DNA from: an uncultured Holophagaceae bacterium
GTDB taxonomy: Bacteria > Acidobacteriota > Holophagae > Holophagales > Holophagaceae
Length of the DNA stretch: 64,000 nucleotides
Direction: 5' to 3'
Assembly: GCA_903913215.1 (NCBI GenBank)
Contig: CAIWKE010000010.1
Span: forward strand, 62,001 to 126,000
This document shows, piece after piece, positions 1 through 64,000 of this stretch. Positions within the stretch are counted from its first letter, which is position 1. Each line of letters opens with the position of its first letter. Under the pieces are notes generated by a model. It had not been told where the DNA came from, did not search any database, and was given only the letters and a program-made list of their open reading frames with translations. The position numbers were made by a program, and so were the translations under genes.

Positions 1-1715
1 ATGACCGAGATCCCGAACCCAGGGTTACCCTCCAGTCGGCACTGCCGGAGCATGACATTGGCCCCCGCCAGCACGTGAGCCCCCGAGCAGGTGTGGTTGC
101 CCAGCACGCAGGCATCCAGCACCGCATGGCTCCGCTCCAGGGCCAGCAGACCCGCGAAGTGGCTGCTCATGAGGCGGCTGCGGGTGAGGTGGACCCGCCC
201 TTCGGGCTCGATCTCGACACTGCCCGCCAGGGTCAGGAAGCCACAGGTATCTGCTGTGGCCTGGGCCCGGGCGCCCACCTTCAGGCCCACCCCGTCCCCG
301 GGGCCGAATTCCACGCCCTGCAGGGTGGCTTGAGCTCCGGCCTCCAGGCGGAGGCCGCATTCACGGAAGCCCCGCAAGGAGCCACCAACCAGGTTCACCT
401 GGGCCCCCCCGGCCACCACCAGGGCCTCGGCCCCACCCGTGAGCAGCTGGCAGTCCTGGAAGCGGGGCGAGGCGCCACTGGCCACCTCCACGCCCCCCAC
501 CAGCACACAGCTTTCCAGCCGGGGCGTGCCGCCGGTGATGCGCAGCACCGCGCCCTCCTCTGCCACGCGGAGGGTGAGGTTGCGCAGCACCAGATCCCGG
601 CCGCCCGAGATGAGGGTGGGGGCCTTCAGGCTCTCCAGGACCACCTCGCCGACCTCGCCCAGACCCGTGATGGTCACATCCTTGTCCAGCACCACGGCTT
701 CGCGGTAGAGCCCCGGCAGCAGGGTGATCTCGGCGCCGGCCCGCGCCTGGCGCAGGGCCACTTTGAGGCTCAGGCACTGGCCCTGCCCCCCCTTGCCCAC
801 GCGGATCTGCTGGCCAGCGCTGTCGGCATCCAGGCGGGCGGCCACCAGGGGCGGAGCCAGGATGGTGCCCGCGGAGGCTGGCACGCCCTCCCGGGTACCG
901 GCGGCGGCATCCCGGATGGCCTGCCCCAGCTCCTCGGCGTCCGCGAATCGGTCCTCGGGCCGCTTTGCCAGGGCCCGCTCCGCTACGGCCAGCAACTGAC
1001 CGGAAATGTCCTTCAGCTCTGCCATCCGGATGGGCTCCGGCGGATGCAGCAGGATGCGGTTCAGCACCGCCGTGGTGGTGTCGCCGCTGAAGGGCTTACG
1101 GCCCCCGGTGAGGATCTCGTAGAGCATCACGCCGAGAGCGAAGATGTCGGAGCTGGTCGAGGACTTCCCCGAATCCAGGTACTCGGGGGCCATGTAGCTC
1201 ACCGTGCCCATCCAGGTGCCGGTCTGGGTGAGGCCCGAGGGGCCCATTTGCGCCACCCCGAAGTCCATGAGCTTGGCGTGCACCTTCCGCCCGTGCCGAG
1301 TGACCAGGACGTTGGCGGGCTTGATGTCCCGGTGGATGACGCCCCGCTGGTGAGCGTAAGCCAGGCCGTCGCAGACCTGGGCCAGGGCCTCCAGCAGGTC
1401 CGCCTTGGGAGTGGTTCCGCTACGGATGAGGACATCCAAGTCCTCGCCCTCCACATACTCCATGGCCAGGTAGTGCAGGCCCTCGTCATCACCGAACTCG
1501 AAGACTGTGACGATGTGCGGATGGTTGAGCATGGCCGCCGCACGGGCCTCCCGCTCGAAGCGGGCCTGAGCCTCGGCGCCGAAGGCCGAGCCCGCGGAGA
1601 TCACCTTGAGGGCCACCTCCCGCCCCAGCTTGGGATCCCGCCCCAGGTAGACCACGCCCATGGAGCCCCTGCCCAGGAGCCGGACGATCTCGAATTTTCC
1701 TAAACGATCCTGCAT
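1..1715 (-). CDS. Serine/threonine protein kinase with C-terminal beta-helix domain (partial)
   Basis: Eukaryotic-type (Hanks) kinase of 571 visible codons; the C-terminus lies beyond the left edge. Visible landmarks are the glycine loop GRGSMG at 15-20, catalytic Lys37 in VALK, HRDIKPAN with Asp130, and the DFG motif at 151-153. The kinase domain ends near residue 275. From about 305 the chain becomes short repeats (for example DVTITGLGEVGEVVLES) typical of right-handed parallel beta-helix or pectate-lyase-like folds. No membrane segment separates the two parts, so the protein looks cytosolic. The start is ATG at 1715. It is the last gene of a minus-strand run after htpX and a partner-switching module, which suggests a role in stress signalling. 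The substrate is unknown and the beta-helix is probably for binding. Confidence 0.9.
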   Translation of the reverse strand, partial: MQDRLGKFEIVRLLGRGSMGVVYLGRDPKLGREVALKVISAGSAFGAEAQARFEREARAAAMLNHPHIVTVFEFGDDEGLHYLAMEYVEGEDLDVLIRSGTTPKADLLEALAQVCDGLAYAHQRGVIHRDIKPANVLVTRHGRKVHAKLMDFGVAQMGPSGLTQTGTWMGTVSYMAPEYLDSGKSSTSSDIFALGVMLYEILTGGRKPFSGDTTTAVLNRILLHPPEPIRMAELKDISGQLLAVAERALAKRPEDRFADAEELGQAIRDAAAGTREGVPASAGTILAPPLVAARLDADSAGQQIRVGKGGQGQCLSLKVALRQARAGAEITLLPGLYREAVVLDKDVTITGLGEVGEVVLESLKAPTLISGGRDLVLRNLTLRVAEEGAVLRITGGTPRLESCVLVGGVEVASGASPRFQDCQLLTGGAEALVVAGGAQVNLVGGSLRGFRECGLRLEAGAQATLQGVEFGPGDGVGLKVGARAQATADTCGFLTLAGSVEIEPEGRVHLTRSRLMSSHFAGLLALERSHAVLDACVLGNHTCSGAHVLAGANVMLRQCRLEGNPGFGISV

Positions 1716-1769
1716 AGAAACCTATCGGCAGGATCCGCTCCGAGATTCAATTCGGACGCGACGGGCCCC

Positions 1770-2609
1770 CTACCGCGCCTCGATGGGCATGTGGCGCAGG
1801 CGCTCCACCCGCGCCGCCATGGGGGGATGGGTGGAGAAAAGGTTCATGAGGCCCCCGCCGCGCAGGGGGTTCACGATCATCATGTGGGCCGTGGCGGGCT
1901 GGGCATCCCGCATGGGCACCTGCTGGTTGTAGGACTCCAGGCGCTCCAGGGCCGAGGCCAGCATGTCCGGGCGTCCAGTCAGGTGGGCGCTGTAGTCGTC
2001 GGCCAGATACTCCCGCGAGCGGCTCACGGCCATCTGCAGCAGCATGGCGGCGATGGGACCCAGGATCATGACCGCGATGCCCGCGATGGGGTTGGAGCGG
2101 CCCTCCTCGTCCCTGGGGCTCACCCACATGGCCATGCGGGACAGGAACATGATGGCCTGGGCCAGCACGGCCGCCAGGCTGCTGATGAGGATGTCGCGGT
2201 GCTTCACATGGCCCAGCTCATGGCCGATGACCGCCTCCAGCTCCGGGCGGCTGAGGATGCGCATGATGCCCTCGGTGACGGCCACCACCGCGTGTTCCGG
2301 GTTGCGGCCAGTGGCGAAGGCGTTGGGCGTGTCATCGGGGATGATGGCGATGCGGGGCATGGGCAGACCGGCCCGCTGGGCCAGGTTGGCCACGATGGCG
2401 TGCAGCTCCGGGGCCTCGGCCTGGGTGACGGGCTGGGCTCCGTAGCTGGCCAGCACGATCTTGTCCGAAAAGAAATAGCTCACGCCGTTCATGAGCAGCC
2501 CGATGCCCAGGGCCAGCACCATGCCGCTCTGGCCGCCCAGCAGATCACCAATCACCACCAGCAGGCCCGTCATGGCCACGATGAGGAGCAGGGTTTTGGC
2601 CTGGTTCAT
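1770..2609 (-). CDS. htpX: Membrane zinc metalloprotease HtpX (M48B)
   Basis: 279 residues, the normal size for HtpX. Two N-terminal membrane segments (about 5-24 and 27-46) are followed by the zinc site HELGH (His130, Glu131, His134) and a downstream third ligand in SREYLADD (Glu200). Two further hydrophobic stretches lie at about 142-162 and 172-195. HtpX is an inner-membrane quality-control protease that cleaves misfolded membrane proteins. It sits between the RsbU-type phosphatase gene (44 nt upstream) and the Ser/Thr kinase gene, in the same direction, which suggests a shared stress-response operon. Confidence 0.93.
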   Translation of the reverse strand: MNQAKTLLLIVAMTGLLVVIGDLLGGQSGMVLALGIGLLMNGVSYFFSDKIVLASYGAQPVTQAEAPELHAIVANLAQRAGLPMPRIAIIPDDTPNAFATGRNPEHAVVAVTEGIMRILSRPELEAVIGHELGHVKHRDILISSLAAVLAQAIMFLSRMAMWVSPRDEEGRSNPIAGIAVMILGPIAAMLLQMAVSRSREYLADDYSAHLTGRPDMLASALERLESYNQQVPMRDAQPATAHMMIVNPLRGGGLMNLFSTHPPMAARVERLRHMPIEAR

Positions 2610-2653
2610 GGATTCCTCCCGAGTCTTAGGATACGAAGGTGGGGGCGGATCGT

Positions 2654-4222
2654 TCAGCCCATCCGCTTGAGCACCAGCAGGGTCACATCATCCCGGAAGC
2701 CGCCCTGGCCCAGGTGGCGGAAAGCCTCCACCAGGAGAGCCTCCAGCAACTCCTCGGCGCGGGCCTTGGGCCGGGCCAGCACGACCGCAGCCAGGGGGCC
2801 GTCGCCCAGGTCCTCGCCGGCGGCATTTTCCGCCTCCACGATGCCATCCGTGAAGATGACCAGGACATCCCCCGGATTCAGGTGGGCCCGCCCCTCGCTG
2901 AAGCTCACGCCTGGCAGCAGGCCCACCATGGGGCCCGTGGGCGCCAGACGCAGCACCTCGCCGGTGGCTCGCACCAGCAAGGGCGGATTGTGGCCCCCGT
3001 TCACGTAGCGCAGGTCCCCATTGCGGGGATTGAGGCTGCCCGCCACCAGGGTGGTGTAGCGGTTCCGGTCCCGCACATCGTTCATGCGGCGGTTGACGCG
3101 CTCCGCCAGGCGACCCCAGTCCTTCACCCACTGGTCCGCCATGGCCCGGAGGAAGGCCGAGAGCTGAGTCATCATCAGCGAGGCCGGCAGGCCCTTGCCG
3201 GAGATATCGCCCACGGCCAGGTGGAGGCGATCCCCCCGCCCCTCCTGCTTGGCGATCCACAGGTCGTAAAGGTCGCCGCCCACGGCCTGGTAGGGCAGGT
3301 TGGCTGCGGCGCAGGTCCAGCCCTTGGGCTCCGGCAGGGCCTTGGGCAGGAGGCTGCGCTGGATGTTCCGGGCCAGGTCCAGGTCCTTCTCCATGCGCTC
3401 CGCCTGAATGCGGGACTCGCGCAGTTCCAGGCTGGAGAGCTGGGAGGAGGTGAGGTTCAGCAGCGTGCGCAGGAAGACCAGGTCGTCCTCAGAGAGCTGG
3501 CCCACCGCCGGTTCCGCGGCGTAGGCGAAGCCGAAGCTGTGGGTCTGGTCCAGCAGCTCCACCGCGTGGACCAGACCCCGGGCCTGCAAGAGGTCGTGGA
3601 GCGCCTCCCCTTCCAGGGCCGGAGGCAAGCTGCCGAGGCCCTTGGCGTGGAGCACCTGGCCTTGGGAGTCCACCACCAGCAGGCGCATGATGCGGAACTC
3701 GCCCATGAGGGTGTTCGCCATGAGGCGCACCAGATCCTGGCGGGTCTCCACCTCACCCAGATTGCGGGTGAGCTCGAAGACCGTGTTGAGCCGGGATAGC
3801 TGCAGGGCCAGGGCCTGGTTCTGGGTGCTGCGCAGAGCCTCAGCCTGGCGCCAGGCCAGTAGGGGTGCGCTGATGGAGAGGAGCAGGGGCACGGCACTGG
3901 GCAGGGCCTCGGCGTGGAGGACCAGGTGCCCATAAAGCGTGTCGCCGTAGCGCCAGGGCAGCACCTGCCAGCCCTCGCCCGGGTGGGTGGGAAAGGCCGG
4001 CGCCGCGCCGCGCAGGAAGAGCCACCGGGCGCCGTTCCAGAGGCCGCCCTGGCCAGCCTTGGCGATGCCCATGGCCGTGATGCCCACCAGGTGGACCAGA
4101 TCTTCCTCGCTGCCCTGCTCCGGGAAGGTCTCCAGGAAGTCGATGAGGGGCAGCAGCTCCTGGGGGCCTTCGGGAATCCTCAGCGCCAGCTCGCGGAGAC
4201 GGTCGAAGGGATTGGTCGCCAT
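2654..4222 (-). CDS. PP2C-type (SpoIIE/RsbU-like) serine phosphatase
   Basis: The C-terminal half carries the PPM/SpoIIE phosphatase signature: AVGGDLYDLW, then VGDISGKGLPASLMM, and later FTDGIVEAEN with the metal-binding aspartates. The N-terminal ~270 residues resemble a GAF-type sensory region followed by a short coiled linker (ESRIQAERMEKDLDLARNIQRSLLP), as in RsbU-like proteins that dephosphorylate STAS anti-anti-sigma factors. The start is uncertain. ATG at 4222 lies 17 nt after the RsbW-like stop; an in-frame GTG at 4267 would overlap that gene by 28 nt. Neither has a clear Shine-Dalgarno. With the two upstream genes it forms a complete RsbU/RsbW/RsbV-like partner-switching set. Confidence 0.9.
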   Translation of the reverse strand: MATNPFDRLRELALRIPEGPQELLPLIDFLETFPEQGSEEDLVHLVGITAMGIAKAGQGGLWNGARWLFLRGAAPAFPTHPGEGWQVLPWRYGDTLYGHLVLHAEALPSAVPLLLSISAPLLAWRQAEALRSTQNQALALQLSRLNTVFELTRNLGEVETRQDLVRLMANTLMGEFRIMRLLVVDSQGQVLHAKGLGSLPPALEGEALHDLLQARGLVHAVELLDQTHSFGFAYAAEPAVGQLSEDDLVFLRTLLNLTSSQLSSLELRESRIQAERMEKDLDLARNIQRSLLPKALPEPKGWTCAAANLPYQAVGGDLYDLWIAKQEGRGDRLHLAVGDISGKGLPASLMMTQLSAFLRAMADQWVKDWGRLAERVNRRMNDVRDRNRYTTLVAGSLNPRNGDLRYVNGGHNPPLLVRATGEVLRLAPTGPMVGLLPGVSFSEGRAHLNPGDVLVIFTDGIVEAENAAGEDLGDGPLAAVVLARPKARAEELLEALLVEAFRHLGQGGFRDDVTLLVLKRMG

Positions 4223-4239
4223 GGCGCGGAGCAGCCGGT

Positions 4240-4677
4240 TCAGCTGATCTTCTTGATCAGGCAGCACTCATTTCGGCCAGAGGCTTCATCAGACTTGAAC
4301 TGGACCTCGTCCATGAAGCGGCTCATGAGCAGGAGGCCGAGGCCCCCCTTGCGCGGGTGCTTGATGTATTCCTTGGGGTCCGGCAGCACCATCTGGTCGC
4401 TGCGGATACCCTGGCCCGAGTGCAAGATGTGGATCTCCAGGGCCGTCTCCGTGAAGCGCAGCTCCAACTCGACGCTGTGCTCCCCCTCGCCCCGGTAGGC
4501 GTGAAGGATCACGTTGGTCACGGCCTCGTCCACGGCGATACTCACCTTGGCGGCGGTGGCGTCATCCATGCCGGCCGAGAGGGCGGCGCGCTTCGCGAGG
4601 CCCGTCACCAGGTTCAGATAGCGGGTCTGGCTCGGAATGACGAGCCGGAACTGGGCGTGGTCCATCCGGGCCGCCAC
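4240..4677 (-). CDS. RsbW-like anti-sigma factor / serine kinase (HATPase_c_2)
   Basis: 145 residues with a GHKL ATP-binding fold. The N-box is seen as VDEAVTNVILHAY, and the G boxes as HSGQGI and RKGGLGLLLMSRFMDEV. This is the RsbW/SpoIIAB family, which binds a sigma factor or other target and phosphorylates a STAS partner. The first codon is GTG at 4677, two nt after the STAS stop; an ATG five codons in (MDHAQF) is also possible. Translational coupling with the STAS gene is likely. No sigma factor gene is visible nearby, so the target could be a distant sigma factor or a different effector. Confidence 0.88.
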   Translation of the reverse strand: MAARMDHAQFRLVIPSQTRYLNLVTGLAKRAALSAGMDDATAAKVSIAVDEAVTNVILHAYRGEGEHSVELELRFTETALEIHILHSGQGIRSDQMVLPDPKEYIKHPRKGGLGLLLMSRFMDEVQFKSDEASGRNECCLIKKIS

Positions 4678-4679
4678 CC

Positions 4680-5039
4680 TCAGTCCTTCCGCTCCGGCGC
4701 CACCGCGGCCAGGGCCTCATCCTCCGTCGTGAAGACGCGGTACAGCTGGGTGAAGCCGAGGGTGTCGAAGATGGCGAACACGTTGTCCTGGAGGTTGGAC
4801 AGCAGGATGTCGCCCGCATGCTCCCGCACGGTCTCGATGAGGCCCATGATGGCCCCCAGACCGGCGGAGCTGATGTAGTTCAGGTCCTGGCAGTTGATGA
4901 GGATCGAGTAGCAGCCCCGGTCCACGATGCCCTCCAGGGCTACTTCGAATTCCCGGACGGTATGGGCATTGATGAACCCGGCGGGAAGCAGCACCGCCAC
5001 TTCGCCTGCCTGCCTTACCGTGATGGAAAGATCCGCCAT
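4680..5039 (-). CDS. STAS-domain anti-sigma factor antagonist (RsbV/SpoIIAA-like)
   Basis: About 119 residues making one STAS domain. The phosphorylatable serine motif is clear: LNYISSAGLGAIMGL, with Ser57/58 at the start of the conserved helix. I chose ATG at 5039 (MADLSITV) rather than an upstream in-frame start at 5066 because GGAG lies seven nt before it and the upstream extension does not look like STAS sequence. In the partner switch, the unphosphorylated form would sequester the RsbW-like kinase and the PP2C enzyme would regenerate it. It is the first gene of the minus-strand cluster and divergent from the gene at 5212. Confidence 0.88.
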   Translation of the reverse strand: MADLSITVRQAGEVAVLLPAGFINAHTVREFEVALEGIVDRGCYSILINCQDLNYISSAGLGAIMGLIETVREHAGDILLSNLQDNVFAIFDTLGFTQLYRVFTTEDEALAAVAPERKD

Positions 5040-5211
5040 TCGACGACTCCAAGGAACCAGGGCCATGCTAGCGGTTCCCCGGGAGCCTGTCCAAGCAATT
5101 GCAGGCCCCTCAAGGGGTCCCGGCCCCGAGATCTGGTGGCAACTTCAAGGGCATCCAGCCTCCCTGGGGGGACTTCGGATATCCTGAAGCCCAACTTCTG
5201 CCGAGCCCCCG

Positions 5212-6270
5212 ATGAGCGATTCCCGGCCCGTGGACCTGCCCATGAATGCTGCCCTCCGCACCCGTCTGGAGGCCTGGCTCAATCAGCAGAACCAGACTCT
5301 GCTCGAAGAGGTCATGGCCACTTGGCAGCATGCCCTCGTCCGGTTCCAGCCCGATGAGGCACTGGTGGCGGAGCTCCACGCGGCCGCCGCCGACCCTGCG
5401 GCCACGCAGCCCAGCGACGACAGCGAAGCCCCGCTGGGCGCTGCCCTGGACCTCATCGAGGGGGCCACCAGCCAGAGTGACCTCCTGCGACGCCTCATGG
5501 ATGCCCTGGCCCCCCTGGTGGAGCGCAGCGCCCTCTTCATCCTCAAGCAGGGCCTGGCCTCGGTCTACAACCACCGGGGCTTCGAGGTCGAGACCTCCCT
5601 CCGCACCAACGCTGTGGTTCCGCCCCCAGAGCTGGAAGCCCTCATCCAGGGCCTGACCCGCTCCATCCGCCACAAGGGGCCCGCCTACTCCGCCCTCATC
5701 GCCCCCATCAGCGCCTTCGAGGCCGCCGAGGTGGCCATCTTCGCCCTGCACCACAAACGGAAGACCGTGGCCCTCCTCCTGGTGGACAGCGGCCTGCGCT
5801 CCCGCCTGGACCACCCGCAGCTGGTGCGCTCCCTTGTGCTGGGCACCTCGGCCCTCCTGGCCGCCCTGGCGGCCGCCCAGGAGCAGCCCCAGGCCACCGC
5901 TCCAGCTCCAGCCCCGGAACCTGCTGCGACCGCCGAGCCTGCCCATCAGGCCCCCACCCAGGTGATTCCGGAAACCATCGAGACCTTCCACCCCACAGAT
6001 CTGGACCCCCGGACCCGGGCTGCCGCGGAGCGCCTGGCCCGCGTGCTGGTGGGCGATGTGGAACTTTACTTCCCCGAGAAAGTGGCCAAGGCCCAGAGCC
6101 AGGGAAATCTCTATGCCCTCCTGCGGGACGAACTTGAGCGGAGCCGCGCCAATTTCGTAGAACGCTTCGGTGAGGACGTAGAAATTCAACATCGTATTTT
6201 TACAAACACGATCATCCAACTCCTGTGCAATGGCGACAAGGCCAAGCTCGGTTCGGCTCCCTGGGCCTAA
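5212..6270 (+). CDS. Uncharacterised protein with GAF-like region
   Basis: 352 residues, no signal peptide. Residues about 80-230 have the alternating pattern of a GAF-like sensory domain (LVERSALFILKQG, then VALLLVDSGLRS). A Pro/Ala-rich linker (AQEQPQATAPAPAPEPA) follows, then a charged helical C-terminal segment of about 85 residues (RTRAAAERLARVLVGDVELYFPEKVAKAQ) that looks well conserved in style. I do not recognise a catalytic motif. It is transcribed away from the partner-switching operon, so it may share regulation with it. The start ATG at 5212 has only a weak upstream ribosome site; MNAALR at 5242 is an alternative. Confidence 0.7.
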   Translation: MSDSRPVDLPMNAALRTRLEAWLNQQNQTLLEEVMATWQHALVRFQPDEALVAELHAAAADPAATQPSDDSEAPLGAALDLIEGATSQSDLLRRLMDALAPLVERSALFILKQGLASVYNHRGFEVETSLRTNAVVPPPELEALIQGLTRSIRHKGPAYSALIAPISAFEAAEVAIFALHHKRKTVALLLVDSGLRSRLDHPQLVRSLVLGTSALLAALAAAQEQPQATAPAPAPEPAATAEPAHQAPTQVIPETIETFHPTDLDPRTRAAAERLARVLVGDVELYFPEKVAKAQSQGNLYALLRDELERSRANFVERFGEDVEIQHRIFTNTIIQLLCNGDKAKLGSAPWA

Positions 6271-6349
6271 ATCACGCCTGACAATCAGGTGACAACTGGA
6301 TTTGATTCTGGTAGAACCTTGTTCCTTTGGGTACGAACGAGGGCAGGCA

Positions 6350-6646
6350 ATGGCAAATCTCGGTAAAAAATTCTCATGTTTCCAATGCGCCGCGAAGTTC
6401 TATGACTTCGGGAAGCCGGAGGCCCTATGCCCGAAGTGCGGGGCAAACCAGAAGGCCGCCCCCGCCAAACCCAAGGCCGTAAAGAAGGAAAAGACCGTCC
6501 ACGTCATCGAGGACGACTTCACGCCCGAGCCTGAGGCGGAGAACCTCGAGGAGACCTTCCAGGAGAGCGGCGTCGCCATCGAACGTGGCGGTCGCGGCGA
6601 GGGCTTCGATCCGGGCGATCTGCGCATGGATGACTACGACGAGTAG
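6350..6646 (+). CDS. FYDLN-acid family zinc-ribbon protein
   Basis: 98 residues. The N-terminus has two CxxC knuckles (CFQCAAKFYDFG and CPKCGANQK) matching the small FYDLN-acid family, whose members begin with a zinc ribbon and end in a highly acidic tail. The tail here (EPEAENLEETFQESG, then MDDYDE) fits. Function is unknown in the family. ATG at 6350 is preceded by GAGG seven nt upstream; an earlier in-frame start at 6302 would add residues unlike the family. Confidence 0.85.
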   Translation: MANLGKKFSCFQCAAKFYDFGKPEALCPKCGANQKAAPAKPKAVKKEKTVHVIEDDFTPEPEAENLEETFQESGVAIERGGRGEGFDPGDLRMDDYDE

Positions 6647-6705
6647 CAAAACTCGGCGCTGCGCACCAAGTTTTGCTGGGGTAAAAGCATGGGCATAATG
6701 GGCGG
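6647..6705 (+). other. Short gap with possible hairpin
   Basis: After the FYDLN stop, arms CAAAACT and AGTTTTG flank a GC-rich 15-nt loop (about 6648-6676). There is no clear T-run, so termination is only possible. Confidence 0.35.
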
Positions 6706-7638
6706 GTGCCCACTGTCTTGCTGCCTCTGATCGACCGCCACACGCACCTGGAGGGATCGCTGGATCCGGCTTGGGTGCGGACGGAGGCGGAGCGGCGGGG
6801 ACGACCGGTGCCTCCCACCCTCGAAGCTTTCTGGGCCGGCGAGGCCCAGCCTTTCTCCAGCTTCATCGAGGCCTTCCTCTTCGGGGCAGCCCTGTTGGAT
6901 GGCCGCGAAGCAGTGCGGGAAGCGGTGCTGGCCGTGGCCCGCCGCACCCGACGCTCGGGGGGCTCGGGCTTCGACCTCTGGGCCTCGCCCTCCTTCCTCG
7001 TGAGCCACCTGGGCCAGATCTCCCTGGATGAGTTCTGGCGCGGCGTGGAGGCGGGTCTGACTGAGGCCGCGGACCTGGGCCTGCGCGGCTGTGTGGTGGT
7101 GGACGCCGTCAACCACTTCGGGCCCCGGCATGGCCAGGCAGTGCTGGATCTGATCCTGCCGGACCTGCCCCCCTTCGTGCGGGGCTTCTCCACCGGGGGC
7201 CTGGAGGGCTACCCCTTTCGGGACTGGGCCCCGGTCTTCGACCGGGCCCGGGCCGCAGGCCTGCGCATCGCCGCCCACGCGGGCGAGAACGGCCCTGGAT
7301 CCAATGTGCGCGAAGCGGTGCTGGAGGGCGGCGTCGAGCGCATCATCCACGGTCTGCGGGCTGACGAGGCCATCTTCCAGCTGCTGGCGGAGCGCCGCAT
7401 CCCCGTGGATGTCTGCCCCAGTTCCAACCGGGCCCTGGTGGCCGAGGTCCAGGAACACCCCCTGCCCCGCATGCTGCGGGCCGGCGTGCGCTGCGCCCTG
7501 GGCACCGATGACCCGGGGGTCATCCCCTGCGACCTGGGCACCGAGGCCGCCGCTGCCCGCGCCATGGGCCTGGACGAGGCCGCCCTGGCCACCCTGCGAC
7601 GCAACGGGGGCGAGGATGCCTGGTGCTTGCTGGGCTGA
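6706..7638 (+). CDS. Adenosine deaminase family protein
   Basis: 310 residues of the metal-dependent adenosine/AMP deaminase family. Visible metal and catalytic residues are His12 and His14 (HTHLEGS), HAGE with His191 and Glu194, His215 in RIIHGLRAD, and GTDDP with Asp268/269. The family deaminates adenosine or related purines in the cytoplasm. Some members act instead on 6-amino-6-deoxyfutalosine in the alternative menaquinone pathway, and sequence alone does not separate these here. The start is GTG at 6706. No purine operon is visible next to it. Confidence 0.85.
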   Translation: MPTVLLPLIDRHTHLEGSLDPAWVRTEAERRGRPVPPTLEAFWAGEAQPFSSFIEAFLFGAALLDGREAVREAVLAVARRTRRSGGSGFDLWASPSFLVSHLGQISLDEFWRGVEAGLTEAADLGLRGCVVVDAVNHFGPRHGQAVLDLILPDLPPFVRGFSTGGLEGYPFRDWAPVFDRARAAGLRIAAHAGENGPGSNVREAVLEGGVERIIHGLRADEAIFQLLAERRIPVDVCPSSNRALVAEVQEHPLPRMLRAGVRCALGTDDPGVIPCDLGTEAAAARAMGLDEAALATLRRNGGEDAWCLLG

Positions 7639-7718
7639 GGTTCCGACCAGCGCCCTATCCAGCCAAACCCAGGGCTCGAAGCCAAGGGTCTTTCCAGGTA
7701 GACTAGGGGATTCGGTGC

Positions 7719-7795
7719 GCGCCCATAGCTCAGCTGGATAGAGCATCAGGCTTCGAACCTGAGGGTCGGGCGTTCGAGTCGCTCTGGGCGCACCA
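7719..7795 (+). tRNA. tRNA-Arg (anticodon TCG)
   Basis: 77-nt cloverleaf. The acceptor stem GCGCCCA pairs with TGGGCGC, followed by discriminator A and an encoded CCA. The anticodon stem is TCAGG/CCTGA with loop CTTCGAA, giving anticodon TCG at 7753-7755. The T arm contains GTTCGAGTC. The 25 nt to the next tRNA suggest one transcript. Confidence 0.95.
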
Positions 7796-7820
7796 CCTGT
7801 TTGACAATTCGGTTTTTATT

Positions 7821-7905
7821 GCGAGCGTGGCGGAACTGGTAGACGCACTGGATTTAGGTTCCAGCGGTTCACACCGTGTCGGTTCGAGTCCGACCGTTCG
7901 CACCA
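7821..7905 (+). tRNA. tRNA-Leu (anticodon TAG)
   Basis: 85-nt class II tRNA with a long variable arm. The acceptor stem GCGAGCG pairs with CGTTCGC (one G-T), followed by A and an encoded CCA. The anticodon stem is CTGGA/TCCAG with loop TTTAGGT, giving anticodon TAG. The D arm (TGGTAGACGC) and T arm (GGTTCGAGTCC) are standard. Confidence 0.95.
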
Positions 7906-7934
7906 ACTCAGAATCGCCTCTGGCGATTCTGAGT
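7906..7934 (+). terminator. Perfect hairpin between tRNA-Leu and tig
   Basis: A 13-bp perfect stem (ACTCAGAATCGCC and its complement) with a 3-nt TCT loop lies one base after the tRNA CCA end. It is followed by an A-rich stretch rather than a T-run. It could be a processing/termination hairpin that partly separates the tRNAs from tig. Confidence 0.55.
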
Positions 7935-7985
7935 GAGAAAAAACCGAATGAACCTGGTTCATACACACAATTCGACGGAGCATCC

Positions 7986-9554
7986 ATGGTTGCCACGCTT
8001 CACCACCAGTCCCCCACCCGCAAGGCTGTCGAAGTGACGGTGCCCGCCGCCGAGGTGGCCGCCCTCTTCAACACCGTGGTGGCCAAGATCGCCCCCCAGG
8101 TCCGCATCCCCGGCTTCCGCCCCGGCAAGGCCCCCCGGCCTGTGCTCATGCAGAAATACGCCCGGGAGATCCAGTCCGACGTGGCCCAGCAGCTGGTGGA
8201 AAAGCACTTCTGGAAGGCCGCCCAGGAAGCAGGCGCCCTGCCCATCTCCCATCCCTCCCTGGAGAAGCTGGACCTGAAGGAAGGCGCTGATGCCATGTTC
8301 CGCGCCCACTTCGATGTGGCCCCTCAGGTCGAGCTCCCGGACTACAAGAACCTGGTGCTCACCAAGCGCAAGCGGATCATCGACACCGCCGCCGTGGAGG
8401 AGAACCTCGAGAGCCTGCGCCAACGCGCCACCAAGTTCCTGCCCGTGGACGACGGCGCCGTGGCTGACGGCCTCATCGCCACCTGCGACATCCGCGTGAA
8501 GCCCCAGGGCCTCAAGGCCCAGAGCTACAAGGACCAGGTCCTCAACATCGACGCCTCGCGCCCCTTCGACGCCGAGCTGATCGGCCTCAAGGTCGACGAG
8601 AAGAAGACCTTCAACCTGACCCACCCCGACGATGACAACAACAAGGTGCTGGCCGGCAAGACCCTCGCCTACGAAGTTCACGTCAAGGACATCCGCCAGA
8701 AGGAAGTGCCCGTGCTCGGCGACGAGTTCGCCAAGGACATGGGGCCCTTCGAGAATTTCGAGGCCCTGAAAGCCGCCGTGCAGAAGGACCTGGAAGAAGC
8801 CTCCGAGCGCGATGCCATCGCCCGCCTGCACACCGTTATGCTGGACACCCTCCTGGACGCGGCCCCCTTCGAGGTGCCCCAGTCCATGGTGGGCCTGCAG
8901 CTCGACGACTACTGCCAGGAGTTCGCCCAGCACGTGGCCCGCCAGGGCATGGACCCCAAGAAGGTGAACTGGGAGGCCTACCGCCAGTACCGCAAGAACG
9001 ACGCCGAGCGCGCCGTCCGCAGCGGCTACCTGCTCCAGAGCATCGGCAACACGGAGGCCATCGAGGTCCCCGAAGAGGACATTGACGCCGAGATCCGCAC
9101 CTACATGACCGAGAACCAGATTCTGCAGCCCTTCGAGGCCTTCAAGGCCGAGCTGGACAAGCGAGGCAACACCACGGAGATCAAGGGCCGCCTGCGCACA
9201 GACCGCATTTTCAACCACCTGCTCACCACCGCCACCATCACCGAGGAGCTGCTGGACAAGGCCGCCTTCGAGGCCCTGGTGGAGCTGGAGCGCAAGCGCG
9301 AGGCCGGCATTCCCGTGAACCGCTTCGATGCGGGTGGCCTGGAAGGCGGAGACCTGGAGGGCCAGGAGGGCGGTGAGCCCGCCGCTGTGGCACCTGCCCA
9401 CGTCCACGGCCCCGACTGTGACCACGATCACGAGGCCGAAGAGAAGCCCGTGAAAAAGGCCGCCAAGAAGGCCCCCAAGGCCGAGGCCGCTCCCGAAGCC
9501 GAGGCCCCCGCCGAAGAGAAGCCCAAGGCCAAAAAGGCCGCCGCCAAGAAGTAG
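7986..9554 (+). CDS. tig: Trigger factor, ribosome-associated chaperone/PPIase
   Basis: 522 residues. The N-terminal ribosome-binding domain has the signature GFRPGKAP at about 41-48. The FKBP-like PPIase region and the long helical C-terminal arms follow. The protein is about 90 residues longer than the usual ~430. The extra C-terminal tail contains a His/Cys/Asp-rich segment ([12 protein letters not shown]) and a Lys/Ala/Glu/Pro-rich end (AAKKAPKAE, then KAKKAAAKK). ATG at 7986 follows GGAG; upstream in-frame codons run through the tRNA-Leu gene and are not coding. It lies upstream of clpP, as in many bacteria, but separated by a strong terminator. Confidence 0.95.
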
Positions 9555-9569
9555 TCTGTCTTTACCCCC

Positions 9570-9601
9570 AGCAAGAAGGCGCCTTTCGGCGCCTTCTTGC
9601 T
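9570..9601 (+). terminator. Hairpin terminator after tig
   Basis: A 14-bp perfect stem (AGCAAGAAGGCGCC and complement) closes a TTTC loop, 15 nt after the tig stop. The downstream T content is poor, but stem strength and position fit termination or attenuation before clpP. Confidence 0.75.
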
Positions 9602-9627
9602 ATTCTGATCGACCAGCAGGAGGGTCC

Positions 9628-10224
9628 ATGCCCAGCGCCTACTATCCCCCCATCGTGATCGAGCAGACCCCCCGCGGCGAGCGCAGCTACGACATCTACT
9701 CGCGGCTCCTCAAGGACAACATCATCTTCCTGGGCACCCCCATCGACGACAGCGTGGCCAACGCCATCGTGGCCCAGATGCTCTTCCTGGAGAGCGAGGA
9801 CCCGGACAAGGACATCCAGATCTACATCAACAGCCCCGGCGGCAGCGTCACAGCCGGGCTGGCCATCTACGACACCATGCAGTTCGTGAAGAACGACATC
9901 GTCACCTACTGCATCGGCCAGTGCGCCTCCATGGGTGCCCATCTGCTGGCCGCAGGTACCAAGGGCAAGCGCTTCGCCCTCCCCAATGCCCGCATCATGA
10001 TCCACCAGCCCAGCGGCGGCGCCCAGGGCCAAGCCACGGAAATCGAGATCACCTACAAGGAGATCCAGCGTTTGAAGGACAACCTGGCCGGCACCTTCGC
10101 CAAGCACACCGGTCAGCCCCTGAAGAAGGTCATGAAGGATATGGATCGCGACTACTTCATGGGCGCCGACGAGGCCATGGAATACGGCATCGTGGACAAG
10201 GTCCTCTCCGAACGGCCCGCCTGA
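9628..10224 (+). CDS. clpP: ATP-dependent Clp protease proteolytic subunit
   Basis: 198 residues, normal ClpP length. The catalytic triad is visible: Ser101 (QCASMGAH), His126 (MIHQPSGG) and Asp175 (DRDYF). ClpP forms the tetradecameric peptidase that works with ClpX or ClpA. AGGAGG sits five nt before the ATG. Unusually, clpX does not follow; the clpP stop overlaps the start of hisC. Confidence 0.97.
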
Positions 10225-11351
10225 TGACCGCAAGCCTGTCCGCCATTCCTGGCTTTGAGCACCTGTCCCGCATCCCGCTCTACGTGCCGGGCAAGCCCAT
10301 CCAGGAAGTCCAGCGCGAGCTGGGGCTGAGCCGCATCGTGAAGCTGGCCTCCAACGAGAACCCCTGGGGTCCCACAGAGGCCGTGAAGGCCCGGGTGGCT
10401 GCAGTGATCGCAGGCTCCGAGACTGAGGGCCTGGGTCTCTACCCGGTCAGCGACGGTTTCTACCTCCGCCAGCGCATCGCCGAGCGGAAGGGCCTCAGTG
10501 CGGACCGCGTAGTACTGGGCAACGGCAGCAGCGAGATCCTTGAGATGGTGGCCAAGGCAGCGTTCCTGGAGGGCGGTGACGCCGTCATCCCCAAGCACAG
10601 CTTCGCCATCTACGGCATCGCCACCCAGACTGCGGGCGGCCGCGTCATCGAGTCCCGGGCCTCGGCCACGGAGATCGACGTGGACGACCTCCTGCGCGCC
10701 GTGACTCCAGAGACCCGGCTGGTCTACCTGGGCCACCCCAACAACCCCACGGGCATCCGCCTGGAGAAGGACGCCATCGAGCGCCTGGTGCGCACCCTGC
10801 GTGAAGACATCGTGCTGGTGATGGACCAGGCCTACGCCGAATACGAAGACCCGGCCGAGTACCCCGACACCGCAGCCTACCTCGACGAGCGGCCCAATCT
10901 GCTGGTGCTCCACACCTTCTCCAAGATCCATGCCCTGGCGGCCCTGCGCATCGGCTACGGCCTGGGTTCAAAAGAACTCATGGGCTTCCTGGACCGTGTC
11001 CGCAGCCCCTTCAATACCAACCACCTGGCCCAGGTTGCGGCGGAAGTGGCCGTGCAGGACCTGGCCTTCGAGGCCTTCTCCCGCGCCCGGAACACCGAGG
11101 CCCGCACCGCCTTCGTGGCCGAGGCCGCCAAGCATCGCTGCCAGTTCTCCGGCACCAGCGGCAACTTCATCCTGTTGGAGACCGCCTGCCCCGCCGCGGA
11201 CCTCTTCAAGCAGTTGCTCCAGCGCGGCGTCATCGTACGCCCCATGCAGGGCTATGGCCTGCCCAACCACATCCGCGTGACCTTCGGCAAGCCCGAGGAG
11301 ATGATGGCCTTCTGGAGCGCCGCCGGCCCCCTGCTCGACGGCGGCTGCTAG
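10224..11351 (+). CDS. hisC: Histidinol-phosphate aminotransferase
   Basis: 375 residues, fold-type I PLP aminotransferase. Visible are NENPWGP, the HPNNPTG motif, DQAYAEY (Asp201, Tyr204) and the PLP lysine Lys234 in TFSKIHALAALRIGY. HisC transfers an amino group from glutamate to imidazole-acetol phosphate in histidine synthesis. ATG overlaps the clpP stop (TGATG), so translation is probably coupled. Frame-open codons upstream belong to clpP in another frame. No other his gene is present, so related aromatic or HisC-like specificities remain possible. Confidence 0.9.
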   Translation: MTASLSAIPGFEHLSRIPLYVPGKPIQEVQRELGLSRIVKLASNENPWGPTEAVKARVAAVIAGSETEGLGLYPVSDGFYLRQRIAERKGLSADRVVLGNGSSEILEMVAKAAFLEGGDAVIPKHSFAIYGIATQTAGGRVIESRASATEIDVDDLLRAVTPETRLVYLGHPNNPTGIRLEKDAIERLVRTLREDIVLVMDQAYAEYEDPAEYPDTAAYLDERPNLLVLHTFSKIHALAALRIGYGLGSKELMGFLDRVRSPFNTNHLAQVAAEVAVQDLAFEAFSRARNTEARTAFVAEAAKHRCQFSGTSGNFILLETACPAADLFKQLLQRGVIVRPMQGYGLPNHIRVTFGKPEEMMAFWSAAGPLLDGGC

Positions 11352-13034
11352 TTGTCTCCGGTCGCCGATGAGATCAGCCACCTGCGGGAGCTCCTGAGCC
11401 GGGGTGACCGCGGCGCCTGCCGCAACGGCCTGGAGGCCCTCCGGTCACGGTACCGCAGCGAGCCTGGAGCCTTCGACCCGGCGACCATCGCCGCCCTCAA
11501 GGCCCTGGCCCTGGACCTGGAAACGCCTCCGGACCTGGAGGCAGCCCTCAAGGCCACCTTTGGCTACGGCACCTTCAGGCCTGGCCAGCGGCCCATCATC
11601 GAGGCGGTCCTGGCGGGCCGGGACGTGGTCGGGATCATGCCCACCGGCGCGGGCAAGTCCCTCACGTTTCAGCTGCCCGCACGCCTGCTGGGCGGCGTCA
11701 CGCTGGTGGTCTCGCCGCTCATCGCGCTTATGAAGGATCAGGTGGACGGCCTGACCGAAGCCGGACTGCGGGCCACCTTCCTCAACTCCAGTCTCAACGC
11801 CGAAGCCCGCCGGGAGCGCATCCGCGCCCTCAAGAACGGCGAGCTGGAACTGGTCTACGCGGCTCCCGAGGGCTTGGAACTCTACTTGGCGGACTTGCTT
11901 CGCGAAGTGGACCTGCGTCTCATCGCCGTGGACGAGGCCCACTGCATCAGCCACTGGGGCCATGATTTCAGGCCCGCCTACCGGACCCTGGCGGGCCTCA
12001 AGCGGCGCTTCCCGAACGTGCCGGTACTGGCCCTCACGGCCACGGCCACGCCGGAGGTGCGCCGGGACATCGCCCAGCAGCTGGAGATGAAGAACCCCCT
12101 GGAGGTGCAGGGCTCATTCTTCCGCTCGAACCTCAAGGTCAGCGCCTACAAGAAAGGCGTGGATGGCGTGCCCCCGGTACGGGAGGCCATGCTGCGCCTG
12201 GTGCTGGCCCGCCGCGGCGAGAGCGGCATCATCTACTGCCTGTCCCGCAAGGCCGTGGAATCCACGGCGGCCTTCCTGCAGGAGGAGGGCCTGCGCGCTG
12301 CGGCCTACCACGCGGGGCTCAGCGCCGAGGCCCGCTCCGAGGCCCAGGAGGCCTTCCAGCGGGATGACGTGGACGTCATCGTGGCCACGGTGGCCTTCGG
12401 CATGGGCATCGACAAGAGCAACATCCGCTATGTCATCCACCGGGACATGCCCAAGAGCGTCGAAGGGTGGTACCAGGAGATCGGCCGTGCGGGCCGTGAC
12501 GGCGCCGATGCCGACTGCATCATGTTCTACAGCTGGGGTGATGTCCTCAGCTATGACCGCTTCACGGACGGCGTGGAGGCGGGTCTGGCCCAGGCCCAGC
12601 AGCAGCAGACCCGGGATCTCTTCCGCATGGCGGACGCCACGCGCTGCCGCCACCAGGCCCTGCTGGCCCACTTCGGCGAGCGCATGGAGCCCTGTGGCAG
12701 TTCCTGCGACATCTGCTCGGGCCGCGACCCCCTGGAGGCCGCTCCCGCGCCCGGCAAGGCCAAGCGCGGCTCGCCCCGGGGGACCCGTCCCGCCCTGACC
12801 GAAGCCCATGTGGAGGGCGAGGAGGTCTTGTACCGCGAGCTGAAGGCCCTTCGCAAGCAACTGGCCGATGCCAAGGGCGTGCCCGCCTATGTGATCTTCA
12901 GCGATGCCACCCTCCAGCAGATGGCCCGCTACCAGCCCGGCTCGGCCGCAGAGTTTCTGGCCCTCAGCGGCGTGGGCCCCAAGAAGCTCCAGCAGTACGG
13001 CGAAGTCTTCCTGGAAGTCCTCCGCCGCAACTGA
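11352..13034 (+). CDS. recQ: RecQ-family ATP-dependent DNA helicase lacking the winged helix
   Basis: 560 residues. Helicase motifs: FRPGQ at 75-79, Walker A TGAGKS at 98-103, DEAH at 194-197, and [10 protein letters not shown] at 375-384. The zinc-binding cysteines Cys432, Cys448, Cys452 and Cys455 are present. An HRDC domain occupies about 490-560. Only ~35 low-complexity residues lie between the zinc site and HRDC, so the RQC winged helix is missing. An N-terminal helical extension of ~65 residues precedes the helicase core. The first codon is TTG directly after the hisC stop; no better in-frame start exists before the core. Confidence 0.9.
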
Positions 13035-13199
13035 GGGACGGATGTCACAACTTGGAATGCCGGCCCATGCAAGATGGGCACTTAGATCTCCAGACCGGGG
13101 CCGCGGCTTGCGGATGGACTTGGAAGAAATGTAGGCTGGACTTAGACATTTTTCACATCAATGTCATCTGCACGAAACCCCCCACTCGGAGGTAGCTTC
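13035..13199 (+). promoter_or_regulatory. Gap upstream of the multihaem cytochrome gene
   Basis: 165 nt without a gene. It contains a weak inverted repeat GACAT...ATGTC (about 13145-13165) and GGAGG eight nt before the cytochrome ATG. I see no riboswitch consensus. Confidence 0.35.
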
Positions 13200-14651
13200 A
13201 TGGCCACTGGCGAACGCATCAGAGATCTCTTCCGTCTGGCCTTCCAGCTCGGCAACAACTGGCTGAGCCTCGCGGGCGCGGCTCTGACCACCAGCTCCGC
13301 CTTCGTGCTGGTCTGGTTCTGGTTCATGGAGATCACCAGCCCCCACCAGATCCACGCCTATGCCGGCATCCTCATGTTCCTCATCTTCCCGGCGCTGTTC
13401 GTGGTGGGTCTCATCCTGATTCCCTTCGGCATCGCCCTGGAGCGCCGCAAGCGCCGCCTCGCTGGTGAGGCTCCCAAGCCCCTTCAGGCCGTGGACTTCA
13501 AGAACCCCAGCGTGCGTCGCCTGCTGACCGTGGTGGGCGTGCTCACCTTCATCAACGTCAGCATCATGGGCACCGCGGGCCTCAAGGGCGTCGAGTACAT
13601 GGACTCCAACCAGTTCTGCGGCCTCACCTGCCACACGGTGATGAGCCCTGAATACACGGCCTTCCTGGACTCCCCCCACTCCCGCGTGGGCTGCGCCCAG
13701 TGTCACATCGGCCAGGGCGCTCCCGCCCTTGTCCGCGCCAAGATCTCCGGCACCCGCCAGCTCTTCGCCGTGGCCTTCGGCACCTATTCCCGCCCCATCC
13801 CCAGCCCCGTCGAGCACCTGCGCCCCGCCCGCGAGACCTGCGAACAGTGCCACTGGCCCCAGAAGTTCACGGCCGACAAGCTGATCGTGCGCACCAAGTT
13901 CGCCGAGGACGAGACCAACACCCCCTCCACCAGCATCCTGCTCATGAAGATCGGCGGTCACACGCCCAACGGCACCACGGGCATCCACGGCCGCCACCTG
14001 GACGCCATGGAGCGCATCAGCTACATCACCACGGATTCGCGTCGCCAGGAGATCCCCAAGGTCACCTACCGCGAGGAGAACGGCTCCCTGGTGGACTACG
14101 TCAGTGACGAGTTCAAGAACCTGTCCAAGGAGAAGCTGGACAAGGCCACCAGCCGCAAAATGGACTGCATCGACTGCCACAACCGGCCCACCCATGCCTT
14201 CCAGCTGCCCGACCGTGCCCTGGACAAGGCCCTCATGGAAAAGCGCATGAGCTCCGAGCTGCCCTTCCTCAAGAAGAAGGGCCTGGAACTGCTCAAGGCC
14301 ACCTACAGCGACCAGAAAGACGCCGCCGCCAAGATCCCTGTGAACCTCGCGGAGTACTACCGAACCACCTATCCCGAGATCTACAAGACCAAGCGGGCCG
14401 CCGTGGACACTGCGGGCGAGGTGGTGAAGGCCATCTACATGCGCAACGTCTTCCCCGAGATGAAGATCACCTGGGGCACCCACCCCAACAACATCGGGCA
14501 TGAGGATTCCGTGGGCTGCTTCCGCTGCCACGACGGCATGCACACGGCTGCCGATGGCCGCACCATCAAGGGCGACTGCGACACCTGCCACACCCTCCTG
14601 GCGCAGGATGAGAAGGATCCCAAGATCCTGAAGCAGTTCGGTCTCAACTAA
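13200..14651 (+). CDS. NapC/NirT-family inner-membrane multihaem cytochrome c
   Basis: 483 residues. Three hydrophobic segments (about 20-43, 53-80 and 108-130) precede a periplasmic part with six haem c motifs: one CX3CH at Cys140-His145 (CGLTCH) and five CXXCH at 165, 214, 323, 440 and 460. NapC/NirT proteins oxidise membrane quinol and pass electrons to periplasmic reductases. The three-segment anchor, length and extra haems resemble the larger ImcH-like proteins of metal-reducing bacteria more than four-haem NapC. ATG at 13200 follows GGAGG. No partner reductase lies beside it; cmk follows. Confidence 0.9.
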   Translation: MATGERIRDLFRLAFQLGNNWLSLAGAALTTSSAFVLVWFWFMEITSPHQIHAYAGILMFLIFPALFVVGLILIPFGIALERRKRRLAGEAPKPLQAVDFKNPSVRRLLTVVGVLTFINVSIMGTAGLKGVEYMDSNQFCGLTCHTVMSPEYTAFLDSPHSRVGCAQCHIGQGAPALVRAKISGTRQLFAVAFGTYSRPIPSPVEHLRPARETCEQCHWPQKFTADKLIVRTKFAEDETNTPSTSILLMKIGGHTPNGTTGIHGRHLDAMERISYITTDSRRQEIPKVTYREENGSLVDYVSDEFKNLSKEKLDKATSRKMDCIDCHNRPTHAFQLPDRALDKALMEKRMSSELPFLKKKGLELLKATYSDQKDAAAKIPVNLAEYYRTTYPEIYKTKRAAVDTAGEVVKAIYMRNVFPEMKITWGTHPNNIGHEDSVGCFRCHDGMHTAADGRTIKGDCDTCHTLLAQDEKDPKILKQFGLN

Positions 14652-14674
14652 GGGTCTGTTCTCAAGGTGGAGCC

Positions 14675-15340
14675 ATGAACGCATCCGCTCTGCCACTGAT
14701 TGCCATCGACGGCCCGTCGGGCGTGGGGAAGTCCACCACTGCCCGGCGGGTCGCCGCCCGTCTGGGCTGGGAATACCTGGACACCGGCGCCATGTACCGC
14801 GCCGCGGCCCTGGCCCTCCATCGCAGCAGTACCCAGCTTGATGATCCTGAGGCTCTGGAGGCCCTGCTGGCAGGTCTTGATCTGGAGCAGCGCGGCACTC
14901 GCATCTACCTGCGAGGTGAGGACGTCAGCGAGGCCATCCGCACCCAGGAGGTCACTCGCCTGGTCACGCCCGTGAGCGCCAACGCCCGCGTGCGCGAGGT
15001 CCTGGTGGACCAGCAGCGCCGCATCGGTCAGCGCGGCCAGTGGGTGGTGGACGGTCGTGACATCGGCACCGTGGTGTTCACCCAGGCCTGCTGCAAGGTC
15101 TTCCTCACCGCCAGCCCCGAAGCCCGCGCCCACCGCCGCTTCCTGGAACTGGAAGCCAAGGGCCAGAGCCCCGATTTTGAGGATGTGCTCACAGACCTCA
15201 ACCGGCGGGACAAAGCCGACAGCACCCGCGCCGTGGCGCCCCTCAGGCAGGCCGAAGATGCCGTGGCCCTGGATTCCAGCGAGATGAGCCTGGACCAGGT
15301 CGTCGAGTGGATCGTGGCGAGGCACCTGGCGCACCGCTAG
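14675..15340 (+). CDS. cmk: Cytidylate kinase
   Basis: 221 residues. P-loop GPSGVGKST at 13-21, then YLDTGAMYRA and DGRDIGTVVF, all characteristic of bacterial CMP/dCMP kinase. It phosphorylates CMP and dCMP with ATP in pyrimidine salvage and synthesis. A ribosome site (GGTGGAG) lies directly before the ATG, 23 nt after the cytochrome stop, so co-transcription is likely. Confidence 0.95.
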   Translation: MNASALPLIAIDGPSGVGKSTTARRVAARLGWEYLDTGAMYRAAALALHRSSTQLDDPEALEALLAGLDLEQRGTRIYLRGEDVSEAIRTQEVTRLVTPVSANARVREVLVDQQRRIGQRGQWVVDGRDIGTVVFTQACCKVFLTASPEARAHRRFLELEAKGQSPDFEDVLTDLNRRDKADSTRAVAPLRQAEDAVALDSSEMSLDQVVEWIVARHLAHR

Positions 15341-15366
15341 GTTTCAATCAGGGATTGTTTACCGTT

Positions 15367-15714
15367 TCAGGACACCAGCGATGCAATCCGCGTCCAGGCC
15401 CCGATGTTCGCTACGTCGCTGAAGCCTGCCTTCTTGAGGATCCCTACCGCGACACCACTTCTGGCGCCGGAGGCGCAGCAGACGAGGACGGGTTTGGTCT
15501 TGTCCAGGCTCTTCAGCTTGTCGCCCAGCTGGTCCAGGGGGATGTTGATCGACCTGGGGTGGGACTGGCTCTGGAACTCCGCCTTGGTGCGCACGTCCAC
15601 AATCTGGGCGCCCTTGACCAGCAGGCCCTGCAGGTCCGTGGCCGAGGCCGAGCGGCGACTCCAGAACATGTAGGCGATGACGAGGATGGGGATGAGGTAG
15701 ATCCAGTGTTGCAT
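15367..15714 (-). CDS. Membrane-anchored single-domain rhodanese
   Basis: 115 residues: one N-terminal membrane segment (about 4-18) and one rhodanese domain with IVDVRTKAEF and an active-site loop CCASGARS, catalytic Cys80. Rhodaneses carry a persulfide on this cysteine and move sulfane sulfur. It is the last gene in the minus-strand run DUF2892-DUF6132-rhodanese, downstream of the ArsR/RND genes. Confidence 0.9.
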   Translation of the reverse strand: MQHWIYLIPILVIAYMFWSRRSASATDLQGLLVKGAQIVDVRTKAEFQSQSHPRSINIPLDQLGDKLKSLDKTKPVLVCCASGARSGVAVGILKKAGFSDVANIGAWTRIASLVS

Positions 15715-15737
15715 GGGTTCCCTTTCAGCTCTTCATG

Positions 15738-15764
15738 AGCGGGAATTGCAAAGCAATTCCCGCT
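15738..15764 (-). terminator. Intergenic hairpin in the DUF6132-rhodanese gap
   Basis: A perfect 12-bp stem (AGCGGGAATTGC and complement) with loop AAA. No T-run follows on either strand, so it may set relative expression or mRNA stability rather than stop transcription. Confidence 0.5.
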
Positions 15765-15774
15765 GTGGGAAAGA

Positions 15775-15948
15775 CTACCGGGAAAAGGCCCACACCAACC
15801 CCATCACTGCGCCGTAGCTGATGCCGCGCAGGGGGGTGGCGGTCAGCGGGCAGGTGCCGGTGGTGCAGCCCACGAGGCGGTGCCACCCGTAGCCCAGGGC
15901 GCCGCCGATGACGAGGCCCAGGACCAGGCGGAGAGCCGTGGCCTTCAC
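15775..15948 (-). CDS. Small membrane protein, DUF6132 family
   Basis: 57 residues with a start GTG overlapping the DUF2892 stop (GTGA). Two hydrophobic segments flank a cysteine-containing loop (GCTTGTCPLTATP), which is the hallmark I associate with DUF6132. Function unknown. It is too short to stand out alone, but the overlap and matched strand support it. Confidence 0.75.
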   Translation of the reverse strand: MKATALRLVLGLVIGGALGYGWHRLVGCTTGTCPLTATPLRGISYGAVMGLVWAFSR

Positions 15949-16169
15949 TTGGACTCGGGCAGGGAGCAACCCACGCCCGCCCCCTCGGGAACGCCCAGCT
16001 TCTTGAGGATTGTGGACATGAGGCACCAGTTCGTGAGGCCGCTCTGCAGCAGGTTCGCACCCACGAAGACCGTGAACCAGATCCAGGCGGGGTGGTGGAA
16101 CTTCGCAAGAGCCAGGCTCAGCAGGATGAAGGACCCTGCGACACTGTGGACGATGCGATCGACGTTCAT
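15945..16169 (-). CDS. YgaP-type DUF2892 inner-membrane protein
   Basis: 74 residues with paired hydrophobic segments (GSFILLSLALAKFHHP, then WFTVFVGANLLQSGLTN) and the C-terminal motif CLMSTILKKLGV typical of the DUF2892 membrane domain found fused to rhodanese in YgaP. The start ATG at 16169 has AAGGGGG upstream; codons before it are not family-like. Together with the DUF6132 and rhodanese genes it resembles a split YgaP system. Confidence 0.85.
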   Translation of the reverse strand: MNVDRIVHSVAGSFILLSLALAKFHHPAWIWFTVFVGANLLQSGLTNWCLMSTILKKLGVPEGAGVGCSLPESK

Positions 16170-16202
16170 TGAAGCCCCCTTGAAAAATAAACACCACAAT
16201 TT

Positions 16203-16238
16203 GCCACAAAGAACACAAAGAACACAAAGAACACAAAG
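16203..16238. repeat. Tandem 9-bp purine-rich repeat (ACAAAGAAC type)
   Basis: GCCACAAAG followed by three further 9-bp-spaced copies of ACACAAAG(A) in the gap between the RND pump and DUF2892 genes. It matches the arms of the inverted repeat at 31756-31929. Confidence 0.8.
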
Positions 16239-16269
16239 CTGATCGGTTTAAGAAAGAGGAACTCTGTTG

Positions 16270-19200
16270 TTAATTTTCTTCCGAGAGGCCCTGACGCTGC
16301 AGTTTCGCAGCGTGGCCGCGGCGGGCCACCAGGTAGTAGAGGACGGGAACGGCGAGGCGGGACAATAAGGTGGCGGCCACTTCACCGGCCATGAGGCTGA
16401 TGGCCAGGCCCTGGAAGATGGGATCCGCCAGCATGACGGAGCTGCCCACCAGCACGGCGGCGGCGGTCAACAGCATGGGGCGGAAGCGCACCACACCTGC
16501 CTCCTCCACAGCGGACTCCAGGGACATCCCCTCGCGCAGCTTCAGCTCGATGAAGTCCACGAGGATGATGCTGTTGCGGACGATGATGCCCGCGCCCGCG
16601 ATGAAGCCGATCATGCTGGTGGCCGTGAAGAAGGCGCCCAGGATGCCATGGGCGGGGATGATGCCGATGAGTGACAGGGGGATGGGCACGAGGATCACCC
16701 AGGGGATCTCGAAGCTCTCGAACCAGCCCACCACCAGGATGAAAATCAGCACCAGCACCGCGGCGAAGGCCAGGCCCAGATCCCGGAAGACCTCCAGGGT
16801 GATGTGCCACTCCCCATCCCATTTGAGGGCCAGGGACTCGGTGTTCTCAGGATGGGCCAGGCCCAGGCGCGGGACCGCACCCCCGCCCGTGCCCTTCATG
16901 GCGTCAATCTTTTTGTTGAGGGCCGCCAGGGCGTAGACCGGGCTTTCAATGCTGCCCGCCAGGTCCGAGAACACGTAGGTCAGGGGCATGAGGTTCTTGT
17001 GGTAGAGCGTTGCGTCCTCGCGGCCCTCCTTCACCGTCACCAGCTCCCGCACAGGCACCAGGCCCCGGCTGCCGGGGACGCCCAGCTGCAGGAGCTGATC
17101 CAGGTGCTGCCGCTTTTCCAAGGCCAGCCGCACCAGGACGGGGACCTGGCTGCTGCCCCGCAGCTCGTGGAAGGCACCAGCGGTGTAGCCGTAGCCCGCC
17201 ATGGCCAGGGTCTGCACCACAGCGGCAGGGGCCACGCCGTGCAGGGCGGCCTTCTCCCGGTCCAGCACCAGGCTCAGCTTGGGGCCCGTGGCATTGAGGG
17301 TGGAGTCCACGTCCACGATGCCGTCCACGCTCTTGAAGGCGGCCAGGGTCTCCGTGGCCAGACGTGTGCGCTCGGCCTCACTGGGTCCGTAGATCTCCGC
17401 CACGATGGTGTCCATGACCGGCGGGCCGGGCGGGATCTCCACCAATTTTATCCGGGCGTCAGATCCCTTGATGAGCTTTTCCAACTCGGGACGCAGGCGC
17501 ACCACGATGGCGTGGCTCTGCTCCTTGCGCTGCTGCTTGGGCACCAGGTTTACCTGAAGGTCCACCATCTGGGCCTCTGAGCGCAGGAAGCTGTGGCGGA
17601 CCATGCCCACAAATGTGAAGGGTGCCGCTTCGCCCGCATAGACCTGGATGTCCTTGACCGTGGCGTCCTGCAGCAGGCGCCGGGCCAGATCTTGTCCCAG
17701 GGCCAGGGCGTCCTCCCGGGGCGTGCCCGCAGGCAGATCCAGCTGCACCATGAACTCCGACTTGTTGTCGAAGGGCAGCATCTTCACTTTCACGACCCCG
17801 AAGCCCACCAGGGACATGGCCCCCAGGAGCAGCATGACCACCCCGCCGAAGAACCCCCAGCGCACTGAGGCGCGGGTCAGCAGCGCATGCATGACCCGGC
17901 GGTAGAGGCGGGTCATGCGGGTTTCCTGGACTTCATGGGCCAGCAGATGGTCCGGCGCCGCGCCGGGCTCCGCAGGGACGTTTTCCGGGAGGCCCGGGTG
18001 CAGGCCCGAGGGATCGGTCTCGGCCAGGTTGGCTTCTTTTCGGAAGACAATGAGGCTGGCCCAGGGGCTGATGACGAAGGCGATGACCAGGCTGAAGAGC
18101 ATGGCCAGACTCGCGCCCACGGGGATGGGGCGCATGTAGGGGCCCATGAGGCCGCGGACGAAGGCCATGGGGAGAATGGCGGCGATGACGGCGAAGGTGG
18201 CCAGGATCGTGGGATTGCCCACTTCGTCCACGGCCTCCACGATGACGCTGGCGAAGGGCTTGCGGTGCCCTGGAAGGTGCATGTGCCGGTGGATGTTCTC
18301 CACCACCACGATGGCGTCGTCCACCAGGATGCCAATGGAGAAAATGAGCGCGAAGAGCGTCACCCGGTTCAGGGTGTAGCCGAACAGGTAGGTGATGAGC
18401 AGGGTGAGCGCCAGGGTCACAGGCACAGCGATGCCCACCACCACGGCGCTCCGCCAGCCCATGGCCAGCAGGATCAGCGCGATGACACTGAGGGTGGCGA
18501 TGAGCAGGTGCTCGATGAGCTCGTTCGACTTGTCACCGGCGGTCTCACCGTAGTTGCGGGTGACCGTGACCTTCAGGTTCCGGGGGATGAGCCCGCCGCG
18601 CAGAGCCTCCACCTTGGCCAATACCTGCTCTGCGAGTGCCGTGGCGTTGGTGCCGACGCGCTTGGACAGCGTGATGCCCACGGCGGGCTCGAAGCCCTGT
18701 TGGCCTGCCTGCGCGAAGAGCACCACCGGTGGCTCCGGCTCGGGACCGTCCACCACCTTGGCCACATCGCCCAGGTAGAGGGCCTTGCCGTTGCGGACGC
18801 CGATGACCAGGCGCCGCAGCTCCGAGGCCTGCATGACAAAGCCCGTGGCTTCAACTTCCGTGCGCTGCCCACGGTCCACCAGGGCCCCAGCGGGAAGTTG
18901 CGCCTCAGCGGATTGCAGAGTGGGCTGCAGCTCGGCCATGGAGATATTGAGGGCCCGCAGGCGATCCGGGTCCGGCTCGATGCGAACCAGGCGGCGAGCG
19001 CCGCCGATGACCTTCACCTGGGCGGTGCTGGGCACATCCGCCAGCTCCCGGGCCAGGGCTTCGCCCAGGGTGCGGAGCTGCCCCGGGGTCTGGGCGGAGC
19101 CGGGCTCACCATGCAGCGTCAGGCCCAGGAAGGGCACATCATCAATGGTCTGCAGCTTGAGGATGGGCTTCATGGCCCCGGGGGGCAGCAGGTTCGGGTT

Positions 19201-19572
19201 GGCTGCCAGCTCCTGGTAGATCTTCACCAGGCTGGGCTCCTGGGGCTCGTTCACCTTGAAGCGCACGGTGATGAGCGCCAGACCCGGCCGGCTCACGCTG
19301 TAGAGGTACTCCACGCCGGAGATGCCCCACAGGCGGCGTTCCAGGGGCGTGGTGACCTGGCTCTCCACCTCCTTGGGGCTGGCGCCCGGGAAGGGCACGT
19401 AGAGGTCCACCATGGGGACGATGATCTGGGGCTCCTCCTCCCTGGGCGTGAGCACCACGGCCAGGAGACCCAGCATCAGCGAGGCGAGCACCAGCAGGGG
19501 CGTCAGCTTGCTGCGCAGGAAGCCCTTAGCCAGCTTCCCGGCAAGCCCCAGTTTGAGGTCACTTGCCGCCAT
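16270..19572 (-). CDS. RND efflux transporter permease
   Basis: 1100 residues with the AcrB/RND layout: membrane segment at about 20-42, a large periplasmic loop, a block of membrane helices, a second periplasmic loop and a final helix block. Helix 4 carries the proton-relay Asp-Asp pair (SIGILVDDAIVVVEN). A hydrophilic insertion of ~45 residues (ETDPSGLHPGLPENV) lies in the central cytoplasmic region. It would pump substrate with the adaptor and TolC genes upstream; the 14-nt overlap with the adaptor gene indicates coupling. Substrate unknown. Confidence 0.93.
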   Translation of the reverse strand: MAASDLKLGLAGKLAKGFLRSKLTPLLVLASLMLGLLAVVLTPREEEPQIIVPMVDLYVPFPGASPKEVESQVTTPLERRLWGISGVEYLYSVSRPGLALITVRFKVNEPQEPSLVKIYQELAANPNLLPPGAMKPILKLQTIDDVPFLGLTLHGEPGSAQTPGQLRTLGEALARELADVPSTAQVKVIGGARRLVRIEPDPDRLRALNISMAELQPTLQSAEAQLPAGALVDRGQRTEVEATGFVMQASELRRLVIGVRNGKALYLGDVAKVVDGPEPEPPVVLFAQAGQQGFEPAVGITLSKRVGTNATALAEQVLAKVEALRGGLIPRNLKVTVTRNYGETAGDKSNELIEHLLIATLSVIALILLAMGWRSAVVVGIAVPVTLALTLLITYLFGYTLNRVTLFALIFSIGILVDDAIVVVENIHRHMHLPGHRKPFASVIVEAVDEVGNPTILATFAVIAAILPMAFVRGLMGPYMRPIPVGASLAMLFSLVIAFVISPWASLIVFRKEANLAETDPSGLHPGLPENVPAEPGAAPDHLLAHEVQETRMTRLYRRVMHALLTRASVRWGFFGGVVMLLLGAMSLVGFGVVKVKMLPFDNKSEFMVQLDLPAGTPREDALALGQDLARRLLQDATVKDIQVYAGEAAPFTFVGMVRHSFLRSEAQMVDLQVNLVPKQQRKEQSHAIVVRLRPELEKLIKGSDARIKLVEIPPGPPVMDTIVAEIYGPSEAERTRLATETLAAFKSVDGIVDVDSTLNATGPKLSLVLDREKAALHGVAPAAVVQTLAMAGYGYTAGAFHELRGSSQVPVLVRLALEKRQHLDQLLQLGVPGSRGLVPVRELVTVKEGREDATLYHKNLMPLTYVFSDLAGSIESPVYALAALNKKIDAMKGTGGGAVPRLGLAHPENTESLALKWDGEWHITLEVFRDLGLAFAAVLVLIFILVVGWFESFEIPWVILVPIPLSLIGIIPAHGILGAFFTATSMIGFIAGAGIIVRNSIILVDFIELKLREGMSLESAVEEAGVVRFRPMLLTAAAVLVGSSVMLADPIFQGLAISLMAGEVAATLLSRLAVPVLYYLVARRGHAAKLQRQGLSEEN

Positions 19573-20593
19573 GGCTCACCTCAATGGGCTGGCCGTCCTG
19601 GAGGGCGCCGGGGCGGTCGATGACCTGCTCGCCCGCCCGGAGGCCCGAGCGCACGGGCAGTTGGCTGCCGCTGCCCTCGCCCAGGGTGATCCAACGCAGC
19701 TCCGCGTGGCCCTCCTTGGCGATGAAGACGCCGACCAACTCACCGCGGGTGAGGAGGGCGGTGCGGGGCACGGAGAGCTCCTGGCCAGTGGTCGGGGTGG
19801 CAGCCGACGCCGGCACCAACAGGCGCGCAAAGGAGCCCTGACGCAGGCCCTTGGGCTTGAGCACCTTGGCCCGGAGGGCGCCGCGGTGGCTGGCGGGATC
19901 ACCGCCGGGGGCCAGCCCGCTGATCTGGGCCTCGCCCGCCACGCCCTCGGTTTCAAACTTCAGCTTGGCGCCCAGCTTCAGGCCCTTGGCCTCGTCGTCC
20001 GACAGCGTGCCCACCAGCTCCTGCTCACCCTCGCCCACCAGTTCCAGCAGAGGCATGCCCGGGGCCACGAAGTCGCCCTCGTTCACCTTGCGGGACTGCA
20101 CCACACCCGCGAAGGGGGCGCGGAGCTGGGTGTAGGCCAGGTTCGCCTTCAGCACGGCTACGCCCGCCTGCGCCTGGGCCACCTGGGCCTGGGCCTGCTC
20201 CAGCTCGGAGAGGGTGCTGGCCTTCTGCGCCTGCAGGGCCTGGATGCGGCGATGGTGGGCCTCCACGGTGGCCAGGCCGGTCTCTGCGGCCCGGAGCTGG
20301 CCCTGGAGGTCTTCGTCGCCCAGGGCCATCAGCAGAGCCCCCGCGGCCACGCGCTGGCCCTCCTGCACAAGAACCCGCCGCACCTGGGCCGCCATGCGTG
20401 TGGAGAGGGTGGCGGTGCGGGTGGACTGCAGGGTGGCAGCCACCCAGGCGCCGCCCTCGGGGGCGCCCTGGCCCACGAGGCTCACGGCCACCTTGGGCAG
20501 CACCTTTGCCTCGGCCTTGGGCTCCGAGTGACCACAGGCCAGGTTCCCCAGCAGACCACCTGTCAACACAACCGGAACGAGAATCGACTTCAT
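19559..20593 (-). CDS. RND periplasmic adaptor (membrane fusion) lipoprotein
   Basis: 344 residues. N-terminal signal ends in a lipobox (GNLACG), predicting an acylated Cys near residue 20. Next come a barrel-sandwich half (VRRVLVQEGQRVAAGALL), a coiled-coil hairpin rich in Ala/Gln (ELEQAQAQVAQAQAG), and the second half (LRAPFAGVVQSRKVNEGDFV). It bridges the inner-membrane pump and TolC. Its ATG overlaps the TolC stop (ATGA) and its own end overlaps the pump gene, so the three are tightly coupled. Confidence 0.92.
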   Translation of the reverse strand: MKSILVPVVLTGGLLGNLACGHSEPKAEAKVLPKVAVSLVGQGAPEGGAWVAATLQSTRTATLSTRMAAQVRRVLVQEGQRVAAGALLMALGDEDLQGQLRAAETGLATVEAHHRRIQALQAQKASTLSELEQAQAQVAQAQAGVAVLKANLAYTQLRAPFAGVVQSRKVNEGDFVAPGMPLLELVGEGEQELVGTLSDDEAKGLKLGAKLKFETEGVAGEAQISGLAPGGDPASHRGALRAKVLKPKGLRQGSFARLLVPASAATPTTGQELSVPRTALLTRGELVGVFIAKEGHAELRWITLGEGSGSQLPVRSGLRAGEQVIDRPGALQDGQPIEVSHGGK

Positions 20594-21903
20594 GGCTTCA
20601 CTCCTTCGATGGGATGGCCCGAGGCCAGATCGAGTCCGGCGCGGCTGGTGCGCAGATCAAAGAGGCTCTGGAGGATGAGGGTGCGGGCGCCCTGCACGGC
20701 GGCCTCGGCATCGAGCACTTCCGTGAGGGGCAGGAGCCCTTCCCGGTGCCGCAACTCCCGCAGGCGCCGGGACTCCTCCGCCGCGGAGAGGGCCGCGCGA
20801 GCAGCCAGCCCGCGGGCCTCAGCGGCCTTCACACCCTCTTCGGCCAGGCGTACCTCATGGGCCGCCTGTTGCTGCTTGAAGCGCCTCAGGTCGGTGGCGG
20901 CCCGTTCCTGGGCCCGGGCAGCCTTGACCTTGGCCTGGTCCGGTGCCGAAAAGACCTTCCACTTCACGCCCAGGGCCGCGTAGGTCCAGGTGCCCTTGTC
21001 GGACCAGGAATGATGCAAGGTGCCCGCTCCCACCTCGAGTCCCACCTCAGGACGGTTGGCGCCCTGGGCGGCCGCAGCACCCTCGTGGGCCGCCTTGGCC
21101 TGCAGGTCTGCGGCCACCAGGTCGGGTCGCATCGCCGTGCCCGGCTCGGGTGCGCCGAGGGTGGCTTCCAGGGAGGTGCCCAGGGGCTCCTCCACGGGCC
21201 CCGAACCCGTGAGCAGGCCGAGGCCCGAGCGGGCCGAGCGCAGCTGGCGCAGCACCTCCGCCTTCTGGGCGTCCACCTGGGCGTGCACGGCCTTCAGGCG
21301 CTGCAGTTCCGATTCCAGCAGCAGGCCCTGCTGCACACGGGCTCCCACGAAGTCCTCCAGGCCCTGCACCCAGGCACGGGTGTCCTCCACCCAGCGCAGG
21401 GCCTGCTCGCCCACCTGGACGCCGAAGTAGGCCTCCACCACCGCCTGGGCCGTCTCCTGACGCCGCCGCTCCTGACTGGCCTGCTCCGCCTGGGCCAGAT
21501 ACTCGCCGGCCCGCCGGGCTGCGCTGATGCGTCCGCCGGTGTAGAGGGACTGCTGCAGCACGAGGCTGCCCCCATAGGCACCGATGGCATCCGGGTGGTT
21601 GAGCGACAGGGGATTGAAATCCGCCGCGCCGATGCGGGCCTGGTTCAGCTTGATGCCGAAGGACTGCATGGGCTCGTCCGTGCGGATGCCGCTGGCACCG
21701 AGGGTGAGGGTGGGCAGGCGCAGGTCGCGCAGGCCCTCGGCCTCGGCCTGACGGCTCTCCACCATGGCCTGGCCCGCCCGCAACCCGGCCTGGTCCGTCC
21801 AGGCCCGGCGGATGGCCGTCTCGAGGCTGAGCGGCTCAGCGGCGCCGAGGCCAGCCCCTGCCGCCAAAAGCAGGGCCAGTGTGGAATTGAGACAAATACT
21901 CAT
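20590..21903 (-). CDS. TolC-family outer-membrane efflux protein
   Basis: About 437 residues with a signal peptide (MSICLNSTLALLLAAGAGLGAA). Two tandem TolC-type helical repeats are visible (SLETAIRRAWTDQAGLRAGQ near the N-terminus; MRPDLVAADLQAKAAHEG in the second half). ATG at 21903 with GGGAG upstream is preferred over an in-frame start at 22005, which would run into the ArsR gene and lacks signal character. It forms the outer-membrane exit duct for the pump. Confidence 0.9.
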   Translation of the reverse strand: MSICLNSTLALLLAAGAGLGAAEPLSLETAIRRAWTDQAGLRAGQAMVESRQAEAEGLRDLRLPTLTLGASGIRTDEPMQSFGIKLNQARIGAADFNPLSLNHPDAIGAYGGSLVLQQSLYTGGRISAARRAGEYLAQAEQASQERRRQETAQAVVEAYFGVQVGEQALRWVEDTRAWVQGLEDFVGARVQQGLLLESELQRLKAVHAQVDAQKAEVLRQLRSARSGLGLLTGSGPVEEPLGTSLEATLGAPEPGTAMRPDLVAADLQAKAAHEGAAAAQGANRPEVGLEVGAGTLHHSWSDKGTWTYAALGVKWKVFSAPDQAKVKAARAQERAATDLRRFKQQQAAHEVRLAEEGVKAAEARGLAARAALSAAEESRRLRELRHREGLLPLTEVLDAEAAVQGARTLILQSLFDLRTSRAGLDLASGHPIEGVKP

Positions 21904-21943
21904 ATAGGAATACTCCCGAGCAAAAAAAGGGCCGAGGCCCTTT

Positions 21944-22273
21944 CTACTTGAGGGCCTTGTAGGTGACCCGGGCGCGGTCACTGACGTGGCCACAGACAAG
22001 CTCACAAAGCTCGCCCACCAGGGGCATGATGGGCGTGAAGAACACCGCGTTACCTTCGGGTTCGCGGTTCACCAGGCCCACCCGCACCAGGCAGGCCAGA
22101 TGCTTGGAGGCGTTGGCCTGGGAAAGGCCGGAGGCCTCTGCCACGGCACCCTGGCTCAGAGGGCTCTTGCTGTCGAGGAGCGTACGGAGAATCTTCAGGC
22201 GGGAAGCATCGCCCAGGGCGCTGAAGAGGCAACTCACTTCTTCGATCATCGGATTGCTGAGCTGGTGGGTCAC
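21944..22273 (-). CDS. ArsR/SmtB-family transcriptional repressor
   Basis: 109 residues, one winged helix-turn-helix (ALGDASRLKILRTLL, recognition helix SQANASKHLACL). Cysteines at 15, 61, 90 and 94 and His96 are potential sensor residues; Cys90-x3-Cys94-x-His96 lies in the C-terminal helix. The usual ELCVCDL metal box is absent. The first codon is GTG at 22273 with GGAG eight nt upstream. It is the first gene of the TolC-adaptor-RND operon (41-nt gap to TolC) and probably represses it. Confidence 0.9.
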   Translation of the reverse strand: MTHQLSNPMIEEVSCLFSALGDASRLKILRTLLDSKSPLSQGAVAEASGLSQANASKHLACLVRVGLVNREPEGNAVFFTPIMPLVGELCELVCGHVSDRARVTYKALK

Positions 22274-22457
22274 AAGATTAACTCCATGCGAATATAGTCG
22301 TTTAGTTTTGACTTCTCGTCAAGGCCCTGGGAAAGGTTTTAGAAACTATATATCCACTGGGGCATCTGGCTCTCAAACATTCCACCGATCTGTCGAATTT
22401 CCCGAGGTGGGCTGACCGGAACCCGTCCCGTCCAGTAGGCTGGACCTGGAGACTCCC
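22274..22457. promoter_or_regulatory. Divergent control region, arsR / kdsC
   Basis: 184 nt between divergent genes. The half nearest arsR is AT-rich relative to the genome (ATGCGAATATAGTCGTTTAG, about 22286-22305) and is the likely promoter/operator for the ArsR-RND operon. I cannot define an exact palindrome. Confidence 0.45.
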
Positions 22458-22988
22458 GTGGACGACCTGGACCTGCGCGCCGCCAAGATCCGCCTGCTCT
22501 GCACCGATATCGATGGGGTGCTCACCACCGGGGCCCTGCACTACGGCCCGGAGCCAGGCCATACCAAGACCTTCTTCGTGCGGGACGGGGCGGCCATCAA
22601 GTGGCTGCAGCGGGCCGGCATTCCGGTGGCCTTCATCTCGGGCCTGGACTCCGGGGCCACCGTGAACCGGGCCAGGGACCTGGGTGTGGAGGACTGTTTC
22701 GCGGGGTTCCTGGACAAGAAGCCCATCCTGGACCAGCTCTGCGCGAAGTACGGCTTGGCCTACGACCAGGTGGCCCACCTGGGCGACGACCTGCCGGACC
22801 TGCCACTGCTGCGGCGGGTGGGCCTGGCCGCCTGCCCCTCTGACGCCGCGGCCGAAGTGCAGGCCGCCTGCCACTGGGTGACCACCGTGCCCGGAGGACA
22901 GGGTGTACTGCGGGCCGTGGCGGAGCGCATCCTCAAGGCCCAGGGCCGTTGGGCCGACACACTTGGTAAGTACGGAGTGAACGAATGA
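22458..22988 (+). CDS. kdsC: 3-deoxy-D-manno-octulosonate 8-phosphate phosphatase (KdsC-like)
   Basis: 176 residues, a capless HAD phosphatase. Motif I is CTDIDGVLT (Asp17, Asp19); FISGLDSG is motif II and HLGDDLPDLPLL is motif IV. KdsC dephosphorylates KDO-8-phosphate in lipopolysaccharide precursor synthesis. The start is GTG at 22458. Its end overlaps the following barrel-protein gene by four nt. Other kds genes are not in the window; an N-acylneuraminate-9-phosphatase-like role is less likely at this length. Confidence 0.88.
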   Translation: MDDLDLRAAKIRLLCTDIDGVLTTGALHYGPEPGHTKTFFVRDGAAIKWLQRAGIPVAFISGLDSGATVNRARDLGVEDCFAGFLDKKPILDQLCAKYGLAYDQVAHLGDDLPDLPLLRRVGLAACPSDAAAEVQAACHWVTTVPGGQGVLRAVAERILKAQGRWADTLGKYGVNE

Positions 22989-23527
22989 CCTCACGACACT
23001 TGGCCACCCTGCTGCTTGCCTCCCTGCCCCTCTCCCTCTGGGGCCAGGACACCGCCCTGGGCCTCAAAGGCTACGGCCTGCTCACCATGAGCGACCTGCG
23101 GAACACCACCAGCAGCACCTTCGGCGCGGGCGGCGGCGCTTTCGTGGAGTTCCCCCTGGAAGGGCTCCCCTTCCGGTTCCGGCCCTATGTGGGCGCCCAG
23201 GTCATCCCCACGGGCACCACCGCTGGCCTGCCCGGCACCCGGACCGGCGTCTCCTCCGTGGACTTCCTGCTGGACACCCTCTGGTTCCCCGGCGAGTCGG
23301 AGCACGGCGGGCCCTACTTGATCGGTTCCGTGGGCGGCCACATGTGGAAGGTGGGCGCCCAGGGGGCCACGACCTCCACGCTCTCCGTCACCCGCTTTGC
23401 CCTGGAGGGCGGAATGGGCTACCAGATCTCCCCGCGCCTGGGCGCGGAGGTCAAGGCCTTCTGGAGCCCCATCCGCCCGGACCTCACCGCCACGGGCATC
23501 ACCCTCGGCGCGACCTGGCGCTTCTGA
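22985..23527 (+). CDS. Small outer-membrane beta-barrel protein, unknown function
   Basis: 180 residues. Signal peptide (LATLLLASLPLSLWGQ) followed by alternating hydrophobic/polar strands and a C-terminal aromatic end (LGATWRF), the usual barrel-assembly signal. No known family recognised. Its ATGA overlap with kdsC suggests co-translation and a role in the outer envelope. Confidence 0.75.
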   Translation: MTSRHLATLLLASLPLSLWGQDTALGLKGYGLLTMSDLRNTTSSTFGAGGGAFVEFPLEGLPFRFRPYVGAQVIPTGTTAGLPGTRTGVSSVDFLLDTLWFPGESEHGGPYLIGSVGGHMWKVGAQGATTSTLSVTRFALEGGMGYQISPRLGAEVKAFWSPIRPDLTATGITLGATWRF

Positions 23528-23562
23528 GCCCAGCGCCCAAGCAGTTCGACAAGCAAAGGATT

Positions 23563-23630
23563 CACCACCAAGGCACCAAGAACTGAAGAGGCCTCTAGCG
23601 AAGCCTACTTTTCTTGGTGCCTTGGTGGTG
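23563..23630. repeat. Perfect 20-bp inverted repeat between convergent genes
   Basis: The left arm at 23563-23582 (begins CACCACCAAGGCACC) and right arm at 23611-23630 are exact complements around a 28-nt spacer. The arm itself contains a short direct repeat (CACCAAG twice). It sits between the convergent barrel and purU genes and may terminate both. Confidence 0.85.
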
Positions 23631-23671
23631 ACCAGTGTTGTCCTTGACCCAAATAACCTGATGGTTGATCC

Positions 23672-24526
23672 CTACTCGAACACCACGGTCTTGTTGCCGT
23701 AGGTGAGCACGCGGCGGTTCAGGTGCAGGCGCACGGCGCGGGCCAGGGCCAGGCGCTCCATGTCGCGGCCCTTGCGCACCAGGTCCTCGGCGGTGTCCCG
23801 GTGGCTCACGCGCACCACGTCCTGCTCGATGATGGGCCCCGAGTCCAGATCCTCAGTGACGAAGTGGGCCGTGGCACCAATGATCTTCACACCCCGGGCA
23901 TGGGCCTGATGGTAGGGCTGGGCCCCGGCGAAGGCGGGCAGAAAGCTGTGGTGGATGTTGATGACCTCGGGAAAGGCCCGCAGGAAGTCGCCGCTGAGCA
24001 CCTGCATGTACTTGGCGAGGATCACCAGATCCACCCGCTCCCGCCGGAGGAGCTCCAGCTGCCGCTGTTCCTGGGCAGCCTTGGTGTCCTTGGTGATGGG
24101 AAAGACGTGGAAGGGAATGCCCAGGGGCTCCACGTGGCGGCGCAGCAGCTCGTGGTTGCTGAGCACAAAGGCCAGCTCCGCGCCCAGCTCCCCCGCCTGG
24201 TGGCGCCAGACCAGGTCCAGCAGGCAGTGCTCCTGGCGGCTGCACCAGATGGCGATGCGGGGCACCACATCCGAGAAGTGCAGCTGCCAACTGCCCCCCA
24301 TGGGACCGGCCACGACCTCCAGGTCCCGGCGCAGCTGGGCCCTTTCCTCGGGGCTGGACTCGTCCTCCCACTCGATGCGGCCCAGGAACCTGCCCGCCTG
24401 CAGGTCCGAGTGGTGGTCCGAGTCCACGATGTTGCCGCCTCGCTCAAACACGAAGCCCGAAAGCCGGGCCACGATGCCGCGCTGATCAGGGCAGGAGATG
24501 AGGAGGATGGCAGTGGACTTGGACAT
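23672..24526 (-). CDS. purU: Formyltetrahydrofolate deformylase
   Basis: 284 residues: N-terminal ACT domain (LISCPDQRGIVARLSGF) and C-terminal formyl-transferase-like hydrolase domain. Catalytic residues are visible: Asn190 and His192 in NIHHSFLPAF, Asp228 in EDLDSGPII. PurU releases formate from 10-formyl-THF, supplying formate for purine synthesis and balancing one-carbon pools. ATG at 24526 matches the family N-terminus; the longer open frame upstream runs into the M4 peptidase gene and is not coding. Confidence 0.95.
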   Translation of the reverse strand: MSKSTAILLISCPDQRGIVARLSGFVFERGGNIVDSDHHSDLQAGRFLGRIEWEDESSPEERAQLRRDLEVVAGPMGGSWQLHFSDVVPRIAIWCSRQEHCLLDLVWRHQAGELGAELAFVLSNHELLRRHVEPLGIPFHVFPITKDTKAAQEQRQLELLRRERVDLVILAKYMQVLSGDFLRAFPEVINIHHSFLPAFAGAQPYHQAHARGVKIIGATAHFVTEDLDSGPIIEQDVVRVSHRDTAEDLVRKGRDMERLALARAVRLHLNRRVLTYGNKTVVFE

Positions 24527-24563
24527 GGGTTCCCGGGGCCGGAGGCGATGACCTAGCTTGCCA

Positions 24564-24630
24564 GAACCCCAAGGCTTTTCGCCCTCTTGGGGTTCACACA
24601 AAAGCAAATCGCTGGCTGGGATGGCCAGCG
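24564..24630 (-). terminator. Two hairpins after the M4 peptidase gene
   Basis: CGCTGGC/GCCAGCG (about 24610-24630) directly follows the stop, then a 10-bp stem GAACCCCAAG/CTTGGGGTTC (24564-24595). No T-run; termination is likely but factor dependence is possible. Confidence 0.5.
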
Positions 24631-27600
24631 TTAGCGGACCAGCGCCATGGTGTAGGGCGCGCTGCTGCCCACGCCGGTCAGGCTGTAGACCTGGATGTAG
24701 AGCGTGACCATGGCCAGCGAAGCAGGCTGGGGCGGGATGGTGAGCACCTGGGTGCTGGAGGTGGCGCGCCGGGCCCACTTGCCATCCGCGGGGTTGTCGC
24801 GCTCCACGGAGGACCCGCACACCAGCGTCGCGCCACGCAGGCCTGCGGTCGCGCTCTGACCCACGAGGGCCAGGCCATACATGGTGCCCGGAGGGCAGGT
24901 GAGGGTGATCTGCAGGGACTTGCCGGCCACCAGGCGGATGGCGAAGGTATCCAGGTCGCTGCCAGTGCTGATGGCCCCCTTGATGGTGGTGGCCGTGTCG
25001 GGAACGGCGTTGGCGGTGGCCACGCTGTTGTTGTTTTCGACCTCGTTGTAGGTCGTGGAGGGTGTGTTGCTGACCGTGAAGGAAACCGAAGCGGAGGTGC
25101 CCAGGTTGCCCGCCGCATCCACGGCCTTGGCCACCAGGGTGTGGGTGCCGTCGGCCACGGTGGTGGAGCTGAAGGCGTAGGTGTAAGGGCTGGCCGTGGC
25201 GCTGCCCTTGAGGACGCCGTCCACGTAGTAGTCCACCCGGGTCACACCCACCTTGTCCGTGGCCGTGGCCGTGAAGGTGATCGATCCAGCCGTGCCCGAG
25301 GCCTGGGCCGAGACAACGGGAGCAGTGGTGTCCTTGTTGGTCACGGTGAAGGCGACCGAGGCGGAGGTACCCAGGTTGCCCGCGGCATCAGCGGCCTTGG
25401 CCACCAGGGCGTGGGTGCCGTTAGCGACGGTGGTGGAGTCCCAGGCGTAGGTGTAGGGGCTGGCCGTGGCGCTGCCCTTGAGGACACCGTCCACGTAGTA
25501 GTCCACGCGGGTCACACCCACGTTGTCCGTGGCCGTGGCCGTGAAGGCAATGCTGCCTGCGGTGCCCGTGGCCTTGGCGCTGATGACGGGAGCCGTGGTG
25601 TCCTTCGGGGGATTGGCCACACTGAAGGAAACGGATGCGGAGGTGCCCAGGTTGCCCGCGGCATCGGCGGCCTTGGCCACCAGGGCGTGGCTGCCGTTGG
25701 CGACAGTGGTGGAGTCCCAGGCGTAGGTGTAGGGGCTGGCCGTGGCGCTGCCTTTGAGGACACCGTCCACGTAATAGTCCACGCGGGTCACGCCCACGTT
25801 ATCCGTGGCTGTGGCAGTGAAGCTGATGGCGGCCAGGGTGCCCGTGGCCTTGGCGCTCACCACGGGGACCGTGGTGTCCTTGGGCGGATTGGCCACACTG
25901 AAAGAGACCGAGGCAGAGGTTCCGAGGTTGCCCGCGGCATCGGCGGCCTTGGCCACCAGGGCGTGGCTGCCGTTGGCGACGGTGGTGGAGTCCCAGGCGT
26001 AGGTGTAGGGGGTGGCCGTGGCGCTGCCCTTGAGGACACCATCCACGTAGTAGTCCACGCGGGTCACGCCCACGTTGTCCGTGGCGGTGGCCGTGAAGCT
26101 GATGGCGGCCAGGGTGCCCGTGGCCTTGGCGCTCACGACGGGGGCGGTGGTATCCGGGGCAGTCCAGGCGCTGCCCACGTTGATGGCGGCGAAAGCGTTC
26201 CAGACCGCGGCCTCCTCGGCGCCGTTGGCGCCGTACAACTCTCGGGCGGAGGTGATGGAACCATTGCGGGCGGCCAGATAGTCGGACGTGGACGTGAGCT
26301 TGGTGGACACGGCCCGCCACCAGATGCGGAAGGCCTTGTCATTGCCCAGGCCCGTCATGCCCTTGGGCAGGTAGCTGCTGTACGAGGTGCTGGTGGTGGT
26401 GGCCGAGGCGCCCTGGCTCAGGAAGTAGAAGGCCCGGTTCATGGGGCCCGAGCTGTAGTGCACATCCAGGCCGCCCAGGCTGGCGCTCCAGGCATCGGGG
26501 CTGCGCCCATCGAGGCTGGGCTTGTACATGTAGCGCAGGGGCACGGGGAAGCTGGCGGTCTCCAGCTGCTCGCCAATGGTGAAGTTACCCCCGGTGTTGG
26601 GGATCACCGCACCGGCGCCGCCGGCGCCCTTGGCGTAGAAATCCACCATGGTGCCGAAGATGTCTGAGTTGGCTTCATTGAGGCCGCCGCTCTCGCCGTA
26701 GTAGTTGAGCTTGGCTGTGCTCGCCATGACGCCGTGGCCCATCTCGTGAGCCGCCACATCCAGGGCCGTGAGGGTCTTGAACAGGCTGCCGTCGCCATAG
26801 GTCATGCAGAAGCAGGCGTCGGACCAGAACGCGTTGTCATAGGCAGAGCTGTAGTGGACGCGGCTGAAGATCGCCCGCCCCGCGCCATCCAGGCCGTTGC
26901 GTCCCAGGACCTGCTTCAGGAAGTCCCAGGTGACCTGCATGCCGTAGTGGGCGTCCACGGCGGCGGTCTGGCCGTTCTTGGAGCTGCCGGGCTGGGCGGG
27001 GTTGTAGTTCAGGTTGTCGCCCCAGTCGTCCAGGCTGTTCGTGAAGACGGTGCCGTTGCCAGTGGTGCCGCTGCCCATGTTGGTGGTGTAGTTCCCGGCC
27101 CGGGTGAGGTCGCGCAGCTCGAAGCCGGAGCTGAGGCTGTTGGCGTTGATGGACACGTTGCCGCTGTATTCGGTACGGCCCACACCCACCTGGGCGCTGG
27201 TGTGGAGACTGGACCACTGCTGGAGGATCTCGCCCGTGTGGGCCTGGATGAGGAGGTCCTCGTGACGGGTGTCGGCCGCATCTTCCAGTTCCACGTGGAC
27301 CCAGTAGGCCAACTCGTTGCGCTGGGCCTGGTCCACGAAATGGTCGGCGTTGTCAGGGCTGCGCAGGCCCTCCTTGGCGACCTTGCGGCTCAAGGGGAGG
27401 ACCACCAGCTCAACCTCCGGGACCACCCGGTAGGCGGCCTTGGGGCCCACGGCCTGGTGGGCCACGGCCAGCACCTCGGCCACGCCGAGGCTGGGCTCCG
27501 GGCGCAGGGCCAGGTCGCGCACGAGGGCATCGGTGGTGATCTCGGAGTCACCCTGGGGCGACTGCCGGAGGATCAGCTCTCCGCCCCAGACCCGCAGGCC

Positions 27601-27840
27601 CTGGTAGTACTGCTGGGCGCGGATGTGGGTCGTGCCATAGGCATCGCTGATGTCCCGGACCCTGCGGAAGCTGTGGAGGCTGTCCAGGCCCTGGGCGGCG
27701 CGCCCATCTTCCAGCACCCGGAGGGTGAGGCCCGCGTCCCCCGCCGGGCTCTGGCGCATGGCCTCAGGGGACTGGGCGGAGAGGGCAAGGCCCAGGAGCG
27801 TAAGACTGCCCTGCAGCATCCGGGTGGAGCGTTGGCTCAT
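24631..27840 (-). CDS. Secreted M4 (thermolysin-like) metallopeptidase with Ig-like repeats and PPC domain
   Basis: 1069 residues. Signal peptide at 1-22, propeptide (FTP/PepSY type) to about 225, then an M4 catalytic domain. Zinc site: HEMGH with His365, Glu366, His369; third ligand Glu389 in NEANSD. The spacing equals thermolysin. Four tandem Ig-like modules of 90-92 residues follow (about 562-925), then a pre-peptidase C-terminal (PPC) domain (YNEVENNNSVATANAV). ATG at 27840 has GGAG upstream. It is an exported protein-degrading enzyme; the Ig and PPC parts probably bind substrate or surface and the PPC part may be removed. Confidence 0.93.
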   Translation of the reverse strand: MSQRSTRMLQGSLTLLGLALSAQSPEAMRQSPAGDAGLTLRVLEDGRAAQGLDSLHSFRRVRDISDAYGTTHIRAQQYYQGLRVWGGELILRQSPQGDSEITTDALVRDLALRPEPSLGVAEVLAVAHQAVGPKAAYRVVPEVELVVLPLSRKVAKEGLRSPDNADHFVDQAQRNELAYWVHVELEDAADTRHEDLLIQAHTGEILQQWSSLHTSAQVGVGRTEYSGNVSINANSLSSGFELRDLTRAGNYTTNMGSGTTGNGTVFTNSLDDWGDNLNYNPAQPGSSKNGQTAAVDAHYGMQVTWDFLKQVLGRNGLDGAGRAIFSRVHYSSAYDNAFWSDACFCMTYGDGSLFKTLTALDVAAHEMGHGVMASTAKLNYYGESGGLNEANSDIFGTMVDFYAKGAGGAGAVIPNTGGNFTIGEQLETASFPVPLRYMYKPSLDGRSPDAWSASLGGLDVHYSSGPMNRAFYFLSQGASATTTSTSYSSYLPKGMTGLGNDKAFRIWWRAVSTKLTSTSDYLAARNGSITSARELYGANGAEEAAVWNAFAAINVGSAWTAPDTTAPVVSAKATGTLAAISFTATATDNVGVTRVDYYVDGVLKGSATATPYTYAWDSTTVANGSHALVAKAADAAGNLGTSASVSFSVANPPKDTTVPVVSAKATGTLAAISFTATATDNVGVTRVDYYVDGVLKGSATASPYTYAWDSTTVANGSHALVAKAADAAGNLGTSASVSFSVANPPKDTTAPVISAKATGTAGSIAFTATATDNVGVTRVDYYVDGVLKGSATASPYTYAWDSTTVANGTHALVAKAADAAGNLGTSASVAFTVTNKDTTAPVVSAQASGTAGSITFTATATDKVGVTRVDYYVDGVLKGSATASPYTYAFSSTTVADGTHTLVAKAVDAAGNLGTSASVSFTVSNTPSTTYNEVENNNSVATANAVPDTATTIKGAISTGSDLDTFAIRLVAGKSLQITLTCPPGTMYGLALVGQSATAGLRGATLVCGSSVERDNPADGKWARRATSSTQVLTIPPQPASLAMVTLYIQVYSLTGVGSSAPYTMALVR
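25070..26155 (-). repeat. Four near-identical tandem 270-276-bp coding repeats
   Basis: The codons for VDYYVDGVLKGSATA recur with periods of 276, 276 and 270 bp. The copies differ by only a few bases, indicating recent duplication or ongoing homogenisation. Confidence 0.92.
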
Positions 27841-28108
27841 GGAAATCTCCTGTGGGTGGGTCTCGAAAAGCCGAATAGACCACCGCCCGGGTCGGCCAGG
27901 GCGAAGCGCCCAAGGCAACCCGGTGCAAGGTGCTCCCAGGAGGACCCCCCGGTTGGGAGTGCCTCGCAGAAGTGATCGTTCTGCAGCCACACGAGCTCTG
28001 CGCACAGATCTGATGATGTATCGTCAGTCCGGGCACATTCCTAAAGCGGCTTTCTAAGATTTCTTGCTTATTCGCTGTTTCTTCTAGGTCAAGAAACGCC
28101 TGAAATAC
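27841..28108 (-). promoter_or_regulatory. Structured 5' leader of the M4 peptidase gene
   Basis: 268 nt without a gene. Read on the minus strand it has a possible promoter (TTGACC, 16-17 nt, TAAGCA; about 28065-28092), then three hairpins: 27966-27984 (GCAGAA/TTCTGC), 27933-27959 (CTCCCA/TGGGAG), and a two-tier stem 27887-27923 (CCGGGT/ACCCGG enclosing GGGCG/CGCCC). I could not match it to a known riboswitch. Confidence 0.45.
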
Positions 28109-30187
28109 CTATTTCGCGGCCTTCTCGAAGGCCAGGTTCCGAACCAGGTCCTCGGTGCTCCAGGGGGCGGCACCGCCGCCCAGGTACTTCTGGAACCACT
28201 CCAGGTGGGCGTTGTAGTAGACGGGCATGGACTTCAGGTTGTCCGGCCAGTGGCCATCGTTCTTGAATACGATGAGGCGGCTGGGAACGCCCATCTCCTG
28301 GAGCCCCGTGAAGAACTGCAGGCTTTGGGTGTAGGGCACGCGGTAGTCGCGCTCGCCGGTGATGACGAGGCAGGGGGTCTGGAAGGCCTTCACGGCGCTG
28401 CTGGGGTTCATGCGCTCGTAGGTGGCGGCCTGATCCCAGGGCGTGCCCGTGAGGTCGTGCTCCGGGAACCACAGTTCCTCGGTGGCGCCGTGCATGGAGC
28501 GCAGGTCGTAGACCCCCATCATGGCCGCCAGGGCCTTGAAGCGGGTGGTGTGCCCCTCCAGCCACATCATGGCGTAGCCGCCCCAGCTCCAGCCCATGGC
28601 ACCCATGCGGTCCTTGTCCACGTAGGGCAGGCCCGCCAGATGCTCGGCCACGTTGGCGATGTCCACCTGCACCTTGCCGTCCCAGTCGCCGCTGATGGCG
28701 TCTGTGAAAGCCTGGCCGAAGCCCGTGGACCCGTGGGGATTGGGGAAGGCCACGATGTAGCCCGCACCGGGATAGACCTGCCAGTCGCCGCGCAGGGTGT
28801 CGGACCACATCATCTGGGGCCCACCGTGGACGTTGAGGATGAGGGGATATTTCTTCGCGGGATCAAAGCCGTGGGGCTTCACCACGTAGACCTGGATGTC
28901 CCGGCCATCGGCCCCCTTGACCCACTGCTCCTCGGCGGGACGGAAGTCCACGGTCTCGGTGAGGGCCTGGTTGAAGGCGCTGAGGCGGGTCAGGGTCTTG
29001 GTGCCGAGGGCGTAGCGCCAGATCTCCACGGGCTCACCTACCCGGGTTTTGGTGAGGTAGACCGAGGTCTGGTTCGGGCTGACCACGAACTCCTTGATGC
29101 TCTGGCCTTCCAGCATGCGGGCGGCCTTGCCCGTGGCCACGTCCAGCCGGTAGAGGGACCAGTGGCCCTTTTCCTCAACTGTGAACCAGAGGGCCTTGGC
29201 ATCCGCGGACCACTGGAACCCATCCACCCAGTTGTCGATCTCCTCGGTCAGGATTGTGCGGGTTCCGGCCTTGCGGTCGTAGAGAGCCAGGCGGAAACGA
29301 TCGGACTCGTGGCCCGACTTGCGTTGGATGCGATAGGCGATGTAGCGGCCATCCGGCGAATACTTGGGATCCTGGTCCGCGGCCGGATTGTTGCTGGTGA
29401 TGCGCCGGGGCGTGCGGTCCCCCTCCAGGGAGATGAGGAAGAGATCCTGGTTGGTGCTGCGGGCCGTGACCGGATCGGTGTTGGTGGTGACACAGAGTTC
29501 CTTGCCATCAGGGCTCAGATCCCAAGTCTGCCAGAAGCCTGGATAGTCCTGCTTGCCGCCGGTGAGCGCCTCCACCTTGCCCTCGGCACCGCTCTTGAAC
29601 AGATGGGTGTATTGGAAGTCCCGCCACTCGGTCCAGTGCCGGTACAGCAGGGAATCGGCGAGATGAGCCTGCACGGGGCCGTTCTCCAGCCGCTCGGCCA
29701 GGTGCTTCTGCTTGGCCCCATCGGTCATGGCCTCGGGGAATACCGAAGCCGTGAACACCACCTGGGCCGTGCCGGGCACCACCTTGGCATCGCCCACGCC
29801 ACCCTCGAAGGTCGTGACCTTGCGGGCTTCCCCGCCCTGCAGGTCCAGAGCCCAAAGCTGATTCGCCCCTTCGCGGTTGGAAAGGAAATAGAGGCTCCGG
29901 CCATCCTTGGACCACTGGGGCGCGGTGTCGGCCTTGCTCGAGAAGCTGAGCTGCCGGGATGCCCCAGTGGCGGTGTCCAGTAACCAAAGCTGGGTGTTGC
30001 GGGTGGAGGCCTTCAGGTCCGTGGTGGACACTTCGAAGGCCAGCTGCGAGCCATCGGGGCTCAGGGCCAGGTGCTGCACCCCCTTGAGCCGGTAGAGGTC
30101 CTCGATCTGAAAGGCCCGCTTTTCCGCCGCGCAGAGCGGGGCCAGCAGCATCACGGCGGGTATCAGGAACCGCTGGAACAGGGACAT
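28109..30187 (-). CDS. S9 family peptidase (dipeptidyl/acylaminoacyl type), exported
   Basis: 692 residues. Signal peptide (FLIPAVMLLAPLCAAEK), a beta-propeller of TolB/WD40-like repeats (SPDGSQLAF, SPDGRYIAY), then an alpha/beta hydrolase domain. Catalytic triad: Ser534 (GWSWGGYA), Asp614 (GERDYRVP), His646 (NDGHWP). Such enzymes degrade short peptides, often in the periplasm. GGAGG lies upstream of ATG 30187. It precedes the M4 peptidase in the same direction, but with a 268-nt gap. Confidence 0.93.
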   Translation of the reverse strand: MSLFQRFLIPAVMLLAPLCAAEKRAFQIEDLYRLKGVQHLALSPDGSQLAFEVSTTDLKASTRNTQLWLLDTATGASRQLSFSSKADTAPQWSKDGRSLYFLSNREGANQLWALDLQGGEARKVTTFEGGVGDAKVVPGTAQVVFTASVFPEAMTDGAKQKHLAERLENGPVQAHLADSLLYRHWTEWRDFQYTHLFKSGAEGKVEALTGGKQDYPGFWQTWDLSPDGKELCVTTNTDPVTARSTNQDLFLISLEGDRTPRRITSNNPAADQDPKYSPDGRYIAYRIQRKSGHESDRFRLALYDRKAGTRTILTEEIDNWVDGFQWSADAKALWFTVEEKGHWSLYRLDVATGKAARMLEGQSIKEFVVSPNQTSVYLTKTRVGEPVEIWRYALGTKTLTRLSAFNQALTETVDFRPAEEQWVKGADGRDIQVYVVKPHGFDPAKKYPLILNVHGGPQMMWSDTLRGDWQVYPGAGYIVAFPNPHGSTGFGQAFTDAISGDWDGKVQVDIANVAEHLAGLPYVDKDRMGAMGWSWGGYAMMWLEGHTTRFKALAAMMGVYDLRSMHGATEELWFPEHDLTGTPWDQAATYERMNPSSAVKAFQTPCLVITGERDYRVPYTQSLQFFTGLQEMGVPSRLIVFKNDGHWPDNLKSMPVYYNAHLEWFQKYLGGGAAPWSTEDLVRNLAFEKAAK

Positions 30188-30296
30188 GGAACCTCCAACA
30201 CAAGCCTCCAGGATCGCATGACCCCCTCAAGAGATCACGCTCGTGGGCACAGACCGCCAACCGCCGACCCACCGCCGGGCCTTGGTATCCTGGCCC

Positions 30297-31748
30297 ATGT
30301 CGATACCGCCCCCTCCGGCCCCAACCGAACTGCATCCCCAGGGTCGCGGGGTCTTCTGCAACCGGACGTTGAACCTGCGCTCCGTGCGGGCCATCGGCTA
30401 CGACATGGACTACACCCTGGTGGACTACCGGGTGGATGCCTTCGAGCAGATGGTCTACGCCCAGGCCCGTGAGCGCCTGGGCACCGAGGGCTGGCCCGTG
30501 GGCGACCTGGCCTTCGACCCCGAGATGGTGACCCGGGGCCTGGTCATCGATACGGAGCTGGGCAACCTTGTGAAGGCCAACCGCTTCGGCTTTGTGAAGC
30601 GGGCCATGCATGGCACGCGGATGCTGGACTTCCCGCAGCAGCAGCAGGCTTATGGCCAAGTCCTGGTGGACCTGAGCGACAGCCGTTGGGTCTTCCTCAA
30701 CACCCTCTTCTCGCTGAGCGAGGGCTGCCTCTACGCCCAGGCCGTGGACCTCCTGGATGCAGGCGCCCTGCCCCGCCCTTTCGAATACGCCAGCCTCTAC
30801 CGCCACGTGCGGGCCCGGGTGGACGCCCAGCACATCGAGGGCACCCTCAAGGCCGCCATCGCCGCCGCGCCGGAACGCTACGTGGTGCAGGACCCGGAGT
30901 CGGCCCTGGCCCTCCTGGACCAGAAGATCGCCGGCAAGAAGCTGCTGCTCATCACCAACTCCGAGTGGCCCTTCACCGCGAAGATGATGGCCCACGCCTT
31001 CGACCGCCACCTGCCCGGGGACATGACCTGGCGGGAGCTCTTCGAGGTGGTCATCGTCAGCGCCCGCAAGCCCGCCTTCTTCACGGAGCACGGCCCTTTC
31101 TTCGAGGTGGTGGACGAGGAGGGCCTGCTGCGTCCCCTGCTGGGGCCCCTGCGCAGCGGCGGCATCTACCTGGGAGGCAGCGCCGCCCAGGTGGAGCGGG
31201 ATCTGGGCATCTCCGGCGACGAGATCCTCTACGTGGGCGACCACATGTTCGGTGACGTCCACGTGAGCAAGCGCACCCTCAGCTGGCGCACGGCCCTGGT
31301 CCTCCGGGAACTGGAGGGCGAGGTGGCGGCCCTGGCTGGCTTCCAGGCCATTGAAGCGCGCTTGCTCATCCTCATGCGTGCCAAGGGGGACCTGGAGGCT
31401 CGGCTCTCCCAGGCCCGCCTGGACCTGCAGCGCCTGCACGCGGGCTACGGCCCCCAGCCCGGCCCGGACCACGCCACCCTGGAGTCCCGGGTCCATGACC
31501 TGCGCGGCCAGTTGCTGGCCCTGGACGCCGAGATCGCCCCCCTGGCCCAGGCCGCCACGGAGCTGACCAACACCCGCTGGGGCCTCCTCACCCGCGCCGG
31601 CAATGACAAGAGTCACCTCACCCGCCAGATCGAGCGCTACGCCGACATCTACACCAGCCGCGTCTCGAACTTTCTGCTGGCCACCCCCTTCGCCTACTTC
31701 CGCTCCCCCAGGGGCAGCCTGCCGCATGATCCGACAGTCTCCTCGTAG
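30297..31748 (+). CDS. HAD-IG family 5'-nucleotidase (cytosolic IMP/GMP type)
   Basis: 483 residues of the large HAD-IG nucleotidase family. Motif I is GYDMDYTLVDY; downstream are LLITNSEWPF and EILYVGDHMFGDV for the later HAD motifs. A helical region near the C-terminus (ARLSQARLDLQRLHAGY) is typical. The family hydrolyses IMP and GMP to nucleosides. ATG at 30297 is chosen; an in-frame start at 30243 adds a low-complexity leader. Divergent from the S9 peptidase. Confidence 0.85.
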   Translation: MSIPPPPAPTELHPQGRGVFCNRTLNLRSVRAIGYDMDYTLVDYRVDAFEQMVYAQARERLGTEGWPVGDLAFDPEMVTRGLVIDTELGNLVKANRFGFVKRAMHGTRMLDFPQQQQAYGQVLVDLSDSRWVFLNTLFSLSEGCLYAQAVDLLDAGALPRPFEYASLYRHVRARVDAQHIEGTLKAAIAAAPERYVVQDPESALALLDQKIAGKKLLLITNSEWPFTAKMMAHAFDRHLPGDMTWRELFEVVIVSARKPAFFTEHGPFFEVVDEEGLLRPLLGPLRSGGIYLGGSAAQVERDLGISGDEILYVGDHMFGDVHVSKRTLSWRTALVLRELEGEVAALAGFQAIEARLLILMRAKGDLEARLSQARLDLQRLHAGYGPQPGPDHATLESRVHDLRGQLLALDAEIAPLAQAATELTNTRWGLLTRAGNDKSHLTRQIERYADIYTSRVSNFLLATPFAYFRSPRGSLPHDPTVSS

Positions 31749-31755
31749 GCCACAT

Positions 31756-31929
31756 GGCTGTTCTTTGTGCCCCTTGTGTTCTTTGTGGCTGAGCTCTTTC
31801 CACCCATGCAGCCGGAACAGAGTGTTCCTGATCAACCACAGAGTCCATGTGGCTGCCAACAAGGCCCTCTGAATGATTCTTGTTTTGAATTGGCCACAAA
31901 GAACACAAAGGGCACAAAGCAAAACAGCC
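31756..31929. repeat. Dispersed inverted repeat, CACAAAGAA family
   Basis: Arms at 31756-31789 and 31893-31929 are near-complementary (27-bp core with one mismatch, plus an outer GGCTGTT/AACAGCC separated by a 3-nt indel). They enclose ~100 nt that hold no gene but a second inverted pair (CCACATGG/CCATGTGG). The arms have the same 9-bp period as the copy at 16203-16238. It fills the 243-nt gap between the nucleotidase and thioesterase genes. Confidence 0.85.
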
Positions 31930-31991
31930 AAGGATCACCTGGCACCTTTTGAGGCGTTGTCGTCAACCAGAGCATCCATCGAGGCTATTCC

Positions 31992-32462
31992 ATGACGAAC
32001 CCAGGCATCTTCACACACCTCTTTGAGGTTCCCGAGGCCTCCATCGACGGGAACGGCCACGTGAACAACCTGGAGTACCTGCGCTGGATGCAGGATGTGG
32101 CCATCGCCCACTCGGACGCCTGTGGCTGGGACTTGGCGCGGTACCAGGAGGCACGGGGCACCTGGGTCATCCGCTCCCACCACATCGACTACCTTCGGCC
32201 CGCCTTTGTCGGAGAGGCACTGCGCCTGCTGACCTGGGTCGGTGGCTTCGAGGCGCAGACCTCACCCCGCCACTACCTGGTCTGGCGCGAGCGGGACCGC
32301 AAGGTCCTGGCCCGGGCCACCACCCAGTGGGTGTTCTTGAGCACCGAAACGGGCCGTCCCTGCCAGGTGCCTGACGAGTTCCGCTCGGCCTTCGTCGTGG
32401 TTCCCGACGAAAAGGAAGTGCTGCTGGCCCTCAGGGCATCGACCATTCCAAAAATCGATTAA
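31992..32462 (+). CDS. Acyl-CoA thioesterase, hotdog fold (4HBT family)
   Basis: 156 residues, single hotdog domain. The N-terminal signature IDGNGHVNNLEYLRWMQ, with the catalytic Asp region, and the following RSHHIDYLRPAFVGE are typical of the YbgC/4-hydroxybenzoyl-CoA/FatA thioesterase group. It hydrolyses acyl thioesters in the cytoplasm; chain specificity is unknown. GAGG lies seven nt before the ATG. Its last eight codons are part of a duplicated 162-bp unit. Confidence 0.9.
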   Translation: MTNPGIFTHLFEVPEASIDGNGHVNNLEYLRWMQDVAIAHSDACGWDLARYQEARGTWVIRSHHIDYLRPAFVGEALRLLTWVGGFEAQTSPRHYLVWRERDRKVLARATTQWVFLSTETGRPCQVPDEFRSAFVVVPDEKEVLLALRASTIPKID

Positions 32463-32754
32463 CCGCAGAGAACGCAGGGGGCGCAGAGGAAAGAGAGCTT
32501 CTCTCTGCGCCCTCTGCGTCCTCTGCGGTTAACTTCTTTCCCTCCGCGTTCTCAGCGGTTAGCGGTATTCATTCCGACAGTTCAACCTCACTTCAAGTCA
32601 TCGACCCTTCCAAAACTGATTAACCGCAGAGAACGCAAAGAGCGCAGATCTCACTACGCCCTCTGCGTCCTCTGCGGTTAACTTCTTTCCCTCCGCGTTC
32701 TCGGCGTTCTCAGCGGTTAGCGGTTTTCATTTCGACGATCCAAACATCACTTCA
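32437..32754. repeat. Tandem 162-bp repeat overlapping two gene ends
   Basis: Unit 1 begins at 32437 inside the thioesterase 3' end and unit 2 at 32599 (both begin CATCGACC(C/A)TTCCAAAA). Each unit holds a hairpin of ~28-bp imperfect arms (AACCGCAGAGAACGCAG and complement, 32461-32530 in unit 1) plus a partial third arm (CTCCGCGTTCTC). Unit 2 ends inside the last codons of the convergent gene at 32747. The 284-nt gap contains no gene. Confidence 0.9.
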
Positions 32755-34147
32755 CCGCATAAACCGTCGCTCCGTAGTGTGCTGCGTCCCGCGGGGCATC
32801 GTCGTTCCAGTGTCCATAGGCGTGGGAGCTGTCGGTGCGGACGTGCAGGGTGTAGGCACCCGGCCCCAGCTTCACCAGCTCGTCGGCGACGCGGTTCTTG
32901 CGGGCACCGCCGGCGTGGTGGGTCTTCTTCTCGTCCAGCTCCCAGACCCGCTTGCCAGCGGCATCCTCGATCCAGGCCATGTCGGCCATCTCATCCCCGT
33001 TGGCTTCGCCCAGGGCGTAGACCCACACCGTCTGGGCCGAACCCAGCTTGAAGGGGGCGCTGCGGTCCTCGCTGTTGCCCACCTTCACCAGCTCCGCCAG
33101 GACGGGGCCGGGGCTGGGCAGGGGGCGCAGGGAGAAGGCACTGGCATCGCCCACCCGGGGCAGGGACAAGGTGAGACCGTAGAGCCCGGGGTCGCAGGGC
33201 GGAGCCGCATTCCAGTCCGCGGGGGAGTGGGAATCGTCCGTCACGAAGGTGGCCACGTAGTCCCCGGCGGGCAGCTCAATGGTCTCCACCTGGCGGCGGT
33301 TCTTTTGCGCTCCCCCGGCGTACTGGGCCTTTTGCGGGGTCATCTCCCAGACCCGGGCCCGGGTGTGGACATCCTGAATCCAGCCCAGGTCATTCAAGCG
33401 TCGCTCGGAGCCTTCGCCCAGGGCGTAGATATGCAGTTGCACCGGCCGCTGCAAGTGGAAGGCCTGACTCCACTCGCCGTCATCCCGAGTCGCCGCCACG
33501 CTGAGGACAATGCCCTGCCAGCGCAGGGGCGCCTCGAAGAGGCCGACTTCCTTCGGATCACCGGAGGGAAGGTAGAGTTCCATGCCGTACATCCCCACCT
33601 GCTCCTTCCAGTGCCGCAGGAGGCTGGACTCGTCGGCACCGATGGCCGCCAGAAATCCGTGGGATCGCTTTTCGCTCTGTTCCTTGAGGTCACGACGGTC
33701 GATGTTGCGGTCCCACTGGGCGAAAAGGAGGCTCTGCGCGAAACCATGGTTGGAGAAGTAGGCTTCGTAGCTGCCCGCGGGCAGATCCAAATACTGGTCC
33801 GCAATGCGGTACTCCCAGTTCCGCTTGGTGTTCATGCCATCCATCTGCCAGACCACCTCCCGGGTGGTGGCATTGAGAATCCAACCGTAGGCGAAGAAGG
33901 GGTTGGTGTTGAAGCTCCGGCCCAGGTGCCGGACACCCGCACCCCGAGCATAAATGTGGACCTTCATGGCCCGGGGCAGGGTGAAGCCCTGCTGACGCAC
34001 TTCGACCTCCTCGAAGCCGTGGAGGGCTACGATGCGCGGTTCCGCGGCCCGCAGTCCCAGGCACGCGGCGGCCAGGGCCAAGCCCACCACCAGTAGCCCC
34101 AGCCGCCGACCCAGGGCACCAAATTCGGAAAGCAGGACAGGCAGCAT
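32747..34147 (-). CDS. Exported protein with three copies of an unrecognised module
   Basis: 466 residues. Hydrophobic N-terminal signal (LGLLVVGLALAAACLGLRAAE). Three modules of ~110-150 residues share the pattern: (I/V)YA-G, then a W-I-D/N core with VWEM or VWQM, a basic KNR or KRN, a LPAGSY/LPAGDY/LGPGAY turn, and in copies 2 and 3 DSSHAYGHWN or DDSHSPADWN followed by YGLTL/YGATV. I know no family for this. The start ATG at 34147 follows GGGGG; longer frames upstream lack signal character. It follows a four-helix membrane protein gene in the same direction. Confidence 0.75.
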   Translation of the reverse strand: MLPVLLSEFGALGRRLGLLVVGLALAAACLGLRAAEPRIVALHGFEEVEVRQQGFTLPRAMKVHIYARGAGVRHLGRSFNTNPFFAYGWILNATTREVVWQMDGMNTKRNWEYRIADQYLDLPAGSYEAYFSNHGFAQSLLFAQWDRNIDRRDLKEQSEKRSHGFLAAIGADESSLLRHWKEQVGMYGMELYLPSGDPKEVGLFEAPLRWQGIVLSVAATRDDGEWSQAFHLQRPVQLHIYALGEGSERRLNDLGWIQDVHTRARVWEMTPQKAQYAGGAQKNRRQVETIELPAGDYVATFVTDDSHSPADWNAAPPCDPGLYGLTLSLPRVGDASAFSLRPLPSPGPVLAELVKVGNSEDRSAPFKLGSAQTVWVYALGEANGDEMADMAWIEDAAGKRVWELDEKKTHHAGGARKNRVADELVKLGPGAYTLHVRTDSSHAYGHWNDDAPRDAAHYGATVYAVK

Positions 34148-34248
34148 GGGAACCCCCGGGGACCCCTCCAAGCTAAGCCTCCCGGCGCACCGATTTCCAG
34201 AAGATCGGCGAATGGAGGGTTCCCACCGGCGAATGGACCGTCGGCTCG

Positions 34249-35724
34249 CTACCACTGCTCCAGGAAGGCCTGGGCCTCGGCCACGGCCTCCGGGGAGAGG
34301 TGGGCGAAGCGCATGAGCCGGTCATTGAATTCATAGTGCAGCTCCCGGTTCTCCTCCAGCAGCAGCTCCAACTGCTCGCGGTGGATGGCCTCATCGGTGA
34401 GGAAGCGCCAGTAGATGGCGTCCGCCAACTCCTGCTGGCCCCGGGTCTTGGCCTCCCAGTAGGTGCGCAGCAGGGTGCGCCAGCCCACCTTCTTCATGGT
34501 GCTTTCGGGGGCGATGGCCTCCTGCCATACGGGGCCGGCCCAGGCGCGAATGAGTTCGAGGGACGCCTCCTCGTCCACCGTCCCCAGGCTGAGGATCAGC
34601 TCGCCGAGATCGTAGACCACGGTCTCGAAGGCAAAGGCCAGCCCCTGCCGGGCGCCCATGCGCGCGTAGTGCATGAGGTGGCGGGTGGCCTCATGCATGC
34701 GTTCGGGATCGGCGTGGAAGGCCTCGATGAGCAGGCGGTAGTAGTAGGAGAGGTTCTGGAAACGCCGCAGATCCATCTGCTCCACGGACTCCCGCAGCAG
34801 CATGTTGAAGGTCATGACATGCAGCTCGATGACGGCGGAGGCTTCCAGATCGCAGGCCTGACGGGCCGTGTCCACCAGCTGGCTGGCCAGTTCTGACAGC
34901 AGCTCGTGCTGACGCCTAGTGGCCACCTCCGTGATCTTGAGGGTCTGGGCCAGGACGTAGGCCTCGGGCCAGACCTGTTCGCGCATGAGGTAGCCCTGCC
35001 CCTCCTGAGCCAGGCCCGGCACGAACCAGGGCCGCGAACTGCGCCAGCCAAGTGAATTGTCCCGATCGCTGCCGATGATGCCCGCCAGGAGGAGGTGCAG
35101 GGCATCGAGGGAGCGCAGCACCAGCTGCCGGTCGCCCCGGGCCATGCCTGTGAGGGCCATGTTGGTGAGCACATCGATGGTTTCGAAGAGCTCGTCTTTG
35201 TGAGCCTCCACTTTGTGCCCACGCCCCAGGTCCCGCAGGTCGTGCAGGCCCTTGCGGGTGAGCATGGGCACGAAGTAGCTGGGGCGCAGGAAGCGGCTGA
35301 TGCCGTAGAGGAAGGGCAGGGCCCCCATCATCACCAGCAGGTAGATAAGGGCCAGTAGGTCAACCAGGACATGGTTCAGGCGGCTCGCCGGGGGGATGAA
35401 GTTCAGGATCAGGCAGATGATCTGGCTACCCACCAGCAGGGAGAGCATGACCACGATGAGCGGGTGGCGCACGTAGACCGTCACCAGCTTGGGCGTGTAG
35501 AGGTTGGCCGTGAGAGGCACGATGAGGGCGATGCAGGTGAGCACCACGGCCATGAACTGGTTCAGGGTCCGACCCACGACGGGCAGGGTGTTGGAATCCA
35601 CGCCCTGGTTGACCCCATAGAGCGAAATGAAGGCCGCCAACCCCACCGCCGCCGTGAGCCCCAACCCCGTCAGCAGCGCGAGGCCGCGGGGGTTCTGGGA
35701 CTGGCCGAGCGAGGACTTCTCCAT
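34249..35724 (-). CDS. Integral membrane protein with long helical cytoplasmic domain, unknown
   Basis: 491 residues. Four N-terminal membrane segments (about 13-35, 55-77, 86-110, 117-145) are followed by ~340 residues of mostly alpha-helical, charged sequence (RRQHELLSELASQLVDTARQ). The layout resembles DUF2254-type membrane proteins, but I cannot confirm the family. It probably forms a two-gene unit with the triple-module protein 101 nt downstream. Confidence 0.75.
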   Translation of the reverse strand: MEKSSLGQSQNPRGLALLTGLGLTAAVGLAAFISLYGVNQGVDSNTLPVVGRTLNQFMAVVLTCIALIVPLTANLYTPKLVTVYVRHPLIVVMLSLLVGSQIICLILNFIPPASRLNHVLVDLLALIYLLVMMGALPFLYGISRFLRPSYFVPMLTRKGLHDLRDLGRGHKVEAHKDELFETIDVLTNMALTGMARGDRQLVLRSLDALHLLLAGIIGSDRDNSLGWRSSRPWFVPGLAQEGQGYLMREQVWPEAYVLAQTLKITEVATRRQHELLSELASQLVDTARQACDLEASAVIELHVMTFNMLLRESVEQMDLRRFQNLSYYYRLLIEAFHADPERMHEATRHLMHYARMGARQGLAFAFETVVYDLGELILSLGTVDEEASLELIRAWAGPVWQEAIAPESTMKKVGWRTLLRTYWEAKTRGQQELADAIYWRFLTDEAIHREQLELLLEENRELHYEFNDRLMRFAHLSPEAVAEAQAFLEQW

Positions 35725-35802
35725 GGGTCATCTATCGGCGGCTGGGGGGCGGGGCTGAAGCCCAGGCAGAAGCCGGGGCCCCAGGCTCCGGCCCGGCCGG
35801 GC

Positions 35803-36561
35803 TCAGTGCCTGATGCCGAGTTCCTTCAGGGTGTTGAGCGCCATGGCCCGGGCCTGGGCGACCTCAGCGGGGTCCTTGGACAGGCTCAGCTGCAGGGTGA
35901 GGCCGAGGGTGGCGGTGTAGAGGTAGTAGATCCGGCTGCGCTCGCGCCCCTCCAGGACCTGGAAGGCCGGATCGTGCGCATAGGCATCGTCGATGCCGTG
36001 GACCAGCTCGGCGGCCACCCCCGGGTCGAGGGCACGGCCGGTGGCCTTAGTGAAGCTGAGGCCGGCGAGGGCGTAGGTGGCGGCCGCGAGATTCCCACGC
36101 TGCCAGCCCGGTGTCCCCTCGACCTGCCTGCTCACCGCCTGGAGGCGCCTGCGCAGTTGCTCCCTGGGAGGCCCGGCGGGCGCCCCGGCGACCAGACTCT
36201 CGAGCACGGCCGCCTGCTCGCCAGGCACCAGGGCGAAGCCGGTGGAGGCCGGCGCCGCGCCCGTACTGGCCTGCCGGGCCCGCCGGGCCGCGCTCTCCCG
36301 CTTCACCGCCTCCACCTGGGCCTTGTCCGAGCCCCGCATGAACATCGTATTCATGTAGGCCGCGGCCGGCGAGGAGAAATGGAGGCCCCCGCCCAGGCCG
36401 GAGGCCGAGCGGTAGGGCCTGGCGGAGCTGCTGAAGCTGCTCTGGGCGCAGGCGGGAAGGTCAGTCCCCAGGAGCAGGCCGGCCCCGAGGAGGAGCGCCT
36501 GCAACCTGGGGGCCCCAGGGCCTGGCGCCCCCAGGAAGGCGATGATGGGGTTCCTGGGCAT
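35803..36561 (-). CDS. Exported protein of unknown function
   Basis: 252 residues. Signal peptide (LQALLLGAGLLLGTDLPACAQ), a low-complexity segment, then a helical domain (NLAAATYALAGLSFTKATG, then IDDAYAHDPAFQVL). No catalytic motif is visible. The start ATG at 36561 was chosen because the longer frame overlaps the next gene. It is 16 nt downstream of the lipoprotein gene on the same strand. Confidence 0.65.
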   Translation of the reverse strand: MPRNPIIAFLGAPGPGAPRLQALLLGAGLLLGTDLPACAQSSFSSSARPYRSASGLGGGLHFSSPAAAYMNTMFMRGSDKAQVEAVKRESAARRARQASTGAAPASTGFALVPGEQAAVLESLVAGAPAGPPREQLRRRLQAVSRQVEGTPGWQRGNLAAATYALAGLSFTKATGRALDPGVAAELVHGIDDAYAHDPAFQVLEGRERSRIYYLYTATLGLTLQLSLSKDPAEVAQARAMALNTLKELGIRH

Positions 36562-36577
36562 GGGGCGCACCTCGGTT

Positions 36578-38476
36578 TCAGAATACGGCGAGCGGCGTCT
36601 TGTCGTCCGCGCTGTTGGACAGGAGTTTCTCTGCACTGCCATCCCCGTTGACGATGTAGAGATCCCGGTGGCCATCCACGGCCTTGCGGGTGAATACCAC
36701 CTTGGTGCCCACTAGGAGCCCGAAGCGCTCCTCGGTGGCCCCGTTGGCCAGGGTCACCAGGCCCGTGCCATCGGGCAGGATGGAATACAGATCCGACTGG
36801 CCGTTCACCACCCGGCGGAAGTAGAGCCGGTCAGGACCCAGGGCTTCAGGGTCCTTCTCGCCTCCCGAGGCGAGGGCCACCAGGCCGGTACCGTCGTTGT
36901 GGATGGCGAAGAGGTCGGGGGTGAAGGGCGTGGCGGGCGTGCCGACCTGCTTCCGAAACAGGATGCGGTCACCCAACAGTCCCAGGGCCCGGCTGAAGAC
37001 CGACTCCTGACTGGAGATGGTCGACAAAGTGGCATAGGCCTGGGTGATCAGGGTGGCCTCGGCCGTTCCGTCCGCATTGATGGTGGAGGCATCGAAGTTA
37101 TAGCCGCTGGCGTTCCGGATGATGATCGCCCGGGTGCCGGAGGTCATTCCCGACCCGGCCCGGGAGGCCAGCAAGGTGGGGCTGCTGCCGGTGATGTCGG
37201 CCCCATACAGGCTGGTGGAGCCGTCGGTGTTGAGCGCCTCGTAGATCGCACGGGTGCCCAGTCCGCCCGTGAGAAAGGCCCCGGCAGCGAGGCTGGCCAT
37301 GGCCTGGGTGCCGGTACCATCCAGCTTCACGCTGAACAGCCCCGTGGCGGTCTGGTAGACGAGCCGATCCGCCACGGGCCAGGCAGAGGCCCCACCCTCG
37401 AAGATCCCCCAACTGGTGGCCCCCAGGAATGCCGCATTGGTGGCAAGCAGGGCCTTGCCACTGCCATCGGCCGCACTGACATAGCAGGGCGTGGCATTGG
37501 TCCCGTTGGCCTCGTAGAAGAACAGGTCCGCCCCCGTGGTCAGGGTTGTCCTGGCGCCGTTTGGGCTGGTCTTCCTCACCAGGGCTCCCGGGGTGTTCAG
37601 CAGCTCCACGGTCCCGGTGCCATCGGGCAGGGCGCTGTAGAATCGCAGCGAGCCCGAGGCCAGGGCACTGTTGTAGAACACGCGGCCGAAGAGGGCGCCG
37701 ACGAAGGAGGCCCCCGCCGGGAAGGCCACGGGACTGCTGCCATCCGCCTTCACCGTCAGGAGTCCCGAGGTGGACCCGATGAGCACGCGGTCCCCCAGGA
37801 CCGCATAGACGGCTTCATCGGCGGCCGTGGCGGCTAGGGCCACCGTCCCCGTGCCATCGGACTTCACGCTGTAGATGTCGACCTGGCTTCCACCCACTAC
37901 CCGGCGGTAGATGATCCGGTCGCCCAGGATGGCGGGCACCGCAGTGCCCGAGCTGCGATCCATGGCGAGGTATTCATCGTCCTGGCTGGAGGCCAGGGCC
38001 ACGCTGCCCGTGCCATCCTCGTTCACGGCATAAAGGTCCTGCTGGGTACCTCCGCCCGGCAGGGGCACGGCCCGCTGATAGACGATGACCTTGGGCAGGG
38101 GCGCCACCGTCAGGGTGAAGGCCGCGCTGGTGACCGACCCGGCGGCATTGCTGACCGTGACCGAGTAGCTCCCCCCGTCTGCGGACTGGGTGGCGACCAG
38201 GGCATAGCCGGCAGCATCGCTGCCCACGACGGCGCTGCCGAGTTTCCAGGCGTAGTGCAGGGGAGTCGTGCCCGTGGCCACCACCGTGAAGTCAGCAGGC
38301 TGGCCCACCGTCACGCTCTGGCTCACGGGCTGGGTGGTGATGACGGGAGCCACCGCTGCCGGGAGGGAGGCTGCTCCGCCCCCACCGCCCCCACAGGCAA
38401 TGAGGAGACTCAGGGCCAACAGGCCCAAGGTGGCGAGGTGGCGTTGGAGAAAGGCAGGGGTTCGGGACGGGCTCAT
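36578..38476 (-). CDS. Lipoprotein with Ig domain and beta-propeller-like repeats
   Basis: 632 residues. Lipobox (LLIACGGGGGG) gives an acylated Cys near residue 28. Residues about 45-125 form an immunoglobulin-like domain (ITTQPVSQSVTVGQPADF, then DGGSYSVTVSNAAGS). About eleven repeats follow around DGTG or DGSG turns (NEDGTGSVALA, KSDGTGTVALA, LPDGTGTVELL), each near 45 residues, as in TolB/WD40-like propellers. Probably outer-membrane or surface binding protein; no enzymatic motif. Confidence 0.8.
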   Translation of the reverse strand: MSPSRTPAFLQRHLATLGLLALSLLIACGGGGGGAASLPAAVAPVITTQPVSQSVTVGQPADFTVVATGTTPLHYAWKLGSAVVGSDAAGYALVATQSADGGSYSVTVSNAAGSVTSAAFTLTVAPLPKVIVYQRAVPLPGGGTQQDLYAVNEDGTGSVALASSQDDEYLAMDRSSGTAVPAILGDRIIYRRVVGGSQVDIYSVKSDGTGTVALAATAADEAVYAVLGDRVLIGSTSGLLTVKADGSSPVAFPAGASFVGALFGRVFYNSALASGSLRFYSALPDGTGTVELLNTPGALVRKTSPNGARTTLTTGADLFFYEANGTNATPCYVSAADGSGKALLATNAAFLGATSWGIFEGGASAWPVADRLVYQTATGLFSVKLDGTGTQAMASLAAGAFLTGGLGTRAIYEALNTDGSTSLYGADITGSSPTLLASRAGSGMTSGTRAIIIRNASGYNFDASTINADGTAEATLITQAYATLSTISSQESVFSRALGLLGDRILFRKQVGTPATPFTPDLFAIHNDGTGLVALASGGEKDPEALGPDRLYFRRVVNGQSDLYSILPDGTGLVTLANGATEERFGLLVGTKVVFTRKAVDGHRDLYIVNGDGSAEKLLSNSADDKTPLAVF

Positions 38477-38616
38477 GGGGGCCTTCCTGTGCGCAGGATG
38501 CTACCGGAGCCTCCCATCCGCCCGTCCGCACCACCAGAGCCACTTGGGAGAAAGGGCCAGAACCACCTCGGGATCACCGCCGGGTGGCCCGAGACCAGGG
38601 GTCCTGCCCCAGGCGT

Positions 38617-41600
38617 TCAGCCCAGGCTGGCCAGCTCCGCCAGCACGCGCTGGGCCTGGAGGATGGGGCCATCGGCGCTGCCCAGGACGGGCAGGCGCAG
38701 GGCCCCGTCGGGGCTGAGGCTGGCACCCTTCTGTCGGCCCACCCAGGCCATGAGCTGCGCGGGTTCCAGGGGGGTCTGGGGGCTCACGCGGATCTTGAGC
38801 TGGCCCTTATCGATGCCCACCTCGGAAACGCCCAGAAGCTGGGCCCGCAGCTTCACCTTCAGCAGCTCGAAGAAGCGCAGAGTGTCGGGGTCGTCCTCGG
38901 GGATGTGGCCGAAGCGGTCCTCCAGATCCAGCTTGTAGAGCTCCAGGTCGCGCTCCTCGCGCAGCCGCGAGATGCGCTTGTAGGCCACCAGGCGTTCGCT
39001 GGCCTGATCGATCCAGCGGCGGCCCAGCTGGGCACCGGGGGCCAGGCCGTCCAGCTTGACCTCAAAGGTGCCACTGGGCTGGCCCTGCAGATCCTGGAGG
39101 GTCTCCTCCAGCAGCTTCACGTACAACTCGAAGCCGATGTCGTGGATATGACCAGACTGTTCGCCGCCCAGGAGGTTGCCCGCCCCCCGCAGCTCCAGAT
39201 CCATGGCTGCCACGCGGAAACCCGAACCCAGCTCCGAGAAGTCCTCCAGGGCCTGGAGGCGCTTACGGGCGTCCTCGCTCAGCTCGTGCTTGGGCGGGAT
39301 CATCAGGTAGGCGTAGGCGGGAACGTCGCTGCGGCCCACGCGGCCCCGCAGCTGGTAGAGCTGACTGAGGCCGAAGGCATCGGCCCGGTGGACGATGAGG
39401 GTGTTGGCATTGGGCACGTCCAGGCCATTCTCCACGATGGTGGTGGCCACCAGCACATCGATGCGGCCCTCCATGAAGCCCAGCATCACCTGCTCCAGGC
39501 CGTCATCCGTGAGCTGACCGTGGCCCACACCCACCCGGGCATCGGGCACCAGCTCGCGGATCCGGGCGGCCATGGAGACGATGGACTCCACGCGGTTGTG
39601 CACCAGATAGACCTGGCCGCCGCGGCGCATCTCAAACTGAATGGCAGTCTGTACCAGCTCGTCGCTCCAGGGGGCCACCACGGTTTCGATGGCCAAGCGG
39701 TCCTTGGGCGGCGTCTCGATGAGGCTGATCTCCCGCAGGCCCGTGAGGCTCATGTGCAGGGTGCGGGGGATGGGTGTGGCGCTGAGCGCCAGCTGATCCA
39801 CGTTGAGGCGCAGCTTCTTCAGCTTCTCCTTGTGGCCCACGCCGAAGCGTTGCTCCTCGTCGATGATGACCAGGCCCAGGTCTGCGAACTTCACCTTGGC
39901 CCCCAGGAGCTGGTGGGTGCCGATGAGGATCTCCACCTTGCCGTCGCCCACGTCCTGGAGGATGCGCTTCTGCTCGACGGGATCCACGAAGCGGTTGAGC
40001 ATCTCGATGCGGATGGGGAAGCCCGCGAAGCGCTCCTTGAAGGTGCGGAAATGCTGGAAGCAGAGCACGGTCGTGGGGCAGAGCACAGCCACCTGGCGGC
40101 ACTCCAGGGCCACCTTGGCGGCGGCGCGCATGGCCACTTCCGTCTTGCCGAAGCCCACGTCCCCCACCAGCAGGCGATCCATGGGCCGGGTGCTTTCCAG
40201 GTCGGCCTTCACGGCCTCAGTGGCTTCGATCTGATCCGGCGTGGGCGTGAAGGGGAAGCTGGCCTCGAAGGCGGCCATGTCGGGACCGTCCGGCGGATAG
40301 ACATAGCCCTTCTCCAGCTTGCGCTGCGCGTAGAGCTTCAGCAGCTCGTCCGCCATATCGCGGATGGCCTTCTTGGCCTTGCGCTTGACTTTGGCCCAGC
40401 TAGCGCCGCCCAGCTTGTCCAGGGGCGGCAGGTGGCCTTCGGCGCCGGTGTAGCGCTGCACCAGGTCTGCCCGCTCCAGGCTCACGTTAAGCTGACCGCC
40501 GTCCGCGTAGCGCAGCTGCAGAACCTCCTGCTCCTCGCCGCCCACCGTGAGGGTGGCGAAGCCCAGGAACTCGCCGATGCCGTGGTCCAGGTGCACCACC
40601 CGGTCGCCAGCCTTGAGGTCCCGCAGATCCGACAGGAAGGCCGCGCTGCGAGACTTCTTGGGGGCCGACTGGGCCACCTTGCGGCCGAAGATCTCCCGCT
40701 CCGTGAAGACCAGCAGGGCTGGTTCCTTCAGATGCAGGCCGCCGCTCAGCGTGAGCTGGATGGCCCGGCAACCCACCTCGGTGCCGTAGGCCTGGGGCAG
40801 CTCATACTCCCGCAGAAATTCCTGGAAGCGGCCCTGCATGCCCACGGTGGAGCCCGCCAGGAATACCTTGTGGCCGTTCAGGGCCAGTTCCTGCAGGTAC
40901 TCGGCAAACTCCGGCAGGCGTCCGTTGAACTCACGCGGGGGCTGGGCGGCCAGGGGCACCGTGGCCTCGCTCTGCCACTCCGTGAGGTACAGGGTGGCCT
41001 TGCTGGGATCCGCCGCCACAAAGCGATCAGCGAAGTCAGGGCAGACCACCCCGCCGCGACGCAGCACCTCCAGACCGGCCTCGATCCGGGCCTGCTCGGC
41101 GTCCCGCAGGGCCTCCTCCCAGGCTGGATCCAGGCGGATGCGCAGACAGGGTGGCATCCAATGGATGAGCTGGCCCTTGGCCTGGCTCAGCAGGGGATGG
41201 AAGAGCTCCTCGCCGGGAAAGTGGCCGTGGGTGGCCAGGCGGGCGCGGCGGAAGGCCAGGTCATCCTCGGGTTCTGCCGTCTTCGCGGCCCGGGACTGGA
41301 CGGCGGCCAGGAGGGGCTCGCCGTTCCCGCGCTCACCTTCGAATCGCGGATAGAGCGTCAGGTTTTCAAGCGCCTCGCCGGTGCGGCGCTGGGTATCGGG
41401 GTCGAAGGGACTGAGCCGCTCCAGCTCGTCGCCAAAGGTCTCCAGACGCAGGGGCTGGTCCAGATGGTCGGGCCAGAGGTCCACCACCATGCCCCGGGAG
41501 CTGAACTCGCCGGGGGCCGAGGCCAGCTCCGTGCGGCGGTAGCCCAGGGCGATGAGGGTCTCCAGCAGCAGCTCCCGGGGGACCTCGGCCCCCTTGCGCA

Positions 41601-42027
41601 GCTCCAATTTCTGTTTTTGGAACCAGGTAGGATGGGGCAATTTCTCGCAGGGTGTGAGGGGCCCCGTCACCAGCACCTGGATGCGATGCTCCAGCAGGCC
41701 CACCAGGGCCGAAAGCCGCTCCCGCAGGACCATGCCCGGAGGGCTGCTTTCGCCCCCCGCGTAGGCTGCGAAACCCGGGAAGTGCACCACGCCCACGCCC
41801 GGCAGCAGGGCCCGAAGATCCTGCGCCAGGGTTTGCGCCTCGGCCTCGCTGGGAGCATCCAGCCAGAGGGAGCGCACGCGCCCCTCGCGGCCCAGCCACT
41901 CCGCCAGGACCAAGGCCAGAGCAGGCGGAGCCATCCAGCGCAGGCGGGCTTCCTTCGCTTCCAGCCCCTCGCCCGGAACCCCGGCCGAGCGGAGCAGGAA
42001 CCTCAGATCAGACGCCGCATCACTCAT
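38617..42027 (-). CDS. mfd: Transcription-repair coupling factor
   Basis: 1136 residues, normal Mfd length. UvrB-like N-terminal region, RNA-polymerase interaction (CarD-like) domain (GDRVVHLDHGIGEFLG, then LQLRYADGGQLNV), RecG-like translocase with Walker A VGDVGFGKTEVAMR and DEEQ box (IIDEEQRFGVGHKE), and C-terminal TRCF domain. Mfd removes stalled RNA polymerase and recruits UvrA. GGAAGGA lies before ATG 42027. Confidence 0.97.
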   Translation of the reverse strand: MSDAASDLRFLLRSAGVPGEGLEAKEARLRWMAPPALALVLAEWLGREGRVRSLWLDAPSEAEAQTLAQDLRALLPGVGVVHFPGFAAYAGGESSPPGMVLRERLSALVGLLEHRIQVLVTGPLTPCEKLPHPTWFQKQKLELRKGAEVPRELLLETLIALGYRRTELASAPGEFSSRGMVVDLWPDHLDQPLRLETFGDELERLSPFDPDTQRRTGEALENLTLYPRFEGERGNGEPLLAAVQSRAAKTAEPEDDLAFRRARLATHGHFPGEELFHPLLSQAKGQLIHWMPPCLRIRLDPAWEEALRDAEQARIEAGLEVLRRGGVVCPDFADRFVAADPSKATLYLTEWQSEATVPLAAQPPREFNGRLPEFAEYLQELALNGHKVFLAGSTVGMQGRFQEFLREYELPQAYGTEVGCRAIQLTLSGGLHLKEPALLVFTEREIFGRKVAQSAPKKSRSAAFLSDLRDLKAGDRVVHLDHGIGEFLGFATLTVGGEEQEVLQLRYADGGQLNVSLERADLVQRYTGAEGHLPPLDKLGGASWAKVKRKAKKAIRDMADELLKLYAQRKLEKGYVYPPDGPDMAAFEASFPFTPTPDQIEATEAVKADLESTRPMDRLLVGDVGFGKTEVAMRAAAKVALECRQVAVLCPTTVLCFQHFRTFKERFAGFPIRIEMLNRFVDPVEQKRILQDVGDGKVEILIGTHQLLGAKVKFADLGLVIIDEEQRFGVGHKEKLKKLRLNVDQLALSATPIPRTLHMSLTGLREISLIETPPKDRLAIETVVAPWSDELVQTAIQFEMRRGGQVYLVHNRVESIVSMAARIRELVPDARVGVGHGQLTDDGLEQVMLGFMEGRIDVLVATTIVENGLDVPNANTLIVHRADAFGLSQLYQLRGRVGRSDVPAYAYLMIPPKHELSEDARKRLQALEDFSELGSGFRVAAMDLELRGAGNLLGGEQSGHIHDIGFELYVKLLEETLQDLQGQPSGTFEVKLDGLAPGAQLGRRWIDQASERLVAYKRISRLREERDLELYKLDLEDRFGHIPEDDPDTLRFFELLKVKLRAQLLGVSEVGIDKGQLKIRVSPQTPLEPAQLMAWVGRQKGASLSPDGALRLPVLGSADGPILQAQRVLAELASLG

Positions 42028-42126
42028 AGATCCTTCCAGCTTGCCCTAGGCGGTGGCAGCTGTCTTGGGAAAGGAATGGAAACCACAAAAAGCGGAACCG
42101 CGAACGACGCGATAGCCCTTCGGGCC

Positions 42127-42166
42127 CGCGAAAAGGGCTGCGCAGAGACGGAACCACCTTTTCGCG
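42127..42166 (-). terminator. Hairpin between nitroreductase and mfd
   Basis: Perfect 10-bp arms CGCGAAAAGG and CCTTTTCGCG around 20 nt, 15 nt after the nitroreductase stop. It lacks a T-run. The 153-nt gap otherwise shows nothing. Confidence 0.45.
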
Positions 42167-42180
42167 CGGAGTCCTGTTTC

Positions 42181-42885
42181 TCAAAGTTCCCGGACGACCC
42201 ACTCCCTCGGCATGAGCACGCGATCCCACCAGATGCCCTTCTCGCTGCGCTTGCCGATGGCGAGGAACATGTTCACCTCGGCTCCCCGGGGCAGGCCCAG
42301 GAGCGCCTTGGCACGCCAGGGGTCGAAGCCCTCCATGGGGCAGCTGTCGTAGCCTTCGGCCCGCAGGGCCAGCATGAAGGTGGCCGCGGCCAGGGCCGCA
42401 CTCTTGTGGGCCATGATCCGCAGGTCCACCCGGGAACCCAGGCTGGGCGTGGGCTTGAACAGCGAGATCAGACGGCTGACGCCCCGCTTGAGGGGCCCCA
42501 GGAGGCCGAAGGGGCCCGTGGTGTAGATCATGGGGATGAGCTTGCCGTAGTAGGTGGTCTGGCTCTTGCGCAGGGGGCCACGGCTGGCGAAGACGCGCAG
42601 GATCTCCTCCCGGTTGCGGTTCCAGGTGTCCCGGCGGGTGACCAGGGCCACCAGCAGGGGCGCGCTCTTGGCGGGCAGCTGGTCCAGACAGGCGGCCTCG
42701 GCCACCTGTCTGGCTTCAGGACTGCGCAGGATCACGAACTCCCAGGGCTGGAGGTTGCTGGAGCTGGGCGCCAGCAGAGCCGCGTCGATGGCGCGGTCCA
42801 GCACATCTTGAGGCACCGCCTCGGGCAGGAACTCCCGGATGCTGCGGCGGGATTCCACGGTTTCCAGGAAGCTCGACTCAGGCAT
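42181..42885 (-). CDS. Nitroreductase family flavoprotein
   Basis: 234 residues, FMN-dependent nitroreductase fold. N-terminal SRRSIREFLPEAVP and APSSSNLQPWEFV carry FMN contacts; GYDSCPMEGFDP is the usual C-terminal motif. Reduces nitro compounds, quinones or flavins with NAD(P)H; physiological substrate unknown. It overlaps the end of the second RND pump gene by eight nt and so is the last member of that operon, suggesting a linked detoxification role. Confidence 0.9.
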   Translation of the reverse strand: MPESSFLETVESRRSIREFLPEAVPQDVLDRAIDAALLAPSSSNLQPWEFVILRSPEARQVAEAACLDQLPAKSAPLLVALVTRRDTWNRNREEILRVFASRGPLRKSQTTYYGKLIPMIYTTGPFGLLGPLKRGVSRLISLFKPTPSLGSRVDLRIMAHKSAALAAATFMLALRAEGYDSCPMEGFDPWRAKALLGLPRGAEVNMFLAIGKRSEKGIWWDRVLMPREWVVREL

Positions 42886-45800
42886 CGGGGGCCTCCACCT
42901 GAGGCTCGGTGGCCACGGGCTCAGGAACTTCCATGCCGAGCCGCAGCCGGATCCAGTTCCAGGTCTTGCTCAGACTGGATTCTTCGACGATCTCGAAGAA
43001 CACGGGCACCACGATGAGGGTGAGCATGGTGGAGGTGATGAGCCCGCCCACCACGGTCCGCGCCATGGGGGCGCGCATTTCCGCCCCCGCGCCCAGGGCC
43101 AGGAAGAGCGGCAGCATGCCGCCGATCATGGCGAAGGTGGTCATGAGGATGGGCCGCAGCCGCACGGTGCCAGCCCGGATGATGGCCTGCCTCCGGGTGA
43201 TGCCCTCTTCCCGCTCGAGATGCAGGGCGTGGTCCACCAGCAGGATGGCGTTCTTGGTGACGAGGCCCATGAGCAGGATCATGCCGATGCTGGTCATCAT
43301 AGACATGGAGTCGCCGGTCACCAGCAGCATGAGCACCATGCCCACCATGGAGAGGGGCAGGCTGGCCATAATGGCGATGGGCAGCTTGAAGCTCTCGAAC
43401 TGGCTGGCCAGCACGAAGTAGATGAAGAAGACCGCCAGCAGGAGCGAGGTGCCCATGTAGCCCGCCGTCTCCTTGCTGTCCCGGGACTGACCTAGGAACT
43501 CTACCCGGACGCTCTCAGGCAGCTTGCCACTGGCCTTGAGCTCCGCCACCTTCTTCGCGGCGCCGGCGCTGACCTCGCCCAGGGTGGCGCCATCGAAGTT
43601 GGAATTCACGTCCACTTCTTCCATGAGGTCGTGGCGCTGGAGCTTGGAGGGGGCGATGCCCTCCTCGAAGCGCACGACCTGGTTCAGGCGCACCAGGGGA
43701 TGCTTGCCGCCCCCCAGGTCCTTGGTGCTCTGCACGGTCATGTTGGCCAGCTGGGTGCTGAAGCGGCGCTCCTGGTCCGCCAGGCGCACCCGCACATCCC
43801 GCTGCTCGCCCTTCTCGTCCTCATACTTGGCCACCTTCTCGCCATCGACCAGGGGCCGTACCATCTGGGCCACCAGGGCCGGGCTGACGCCCAGGTCCGA
43901 CGCGGCCTTGCGATCGATAACCAACCTCAGTTCAGGCTTGCCGCTGTCCAGGCTCGTGGTGACATCCACGGCGCCGGGGACACTGCGCAGCGCCTCCTTC
44001 ACGATGGGAACGGCCTGGATGACGGCATCCCGCTCTGGCGCCTGCACGGCCACCATGATGGGCGAGGTGGCACCCATATCGGCCACAGCCCCCACACCGG
44101 CATCCACCCCCGGAACAGAACGGAAGGCCTCGCGGATCTGACGCCGGAGGGCCACCTGGTTGGGCCGCCGTCCCTGCTTCAGTTTCACGTAGATGCCGCC
44201 GGCATCCACGGTGCCGTTGAGTCCCGTGCCAACGGTCGTATAAGTGAAATCAACGCCAGGAATGGCCTTGATAGCCGCCTCGAGCGCCATCGCCTTTTCG
44301 CGGGTGGCGGACATGCTGGAGCCAGGTTCCGCCTTGAATGTCACCTGCAGATCGCCCCGATCGAAGTCGGGCATGAAGTTGTTGCCGAGCAGGCCCATGA
44401 GCATCATGGCGGCCACAAAGCTGCCCAGGCCGGACAGCATCACGATCCAGCGGTGGTTCAGCGCCCATTCGATGGCCACCTTGTAGAAGGCCTCCCAGCG
44501 GTCGAGCAGGCGGCCAAAGGCCTCGACACTGCGCATGATGGGATTGCGGCCCTTGTAGTGGACGTGGCCATCGGCGCTCTTCTCGTGCTCAGGATCCGGC
44601 CAGACGGCGCTGAGCATGGGATCCAGCGTGAAGCTCACGAACAGTGAGATGGCCACGGCGAAGGCCACCGTGATCCCGAAGGGGAAGAAGAACTTACCCA
44701 CGATGCCGCCCATGAAGGCCACGGGCACGAAGACCGCGAGGATGGACAGGGTGGTGGCGATGACGGCGGGGCCGATCTCGGCTGTGCCCTCCCGGGCGGC
44801 CGTGATGTGATCCTTGCCCATCTCCGCGTGCCGGGTGATGTTCTCCCGGACCACGATGGCGTCATCGATGAGGATGCCGATGGCCAGGCTGAGTCCCATG
44901 AGGGTCATGGTGTTCAAGGTAAAGTCCAGCACCCGCATGATGATGAAGGTAGAGATCACGGACACTGGCAGGGTCAGGCTGGTAATGAGGGTGGAGCGCC
45001 AGCTCTTCAGGAAGAAGAAGACGATGATCACCGTGAGCAAGCCACCCACGTAGATGGACACGTTCACGTCGTCCACATTGTCGATGATGAAGCGGGCGTT
45101 GTCCTTGGCCGTGATCACCTCGACGCCCTGCTTCTGCAGCTCAGGCTTGAGTTCTTCCAGGGTCTTCTCCACGGCCTTGACCATGGCCACGGTGTTGCCA
45201 CCGATCTGCCGCTGGATCTCCAGGGCGACCACATCCTTGCCGTCGAGACGGGCCAGGCTGCGCCGCTCCTTGATGCCGTCCACGATCTTGGCGACCTCCT
45301 GCAGCTCAATGGGGCGGCCTTCCTTGTTGCCTACGATCACGTGATCGAAATCGCCCACGGACTTGGCCTTCGAATCCACCTTCACCGAGACTTCCCGGCT
45401 GCCCTGCAGCAGGTTGCCACTGGGAATGGCCATGGTGTCGTTGCCCAGGGCACTCTTCACAGCATTGAGGGAAAGGCCTTGAGCCTCCAGCTTCTGGGGG
45501 TCGATCTGGACGATGATCTCGCGGGTGCTGACGCCCACCGGATCCACCTTGCCCACGCCGTTGATGTTTTCGATGCGGCGCTTGAGGAAGTCCTCGGCAA
45601 TGCGCGTCAGCTCACGGTCATTCATGCCCGGGTGCTTGGCGTCAGGCTTCACCACCAGGGAGAGCACCGGCAGCTGGGCCGGGTCGAACTTGGAGATGAT
45701 GGGCTCCTCGATGTTGCCGGGCAGGTCGCGGCGGATCTGGCCGATCTTGGTGCGCACGTCGTTGAGGGCATTGTCCACGTTGCGGCCCAGGTGGAACTGG

Positions 45801-46078
45801 ATCACCAGGGTGCCGAGCCCCTCCTGGCTCGTGGAGCTGATCTCCTTGATCTTCTCGATGGGGTTGACGGCCTCTTCGATCTTCCGGACCACGTCCTGCT
45901 TGACGGCCTCAGGGCTGGCACCGGGGTAGATCACGGAGACCGTGACCGTGGGAATGTCGATGTTGGGGTACTGGTCGATGCCCAGGCTCTTCACGGAGAA
46001 GAGACCCAGCACCACCAGGGCGAGCATGATGCAGACCGTGAATACGGGCCGGCGGATGGAGAAGTCAGACAGGAACAT
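42878..46078 (-). CDS. RND efflux transporter permease (HAE1-like)
   Basis: 1066 residues with full RND architecture. N-terminal [20 protein letters not shown], helix-4 proton-relay pair in [15 protein letters not shown], and the [14 protein letters not shown] segment of the second helix block. It likely pumps hydrophobic compounds in complex with the adaptor (3-nt gap upstream) and TolC protein of the same operon, under TetR control. Confidence 0.94.
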
Positions 46079-46081
46079 GGA

Positions 46082-47200
46082 TCACTTCCCTCCATTCACA
46101 GGGCTGCCCGTGACGACGCGGAGCTTGGTGCCGTCGCTGAGGAGATCCTTGCCGCTGTCCACCACCTGGGCGCCCACGGCCAGGCCGTCCACGGGGCGGA
46201 AGCCCGCCTGCTCGGGGCCCAGCACCACCTTGCGGCGCCGCGCCACGCCGTTCTCGGCGACGTAGAGCTCGGCGTCCCGGTCCTGGGCCTTCAGCAGTGT
46301 GCCGGGCAGGGCCGCCTTCTTCTGCTCGCCCTCGGCCAGGATGTTGCCCTCCACGAAGAGGCCGCTCTTGAGGCTGCCATCCACGTTGGCCACTTCCAGG
46401 CGCACGCGCAGGGTGCGGCCATCCTGGGAGAGGCTGGGGCTGATCTGCGTCACCACGCCCTCCACCTGGCGGTTGACGCCCACGGCGCGGAAGGCGGCCT
46501 TCTGGCCCACCTTCACCTGAGCCATGACCTCGGCGGGCAGGTCCGCCTGGATTTCCAACTTCCGGTTGTCCACCACCTCGAAGGCGGCCTGGCCGGGGGA
46601 GAGCATCTCGCCGGGCTGCACGAGGCGCCGGGCCACCTGCCCTGCGAAAGGCGAGCTGAGGCGAGCCTTCTTCAGGCGGAGCCGGGCCAGACCCAGGTTG
46701 CTCTCGGCAGCTTGAGCCGCGGCCTTGGTGGCCAGGTAGGCGGTCTCGCTCTGCTGGGCTGACTGGCGGGTGATGCTGCGCTTCTCCAGCAGCATCACGG
46801 CGCGGTCATTGTCCCGTTGACCCTGGAGAGCCTGGGCCCGGGCCTGGGCGGCCTGCGCCTCGGCGGCCTGCACGCCCAGCTGGTAGTCATCCTCATCAAT
46901 GGAGCCCAGCAGGGCCCCGGCGGCGACGCTGTCGCCCTCCTGGACGGCCACCCGCGTGAGGCGGCCCGTGACCTCAGCCTTGAGCACAGCCCGGTTCACG
47001 GCCAGGAGGTTGCCCGTGAAGGCCACGGCCGGGCGGAAGCTGCGCTCCTGCACGGTGACGAGGCTCACGGGTACCGAGTCCTCGGTCTTGACCGCGGACT
47101 GGTGGTCCAGTTCCGCATTGCGCAGGCTGCGGTGGTAGGTGGCGGCGCCCGCGATGATGGCGACGGGGATCAGGGCGTAGACGATGGTCTTGGTGCGCAT
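46082..47200 (-). CDS. RND periplasmic adaptor (membrane fusion protein)
   Basis: 372 residues. One N-terminal membrane/signal segment (IVYALIPVAIIAGAATY) with no lipobox, a lipoyl-like half (RLTRVAVQEGDSVAAGALLG), Ala/Gln-rich coiled coil, second half (LSSPFAGQVARRLVQPGEML), and beta-barrel region. Partner of the pump gene directly downstream. Confidence 0.92.
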   Translation of the reverse strand: MRTKTIVYALIPVAIIAGAATYHRSLRNAELDHQSAVKTEDSVPVSLVTVQERSFRPAVAFTGNLLAVNRAVLKAEVTGRLTRVAVQEGDSVAAGALLGSIDEDDYQLGVQAAEAQAAQARAQALQGQRDNDRAVMLLEKRSITRQSAQQSETAYLATKAAAQAAESNLGLARLRLKKARLSSPFAGQVARRLVQPGEMLSPGQAAFEVVDNRKLEIQADLPAEVMAQVKVGQKAAFRAVGVNRQVEGVVTQISPSLSQDGRTLRVRLEVANVDGSLKSGLFVEGNILAEGEQKKAALPGTLLKAQDRDAELYVAENGVARRRKVVLGPEQAGFRPVDGLAVGAQVVDSGKDLLSDGTKLRVVTGSPVNGGK

Positions 47201-47235
47201 GAGTGTTCCTTTCGGAAAGCTGGGAGGGTCGGGGA

Positions 47236-48576
47236 TCAGAGCGGGGGCAGGCCGAGGGCACGGCGCTGGTCGAAGCGGGCGGCCCAGAGCTTCAGCTCGG
47301 CCTGGCGGCGCTGGCTTTCGGCCTGGCGCTCGGAGCGCTCCGCCTGGAGCAGATCCAGGGAGGTGATGAGCCCCTGGTCGAAGGAGTCGCGGCTCATGCG
47401 CAGGGCCTCAGCAGCAGCATCGTGGGCCCGGCGGGCGGCCTCGGTCATGGCGCTGGCTTTGACGAGATCCCGGTCCGCGCTGCTCTGCTCGATGGCGATG
47501 TTGCGCTCCCGGTCGAGGCGCTGCTGCTTCACCTGCTCCAGCTGGGCCGTGTTCTGCGCTCGCTTGCCGGAGCTGCGCAGCCCGTCGAAAACGGGAAACT
47601 TCATGGTGACGCTGACCTTCCAGGTGTCGTAGGGCTCCTTGAAGAGGAGGTCCGTCTTGCCTGCCTGGTAGCCGTAGCTGGCCGTCAGGTCGAACTTGGG
47701 GCGCAGATCCGAGATGAGCACCTTGTCGTTGGCGCGATACATGGCTTCCTGCTGGCGAAGCTGCAGCAGCTCGCTGCGGGGGGCGCCTTCGGGGCGCGGC
47801 CCCGGCTCGGTCTGGCCCAGTGCGACCAGGCTCAGGGGGGCCTTGGGATCGAGGCCCAGCTGGCCGTTCAGCACCTCCAGGGAGCGCCGCACATTGGCCT
47901 CAGCCTGCAGGGCCTCGGGGATCACCGCCAGCCACTCGCTCTCGGCCCGCAGGCGGTCCAGCTCAGTGGCAGTCTGGGCCTCCAGCCGCGCCTTCACGTC
48001 CGAGACGAACTGCTCGGCGGTGTTCCGGCGGCTCTCGATGACCTCCTGCTCGGCCTGGGCGGAAAGGACGGCCAGGTAGGCCTTGGCCACACCGTGGAGG
48101 ACGTCCAGCTCCGCCGTGGTGAAGCCGTAGCTGGCCTCCTTCTCGCCCATCTGGGCGATGTCGATGGCCGTGCCCAGCTTGCCCCAGTAGAAGAGGGGCT
48201 GGGTGAGGTTGGCCTGGGTGGTGTAGACCCCCCGGGTGCCCACGAGGGTGCTGAGGGGGAAGCCGAAGGAGGGAGCCAGGTCCGCGAAGCTGCTGTTGAG
48301 CATGGAGACGTCCCGCGTGCGGGTGAAGTCCCCCACCAAGGTGACCTGCGGCAGCGCGTCGGCGCGGGTGCTGGTGATCAGGCCCCGGCGCTCCTCCACC
48401 CGGGCCTTGGCGGCACGGAGCATGGGGTTCTCATTCCGGGCCCGGGCCAGGGCGCCGGCAAGGTCCAGGCTCGGGGGGGTCGAAGCAACCACGGGCAGGG
48501 GCGGCGTGGCCAGGTTCAGGGGCGGTGGGACAGGACTGGCCGGGGCCTGCAAGACAGGGGGGAAGATCAGGAGCAT
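47236..48576 (-). CDS. TolC-family outer-membrane efflux protein
   Basis: About 446 residues with two TolC helical repeats (SLDLAGALARARNENPML and a later KFDLTASYGYQAGKTD strand region). The N-terminal secretion signal is short and proline-rich (MLLIFPPVLQAPASP), which is atypical. ATG at 48576 lies one base after the TetR stop, so translation restarts there; a longer frame to 48615 overlaps TetR. Confidence 0.88.
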   Translation of the reverse strand: MLLIFPPVLQAPASPVPPPLNLATPPLPVVASTPPSLDLAGALARARNENPMLRAAKARVEERRGLITSTRADALPQVTLVGDFTRTRDVSMLNSSFADLAPSFGFPLSTLVGTRGVYTTQANLTQPLFYWGKLGTAIDIAQMGEKEASYGFTTAELDVLHGVAKAYLAVLSAQAEQEVIESRRNTAEQFVSDVKARLEAQTATELDRLRAESEWLAVIPEALQAEANVRRSLEVLNGQLGLDPKAPLSLVALGQTEPGPRPEGAPRSELLQLRQQEAMYRANDKVLISDLRPKFDLTASYGYQAGKTDLLFKEPYDTWKVSVTMKFPVFDGLRSSGKRAQNTAQLEQVKQQRLDRERNIAIEQSSADRDLVKASAMTEAARRAHDAAAEALRMSRDSFDQGLITSLDLLQAERSERQAESQRRQAELKLWAARFDQRRALGLPPL

Positions 48577-48577
48577 G

Positions 48578-49252
48578 TCAGGGCCTCGGCTGCGGGAAGG
48601 CCTCGGGGACGCCAAGTCCCCGCAGGCTGAAGTCGGTGTAGTGCTGGATGAGCTTTTCCAGATCCTGCGGATAGTCCGGACTGCCCCGCAGGAGCCGGAT
48701 GATCCCCAGGGAGTTGCGGAAGTGGATGATCTGCCCCTGAATGCTCACGCCCATGTTGAAGAGGGCCTCCTCATCCAGGTCCGGGCGCAGCACCTGAAGA
48801 CAGGCCGTCAGGTGCGTGACATAGGGCGCCAGGTGCTCCAAGAGCAGGGGCGCCGAGGCCTTGCGGGGTGCCTGCATCTCCCGGGCCATGAGGACCATGG
48901 CGGCCTCGTCGATGGGATCGGTACCGTCACAGGACATGAGTTCGGTGATGAAGGCGCGGATGTAGTCCTGCAAGCCCTGCAGCGCCGCTTCCCGCGCGCC
49001 GGGGCTGCCCGCGGGCGGGATGCTGGCGAGGGCCGCCACCGGGGAGACCTTGCGGGTGAAGATGGCCTTCAGGGCCTCCAGGTAGAGCCCCTCCTTGCCA
49101 CAGAAGTGGTAGGTCACCAGGGCCGAGTTGGCCTTGGCGCCCTTGGCGATTTCGCGAATCCCCGCCCCGTCGAAGCCCTTGGCCGCGAACTGGAGGATGG
49201 CGGATTCGAGCAGTCGGGTGCGCGTATCGTGGAGCAGGACGGTGAGGTTCAT
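48578..49252 (-). CDS. TetR/AcrR-family regulator (CecR-like C-terminus)
   Basis: 224 residues. N-terminal helix-turn-helix (ILQFAAKGFDGAGIREIAKGAKANSALVTYHF is the region spanning about 19-50; recognition helix around KANSALVTYHF). The C-terminal ligand domain (SIQGQIIHFRNSLGIIRLL) resembles the CecR/YbiH group, which controls drug efflux. It heads the TolC-adaptor-RND-nitroreductase operon. Confidence 0.9.
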   Translation of the reverse strand: MNLTVLLHDTRTRLLESAILQFAAKGFDGAGIREIAKGAKANSALVTYHFCGKEGLYLEALKAIFTRKVSPVAALASIPPAGSPGAREAALQGLQDYIRAFITELMSCDGTDPIDEAAMVLMAREMQAPRKASAPLLLEHLAPYVTHLTACLQVLRPDLDEEALFNMGVSIQGQIIHFRNSLGIIRLLRGSPDYPQDLEKLIQHYTDFSLRGLGVPEAFPQPRP

Positions 49253-49273
49253 TGACGGCTCTTTCGCATTGAA

Positions 49274-49289
49274 TTAATCGAGTGATTAA
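49274..49289. promoter_or_regulatory. Operator-like palindrome 1 (TetR operon)
   Basis: TTAATCGAGTGATTAA, an inverted repeat of TTAATC(G/A), 21 nt upstream of the tetR ATG. Shares its half-site with palindrome 2. Confidence 0.6.
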
Positions 49290-49304
49290 CCCATTCCCTC
49301 GAGC

Positions 49305-49322
49305 TTAATCGATCGATTGAAT
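49305..49322. promoter_or_regulatory. Operator-like palindrome 2 (TetR operon)
   Basis: TTAATCGATCGATTGAAT, near-perfect palindrome. Its centre is about 32 bp, three helical turns, from palindrome 1. TTGAC at about 49325 could be a -35 element for the minus strand. Confidence 0.6.
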
Positions 49323-49420
49323 TCGTCAACCCCCTCATCGGGGCTCCACCGAGGTGCCTTGTGATGCCCTCCGGTCACCTTCATGCGATCCTGGGCTCCT
49401 GAGATCCCTTGGAGCGTCCT

Positions 49421-49762
49421 ATGGTCTTCCTGTTGTTCTATTTCGTCCTTTTCCTGGTCCTCATTGCCCAGGGCACCCACGTCGCTGGCGAGGTCAAGAC
49501 CCCCCTGGGCACCCTGCCCGAGGAAGTGGGCCAGAACCCCGTGGCCGCCGCCCGCTGGGGAATCTTGCTCATCGTCGTCGGTTTCTTCGGAGCCCTCATG
49601 GGCCTCCTGGGGTTCAGCGTCCCCGGTGCCGCCGCCCTGCGCCCCGCCCTCTTCGGTCTGGGCGCCGCCACCATGGCCGCCTACGGTCTCTGGGTGATCT
49701 TCGTAGGCCGCAAGCCTGAGTTCATGGGCAAGGCCGCCGTGGAAGACCACGGGCATCATTAG
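49421..49762 (+). CDS. Small three-segment membrane protein, unknown
   Basis: 113 residues with hydrophobic segments at about 2-18, 44-66 and 73-98 and a His-rich end (VEDHGHH). GGAG lies seven nt before ATG 49421. It is divergent from the TetR operon. No family recognised. Confidence 0.7.
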   Translation: MVFLLFYFVLFLVLIAQGTHVAGEVKTPLGTLPEEVGQNPVAAARWGILLIVVGFFGALMGLLGFSVPGAAALRPALFGLGAATMAAYGLWVIFVGRKPEFMGKAAVEDHGHH

Positions 49763-49825
49763 CTGTCCGGGGGCTCCCCTCGCGGCGCAGGCGGCGCAAG
49801 GAAGTCGGGAAGCGGAGCAGCGGGC

Positions 49826-49855
49826 ATGAAACGGGGGCTTGCGCCCCCGTTTCAT
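49826..49855. terminator. Bidirectional terminator
   Basis: 13-bp perfect stem (ATGAAACGGGGGC and complement) with TTGC loop between the convergent genes ending at 49762 and 49888. Confidence 0.75.
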
Positions 49856-49887
49856 TTGCTGAGGTTGTGGGTCGTTGTAGGGACGAG

Positions 49888-51771
49888 CTAGCGGATCGCC
49901 TCAGCCAGCAGGCTGGCATCGATGGTCCCGAGGCCGGCGCCGGGGTCGTAGCCAGCTACGCCCGTGTAGAACCAGTTGTCGCCAGCAGTGATGTCCCGGA
50001 GGCCTGACTGGCGCTGCGCCTTGTGGCTGTAGAGCTGGGGATGCAGCAGGCCCAGTCGCGAACCCTTCGCCTGTGAGATCAGGGCGAAGATGCCGTTCAG
50101 CTGTGGCGCGGCGAAACTGGTGCCGCCGTAGCCGCCGAGCCAGCCACCATCGGTTGTGGAGTAGACCAGGTAGCCCGTGTAGGGGTCGGAGTTGAGGGAC
50201 ACGTCGGGCAGGTTGCGCCCCCGCACGTGGGCAGGGACGGTGTAGAGGTCCTGCTTGACCGTGGTGTCCGGGAAGGCGGGGAAATAACTCCAGACCTGGT
50301 TGGGCTCGCTGCTGCGGATGCCCCGGAATTCATCCTGGTAGTCCGGCGTGTGCCAGAAGACGCTGACGCCCCCGCCTCCGCCCGTGGCGAAGTAGTAGTC
50401 CAGGTAGGCCGGCCCGTAGTTGGACACCATGTAGGGGTTGAAGTAGCTCCAGCCCCAGACCTGCTCTGTGGGCACGTTCACGGTGCCGTAGCGGCGGGCG
50501 ATGGGGCCCGGCAGGGTCGTGCCCCCGGCGGCGATGATGTAGGGATCCGAGGCCGGGGAATCCACCGTGAGGATCTTGGCGAAGTAGGGGTAGGGCAGGC
50601 TCCGGTTGGTGTCGTAGGCACCGGAGTCACCTGTCGCAGCGAAGGTGGAGATGCCCTGGACAGCGGCCTCGGCGAAGGCCTGGTGGTAGGCCACCAGCAC
50701 CGCCTGCGTGTCCGTGGAGACTCCGGGGATCAGGAAGTTGTAGATCTCCGGCGAGCCCCAGCTGACGGAGAGCGTATCCACAACGTTGTCGGAGACGGCC
50801 TTGTAGAAGACATCAATGAAGCCCGCCTCGGTGTTGGGGGCATCGTAGATCACCAGCTTGGCGTCCGGGGCCAGGCCCCCCGACTGCTGGACATCCAGGG
50901 TGGTCTCACCGGACCCGGCAGCCCCGGACAGCTCGCCGCCGCCGTCCACATGGACCTGCTGAATCCGGTTCGGATTCACCTGAAGGCCGATTTGGCTCCA
51001 GTAGTAGTAGGCGTCCGAGGGCAGGAAGTTCGCCAGGGTGGCGATGCCGATGGTCCGGCCGCTGCCGGTGACGCCCTTGGCATAGAGCGGGTTCACGCCG
51101 TAGAAGTTGGCCACATCGCCGGTCGTGTAGCTGCCCGGAACCCCCGTGGCGGTACTGCCGGGGATGGGCAGGACCACCTGGGGAACGGCCTCACCCAGGG
51201 CGTCGCCGCTGCGCTGGGCCGTGGAATTGTGGGGTAGGAACTGGGAGGTCTGGGTGTTCAGGCCGGCCACGTAGAGCACGATGTCGCGCAGGTGCCCGGG
51301 CACGCCATGGTCCCCTTCGGGCCGGTGGAACACCCGTCCCTTTTTGTCCACGTAGTCATGCAGGGTCGTGGTGAAGGCCTGGTTGAACTGAGCGGCCGTG
51401 CCCGTCGCCTTGATGACGAGGTGGTCACTGTAGATTTCGTTGATGACGATGCCCAGCCCCCGCAGGTGGTCCGTGACCTGGCCGATCTCCCAGTCGGAGG
51501 GCGCGAACCGGGACCGGAACTGCTCCACGCTGAGGAAGCGGTGGTAGAAGGGGCTCTTTGGATCCACCGTGGCGGCGATGTAGGCATCCAGCTGCTCCGG
51601 GTGGCGCAGCTTGAGGACGATGGACACAGTCTCCGTGGTGGCGGCTGCGGTCGCCCCGAGATCCTGGGGGGCGATGGCTGGTGTGCCGGCCCGTGCCACA
51701 CCGATACCGATGGTGGCCGCGGCCAGGGCCAGGGTGCTGCTGAGATGGAACAGCCTCTTTCGAAGCGACAT
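49888..51771 (-). CDS. Secreted S53 (sedolisin/kumamolisin) peptidase
   Basis: 627 residues. Signal peptide (STLALAAATIGIGVARAG), a pro-kumamolisin activation domain (about 40-190; LDAYIAATVDPKSPFYHRFL) and the S53 catalytic domain. Catalytic Glu289 and Asp293 in GSGETTLDVQ, oxyanion Asp in AATGDSGAYD, nucleophile Ser552 in GGTSFAAPQ, and the C-terminal calcium site (DITAGDNW, then GYDPGAGLG). S53 enzymes are acid-active endopeptidases. ATG at 51771 follows GAGGAG; the extended frame upstream runs through AT-rich non-coding DNA. Confidence 0.94.
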   Translation of the reverse strand: MSLRKRLFHLSSTLALAAATIGIGVARAGTPAIAPQDLGATAAATTETVSIVLKLRHPEQLDAYIAATVDPKSPFYHRFLSVEQFRSRFAPSDWEIGQVTDHLRGLGIVINEIYSDHLVIKATGTAAQFNQAFTTTLHDYVDKKGRVFHRPEGDHGVPGHLRDIVLYVAGLNTQTSQFLPHNSTAQRSGDALGEAVPQVVLPIPGSTATGVPGSYTTGDVANFYGVNPLYAKGVTGSGRTIGIATLANFLPSDAYYYWSQIGLQVNPNRIQQVHVDGGGELSGAAGSGETTLDVQQSGGLAPDAKLVIYDAPNTEAGFIDVFYKAVSDNVVDTLSVSWGSPEIYNFLIPGVSTDTQAVLVAYHQAFAEAAVQGISTFAATGDSGAYDTNRSLPYPYFAKILTVDSPASDPYIIAAGGTTLPGPIARRYGTVNVPTEQVWGWSYFNPYMVSNYGPAYLDYYFATGGGGGVSVFWHTPDYQDEFRGIRSSEPNQVWSYFPAFPDTTVKQDLYTVPAHVRGRNLPDVSLNSDPYTGYLVYSTTDGGWLGGYGGTSFAAPQLNGIFALISQAKGSRLGLLHPQLYSHKAQRQSGLRDITAGDNWFYTGVAGYDPGAGLGTIDASLLAEAIR

Positions 51772-52056
51772 GGATGGCTCCTCTGGTTTACCCGATGGGG
51801 AATGGGGTGAAGGGTGGACTGAGTGCCCCAGTCTGACCATACATGCCGTGCAGTGCACAGTAAAAAATGGTGATTCATTCAATTTGTAAATTTTATTAAT
51901 TTTGTAAAAAATCAATTTTTTACAAAATTATGCGGGACATTACCCACAGAGGACTGGGGCTCAGTCCGGGCCGCAAGTTCGCGTGCATGGGCACCCTCAG
52001 CCTCCGTCCCACTCAGGTCACCAACTTCCACAACGAACGCGAAGACGCCGGTGGAC
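51772..52056. promoter_or_regulatory. Upstream region of the S53 gene with AT-rich palindrome
   Basis: No gene. At 51898-51929 a perfect 14-bp inverted repeat (AATTTTGTAAAAAA and complement) surrounds TCAA, in an AT-rich island of ~80 bp unlike the rest of the window. A related half-site TTTGTAAA lies at about 51883-51890. Likely promoter/operator for the S53 peptidase. The remainder to 52056 shows nothing. Confidence 0.55.
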
Positions 52057-52091
52057 AAAAAAAAGGACACGAAGCCTGCCTTCGTGTCCTT
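52057..52091 (-). terminator. Rho-independent terminator of the quinone oxidoreductase gene
   Basis: On the minus strand, a 12-bp stem AAGGACACGAAG/CTTCGTGTCCTT with a 5-nt loop is followed by eight T residues, 18 nt after the stop. Confidence 0.92.
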
Positions 52092-52109
52092 CGCTGAGAT
52101 CCTATGACC

Positions 52110-53096
52110 TCAGGGAATCAACAGCAGGGCCCCCTGGGTGGCCCGGGACTCCAGCAGGGCGTGAGCCTGCGCGGCTTCACTGAGAGGGAAGCGGGCGTGG
52201 ATGGTGGCGCGCACCTTCCCGGCCGCGTGGGCGGCGAAGAGTTCCCGGGCCGCCGCCTGAAGCTCCGCCGGATCCGCCACGTGAGGAAACACACTGGGCC
52301 GCTGCAGGGCCAAGCCGCCGCGCCGCCCCAGCTCCGCCACATCCACCAGGGGCAAAGCCCCGCTGGCGCGGCCAAAGGAGGCCAGCAGGCCGAAGGGGGC
52401 CAGGCTGTCCAGGGAGGCCTCGAAGGTGTCCTTGCCCACGGAGTCGTAGGAAATCCGCACACCTTTGCCGTCCGTGAGGCGCCGGACCTCAGCAGCCAGC
52501 TCCCCGTAGGATCCGCCCCGGGGCACCACCAGGACCGCCTTGGCGCCCTCGGCTTTCACGGTGGCGGCCTTGTCCGGGGTGCTCACCACACCGATGAGGT
52601 TCACGCCCTCAGCCGCCAACCAGCGGGTCAGAATCAGCCCAACCCCGCCTGCGGCGGCATGGACCAGGACCCAGGCCCCGGGCACCGGCGTCCAGACCCG
52701 GCGCACCAACATGTGGGTCGTGAGCCCCTTGAAGATGAGGGCCGCAGCCTCCTCATCGGAGATTGAATCCGGCAGGGGCACCAGCCGCGCCGCGGGATGG
52801 TTGCGGGCCTCGGCATAGGAACCCGTGGGCCCGTCCATGGTGGCCACCCGCTGGCCCAGGGCCAGGCCCGTGGCGCCGGAGCCCAGGGCCTCCACCACAC
52901 CGGCAGCCTCGAAGCCCAGGGGCGCTGGCAGCGTCACCGGGTAGGCGCCGCTGCGCTGGTAGACGTCGATGTAGTTCACGCCGATGGCCGTGTGCCGGAC
53001 GCGGACCTCGCCGGGGCCCGGCTCCGGCAAGGGCGCGTCGACCAGAACCAACTGCTCCGGTCCGCCGGTGGCCTTGAATTCAATGCGGTGGTTCAT
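52110..53096 (-). CDS. NADPH:quinone oxidoreductase (zinc-independent MDR family)
   Basis: 328 residues, medium-chain dehydrogenase/reductase fold. GROES-like N-terminal half (PGPGEVRVRHTAIGVNYIDVY) and a Rossmann half with AAAGGVGLILTRWL. Zinc-binding cysteines are absent, which fits the QOR/crotonyl-reductase-like subgroup. Reduces quinones or enones with NADPH in the cytoplasm. Single-gene unit with its own terminator. Confidence 0.9.
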   Translation of the reverse strand: MNHRIEFKATGGPEQLVLVDAPLPEPGPGEVRVRHTAIGVNYIDVYQRSGAYPVTLPAPLGFEAAGVVEALGSGATGLALGQRVATMDGPTGSYAEARNHPAARLVPLPDSISDEEAAALIFKGLTTHMLVRRVWTPVPGAWVLVHAAAGGVGLILTRWLAAEGVNLIGVVSTPDKAATVKAEGAKAVLVVPRGGSYGELAAEVRRLTDGKGVRISYDSVGKDTFEASLDSLAPFGLLASFGRASGALPLVDVAELGRRGGLALQRPSVFPHVADPAELQAAARELFAAHAAGKVRATIHARFPLSEAAQAHALLESRATQGALLLIP

Positions 53097-53170
53097 GGCG
53101 TCATCTCCTGAGCGGCTGGCCTATTCTCCGGCGTAGGAGCAGCAAGCGGGGGAAAATCGAGCGCGCACCC

Positions 53171-53201
53171 CAAAACCAAAACGGGCGCCCAAGGGCGCCC
53201 G
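53171..53201 (-). terminator. Terminator of the cold-shock gene
   Basis: 11-bp stem AACGGGCGCCC/GGGCGCCCGTT with a 2-nt loop, followed on the minus strand by TTTTGGTTTTGG. Confidence 0.85.
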
Positions 53202-53220
53202 TTCAGGATTGCATCGAAGA

Positions 53221-53424
53221 TCAGATCTTCTGGACGTTGGTGGCCTGGGGGCCCTTCTGGCCCTGAGCGACTTCGAAGCTGACGCGCTGATTCTCGTCCA
53301 GCGTGCGGAAGCCGCCGCCCTGGATGGCGGTGTGGTGAACGAAGAGATCAGCGCCGCCCTCGTCGGGGGTGATGAATCCGAAGCCCTTTTCAGCGTTGAA
53401 CCACTTGACGATGCCTTGAGCCAT
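53221..53424 (-). CDS. Cold-shock domain protein
   Basis: 67 residues, one CSD. RNP1 (KGFGFITP) and RNP2 (LFVHHTAI) are intact, with [13 protein letters not shown] at the start. Binds single-stranded RNA/DNA and acts as an RNA chaperone. The 152 nt upstream of the start to the next gene could carry the long leader common in csp genes. Confidence 0.97.
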
Positions 53425-53576
53425 GACTGTTTCCTGCGCTATGTCTGGTGATGTTGTAGCGATGACTTTCCCCAGACAAGGCCGTCATTGCGTGTATGTG
53501 AGGTCCGCCCTTGGCGGGTCACGCGATCATCATGACAGGATTCGTTTTGTCCACCAGTATTTTATGGGCACCTTTT

Positions 53577-54374
53577 TCAGAACCGGAGCACTGCCCCCAG
53601 ACCCACGCCCTTCCGCTCCAGGTTGAACACCAGGTCGTCTTTGATGGAGCCCTTGGGCACGTCGAAGGTGCTGCCTTCGTAGAAGGCCCGCAGCCCGAAC
53701 CACTGCACAGGGAAGATCCGGAGGTCCGCCCCCACCATGGTGTACTTGGCCTGTTTGTAGCCCAGGTAGTGGACATAGGCCTTGGCTTCCACCAGATTGC
53801 TGAGGCCCCGCCCGCCCACGGACAGGCCGATCTGAGGGATGGGTGCCTTGATCTCAGTGCTGCCGGTCTGGATGGGGCCCGTGGTGGGAGTGCCGGTGGC
53901 ATCCATGTCCAGGGTCCAGGCCTGCACGCCCAGGTCCAGTCCCAGCCAGGCATCGCTGCCCTTGATGACCTTGATGGTCCAGACCCCGTCCAGGCTGGCC
54001 AGCTTCACGTGGGACTGGACGCGGGTGCCTACCTTGTAGGTCTGCCCCTGGAAGGTGAAGACCTGAGTCACCACCCGGTCACCCCTGTATTCAGCGGTGC
54101 CACTGGAAACCTGCAGGGCGAAGCGGGGGCCCTGGTAGTTCACGAAGAAGCCTGGCGTGGTCTTCTGCTTGGCTAGGCCCAGGTCCGAGTCCAGGTCCAG
54201 GGCGATGGGCAGGCCATCCTGGATTCCTGAGAAGTGGCCCGTGAAGGTGGGGCCATAGGACTGGGCGCCCAGGGACCAGGAACGCTGCAGGTCCGGGACC
54301 GCCGCGTTGGGCGCACCCAGCTGGGCGAACAGGGCCGAGGCGCTGAGGGACAAGACAAGGGGCAGGACGCGCAT
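53577..54374 (-). CDS. Outer-membrane beta-barrel protein, paralogue B
   Basis: 265 residues. Signal peptide (LVLSLSASALFAQLGAP), alternating strands and a C-terminal Leu-Arg-Phe end. It shares FAQLGAP, DGVWT(I/Y)K, a D-D-LGL segment and the VLRF terminus with the gene at 54431. Function unknown. Confidence 0.8.
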   Translation of the reverse strand: MRVLPLVLSLSASALFAQLGAPNAAVPDLQRSWSLGAQSYGPTFTGHFSGIQDGLPIALDLDSDLGLAKQKTTPGFFVNYQGPRFALQVSSGTAEYRGDRVVTQVFTFQGQTYKVGTRVQSHVKLASLDGVWTIKVIKGSDAWLGLDLGVQAWTLDMDATGTPTTGPIQTGSTEIKAPIPQIGLSVGGRGLSNLVEAKAYVHYLGYKQAKYTMVGADLRIFPVQWFGLRAFYEGSTFDVPKGSIKDDLVFNLERKGVGLGAVLRF

Positions 54375-54430
54375 GACTCCTCCGGGGGGTGTTATCCCTC
54401 CTATCGGTCAGTGGCCCAGAAGCTCAAGGA

Positions 54431-55219
54431 TCAGAACCGCAGGACCAGCCCGAAGCCCGTGCTCTTGCGATCCGCGGAGATGTCCAGATCCTGCTGCAGG
54501 GAGCCCGCGGGGATGCGGATCTTGCTGGCGTCGTAGAAGAAGCGCACCCCGAAGCTGGGGTAGAAGTAGGCGCGGGCATCCAGGCCGTAGCGGGTGGAGG
54601 AGGCGCCCTTCAGCTTCATGAGGCGGTAGTAGATCCGGGTCTCCACCAGGCCATCCACGCCGTTGGACCAGGCGCTCAGCCCCACCTGGGGCAGCAGCAG
54701 GGAGGGACTTGCCTGCTGGGTGAGGGAGGTGGCGGCATTCTGGGCCGAGAGGTCCGCCTTGAGATACTGCCCCGCCAGGTCCAGGCCGATCCAGGCATCA
54801 CTTCTCGCCATAAATTTGTAGGTCCAGACCCCATCCAGCACCCGCACCTTGGCCGAGGACAGGAGGGTCGTGCCGGTAGGATGGACACGGCCATCCAGGG
54901 CAATATCCCGGGTCTGGGTGCGACTGCCCCCGTACTCGGTGTTGTCGTAACTGAGCAGGAGCATGGAGGAGGCGCCTGAGTATTCCCCGAAGAAGCCCAG
55001 GGGGCTCTTATCCCGACTCAAGCCCAGGTCCGCGTCCGTGTCCACCAGGGAGGTCTTGCCGTTCCGGCTGCCCGAGACCGAGGCGATGAGGGTGGGCTGC
55101 ACCTTCTGGACCCCGAGGGTCCAGTGCAACTGCGACGCCGCCGTCGGCCCCATGGGCGCACCCAACTGCGCAAAGGCGGAAAGACCGGTCAGACAGAGCA
55201 GGAGGGCCATGATGCGCAT
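54431..55219 (-). CDS. Outer-membrane beta-barrel protein, paralogue A
   Basis: 262 residues. Signal peptide (LLCLTGLSAFAQLGAP), barrel-like strand pattern, C-terminal VLRF. Tandem paralogue of the gene at 53577, with 56 nt between them; the divergence is high, so the duplication is not recent. Function unknown. Confidence 0.8.
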   Translation of the reverse strand: MRIMALLLCLTGLSAFAQLGAPMGPTAASQLHWTLGVQKVQPTLIASVSGSRNGKTSLVDTDADLGLSRDKSPLGFFGEYSGASSMLLLSYDNTEYGGSRTQTRDIALDGRVHPTGTTLLSSAKVRVLDGVWTYKFMARSDAWIGLDLAGQYLKADLSAQNAATSLTQQASPSLLLPQVGLSAWSNGVDGLVETRIYYRLMKLKGASSTRYGLDARAYFYPSFGVRFFYDASKIRIPAGSLQQDLDISADRKSTGFGLVLRF

Positions 55220-55242
55220 GGGGTCATGCTATCGCCAAAGGC

Positions 55243-57369
55243 TCAGATCGCCGCGAGCTTCCGGTAGGCCTCCAGGAAGTCCTTGGGCTGGGGCAGGATC
55301 TCGTCTTCCACGGCGGGGTAGTAGGCCACCCAGGTGTCCTTGGCGGCCACGCGGCGCACAGGGGCGTCCAGGTGGAAGAACAGCTCATCGGCGATGCGGG
55401 CGGCGATCTCGGAACCGTAGCCCCAGCTCAGCGTGTCCTCGTGGGCCACGATGACGCGGTGGGTCTTCTTCACGGTGCGCTCGATGGCGGCCCAGTCGTA
55501 GGGGTTCAGGCTGCGGAGGTCGATGATCTCCACGGAGATGCCCTCCTTCTCCGCCTCCCGGGCCGCCTGCACGGCGCGGTGCACGGTGCAGCCGTAGGTG
55601 ATGACGGAGAGGCTGCTGCCCTCCCGCACGGTGCGGGCCTTGCCGAAGGGGATCATGAAGTCCGGGCCGGGGTCGTTGCCCTTATTGTGGGTCTGCCGGT
55701 AGAGATGCTTGGGCTCCAGGAAGAGCACGGGGTCGTCGCAGCGGATGGCCGTGCGCAGCAGGCCAGCAGCGTCCAGCGCATTGCTGGGGCAGATCACCCG
55801 CAGACCGGGGATGTGGGTGAAGGTGCTTTCGCCGCACTGGCTGTGGTAGGTGGCCCCGCCCATGAGGTAGCCGGCGATGGGCACGCGGATCACCATGGGC
55901 GCCTTGAAGGCCCCGTGGGAGCGCCAGCGGATGCTGGCCAGCTCGTCGCGGAGCTGCTGCATGGCGGGCCAGATGTAGTCGAAGAACTGGATCTCCGCCA
56001 CGGGCTTGAAGCCCCGGGCCGCCAGGCCGATGCCCCGGCCCACAATGGTGGCTTCCGCCAGGGGCGTGTTGAAGACCCGGTGGGCGCCGAACTGCTTCTG
56101 CAGCCCGTAGGTGGTCTTGAAGACACCGCCCTTGCCCTTCACCTCGTCGAGGATGTCCTCGCGGCTGGCGTCGGCCACGTCCTCACCGAAGACCAGGATG
56201 CGCGGATCCCGGGCCATCTCGTGCTTCAAGGTGGCATTGATGAGGTCCAGCATGGTCTTGCGGCCGACCTCCTGGTCGCCGGGGTTGTCCTCGGTGTCGA
56301 AGGCCGCGGAGGTGGGATCCACATCCTCGCTGTAGAGGTGCTGGTAGTAGGTGCCGGGCGTCGGCACGGGGGCTGCCTCGGCTTCCACCCAGGCCGCCTC
56401 GATCTCGGCCTGCACCTCGTCCTTCAGCGCCTGAAGCTCGGCCTCGGTCAGGTCGCCCCAGGCCAGCAGCTGCTGGGCATAGGTGGTCACGGGATCACGC
56501 AGGGCCTCGGCCTCACGCTGGGCCTTGGACTTGTAGAGCTGCTCATCGTCGGAGAGCGAGTGGCTGTAGGGGCGGATGACCTTGGCCCGCACCAGGGCCG
56601 GTCCCTTGCGGGCGCGGGCGTGGTCTGCGGCGGCCTGCAGGGCCGCGTGACTGGCAATGGGATCGCACCCGTCCACATCGTCGATGATGAGGAGACCATG
56701 CTCCGCATAGCCCTGCACCAGGGCCGCGATGTTGCCGCCGGGGTACTGCACTTCCGTGGGCGTGCTGATGGCGTAGCCGTTGTCCTCCACCAGGAAGACC
56801 ATGGGGGCTTTCAAGTTCACGGCATTGCTGAGGGCCTCCCAGAATTCGCCCTGGCTGCAGGTGCCGTCGCCCGTGGTGGCCAGTGCGACTTCATCTGAAT
56901 GGATGCCCAGGAGATCCTGCACGCCGCCCTGCTCGGCACGAACCACCGCCTCCACGGCGCCCACGGCCTGGAGGAACTGGCTGCCTGTGGGGCTGGAGGT
57001 GATGAAGATGTTCAGCTTCTTGTGGCCCCAATGGCTGGGCATCTGGCGGCCGCCGCTGGCCGGATCCTCCACGGAGCCCACGGAGCCCAGGAACATCTCC
57101 TTGGCCGTGTAGCCAAGGCCGTAGGCCAGGGCCCGGTCCCGGTAGTAGAAGAAGAACCAGTCGTGGCCGGGCCGGAAGACCATGGCCGCCGCAGCCTGCA
57201 CCGCCTCGTGGCCGACGCCATTGATCTGGAAGAAGACCTTGTTCTGCCGCTTGCCCATGATCTCTTTGTCATCGATGCGCCGGGCGGCGTAGATCGTGCG
57301 ATAGAGCTTCACCCGCTGCTCGCGGGTCAGGGTGGTGTTCGGCACGGACAGGTCGGAAGGGGTGGTCAA
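55243..57369 (-). CDS. Branched-chain/2-oxoacid dehydrogenase E1, fused alpha-beta subunits
   Basis: About 708 residues. E1-alpha occupies roughly 1-340, with thiamine-diphosphate motif [17 protein letters not shown] and [10 protein letters not shown]1-beta occupies 370-710 ([32 protein letters not shown]). Decarboxylates 2-oxo acids and loads acyl groups onto lipoyl-E2; E2 and E3 genes are not adjacent. Start: TTG at 57369 has GGAG five nt upstream; a GTG two codons earlier (57375) lacks that spacing. No ATG occurs before the conserved region. Confidence 0.92.
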
Positions 57370-57565
57370 TCGCACTCCAGGCAGGATCTAGGTGCAAGAA
57401 TGCCAAAATCTGACGCAGCGGTGTGGATCCTCGGTCGATACCCCATGTTTAGCACAGACTATCGGTCGAAAGAAGAATTTCACAGGCAGGGGCACAGACC
57501 ACCCTAGATCAATAGCGATGCCAAGGTCGAGAAACTACTGGTGCTCTGGCGGGCCCACCGCCCAG
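57370..57565. other. Gap between E1 and amtB genes
   Basis: About 200 nt holding the E1 upstream region. I see no gene, repeat or clear promoter. Confidence 0.5.
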
Positions 57566-57599
57566 AAAAAAGCGGAGTGGCCCACATGGACCACCCCGC
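57566..57599 (-). terminator. Rho-independent terminator of amtB
   Basis: On the minus strand, a ~12-bp stem (GCGGGGTGGTCC/GGGCCACTCCGC, one G-T) is followed by six T residues, 24 nt after the stop. Confidence 0.9.
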
Positions 57600-57622
57600 C
57601 GTTCCATCAACTTCGATCGGCT

Positions 57623-58861
57623 TTAAAGGCCCTGGGGATAGGCCTCTTCGCCATGCAGGTCGGTGTCCAGGCCCTTGACTTCCGCATTGGCGGTCACGCG
57701 CACGGGGGTGATGCGGTCGATGATCCAGAGCATGCCGTAGGTGAAGCCGAAGGCCCACACGGAGGAGATGCCCACCGCGGCCATCTGCTTGCCGAAGAAG
57801 CCCACATTGCCCCGGAGGAGACCATCGGAGCCCGCGGGGTTCCAGACCTTGGAGGCGAAGATGCCCAGGAAGATTACGCCGATGAGCCCACCCACACCGT
57901 GCACGCCCCAGACGTCCAGCGCGTCGTCCCAACCCAGTTTGTTCTTGAGGGCCACGGCGTAGTAACAGATGACGCCGGCCATGATGCCGATGAGGGCGGC
58001 GGTGCTGAGGGACACATAGCCCGCGGCGGGGGTGATGGTGGCCAGACCCGCGACAGCGCCCGTGAGCAGGCCCACGAACTTGGGCTGCTTGGCATTCATC
58101 CACTCGACCAGGAGCCAGGTGGCGCCGGCGAAGGAGGCGGCGATGTCCGTGTTCAGGTAGGCGCTGGCGGTGATCTCGTCCACCCGCAGTTCCGAACCGG
58201 CATTGAAGCCGTACCAGCCGAACCAGAGCAGGCCCGTGCCCAGGGCGATGAGGGGCACGTTGTGGGGGACATTCTCCACCACGGAGCGGCGGCCCACATA
58301 GAGAATCGACGCCAGGGCGGCGAAGCCCGCGGTGTTGTGCACCACTATGCCGCCCGCGAAGTCCAGCACACCCCACTTGGCGAGGATGCCCTCGGGGCTC
58401 CAGACCATGTGGACGAAGGGGAAGTAGACGAAGACCAGCCAGCCCGTGAGAAAGAGGAAGTAGGCCTTGAAGGTCACGCGGTTGGCGAAGGCGCCGGTGA
58501 TCAGGGCCGGGGTGATGATGGCGAACATCATCTGGTAGGACACGTGGACGATGAGGGGGATACCCGCGTCATTGCCCGTGTACATGGTGTGCAGGGTGAT
58601 GCCCTTGAGGAACGCGTAGTAGGTGGGATCTCCGATGATGCCGTGCCAGGTGGGGCCGAAGCACATGGAGTAGCCAAAGGCGAACCAGAGCACCGTGGTC
58701 CAGACCAGGGAGACGAAGCTCTGCGTCATGATGGTGAGCACATTCTTCCGGCCCACCAGGCCCCCGTAGAAGAAGGCCAGGCCCGGGGTCATGAGCATGA
58801 CCAGGCTGGCGCAGAGCAGCATGAACGCGGTGTTCCCGACGTTGAATTGAACGGGTGGCAT
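57623..58861 (-). CDS. amtB: Ammonium transporter
   Basis: 412 residues, about eleven membrane helices. Signatures include LMTPGLAFFYGGLV, the FAGGIVVHNTAG segment with the first pore histidine and the WGVHGVGGLIGV segment with the second. Moves ammonium across the inner membrane. No processed leader peptide is obvious. GAGGAGG precedes the ATG. The usual glnK partner gene is not next to it. Confidence 0.96.
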   Translation of the reverse strand: MPPVQFNVGNTAFMLLCASLVMLMTPGLAFFYGGLVGRKNVLTIMTQSFVSLVWTTVLWFAFGYSMCFGPTWHGIIGDPTYYAFLKGITLHTMYTGNDAGIPLIVHVSYQMMFAIITPALITGAFANRVTFKAYFLFLTGWLVFVYFPFVHMVWSPEGILAKWGVLDFAGGIVVHNTAGFAALASILYVGRRSVVENVPHNVPLIALGTGLLWFGWYGFNAGSELRVDEITASAYLNTDIAASFAGATWLLVEWMNAKQPKFVGLLTGAVAGLATITPAAGYVSLSTAALIGIMAGVICYYAVALKNKLGWDDALDVWGVHGVGGLIGVIFLGIFASKVWNPAGSDGLLRGNVGFFGKQMAAVGISSVWAFGFTYGMLWIIDRITPVRVTANAEVKGLDTDLHGEEAYPQGL

Positions 58862-59005
58862 AAAAATTACCTCCTCATCATAAAAAAACAGACGACGCCG
58901 GAAGTATGCAGAGCTTCGCCTGTGACCCGGGTGCGGAGGCGGGATTTTTTATGCATTTTTTATGCGGGTTCCCGATGGGGGAGTCCCGCTTAACCTGGAG
59001 CCTCC
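58862..59005. promoter_or_regulatory. Divergent control region, amtB / kdpD-like
   Basis: 144 nt. Contains two direct copies of TTTTTTATGC (about 58945-58971), which read on the minus strand as GCATAAAAAAT pairs. A sigma-54 consensus is not seen. Confidence 0.45.
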
Positions 59006-60934
59006 ATGGACAACCCCTCCCCGGTCCGGCCCATCCTCGTGGCCCTGGGCTCCGAAGCCCAGTCCCTCCGCCTCATTCACGCGGGGTTCCGCCTGGCGCG
59101 GGAGCGCGCGGCGCCCTGGATCGGCGTCTATGTGGACCGGGGCCAGGGCTCTGCCACCGAGGATGCCGAGCAGGTGCAGGTCTGGATGCAGGAGGCCCAA
59201 CGCCTCGGCGCCGAAGTGCGAACGGTGGAAGCCCCCACCCTGGCCCAGGGGCTCGCGGATCTGACCCGCCGCACCCATGCCCAGGCTCTGGTCATGGGCC
59301 GCTCCCGGGACCGCTGGCCCTGGGCCCGGCTGGGCCACTCCACGGCGGATGAACTGCAGCGCCGGGGCCTGGATGCAGAGCTGGTCGTCATGGATGATCC
59401 GGGGGCCCGGGCGGAACCTGGGGCCCCGACCATGGCCTTCGGGGCCCTGGCCGGAACCTTCCTGGTGCTGGCTACGGCCACGGGCCTGGCCTGGCTGGTG
59501 CCCGCCGAGGGCAACCTGGCCCTGGTGCTGCCGGTCTACCTCCTGGGCGTCACGCTCATCGCCCACCACTGGGGGGCGGCCCTGGGCATCCTGGCCTCGG
59601 TGCTCAGCGTGCTCCTCTACAACCTGCTGCTGGAGACCCCCCGCTTCCATGAGGCCGCCTCCCGCTGGCCCAACCTGCTCTTCTTCCTGCTGATGCTGTT
59701 GGCGGCCCAGCTCATGATCGGTCTCCTGCGCCGCCTGCGGGCCCAGGCCCGGGAGGTGCAGCGCCGGGAGCTACACACGGCCTCCCTCTATTTGCTGGGC
59801 CGGGCCCTGGCCCGGAGCCTCAGCCCCGATGAGGTCGCCGCCACCGCCGCCGAACACCTCCGGCGGGTTTTCAAGGCCCGTGCGTGGCTGCTCTTCCCTG
59901 AAGGCGAGGCCTGGAAGGTGCGACCCGAGGCCCCGGGCGAACACCTGGACGAGCCCCTTCCCCCGCCCTCGGAGTTGCTGCCCCGGCTGGTGGTGGGAGC
60001 CGACGCCGGGGATCCCCTGGAGCCCCTGCCCGTGGGCCCGGCCTTCTGCCTCTCCCTGCTCAGCACGGACCAGAGCGAGGGCGTGCTCCGCATCCTGCCC
60101 CGGGACGGGGAGCCCCTGCAGCCCAGCAGCTGGGAGCTTCTCAAGGCCTTCGCCGTGCAGATTGCCCTGGCCCTGGAGCGGCTGCGCTGGCTGGAGGAGG
60201 CCCGCCGGGCCCAGCTGGACCACGAGACCGAACGGCTGCGCAGCACCCTGCTGGGCGCCATCGGCCACGACCTGAGAACCCCCCTGGCCGCCATCCACGG
60301 CGCCGCCAGCAGCCTGCTTCTGCCCGGGGATCTGCCGGGGGCGGCCCAGCGGGACCTGCTCACCATGATCCAGGAGGAGAGCGAGCGATTGGCCCATCTG
60401 CTGGGCAACCTCCTGGATCTCACCCGCTTGGAGAGTGGCACCATCCAGGTTCACAAGGAGTGGCAGCCCCTGGAGGAGGTCATCGGCTCGGCCCTGGGCC
60501 GCCTGGAGCGCCACTCCGGCGTCCTGCCCGTGCGGGTGGACCTGCCCGAGGACCTGCCCTCAGCCCCCTTTGATGCGGCCCTCATCGAGCAGGTGCTCAT
60601 CAACCTGCTCAGCAACGCCAAAGCCCATGCCCCGGGCCAGGATGTGGACCTGCGCGCCTGGGCAGAGCCCGACTGGCTGCACCTGGAGGTGGCGGATCGG
60701 GGCCCCGGCATTCCAGAAGAGAGCCTGGAACGGGTCTTCGACAAGTTTTTCCGCCTGCCCGGCGCCGGCGACGGGGGCGTGGGCCTGGGCCTGGCCATCT
60801 GCCGGGCCATCCTGCAGGCCCACGGCGGCCGCATCCACGCCAGCAACCGCCTGGGCGGCGGCTCGGTCTTCGGTCTGGCCCTGCCCCTAGAGGGTACGCC
60901 GCCCCCGGGCCTGGTCCCCGAGGAGGCCCGGTGA
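59006..60934 (+). CDS. KdpD-like sensor histidine kinase with USP and DUF4118 domains
   Basis: 642 residues. Universal-stress-protein-like domain at about 8-128 (ILVALGSEAQSLRLI, LVMGRSRDRW); four membrane helices of DUF4118 type at about 142-245; GAF-like region at 260-400; HisKA with phospho-acceptor His421 (GHDLRTPLAAIHG); ATPase domain with LINLLSNAKAHA, DRGPGIP and GLGLAI. It lacks the large N-terminal KdpD sensor domain. It overlaps the response-regulator gene (GTGA). Signal may be potassium or turgor, but no kdpFABC is present. Confidence 0.9.
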   Translation: MDNPSPVRPILVALGSEAQSLRLIHAGFRLARERAAPWIGVYVDRGQGSATEDAEQVQVWMQEAQRLGAEVRTVEAPTLAQGLADLTRRTHAQALVMGRSRDRWPWARLGHSTADELQRRGLDAELVVMDDPGARAEPGAPTMAFGALAGTFLVLATATGLAWLVPAEGNLALVLPVYLLGVTLIAHHWGAALGILASVLSVLLYNLLLETPRFHEAASRWPNLLFFLLMLLAAQLMIGLLRRLRAQAREVQRRELHTASLYLLGRALARSLSPDEVAATAAEHLRRVFKARAWLLFPEGEAWKVRPEAPGEHLDEPLPPPSELLPRLVVGADAGDPLEPLPVGPAFCLSLLSTDQSEGVLRILPRDGEPLQPSSWELLKAFAVQIALALERLRWLEEARRAQLDHETERLRSTLLGAIGHDLRTPLAAIHGAASSLLLPGDLPGAAQRDLLTMIQEESERLAHLLGNLLDLTRLESGTIQVHKEWQPLEEVIGSALGRLERHSGVLPVRVDLPEDLPSAPFDAALIEQVLINLLSNAKAHAPGQDVDLRAWAEPDWLHLEVADRGPGIPEESLERVFDKFFRLPGAGDGGVGLGLAICRAILQAHGGRIHASNRLGGGSVFGLALPLEGTPPPGLVPEEAR

Positions 60935-61626
60935 ACCAGCCCCTCATCCTCATCATCGAAGACGAAGAGGCCCTGCGCCGCTTCCTGGTGCCCACCCTCA
61001 GCGGTCAGGGCTACCAGGTGCTTTGCGCCGCCACGGCCACGGAGGGCCTGGCCATGGCCCGCAGCCACAACCCCGACTTGGTGCTGCTGGACCTGGGTCT
61101 GCCGGACCTGGACGGCATGGCGGTGCTGGCCGACCTGCGCGGCTGGAGCCAGAAGCCCGTCGTCATCCTCAGCGCCCGCAACCAGGAGCGGCACAAGATC
61201 CAGGCCCTGGACCAGGGCGCCGACGACTACCTGGCCAAGCCCTTCGGGGCGGGGGAGCTGCTGGCCCGCATCCGCGTGGCCCTGCGCCACCGCCTGCCCG
61301 CCGATGCACCCGAACCCGTGCTGCACAGCGGCAGCCTGCAGGTGGATCTGGCGCGCCGGGAGGTGCACCAGGACGGCCAACTCGTCAAACTCACGATCCT
61401 GGAATACCGCCTGGTGGAAGCCCTGGCCCGCCGTAATGGGAAGGTGGCCACCCACACCCAGCTGCTGACCGAGGTCTGGGGCCCCGGCGGCAAAGGCAAC
61501 ACCCACTACCTCCGCATCTACATGGCCATGTTGCGGAAAAAACTGGAGGCCGACCCCACCCGGCCGCGGCATTTCATGACCGAGCCGAATGTGGGGTACC
61601 GGCTGGAGCTGGATGGCACGCACTGA
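60931..61626 (+). CDS. KdpE-like OmpR-family response regulator
   Basis: 231 residues. Receiver domain with acidic EDEE, phospho-acceptor Asp54 (LLDLGLPDLDG) and Lys103; winged-helix DNA-binding domain at about 130-225 (LTILEYRLVEALARR, HYLRIYMAMLRKKLE). GTG start overlaps the kinase gene. Partner of the preceding kinase. Confidence 0.93.
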   Translation: MNQPLILIIEDEEALRRFLVPTLSGQGYQVLCAATATEGLAMARSHNPDLVLLDLGLPDLDGMAVLADLRGWSQKPVVILSARNQERHKIQALDQGADDYLAKPFGAGELLARIRVALRHRLPADAPEPVLHSGSLQVDLARREVHQDGQLVKLTILEYRLVEALARRNGKVATHTQLLTEVWGPGGKGNTHYLRIYMAMLRKKLEADPTRPRHFMTEPNVGYRLELDGTH

Positions 61627-61704
61627 GCACTGGGCTGCGGACCTTTTTGCCCATTTCCCCCGGCCTGTTCTAGTCTGATAGTCCACGTTCAGACAGGGTC
61701 CACC

Positions 61705-62652
61705 ATGACGTCCATCGCTGCCATCCGCGCCATCCATGACCTGCCGATCCCCGAGCTGCTCTACCGGGCCGCCACAGCCCACCGGGAGCACTGGAACGCC
61801 GAGGAGATACAGTTCTGCACCCTGGATTCCATCAAGACCGGCGCCTGCCCCGAAGACTGCGCCTACTGCCCCCAGAGCGCCAAGTACCAGACGAACCTCA
61901 AGGTGGAGCCCCTGAAGGACGTGGCCAAGGTGCTGGCCGGAGCCGCCGAGGCCCGGGCCAACGGCTCCACCCGCTACTGCATGGGCGCCGCCTGGCGCGA
62001 GGTCAAGGACGACGCCAACTTCGACGCGGTGCTGGAGATGGTCCGCGGTGTCTCGGGGATGGGCATGGAGGTCTGCGTCACCCTGGGCATGCTCAACGAG
62101 GCCCAGGCCAAGCGCCTGAAGGCGGCGGGCTGCCAGGTCTACAACCACAACATCGACAGCAGCCGCGACTTCTACGAGACCATCATCCACACCCGGAAGT
62201 TCGATGAGCGCCTGGAGACCATTGCCGCCGTACGCACCGCGGGCCTGGAGGTCTGTTCTGGAGGCATCCTGGGCATGGGCGAGACCATCGACCAGCGCAT
62301 GCACTTCCTCCAGGAGCTCACGGAGCTGGAGCCCGCTCCGGAGAGCATCCCCATCAACCAGTTCGTGGCCGTGGATGGCACCCCCCTGGCGAACGTGGAT
62401 CCCCTGCCCCCCCTGGAGCTGGTACGCATGATCGCCACGGCCCGCCTCCTCTTCCCCAGGAGCCGCATCCGCCTCAGCGCGGGGCGCACGCAGATGAGCG
62501 ACGAGCTGCAGGCCCTCTGCTTCTTCGTGGGAGCCAACAGCATCTTCACCGGCGACAAACTCCTCACCACCCCGAACCCCGGCGATAACCACGACCAGTG
62601 GCTGCTGGCCGCCCTGGGGATGCGGGTCGAGGGCTTCGCCGAAAAGAGGTAG
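61705..62652 (+). CDS. bioB: Biotin synthase
   Basis: 315 residues, radical-SAM enzyme. 4Fe-4S cysteines Cys48, Cys52 and Cys55 (CPEDCAYCPQS); the 2Fe-2S cluster residues include Cys92 (YCMGAAW) and Cys124. Converts dethiobiotin to biotin. No other bio gene is near. A 78-nt gap precedes it. Confidence 0.97.
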   Translation: MTSIAAIRAIHDLPIPELLYRAATAHREHWNAEEIQFCTLDSIKTGACPEDCAYCPQSAKYQTNLKVEPLKDVAKVLAGAAEARANGSTRYCMGAAWREVKDDANFDAVLEMVRGVSGMGMEVCVTLGMLNEAQAKRLKAAGCQVYNHNIDSSRDFYETIIHTRKFDERLETIAAVRTAGLEVCSGGILGMGETIDQRMHFLQELTELEPAPESIPINQFVAVDGTPLANVDPLPPLELVRMIATARLLFPRSRIRLSAGRTQMSDELQALCFFVGANSIFTGDKLLTTPNPGDNHDQWLLAALGMRVEGFAEKR

Positions 62653-62654
62653 CC

Positions 62655-63317
62655 GTGCAACTCATCGAGGACCTTCAACAGGAGCACGAGCTCATCGAGC
62701 AGGTGCTGGGCTCCCTGCGCACCTTCGTGAACCTGCGCCTGGCGGGCCAGGGCGATCCAGCCGACGCGGTGCGCTTCCTGGCCTTCTTCCACCGCTTTGC
62801 CGGGGACTACCACCACGCCCGGGAAGAGGAGGTCTTTTTCAAGGCCCTGGTCGAGCAGTCCGAACTGCCCGCCGAACGCGGCCCCATCGCCGCCCTCACC
62901 GGGGAGCACCGGCGCATGGGCGGACTCCTGGAGGCCCTGGACCCCCTGCTGGGCGCCCCCCTGGACACCGAGGCCGACCGGGCGAGGGTATTGGAGCTGG
63001 CTCTGGACTACAGCCGCTCCCTCTGGCGCCACATCGACGCGGAGAACTCCGTGGTATTCCCCGAGGGCCAGGACCGCCTCCGCCGCAGCCATGTGAAGGA
63101 ACTGCCCTCCCGGCCCATGAGCGAGGCCGAGGCCACCGCCCGTCAGGGGGGCCTAGACCTGGTCCAGGCCTACAAGCCCCTCCACGACGCCGAGGTGCAC
63201 CGCGGCGATGGCTGCATCGCCTGCCCTTCCTTCGGCACCACCTGTGATGGCCTGGAGCGGGAATGGTGGACCGACCTGGACTGGGAAGACATGTATGACC
63301 GCATGAAGGGCGATTAA
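62655..63317 (+). CDS. Hemerythrin-like (HHE) domain protein with Cys/Trp-rich tail
   Basis: 220 residues. Four-helix HHE pattern with metal-ligand candidates in EHELIEQV, DYHHAREEEVFF, GEHRRMGG and HIDAENSVVFP (about 8-140). These bind a di-iron site in oxygen, NO or iron sensing/storage. An extra ~75-residue tail contains GCIACPSFGTTCDG and a Trp/acidic segment. GTG at 62655 has GAGG upstream, two nt after bioB, so the two are probably co-expressed. Confidence 0.88.
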   Translation: MQLIEDLQQEHELIEQVLGSLRTFVNLRLAGQGDPADAVRFLAFFHRFAGDYHHAREEEVFFKALVEQSELPAERGPIAALTGEHRRMGGLLEALDPLLGAPLDTEADRARVLELALDYSRSLWRHIDAENSVVFPEGQDRLRRSHVKELPSRPMSEAEATARQGGLDLVQAYKPLHDAEVHRGDGCIACPSFGTTCDGLEREWWTDLDWEDMYDRMKGD

Positions 63318-63446
63318 CTGGATTAATCCAAGCCCTGGTCAGAGCCGATGCCCAATGAGAGGCCGGTCCGGGGAAACTGTACCCGGATCCCAGGTCTGTA
63401 TTTCCGAAATAGTCTAAGTCCACTGGGTCCACCGCAGGGGTTGACG

Positions 63447-64000
63447 ATGCCACTGATCAAAGCCCTCTATGCCTTCCTGGAACGGACCTTCTTCGCCTCC
63501 CTGTTCCGGAAGCTGCTGGGCTGCATGGTGCCGATCTTCCTGCTGCTGGTCCTGCTGGGCTGGCAGAGCTTCCACCTGGCCCAGGGCCTCCAGCATGGCC
63601 CGGCAGATCCCGCCCTGCTGGTCCAGGCCGAACGCCTGGAGCGGCTGGCCTGGGTACTGCCCCTGCTCGCGCTGGGGCTGGCGCTGGGAGCCTACGCCAC
63701 GTTCCACCTCTCTGTGGTCGTGCCCCTGAAAAAGATCACCCGGCTCATCCAGGGCGGGGACTTCTCCCGGGACATCCAGGTCGACACCCACGATGAAATC
63801 CATGAACTGGCCGTAGGCTTCAACGCTTTCGCTGGCCAGATCCGAGACATCCTGGACTCTTCCAAGCGCCTGGGCCTCTCCATCGCCGTGGGCTCCACCC
63901 GCACCACCAAACTTGCCACCGATTCGGCCCGGGACGCCCAGCATCAGGAGGAGCTCTCCGAGCGCATCACCCGCACGAGCCAGGAAGTGGCCGAGGCCAC
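63447..64000 (+). CDS. Methyl-accepting chemotaxis protein, 5' part
   Basis: 184 codons visible; the gene continues past the right edge. Two membrane segments (about 21-44 and 67-90) with a very short periplasmic loop, then a HAMP domain (VVPLKKITRLIQGGDFSRDI) and the start of the signalling helix. AGGGG lies seven nt before ATG 63447. Ligand unknown; the short loop suggests sensing within the membrane or cytoplasm. Confidence 0.85.
   Translation, partial: MPLIKALYAFLERTFFASLFRKLLGCMVPIFLLLVLLGWQSFHLAQGLQHGPADPALLVQAERLERLAWVLPLLALGLALGAYATFHLSVVVPLKKITRLIQGGDFSRDIQVDTHDEIHELAVGFNAFAGQIRDILDSSKRLGLSIAVGSTRTTKLATDSARDAQHQEELSERITRTSQEVAEA

Follow-up and report, generated by a model that had tools for sequence, protein, structure and literature searches.

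A repeated hairpin between two converging genes

Two converging genes of an uncultured Holophagaceae bacterium are held apart by a hairpin-bearing sequence that is present twice, head to tail, and that carries pieces of gene ends with it. What this sequence is, how it came to lie between these genes and whether it serves either of them are the questions addressed here. The window, by which we mean the whole 64,000-nucleotide stretch of DNA analysed, sits in contig C10 of a draft genome of 3.9 Mb in 41 contigs, and open reading frames were called using a simple codon-score method. One of the two genes encodes a thioesterase whose best named matches come from Geothrix and uncultured Holophagaceae MAGs (Acidobacteria). 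The other, referred to below as the convergent gene, has no Pfam match at E 0.001, and a match to it is present in 39 of the 47 genomes of the genus (own genome counted). The stop codons of the two genes are 284 nt apart, and the gap is occupied by a two-unit tandem array (Table 1).

Self-comparison aligned 32431-32595 with 32593-32754 at an offset of 162 nt (E 4e-38, 78% identity with gaps counted). The two units, 162 nt each, agree at 135 of the 148 columns without gaps, and their alignment score of 209 compares with a best score of 43.5 among 1000 shuffles by base pairs of letters. A first-pass annotation of this DNA had reported a tandem duplication with two units of this length, each with a long hairpin, and its description of the array is right to within a few nucleotides. 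It had also judged the event to be not very recent from substitutions and small indels, which is borne out by 13 mismatches and 6 gap events, among them a 9-nt unit that only copy 2 has and 12 nt missing from its hairpin. The copies are too different for the array to be an assembly echo of a single sequence.

The boundaries of the array fall inside both genes. The annotation had placed the start within the last eight codons of the thioesterase; capture of the gene end holds, but the exact start is 32431, which puts 32 nt of the gene into the unit (2 nt plus 9 codons plus TAA). The second copy ends within the last codons of the convergent gene, as proposed, at a point 8 nt inside it (the stop codon and 5 nt). 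Besides the thioesterase end, whose capture the annotation had noted, the end of the convergent gene is copied too. The TAA of the thioesterase falls in the edge of hairpin 1 (TTAACC). On the + strand, RNA folding gave -60.6 kcal/mol for hairpin 1 and -34.4 kcal/mol for hairpin 2, with z of -10.8 (+) and -8.6 (-) for the former and -6.1 (+) and -8.4 (-) for the latter. At gathering score, Rfam found two tRNAs only in the window and no match to the hairpin; at E up to 5 there were 39 matches in 31740-32800, all under gathering.

Table 1. Features of the array and its neighbours in the window, followed by the three duplicated loci found elsewhere in the genome.
Feature	Position	Strand	Remarks
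Thioesterase gene	31992..32462	+	156 aa, 4HBT_2 / acyl-ACP thioesterase-like; PF13279 E 2.2e-17
Repeat unit 1	32431..32592		Last 32 nt of thioesterase, hairpin 1, outer arm, right flank
Imperfect direct repeat with array right flank (32732-32748)	32439..32456	+	Flank-test score 11; possible target duplication
A5 on +, a T5 run behind hairpin 1 for convergent-gene transcripts	32450..32454	-	Inside thioesterase codons
Hairpin 1, copy of dispersed palindrome of 9-nt units	32459..32532		35-nt arms 32459-32493/32498-32532, 89% complementary
Outer partial arm of unit 1, CTCCGCGTTCTCAGCGGTTAGCGGT	32542..32566		
TCACTTCA, captured copy of last 8 nt of convergent gene	32588..32595	-	Original at 32747-32754
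Duplication junction TCA	32593..32595	+	Repeated at outer edges 32431-32433 and 32752-32754; 3-nt microhomology
Repeat unit 2	32593..32754		Copied thioesterase end, shorter by one base; hairpin 2 and outer arm; final 8 nt of convergent gene
Hairpin 2, same dispersed palindrome	32620..32681		12 nt shorter; arms 32620-32647/32654-32681
Outer partial arm of unit 2	32691..32724		One extra 9-nt unit
Convergent gene, family unknown	32747..34255	-	ORF 502 aa; 464 aa from start used in searches
Duplicated locus L124	1205-1575		82%
Duplicated locus L126	1194-1439		92%
Duplicated locus L129	7214-7523		86%

One copy of a palindrome found across the genome

The hairpin at this locus is a copy of a dispersed palindrome made of 9-nt units, CGCAGAGRR. 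BLAST of the array against its own genome gave at least 95 matches (40 of 52 candidates scored), which merge into at least 48 places. In its common form the palindrome consists of 5'-TTAACCGCAGAGRRCGCAGAGRRCGCAGAG and its reverse complement, separated by a loop, and one side often carries an outer partial arm (CTCCGCGTTCTCAGCGGTT); the main hairpin is about 60-85 nt long, and the whole reaches up to about 150 nt with the outer parts included. A 16-nt pattern, CGCAGAGRRCGCAGAG, has 52 + 49 = 101 hits in the genome compared to 0 + 0 for the reversed pattern. The same pattern is found in 31 of the 47 genus genomes, with 0 to 101 hits per genome and the most in the genome studied here; reversed, it has one hit across all 47. 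Topic searches of a limited literature set found no such repeat family named in titles or abstracts, and a text search of that set for the repeat strings and look-alikes gave matches only under unrelated titles.

Some copies carry a head motif, GGCAGCANCCATCGGTT, on the side opposite the outer arm. The genome has 21 occurrences at up to 2 mismatches, compared to one for the reversed pattern, and no listed place has it inverted on both sides. Near 12 of the 21 head-motif places (L341-L361) there are 9-nt units, nine of them, by reading, at the same spacing. The idea that the thioesterase tail is part of the head motif found no support: 13% of random flanks match it as well as unit 1 does, and 74% as well as unit 2. 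A test for compensatory pairing between arms was negative. Among 26 cores, the arms of one copy pair at 23.69 of 28 positions with each other and at 23.58 with the arms of other copies (p 0.32); because own arms pair no better than foreign ones, there is no sign of selection on pairing.

Two further repeats in the window share the 9-nt period. Upstream of the thioesterase, 31751-31929 holds an inverted pair of 9-nt units of CACAAAGAA type (GGCCACAAAGAACACAAAGGGCACAAAG paired with its approximate reverse complement), with a period as in the CGCAGAG family and different letters. At 16205-16238, CACAAAGAA is repeated 3.8 times with 100% match, a 9-nt word common to both places.

How does such a family spread? 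It might consist of classical REP elements mobilized by a Y1 tyrosine transposase (RAYT), with the array as a BIME-like pair. REP elements and BIMEs with RAYT transposases (PMC2817692, PMC3733652) are short dispersed extragenic palindromes that at times form local clusters. The palindrome described here is likewise short and dispersed, present in tens of copies and mostly intergenic, with 44 of 48 places between called genes or overlapping a gene edge by at most 60 nt. It differs in that its arms are built of 9-nt units and that tags of the GTAG/CGTC type, on either strand, lie within 8 nt of only 5 of 71 arm ends. Furthermore, Y1_Tnp (PF01797) is absent from the genome, which is rated 95% complete, in a search that was positive in 5 of 14 control genomes. 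Within the genus, the 5 of 47 genomes that carry Y1_Tnp are poor in the motif (1-7 pattern hits each), and genomes with at least 14 hits have none. A missing transposase alone does not exclude the REP class, because CGTC-tagged REPs without a dedicated one are described in PMC3733652. We consider a classical REP origin, with its transposase, most improbable.

ERIC/IRU elements and other MITE-like imperfect palindromes measure 100-200 nt. The palindrome is like them in length, in its intergenic place and in being large and imperfect, a likeness of description, and it differs in showing no general target-site duplication. Across 39 places, own flanks are no more alike than foreign flanks (mean score 7.13 compared to 7.11, permutation p 0.48), and an earlier, cruder test gave p 0.25, so that neither test supports target-site duplication as a general feature; at the window locus one is possible (Table 1). 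The palindrome resembles REP/ERIC-type repeats, a resemblance that falls short of demonstrated membership.

The junction in related genomes

The same junction was compared in 14 relatives of the genus with a full-length thioesterase match (L022-L035), leaving aside partial or weak thioesterase matches in G014, G017 and G025. The convergent gene adjoins the thioesterase in 11 of them, with stops 7-9 nt apart in four and overlapping in seven (gap values -12 or -16), which leaves no room for a hairpin. None of these 11 has the 284-nt insert. In the remaining three (G007, G008 and G042), 2.0-2.5 kb separate the two genes. Even with the closest relatives, protein identity is only about 71-73%. Since the genes abut in 11 of 14 relatives compared to a 284-nt gap here, the palindrome probably entered the junction in the lineage of this organism and was duplicated afterwards.

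The AAC...GTT ends of the palindrome brought integron attC sites into consideration; at this junction, both flanking genes are shared with 11 of the 14 relatives. Separately, a 28-residue piece of the thioesterase still matches in G014 (C18:58728-60172) and ends 8 nt from the convergent gene; it is perhaps a truncated gene.

A possible role in ending transcripts

Intrinsic (Rho-independent) bidirectional terminators consist of a hairpin followed by a T-rich tail. The palindrome shares their stable, GC-rich stem and is likewise frequent at convergent gene pairs, and many of its copies have T-rich sequence behind the stem, on both strands. Across the family, a run of at least four T's lies within 20 nt behind the 3' arm at 31 of 66 arm ends, which include both strands and partial arms and are not independent, compared to 1.9% of 6108 background 20-mers. 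The T's are densest 7-9 nt behind GGTT. The palindrome differs from such terminators in that its sequence is kept between loci as a repeat family and in that a strict terminator scan of 32400-32800 found no terminator. At the locus itself, the + strand tail is only AACTTCTTTCCC, and the - strand has a T5 run behind hairpin 1.

Gene context was classified at 44 places, with 4 of 48 set aside (among them L129 7246-7567, divergent-looking by eye), and gave 17 convergent, 25 co-directional and 2 divergent placements. An earlier count of 41 places had given 15 convergent, 4 divergent, 21 co-directional and 1 unknown. As a background, the 29 gaps of at least 40 nt in the window, which include the locus itself, comprise 3 convergent and 4 divergent ones. 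For the convergent excess, Fisher p is 0.008 (convergent compared to divergent, p 0.0007). The co-directional copies have no preference, 12 being nearer the downstream start and 13 nearer the upstream stop.

From these features, we propose that the palindrome is probably a two-way transcription stop signal. The first-pass annotation had suggested that the duplication extends the mRNA 3' ends of both genes; T-tracts and convergent excess appear to point to transcript ending or 3'-end protection instead. The convergent excess would also be compatible with purging of insertions from promoters. As a quite possible alternative, the hairpin serves neither gene and is neutral, a selfish palindrome in decay whose presence at gene ends is tolerated. 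The lack of arm covariation, a copy number that runs from 0 to 101 hits within the genus, the negative strict scan and the indifference of co-directional copies to the upstream stop all agree with neutrality, and the T-tract excess behind the arms, together with the excess at convergent pairs (the latter with the reservation about promoters), argues for a role.

Other tandem duplications span the palindrome

To place the duplication in the context of the genome, we scanned the 34 first-fetched own-genome loci besides the window (101 kb) for tandem duplications of at least 60 nt at offsets of 60-600. Three were found (Table 1), all of which span the palindrome and host flank, and these 101 kb contained no other tandem duplication. 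Seven further own-genome loci had none. With the window locus included, 4 of 48 places are duplicated. The only other direct repeats of this kind in the window are at 32891-33429, inside the convergent gene, and at 25065-26155, where a 276-nt unit is repeated 3.9 times (25077-26155, 88% matches) inside an ORF of 1124 aa on the - strand, whose product presumably has repeated domains.

The units of L124 and L126 take in the 3' end of the gene called upstream, and their junctions share one position, behind CTCTGCGCYCTCT and 13 nt from the start of the 3' arm. In L129 the unit takes in the apparent start of a divergent gene (by eye), and there, as in the window, the junction is outside the hairpin. 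The shared junction point in L124 and L126 is suggestive of a fold-back origin, though not proof of it.

In four sister genomes, 30 loci (22 distinct places, by reading) had no duplication at the palindrome, and neither had 30 loci (23 places) in three other genomes of the phylum; these were best or first-listed matches and represent a minority of the copies in those genomes. Because a rate of 4 in 48 makes finding none unsurprising, absence in these 22 and 23 places is weak evidence. One place in a sister genome, seen in both L316 and L320, has a repeat away from the palindrome.

Three routes to the array can be weighed against these observations. Two separate side-by-side insertions of a mobile element would be conceivable for a hairpin that is dispersed and could insert repeatedly near one site. 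However, host sequence of both gene ends is repeated in register beyond the hairpin, and nothing shows that the thioesterase tail, matched equally well by 13% or 74% of random flanks, is a part of the element. We therefore find two insertions very unlikely.

Unequal recombination could have acted between the short direct repeats that flank the array (TCGACCATTCCAAAAATC / TCGACGATCCAAACATC), which would themselves be a target-site duplication left by transposition. The own-flank repeat of the window is the best of the 39 places, with a score of 11 (reached by 3.2% of mismatched flank pairs), and the duplicated L129 scores 9. Against this, the unduplicated L146 and L139 score 10, the duplicated L124 and L126 are not among the best eight, and the genome-wide comparison of own with foreign flanks described above gave no difference. 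The middle of the array also carries both flank versions and not one hybrid. Recombination of this kind is, in our judgement, unlikely.

Hairpin-linked replication slippage is a further mechanism for duplications. As in such slippage or template switching, the duplications here span a hairpin, two junctions lie in an arm and microhomology is small (3 nt at the locus); the difference is that the process is read here from fixed sequence. Passages of PMC7999016 treat template switching at hairpins in other organisms; the word slippage does not occur in them.

We consider it fairly probable that the palindrome entered the convergent junction, acts there as a likely bidirectional terminator or 3'-end stem, and was later duplicated by hairpin-caused slippage. 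More specifically, a dispersed palindrome would have been inserted where two convergent genes met, with stops that, judging from the relatives, were a few nucleotides apart or overlapping. Through the insertion, each gene would have come to be followed by a hairpin and T-rich sequence, likely an intrinsic terminator that works in both directions or a stem that protects the 3' end, and the TTAA edge of the palindrome would have supplied the stop codon of the thioesterase. In a later replication error, the nascent strand may have folded on itself at the 5' arm and left the template. By slipping back about 160 nt and recopying the stretch, it would have produced the second hairpin together with copies of both gene ends.

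Distribution beyond the genus and significance

Among 396 sampled genomes of the phylum, the CGCAGAGRRCGCAGAG pattern is present in 71 (own genus counted), with high counts in a few distant ones. Three such distant, copy-rich genomes, G207, G366 and G072, have the same 9-nt words, and the hairpins listed for them differ in design. Those of G207 have, for example, GAGAAGA/TCTTCTC cores. Outside the phylum, two Gemmatirosa plasmids (Gemmatimonadota) from one organism have stretches similar to the hairpin, 12 on one plasmid and 6 on the other, with top identities of 77% and 75%, respectively, along roughly 100 nt. The set of 12 is on L429, which is Gemmatirosa kalamazoonensis plasmid 1, a large plasmid.

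A bolder and rather doubtful extension is that the CGCAGAGRR hairpins form an undescribed, lineage-tailored palindrome family in at least two phyla (Acidobacteriota and Gemmatimonadota), spread without a Y1 transposase and, where abundant, serving as hot spots of duplication at which gene 3' ends are copied and reshaped time and again.

The locus is a modest curiosity and not a new kind of system: an odd local duplication is explained as one case of a genome-wide repeat. What deserves further attention is that such duplications recur, at four loci in all. These four natural junctions, two of them cut at one point of an arm, provide material on hairpin-caused tandem duplication and on the altered gene ends that come with it.
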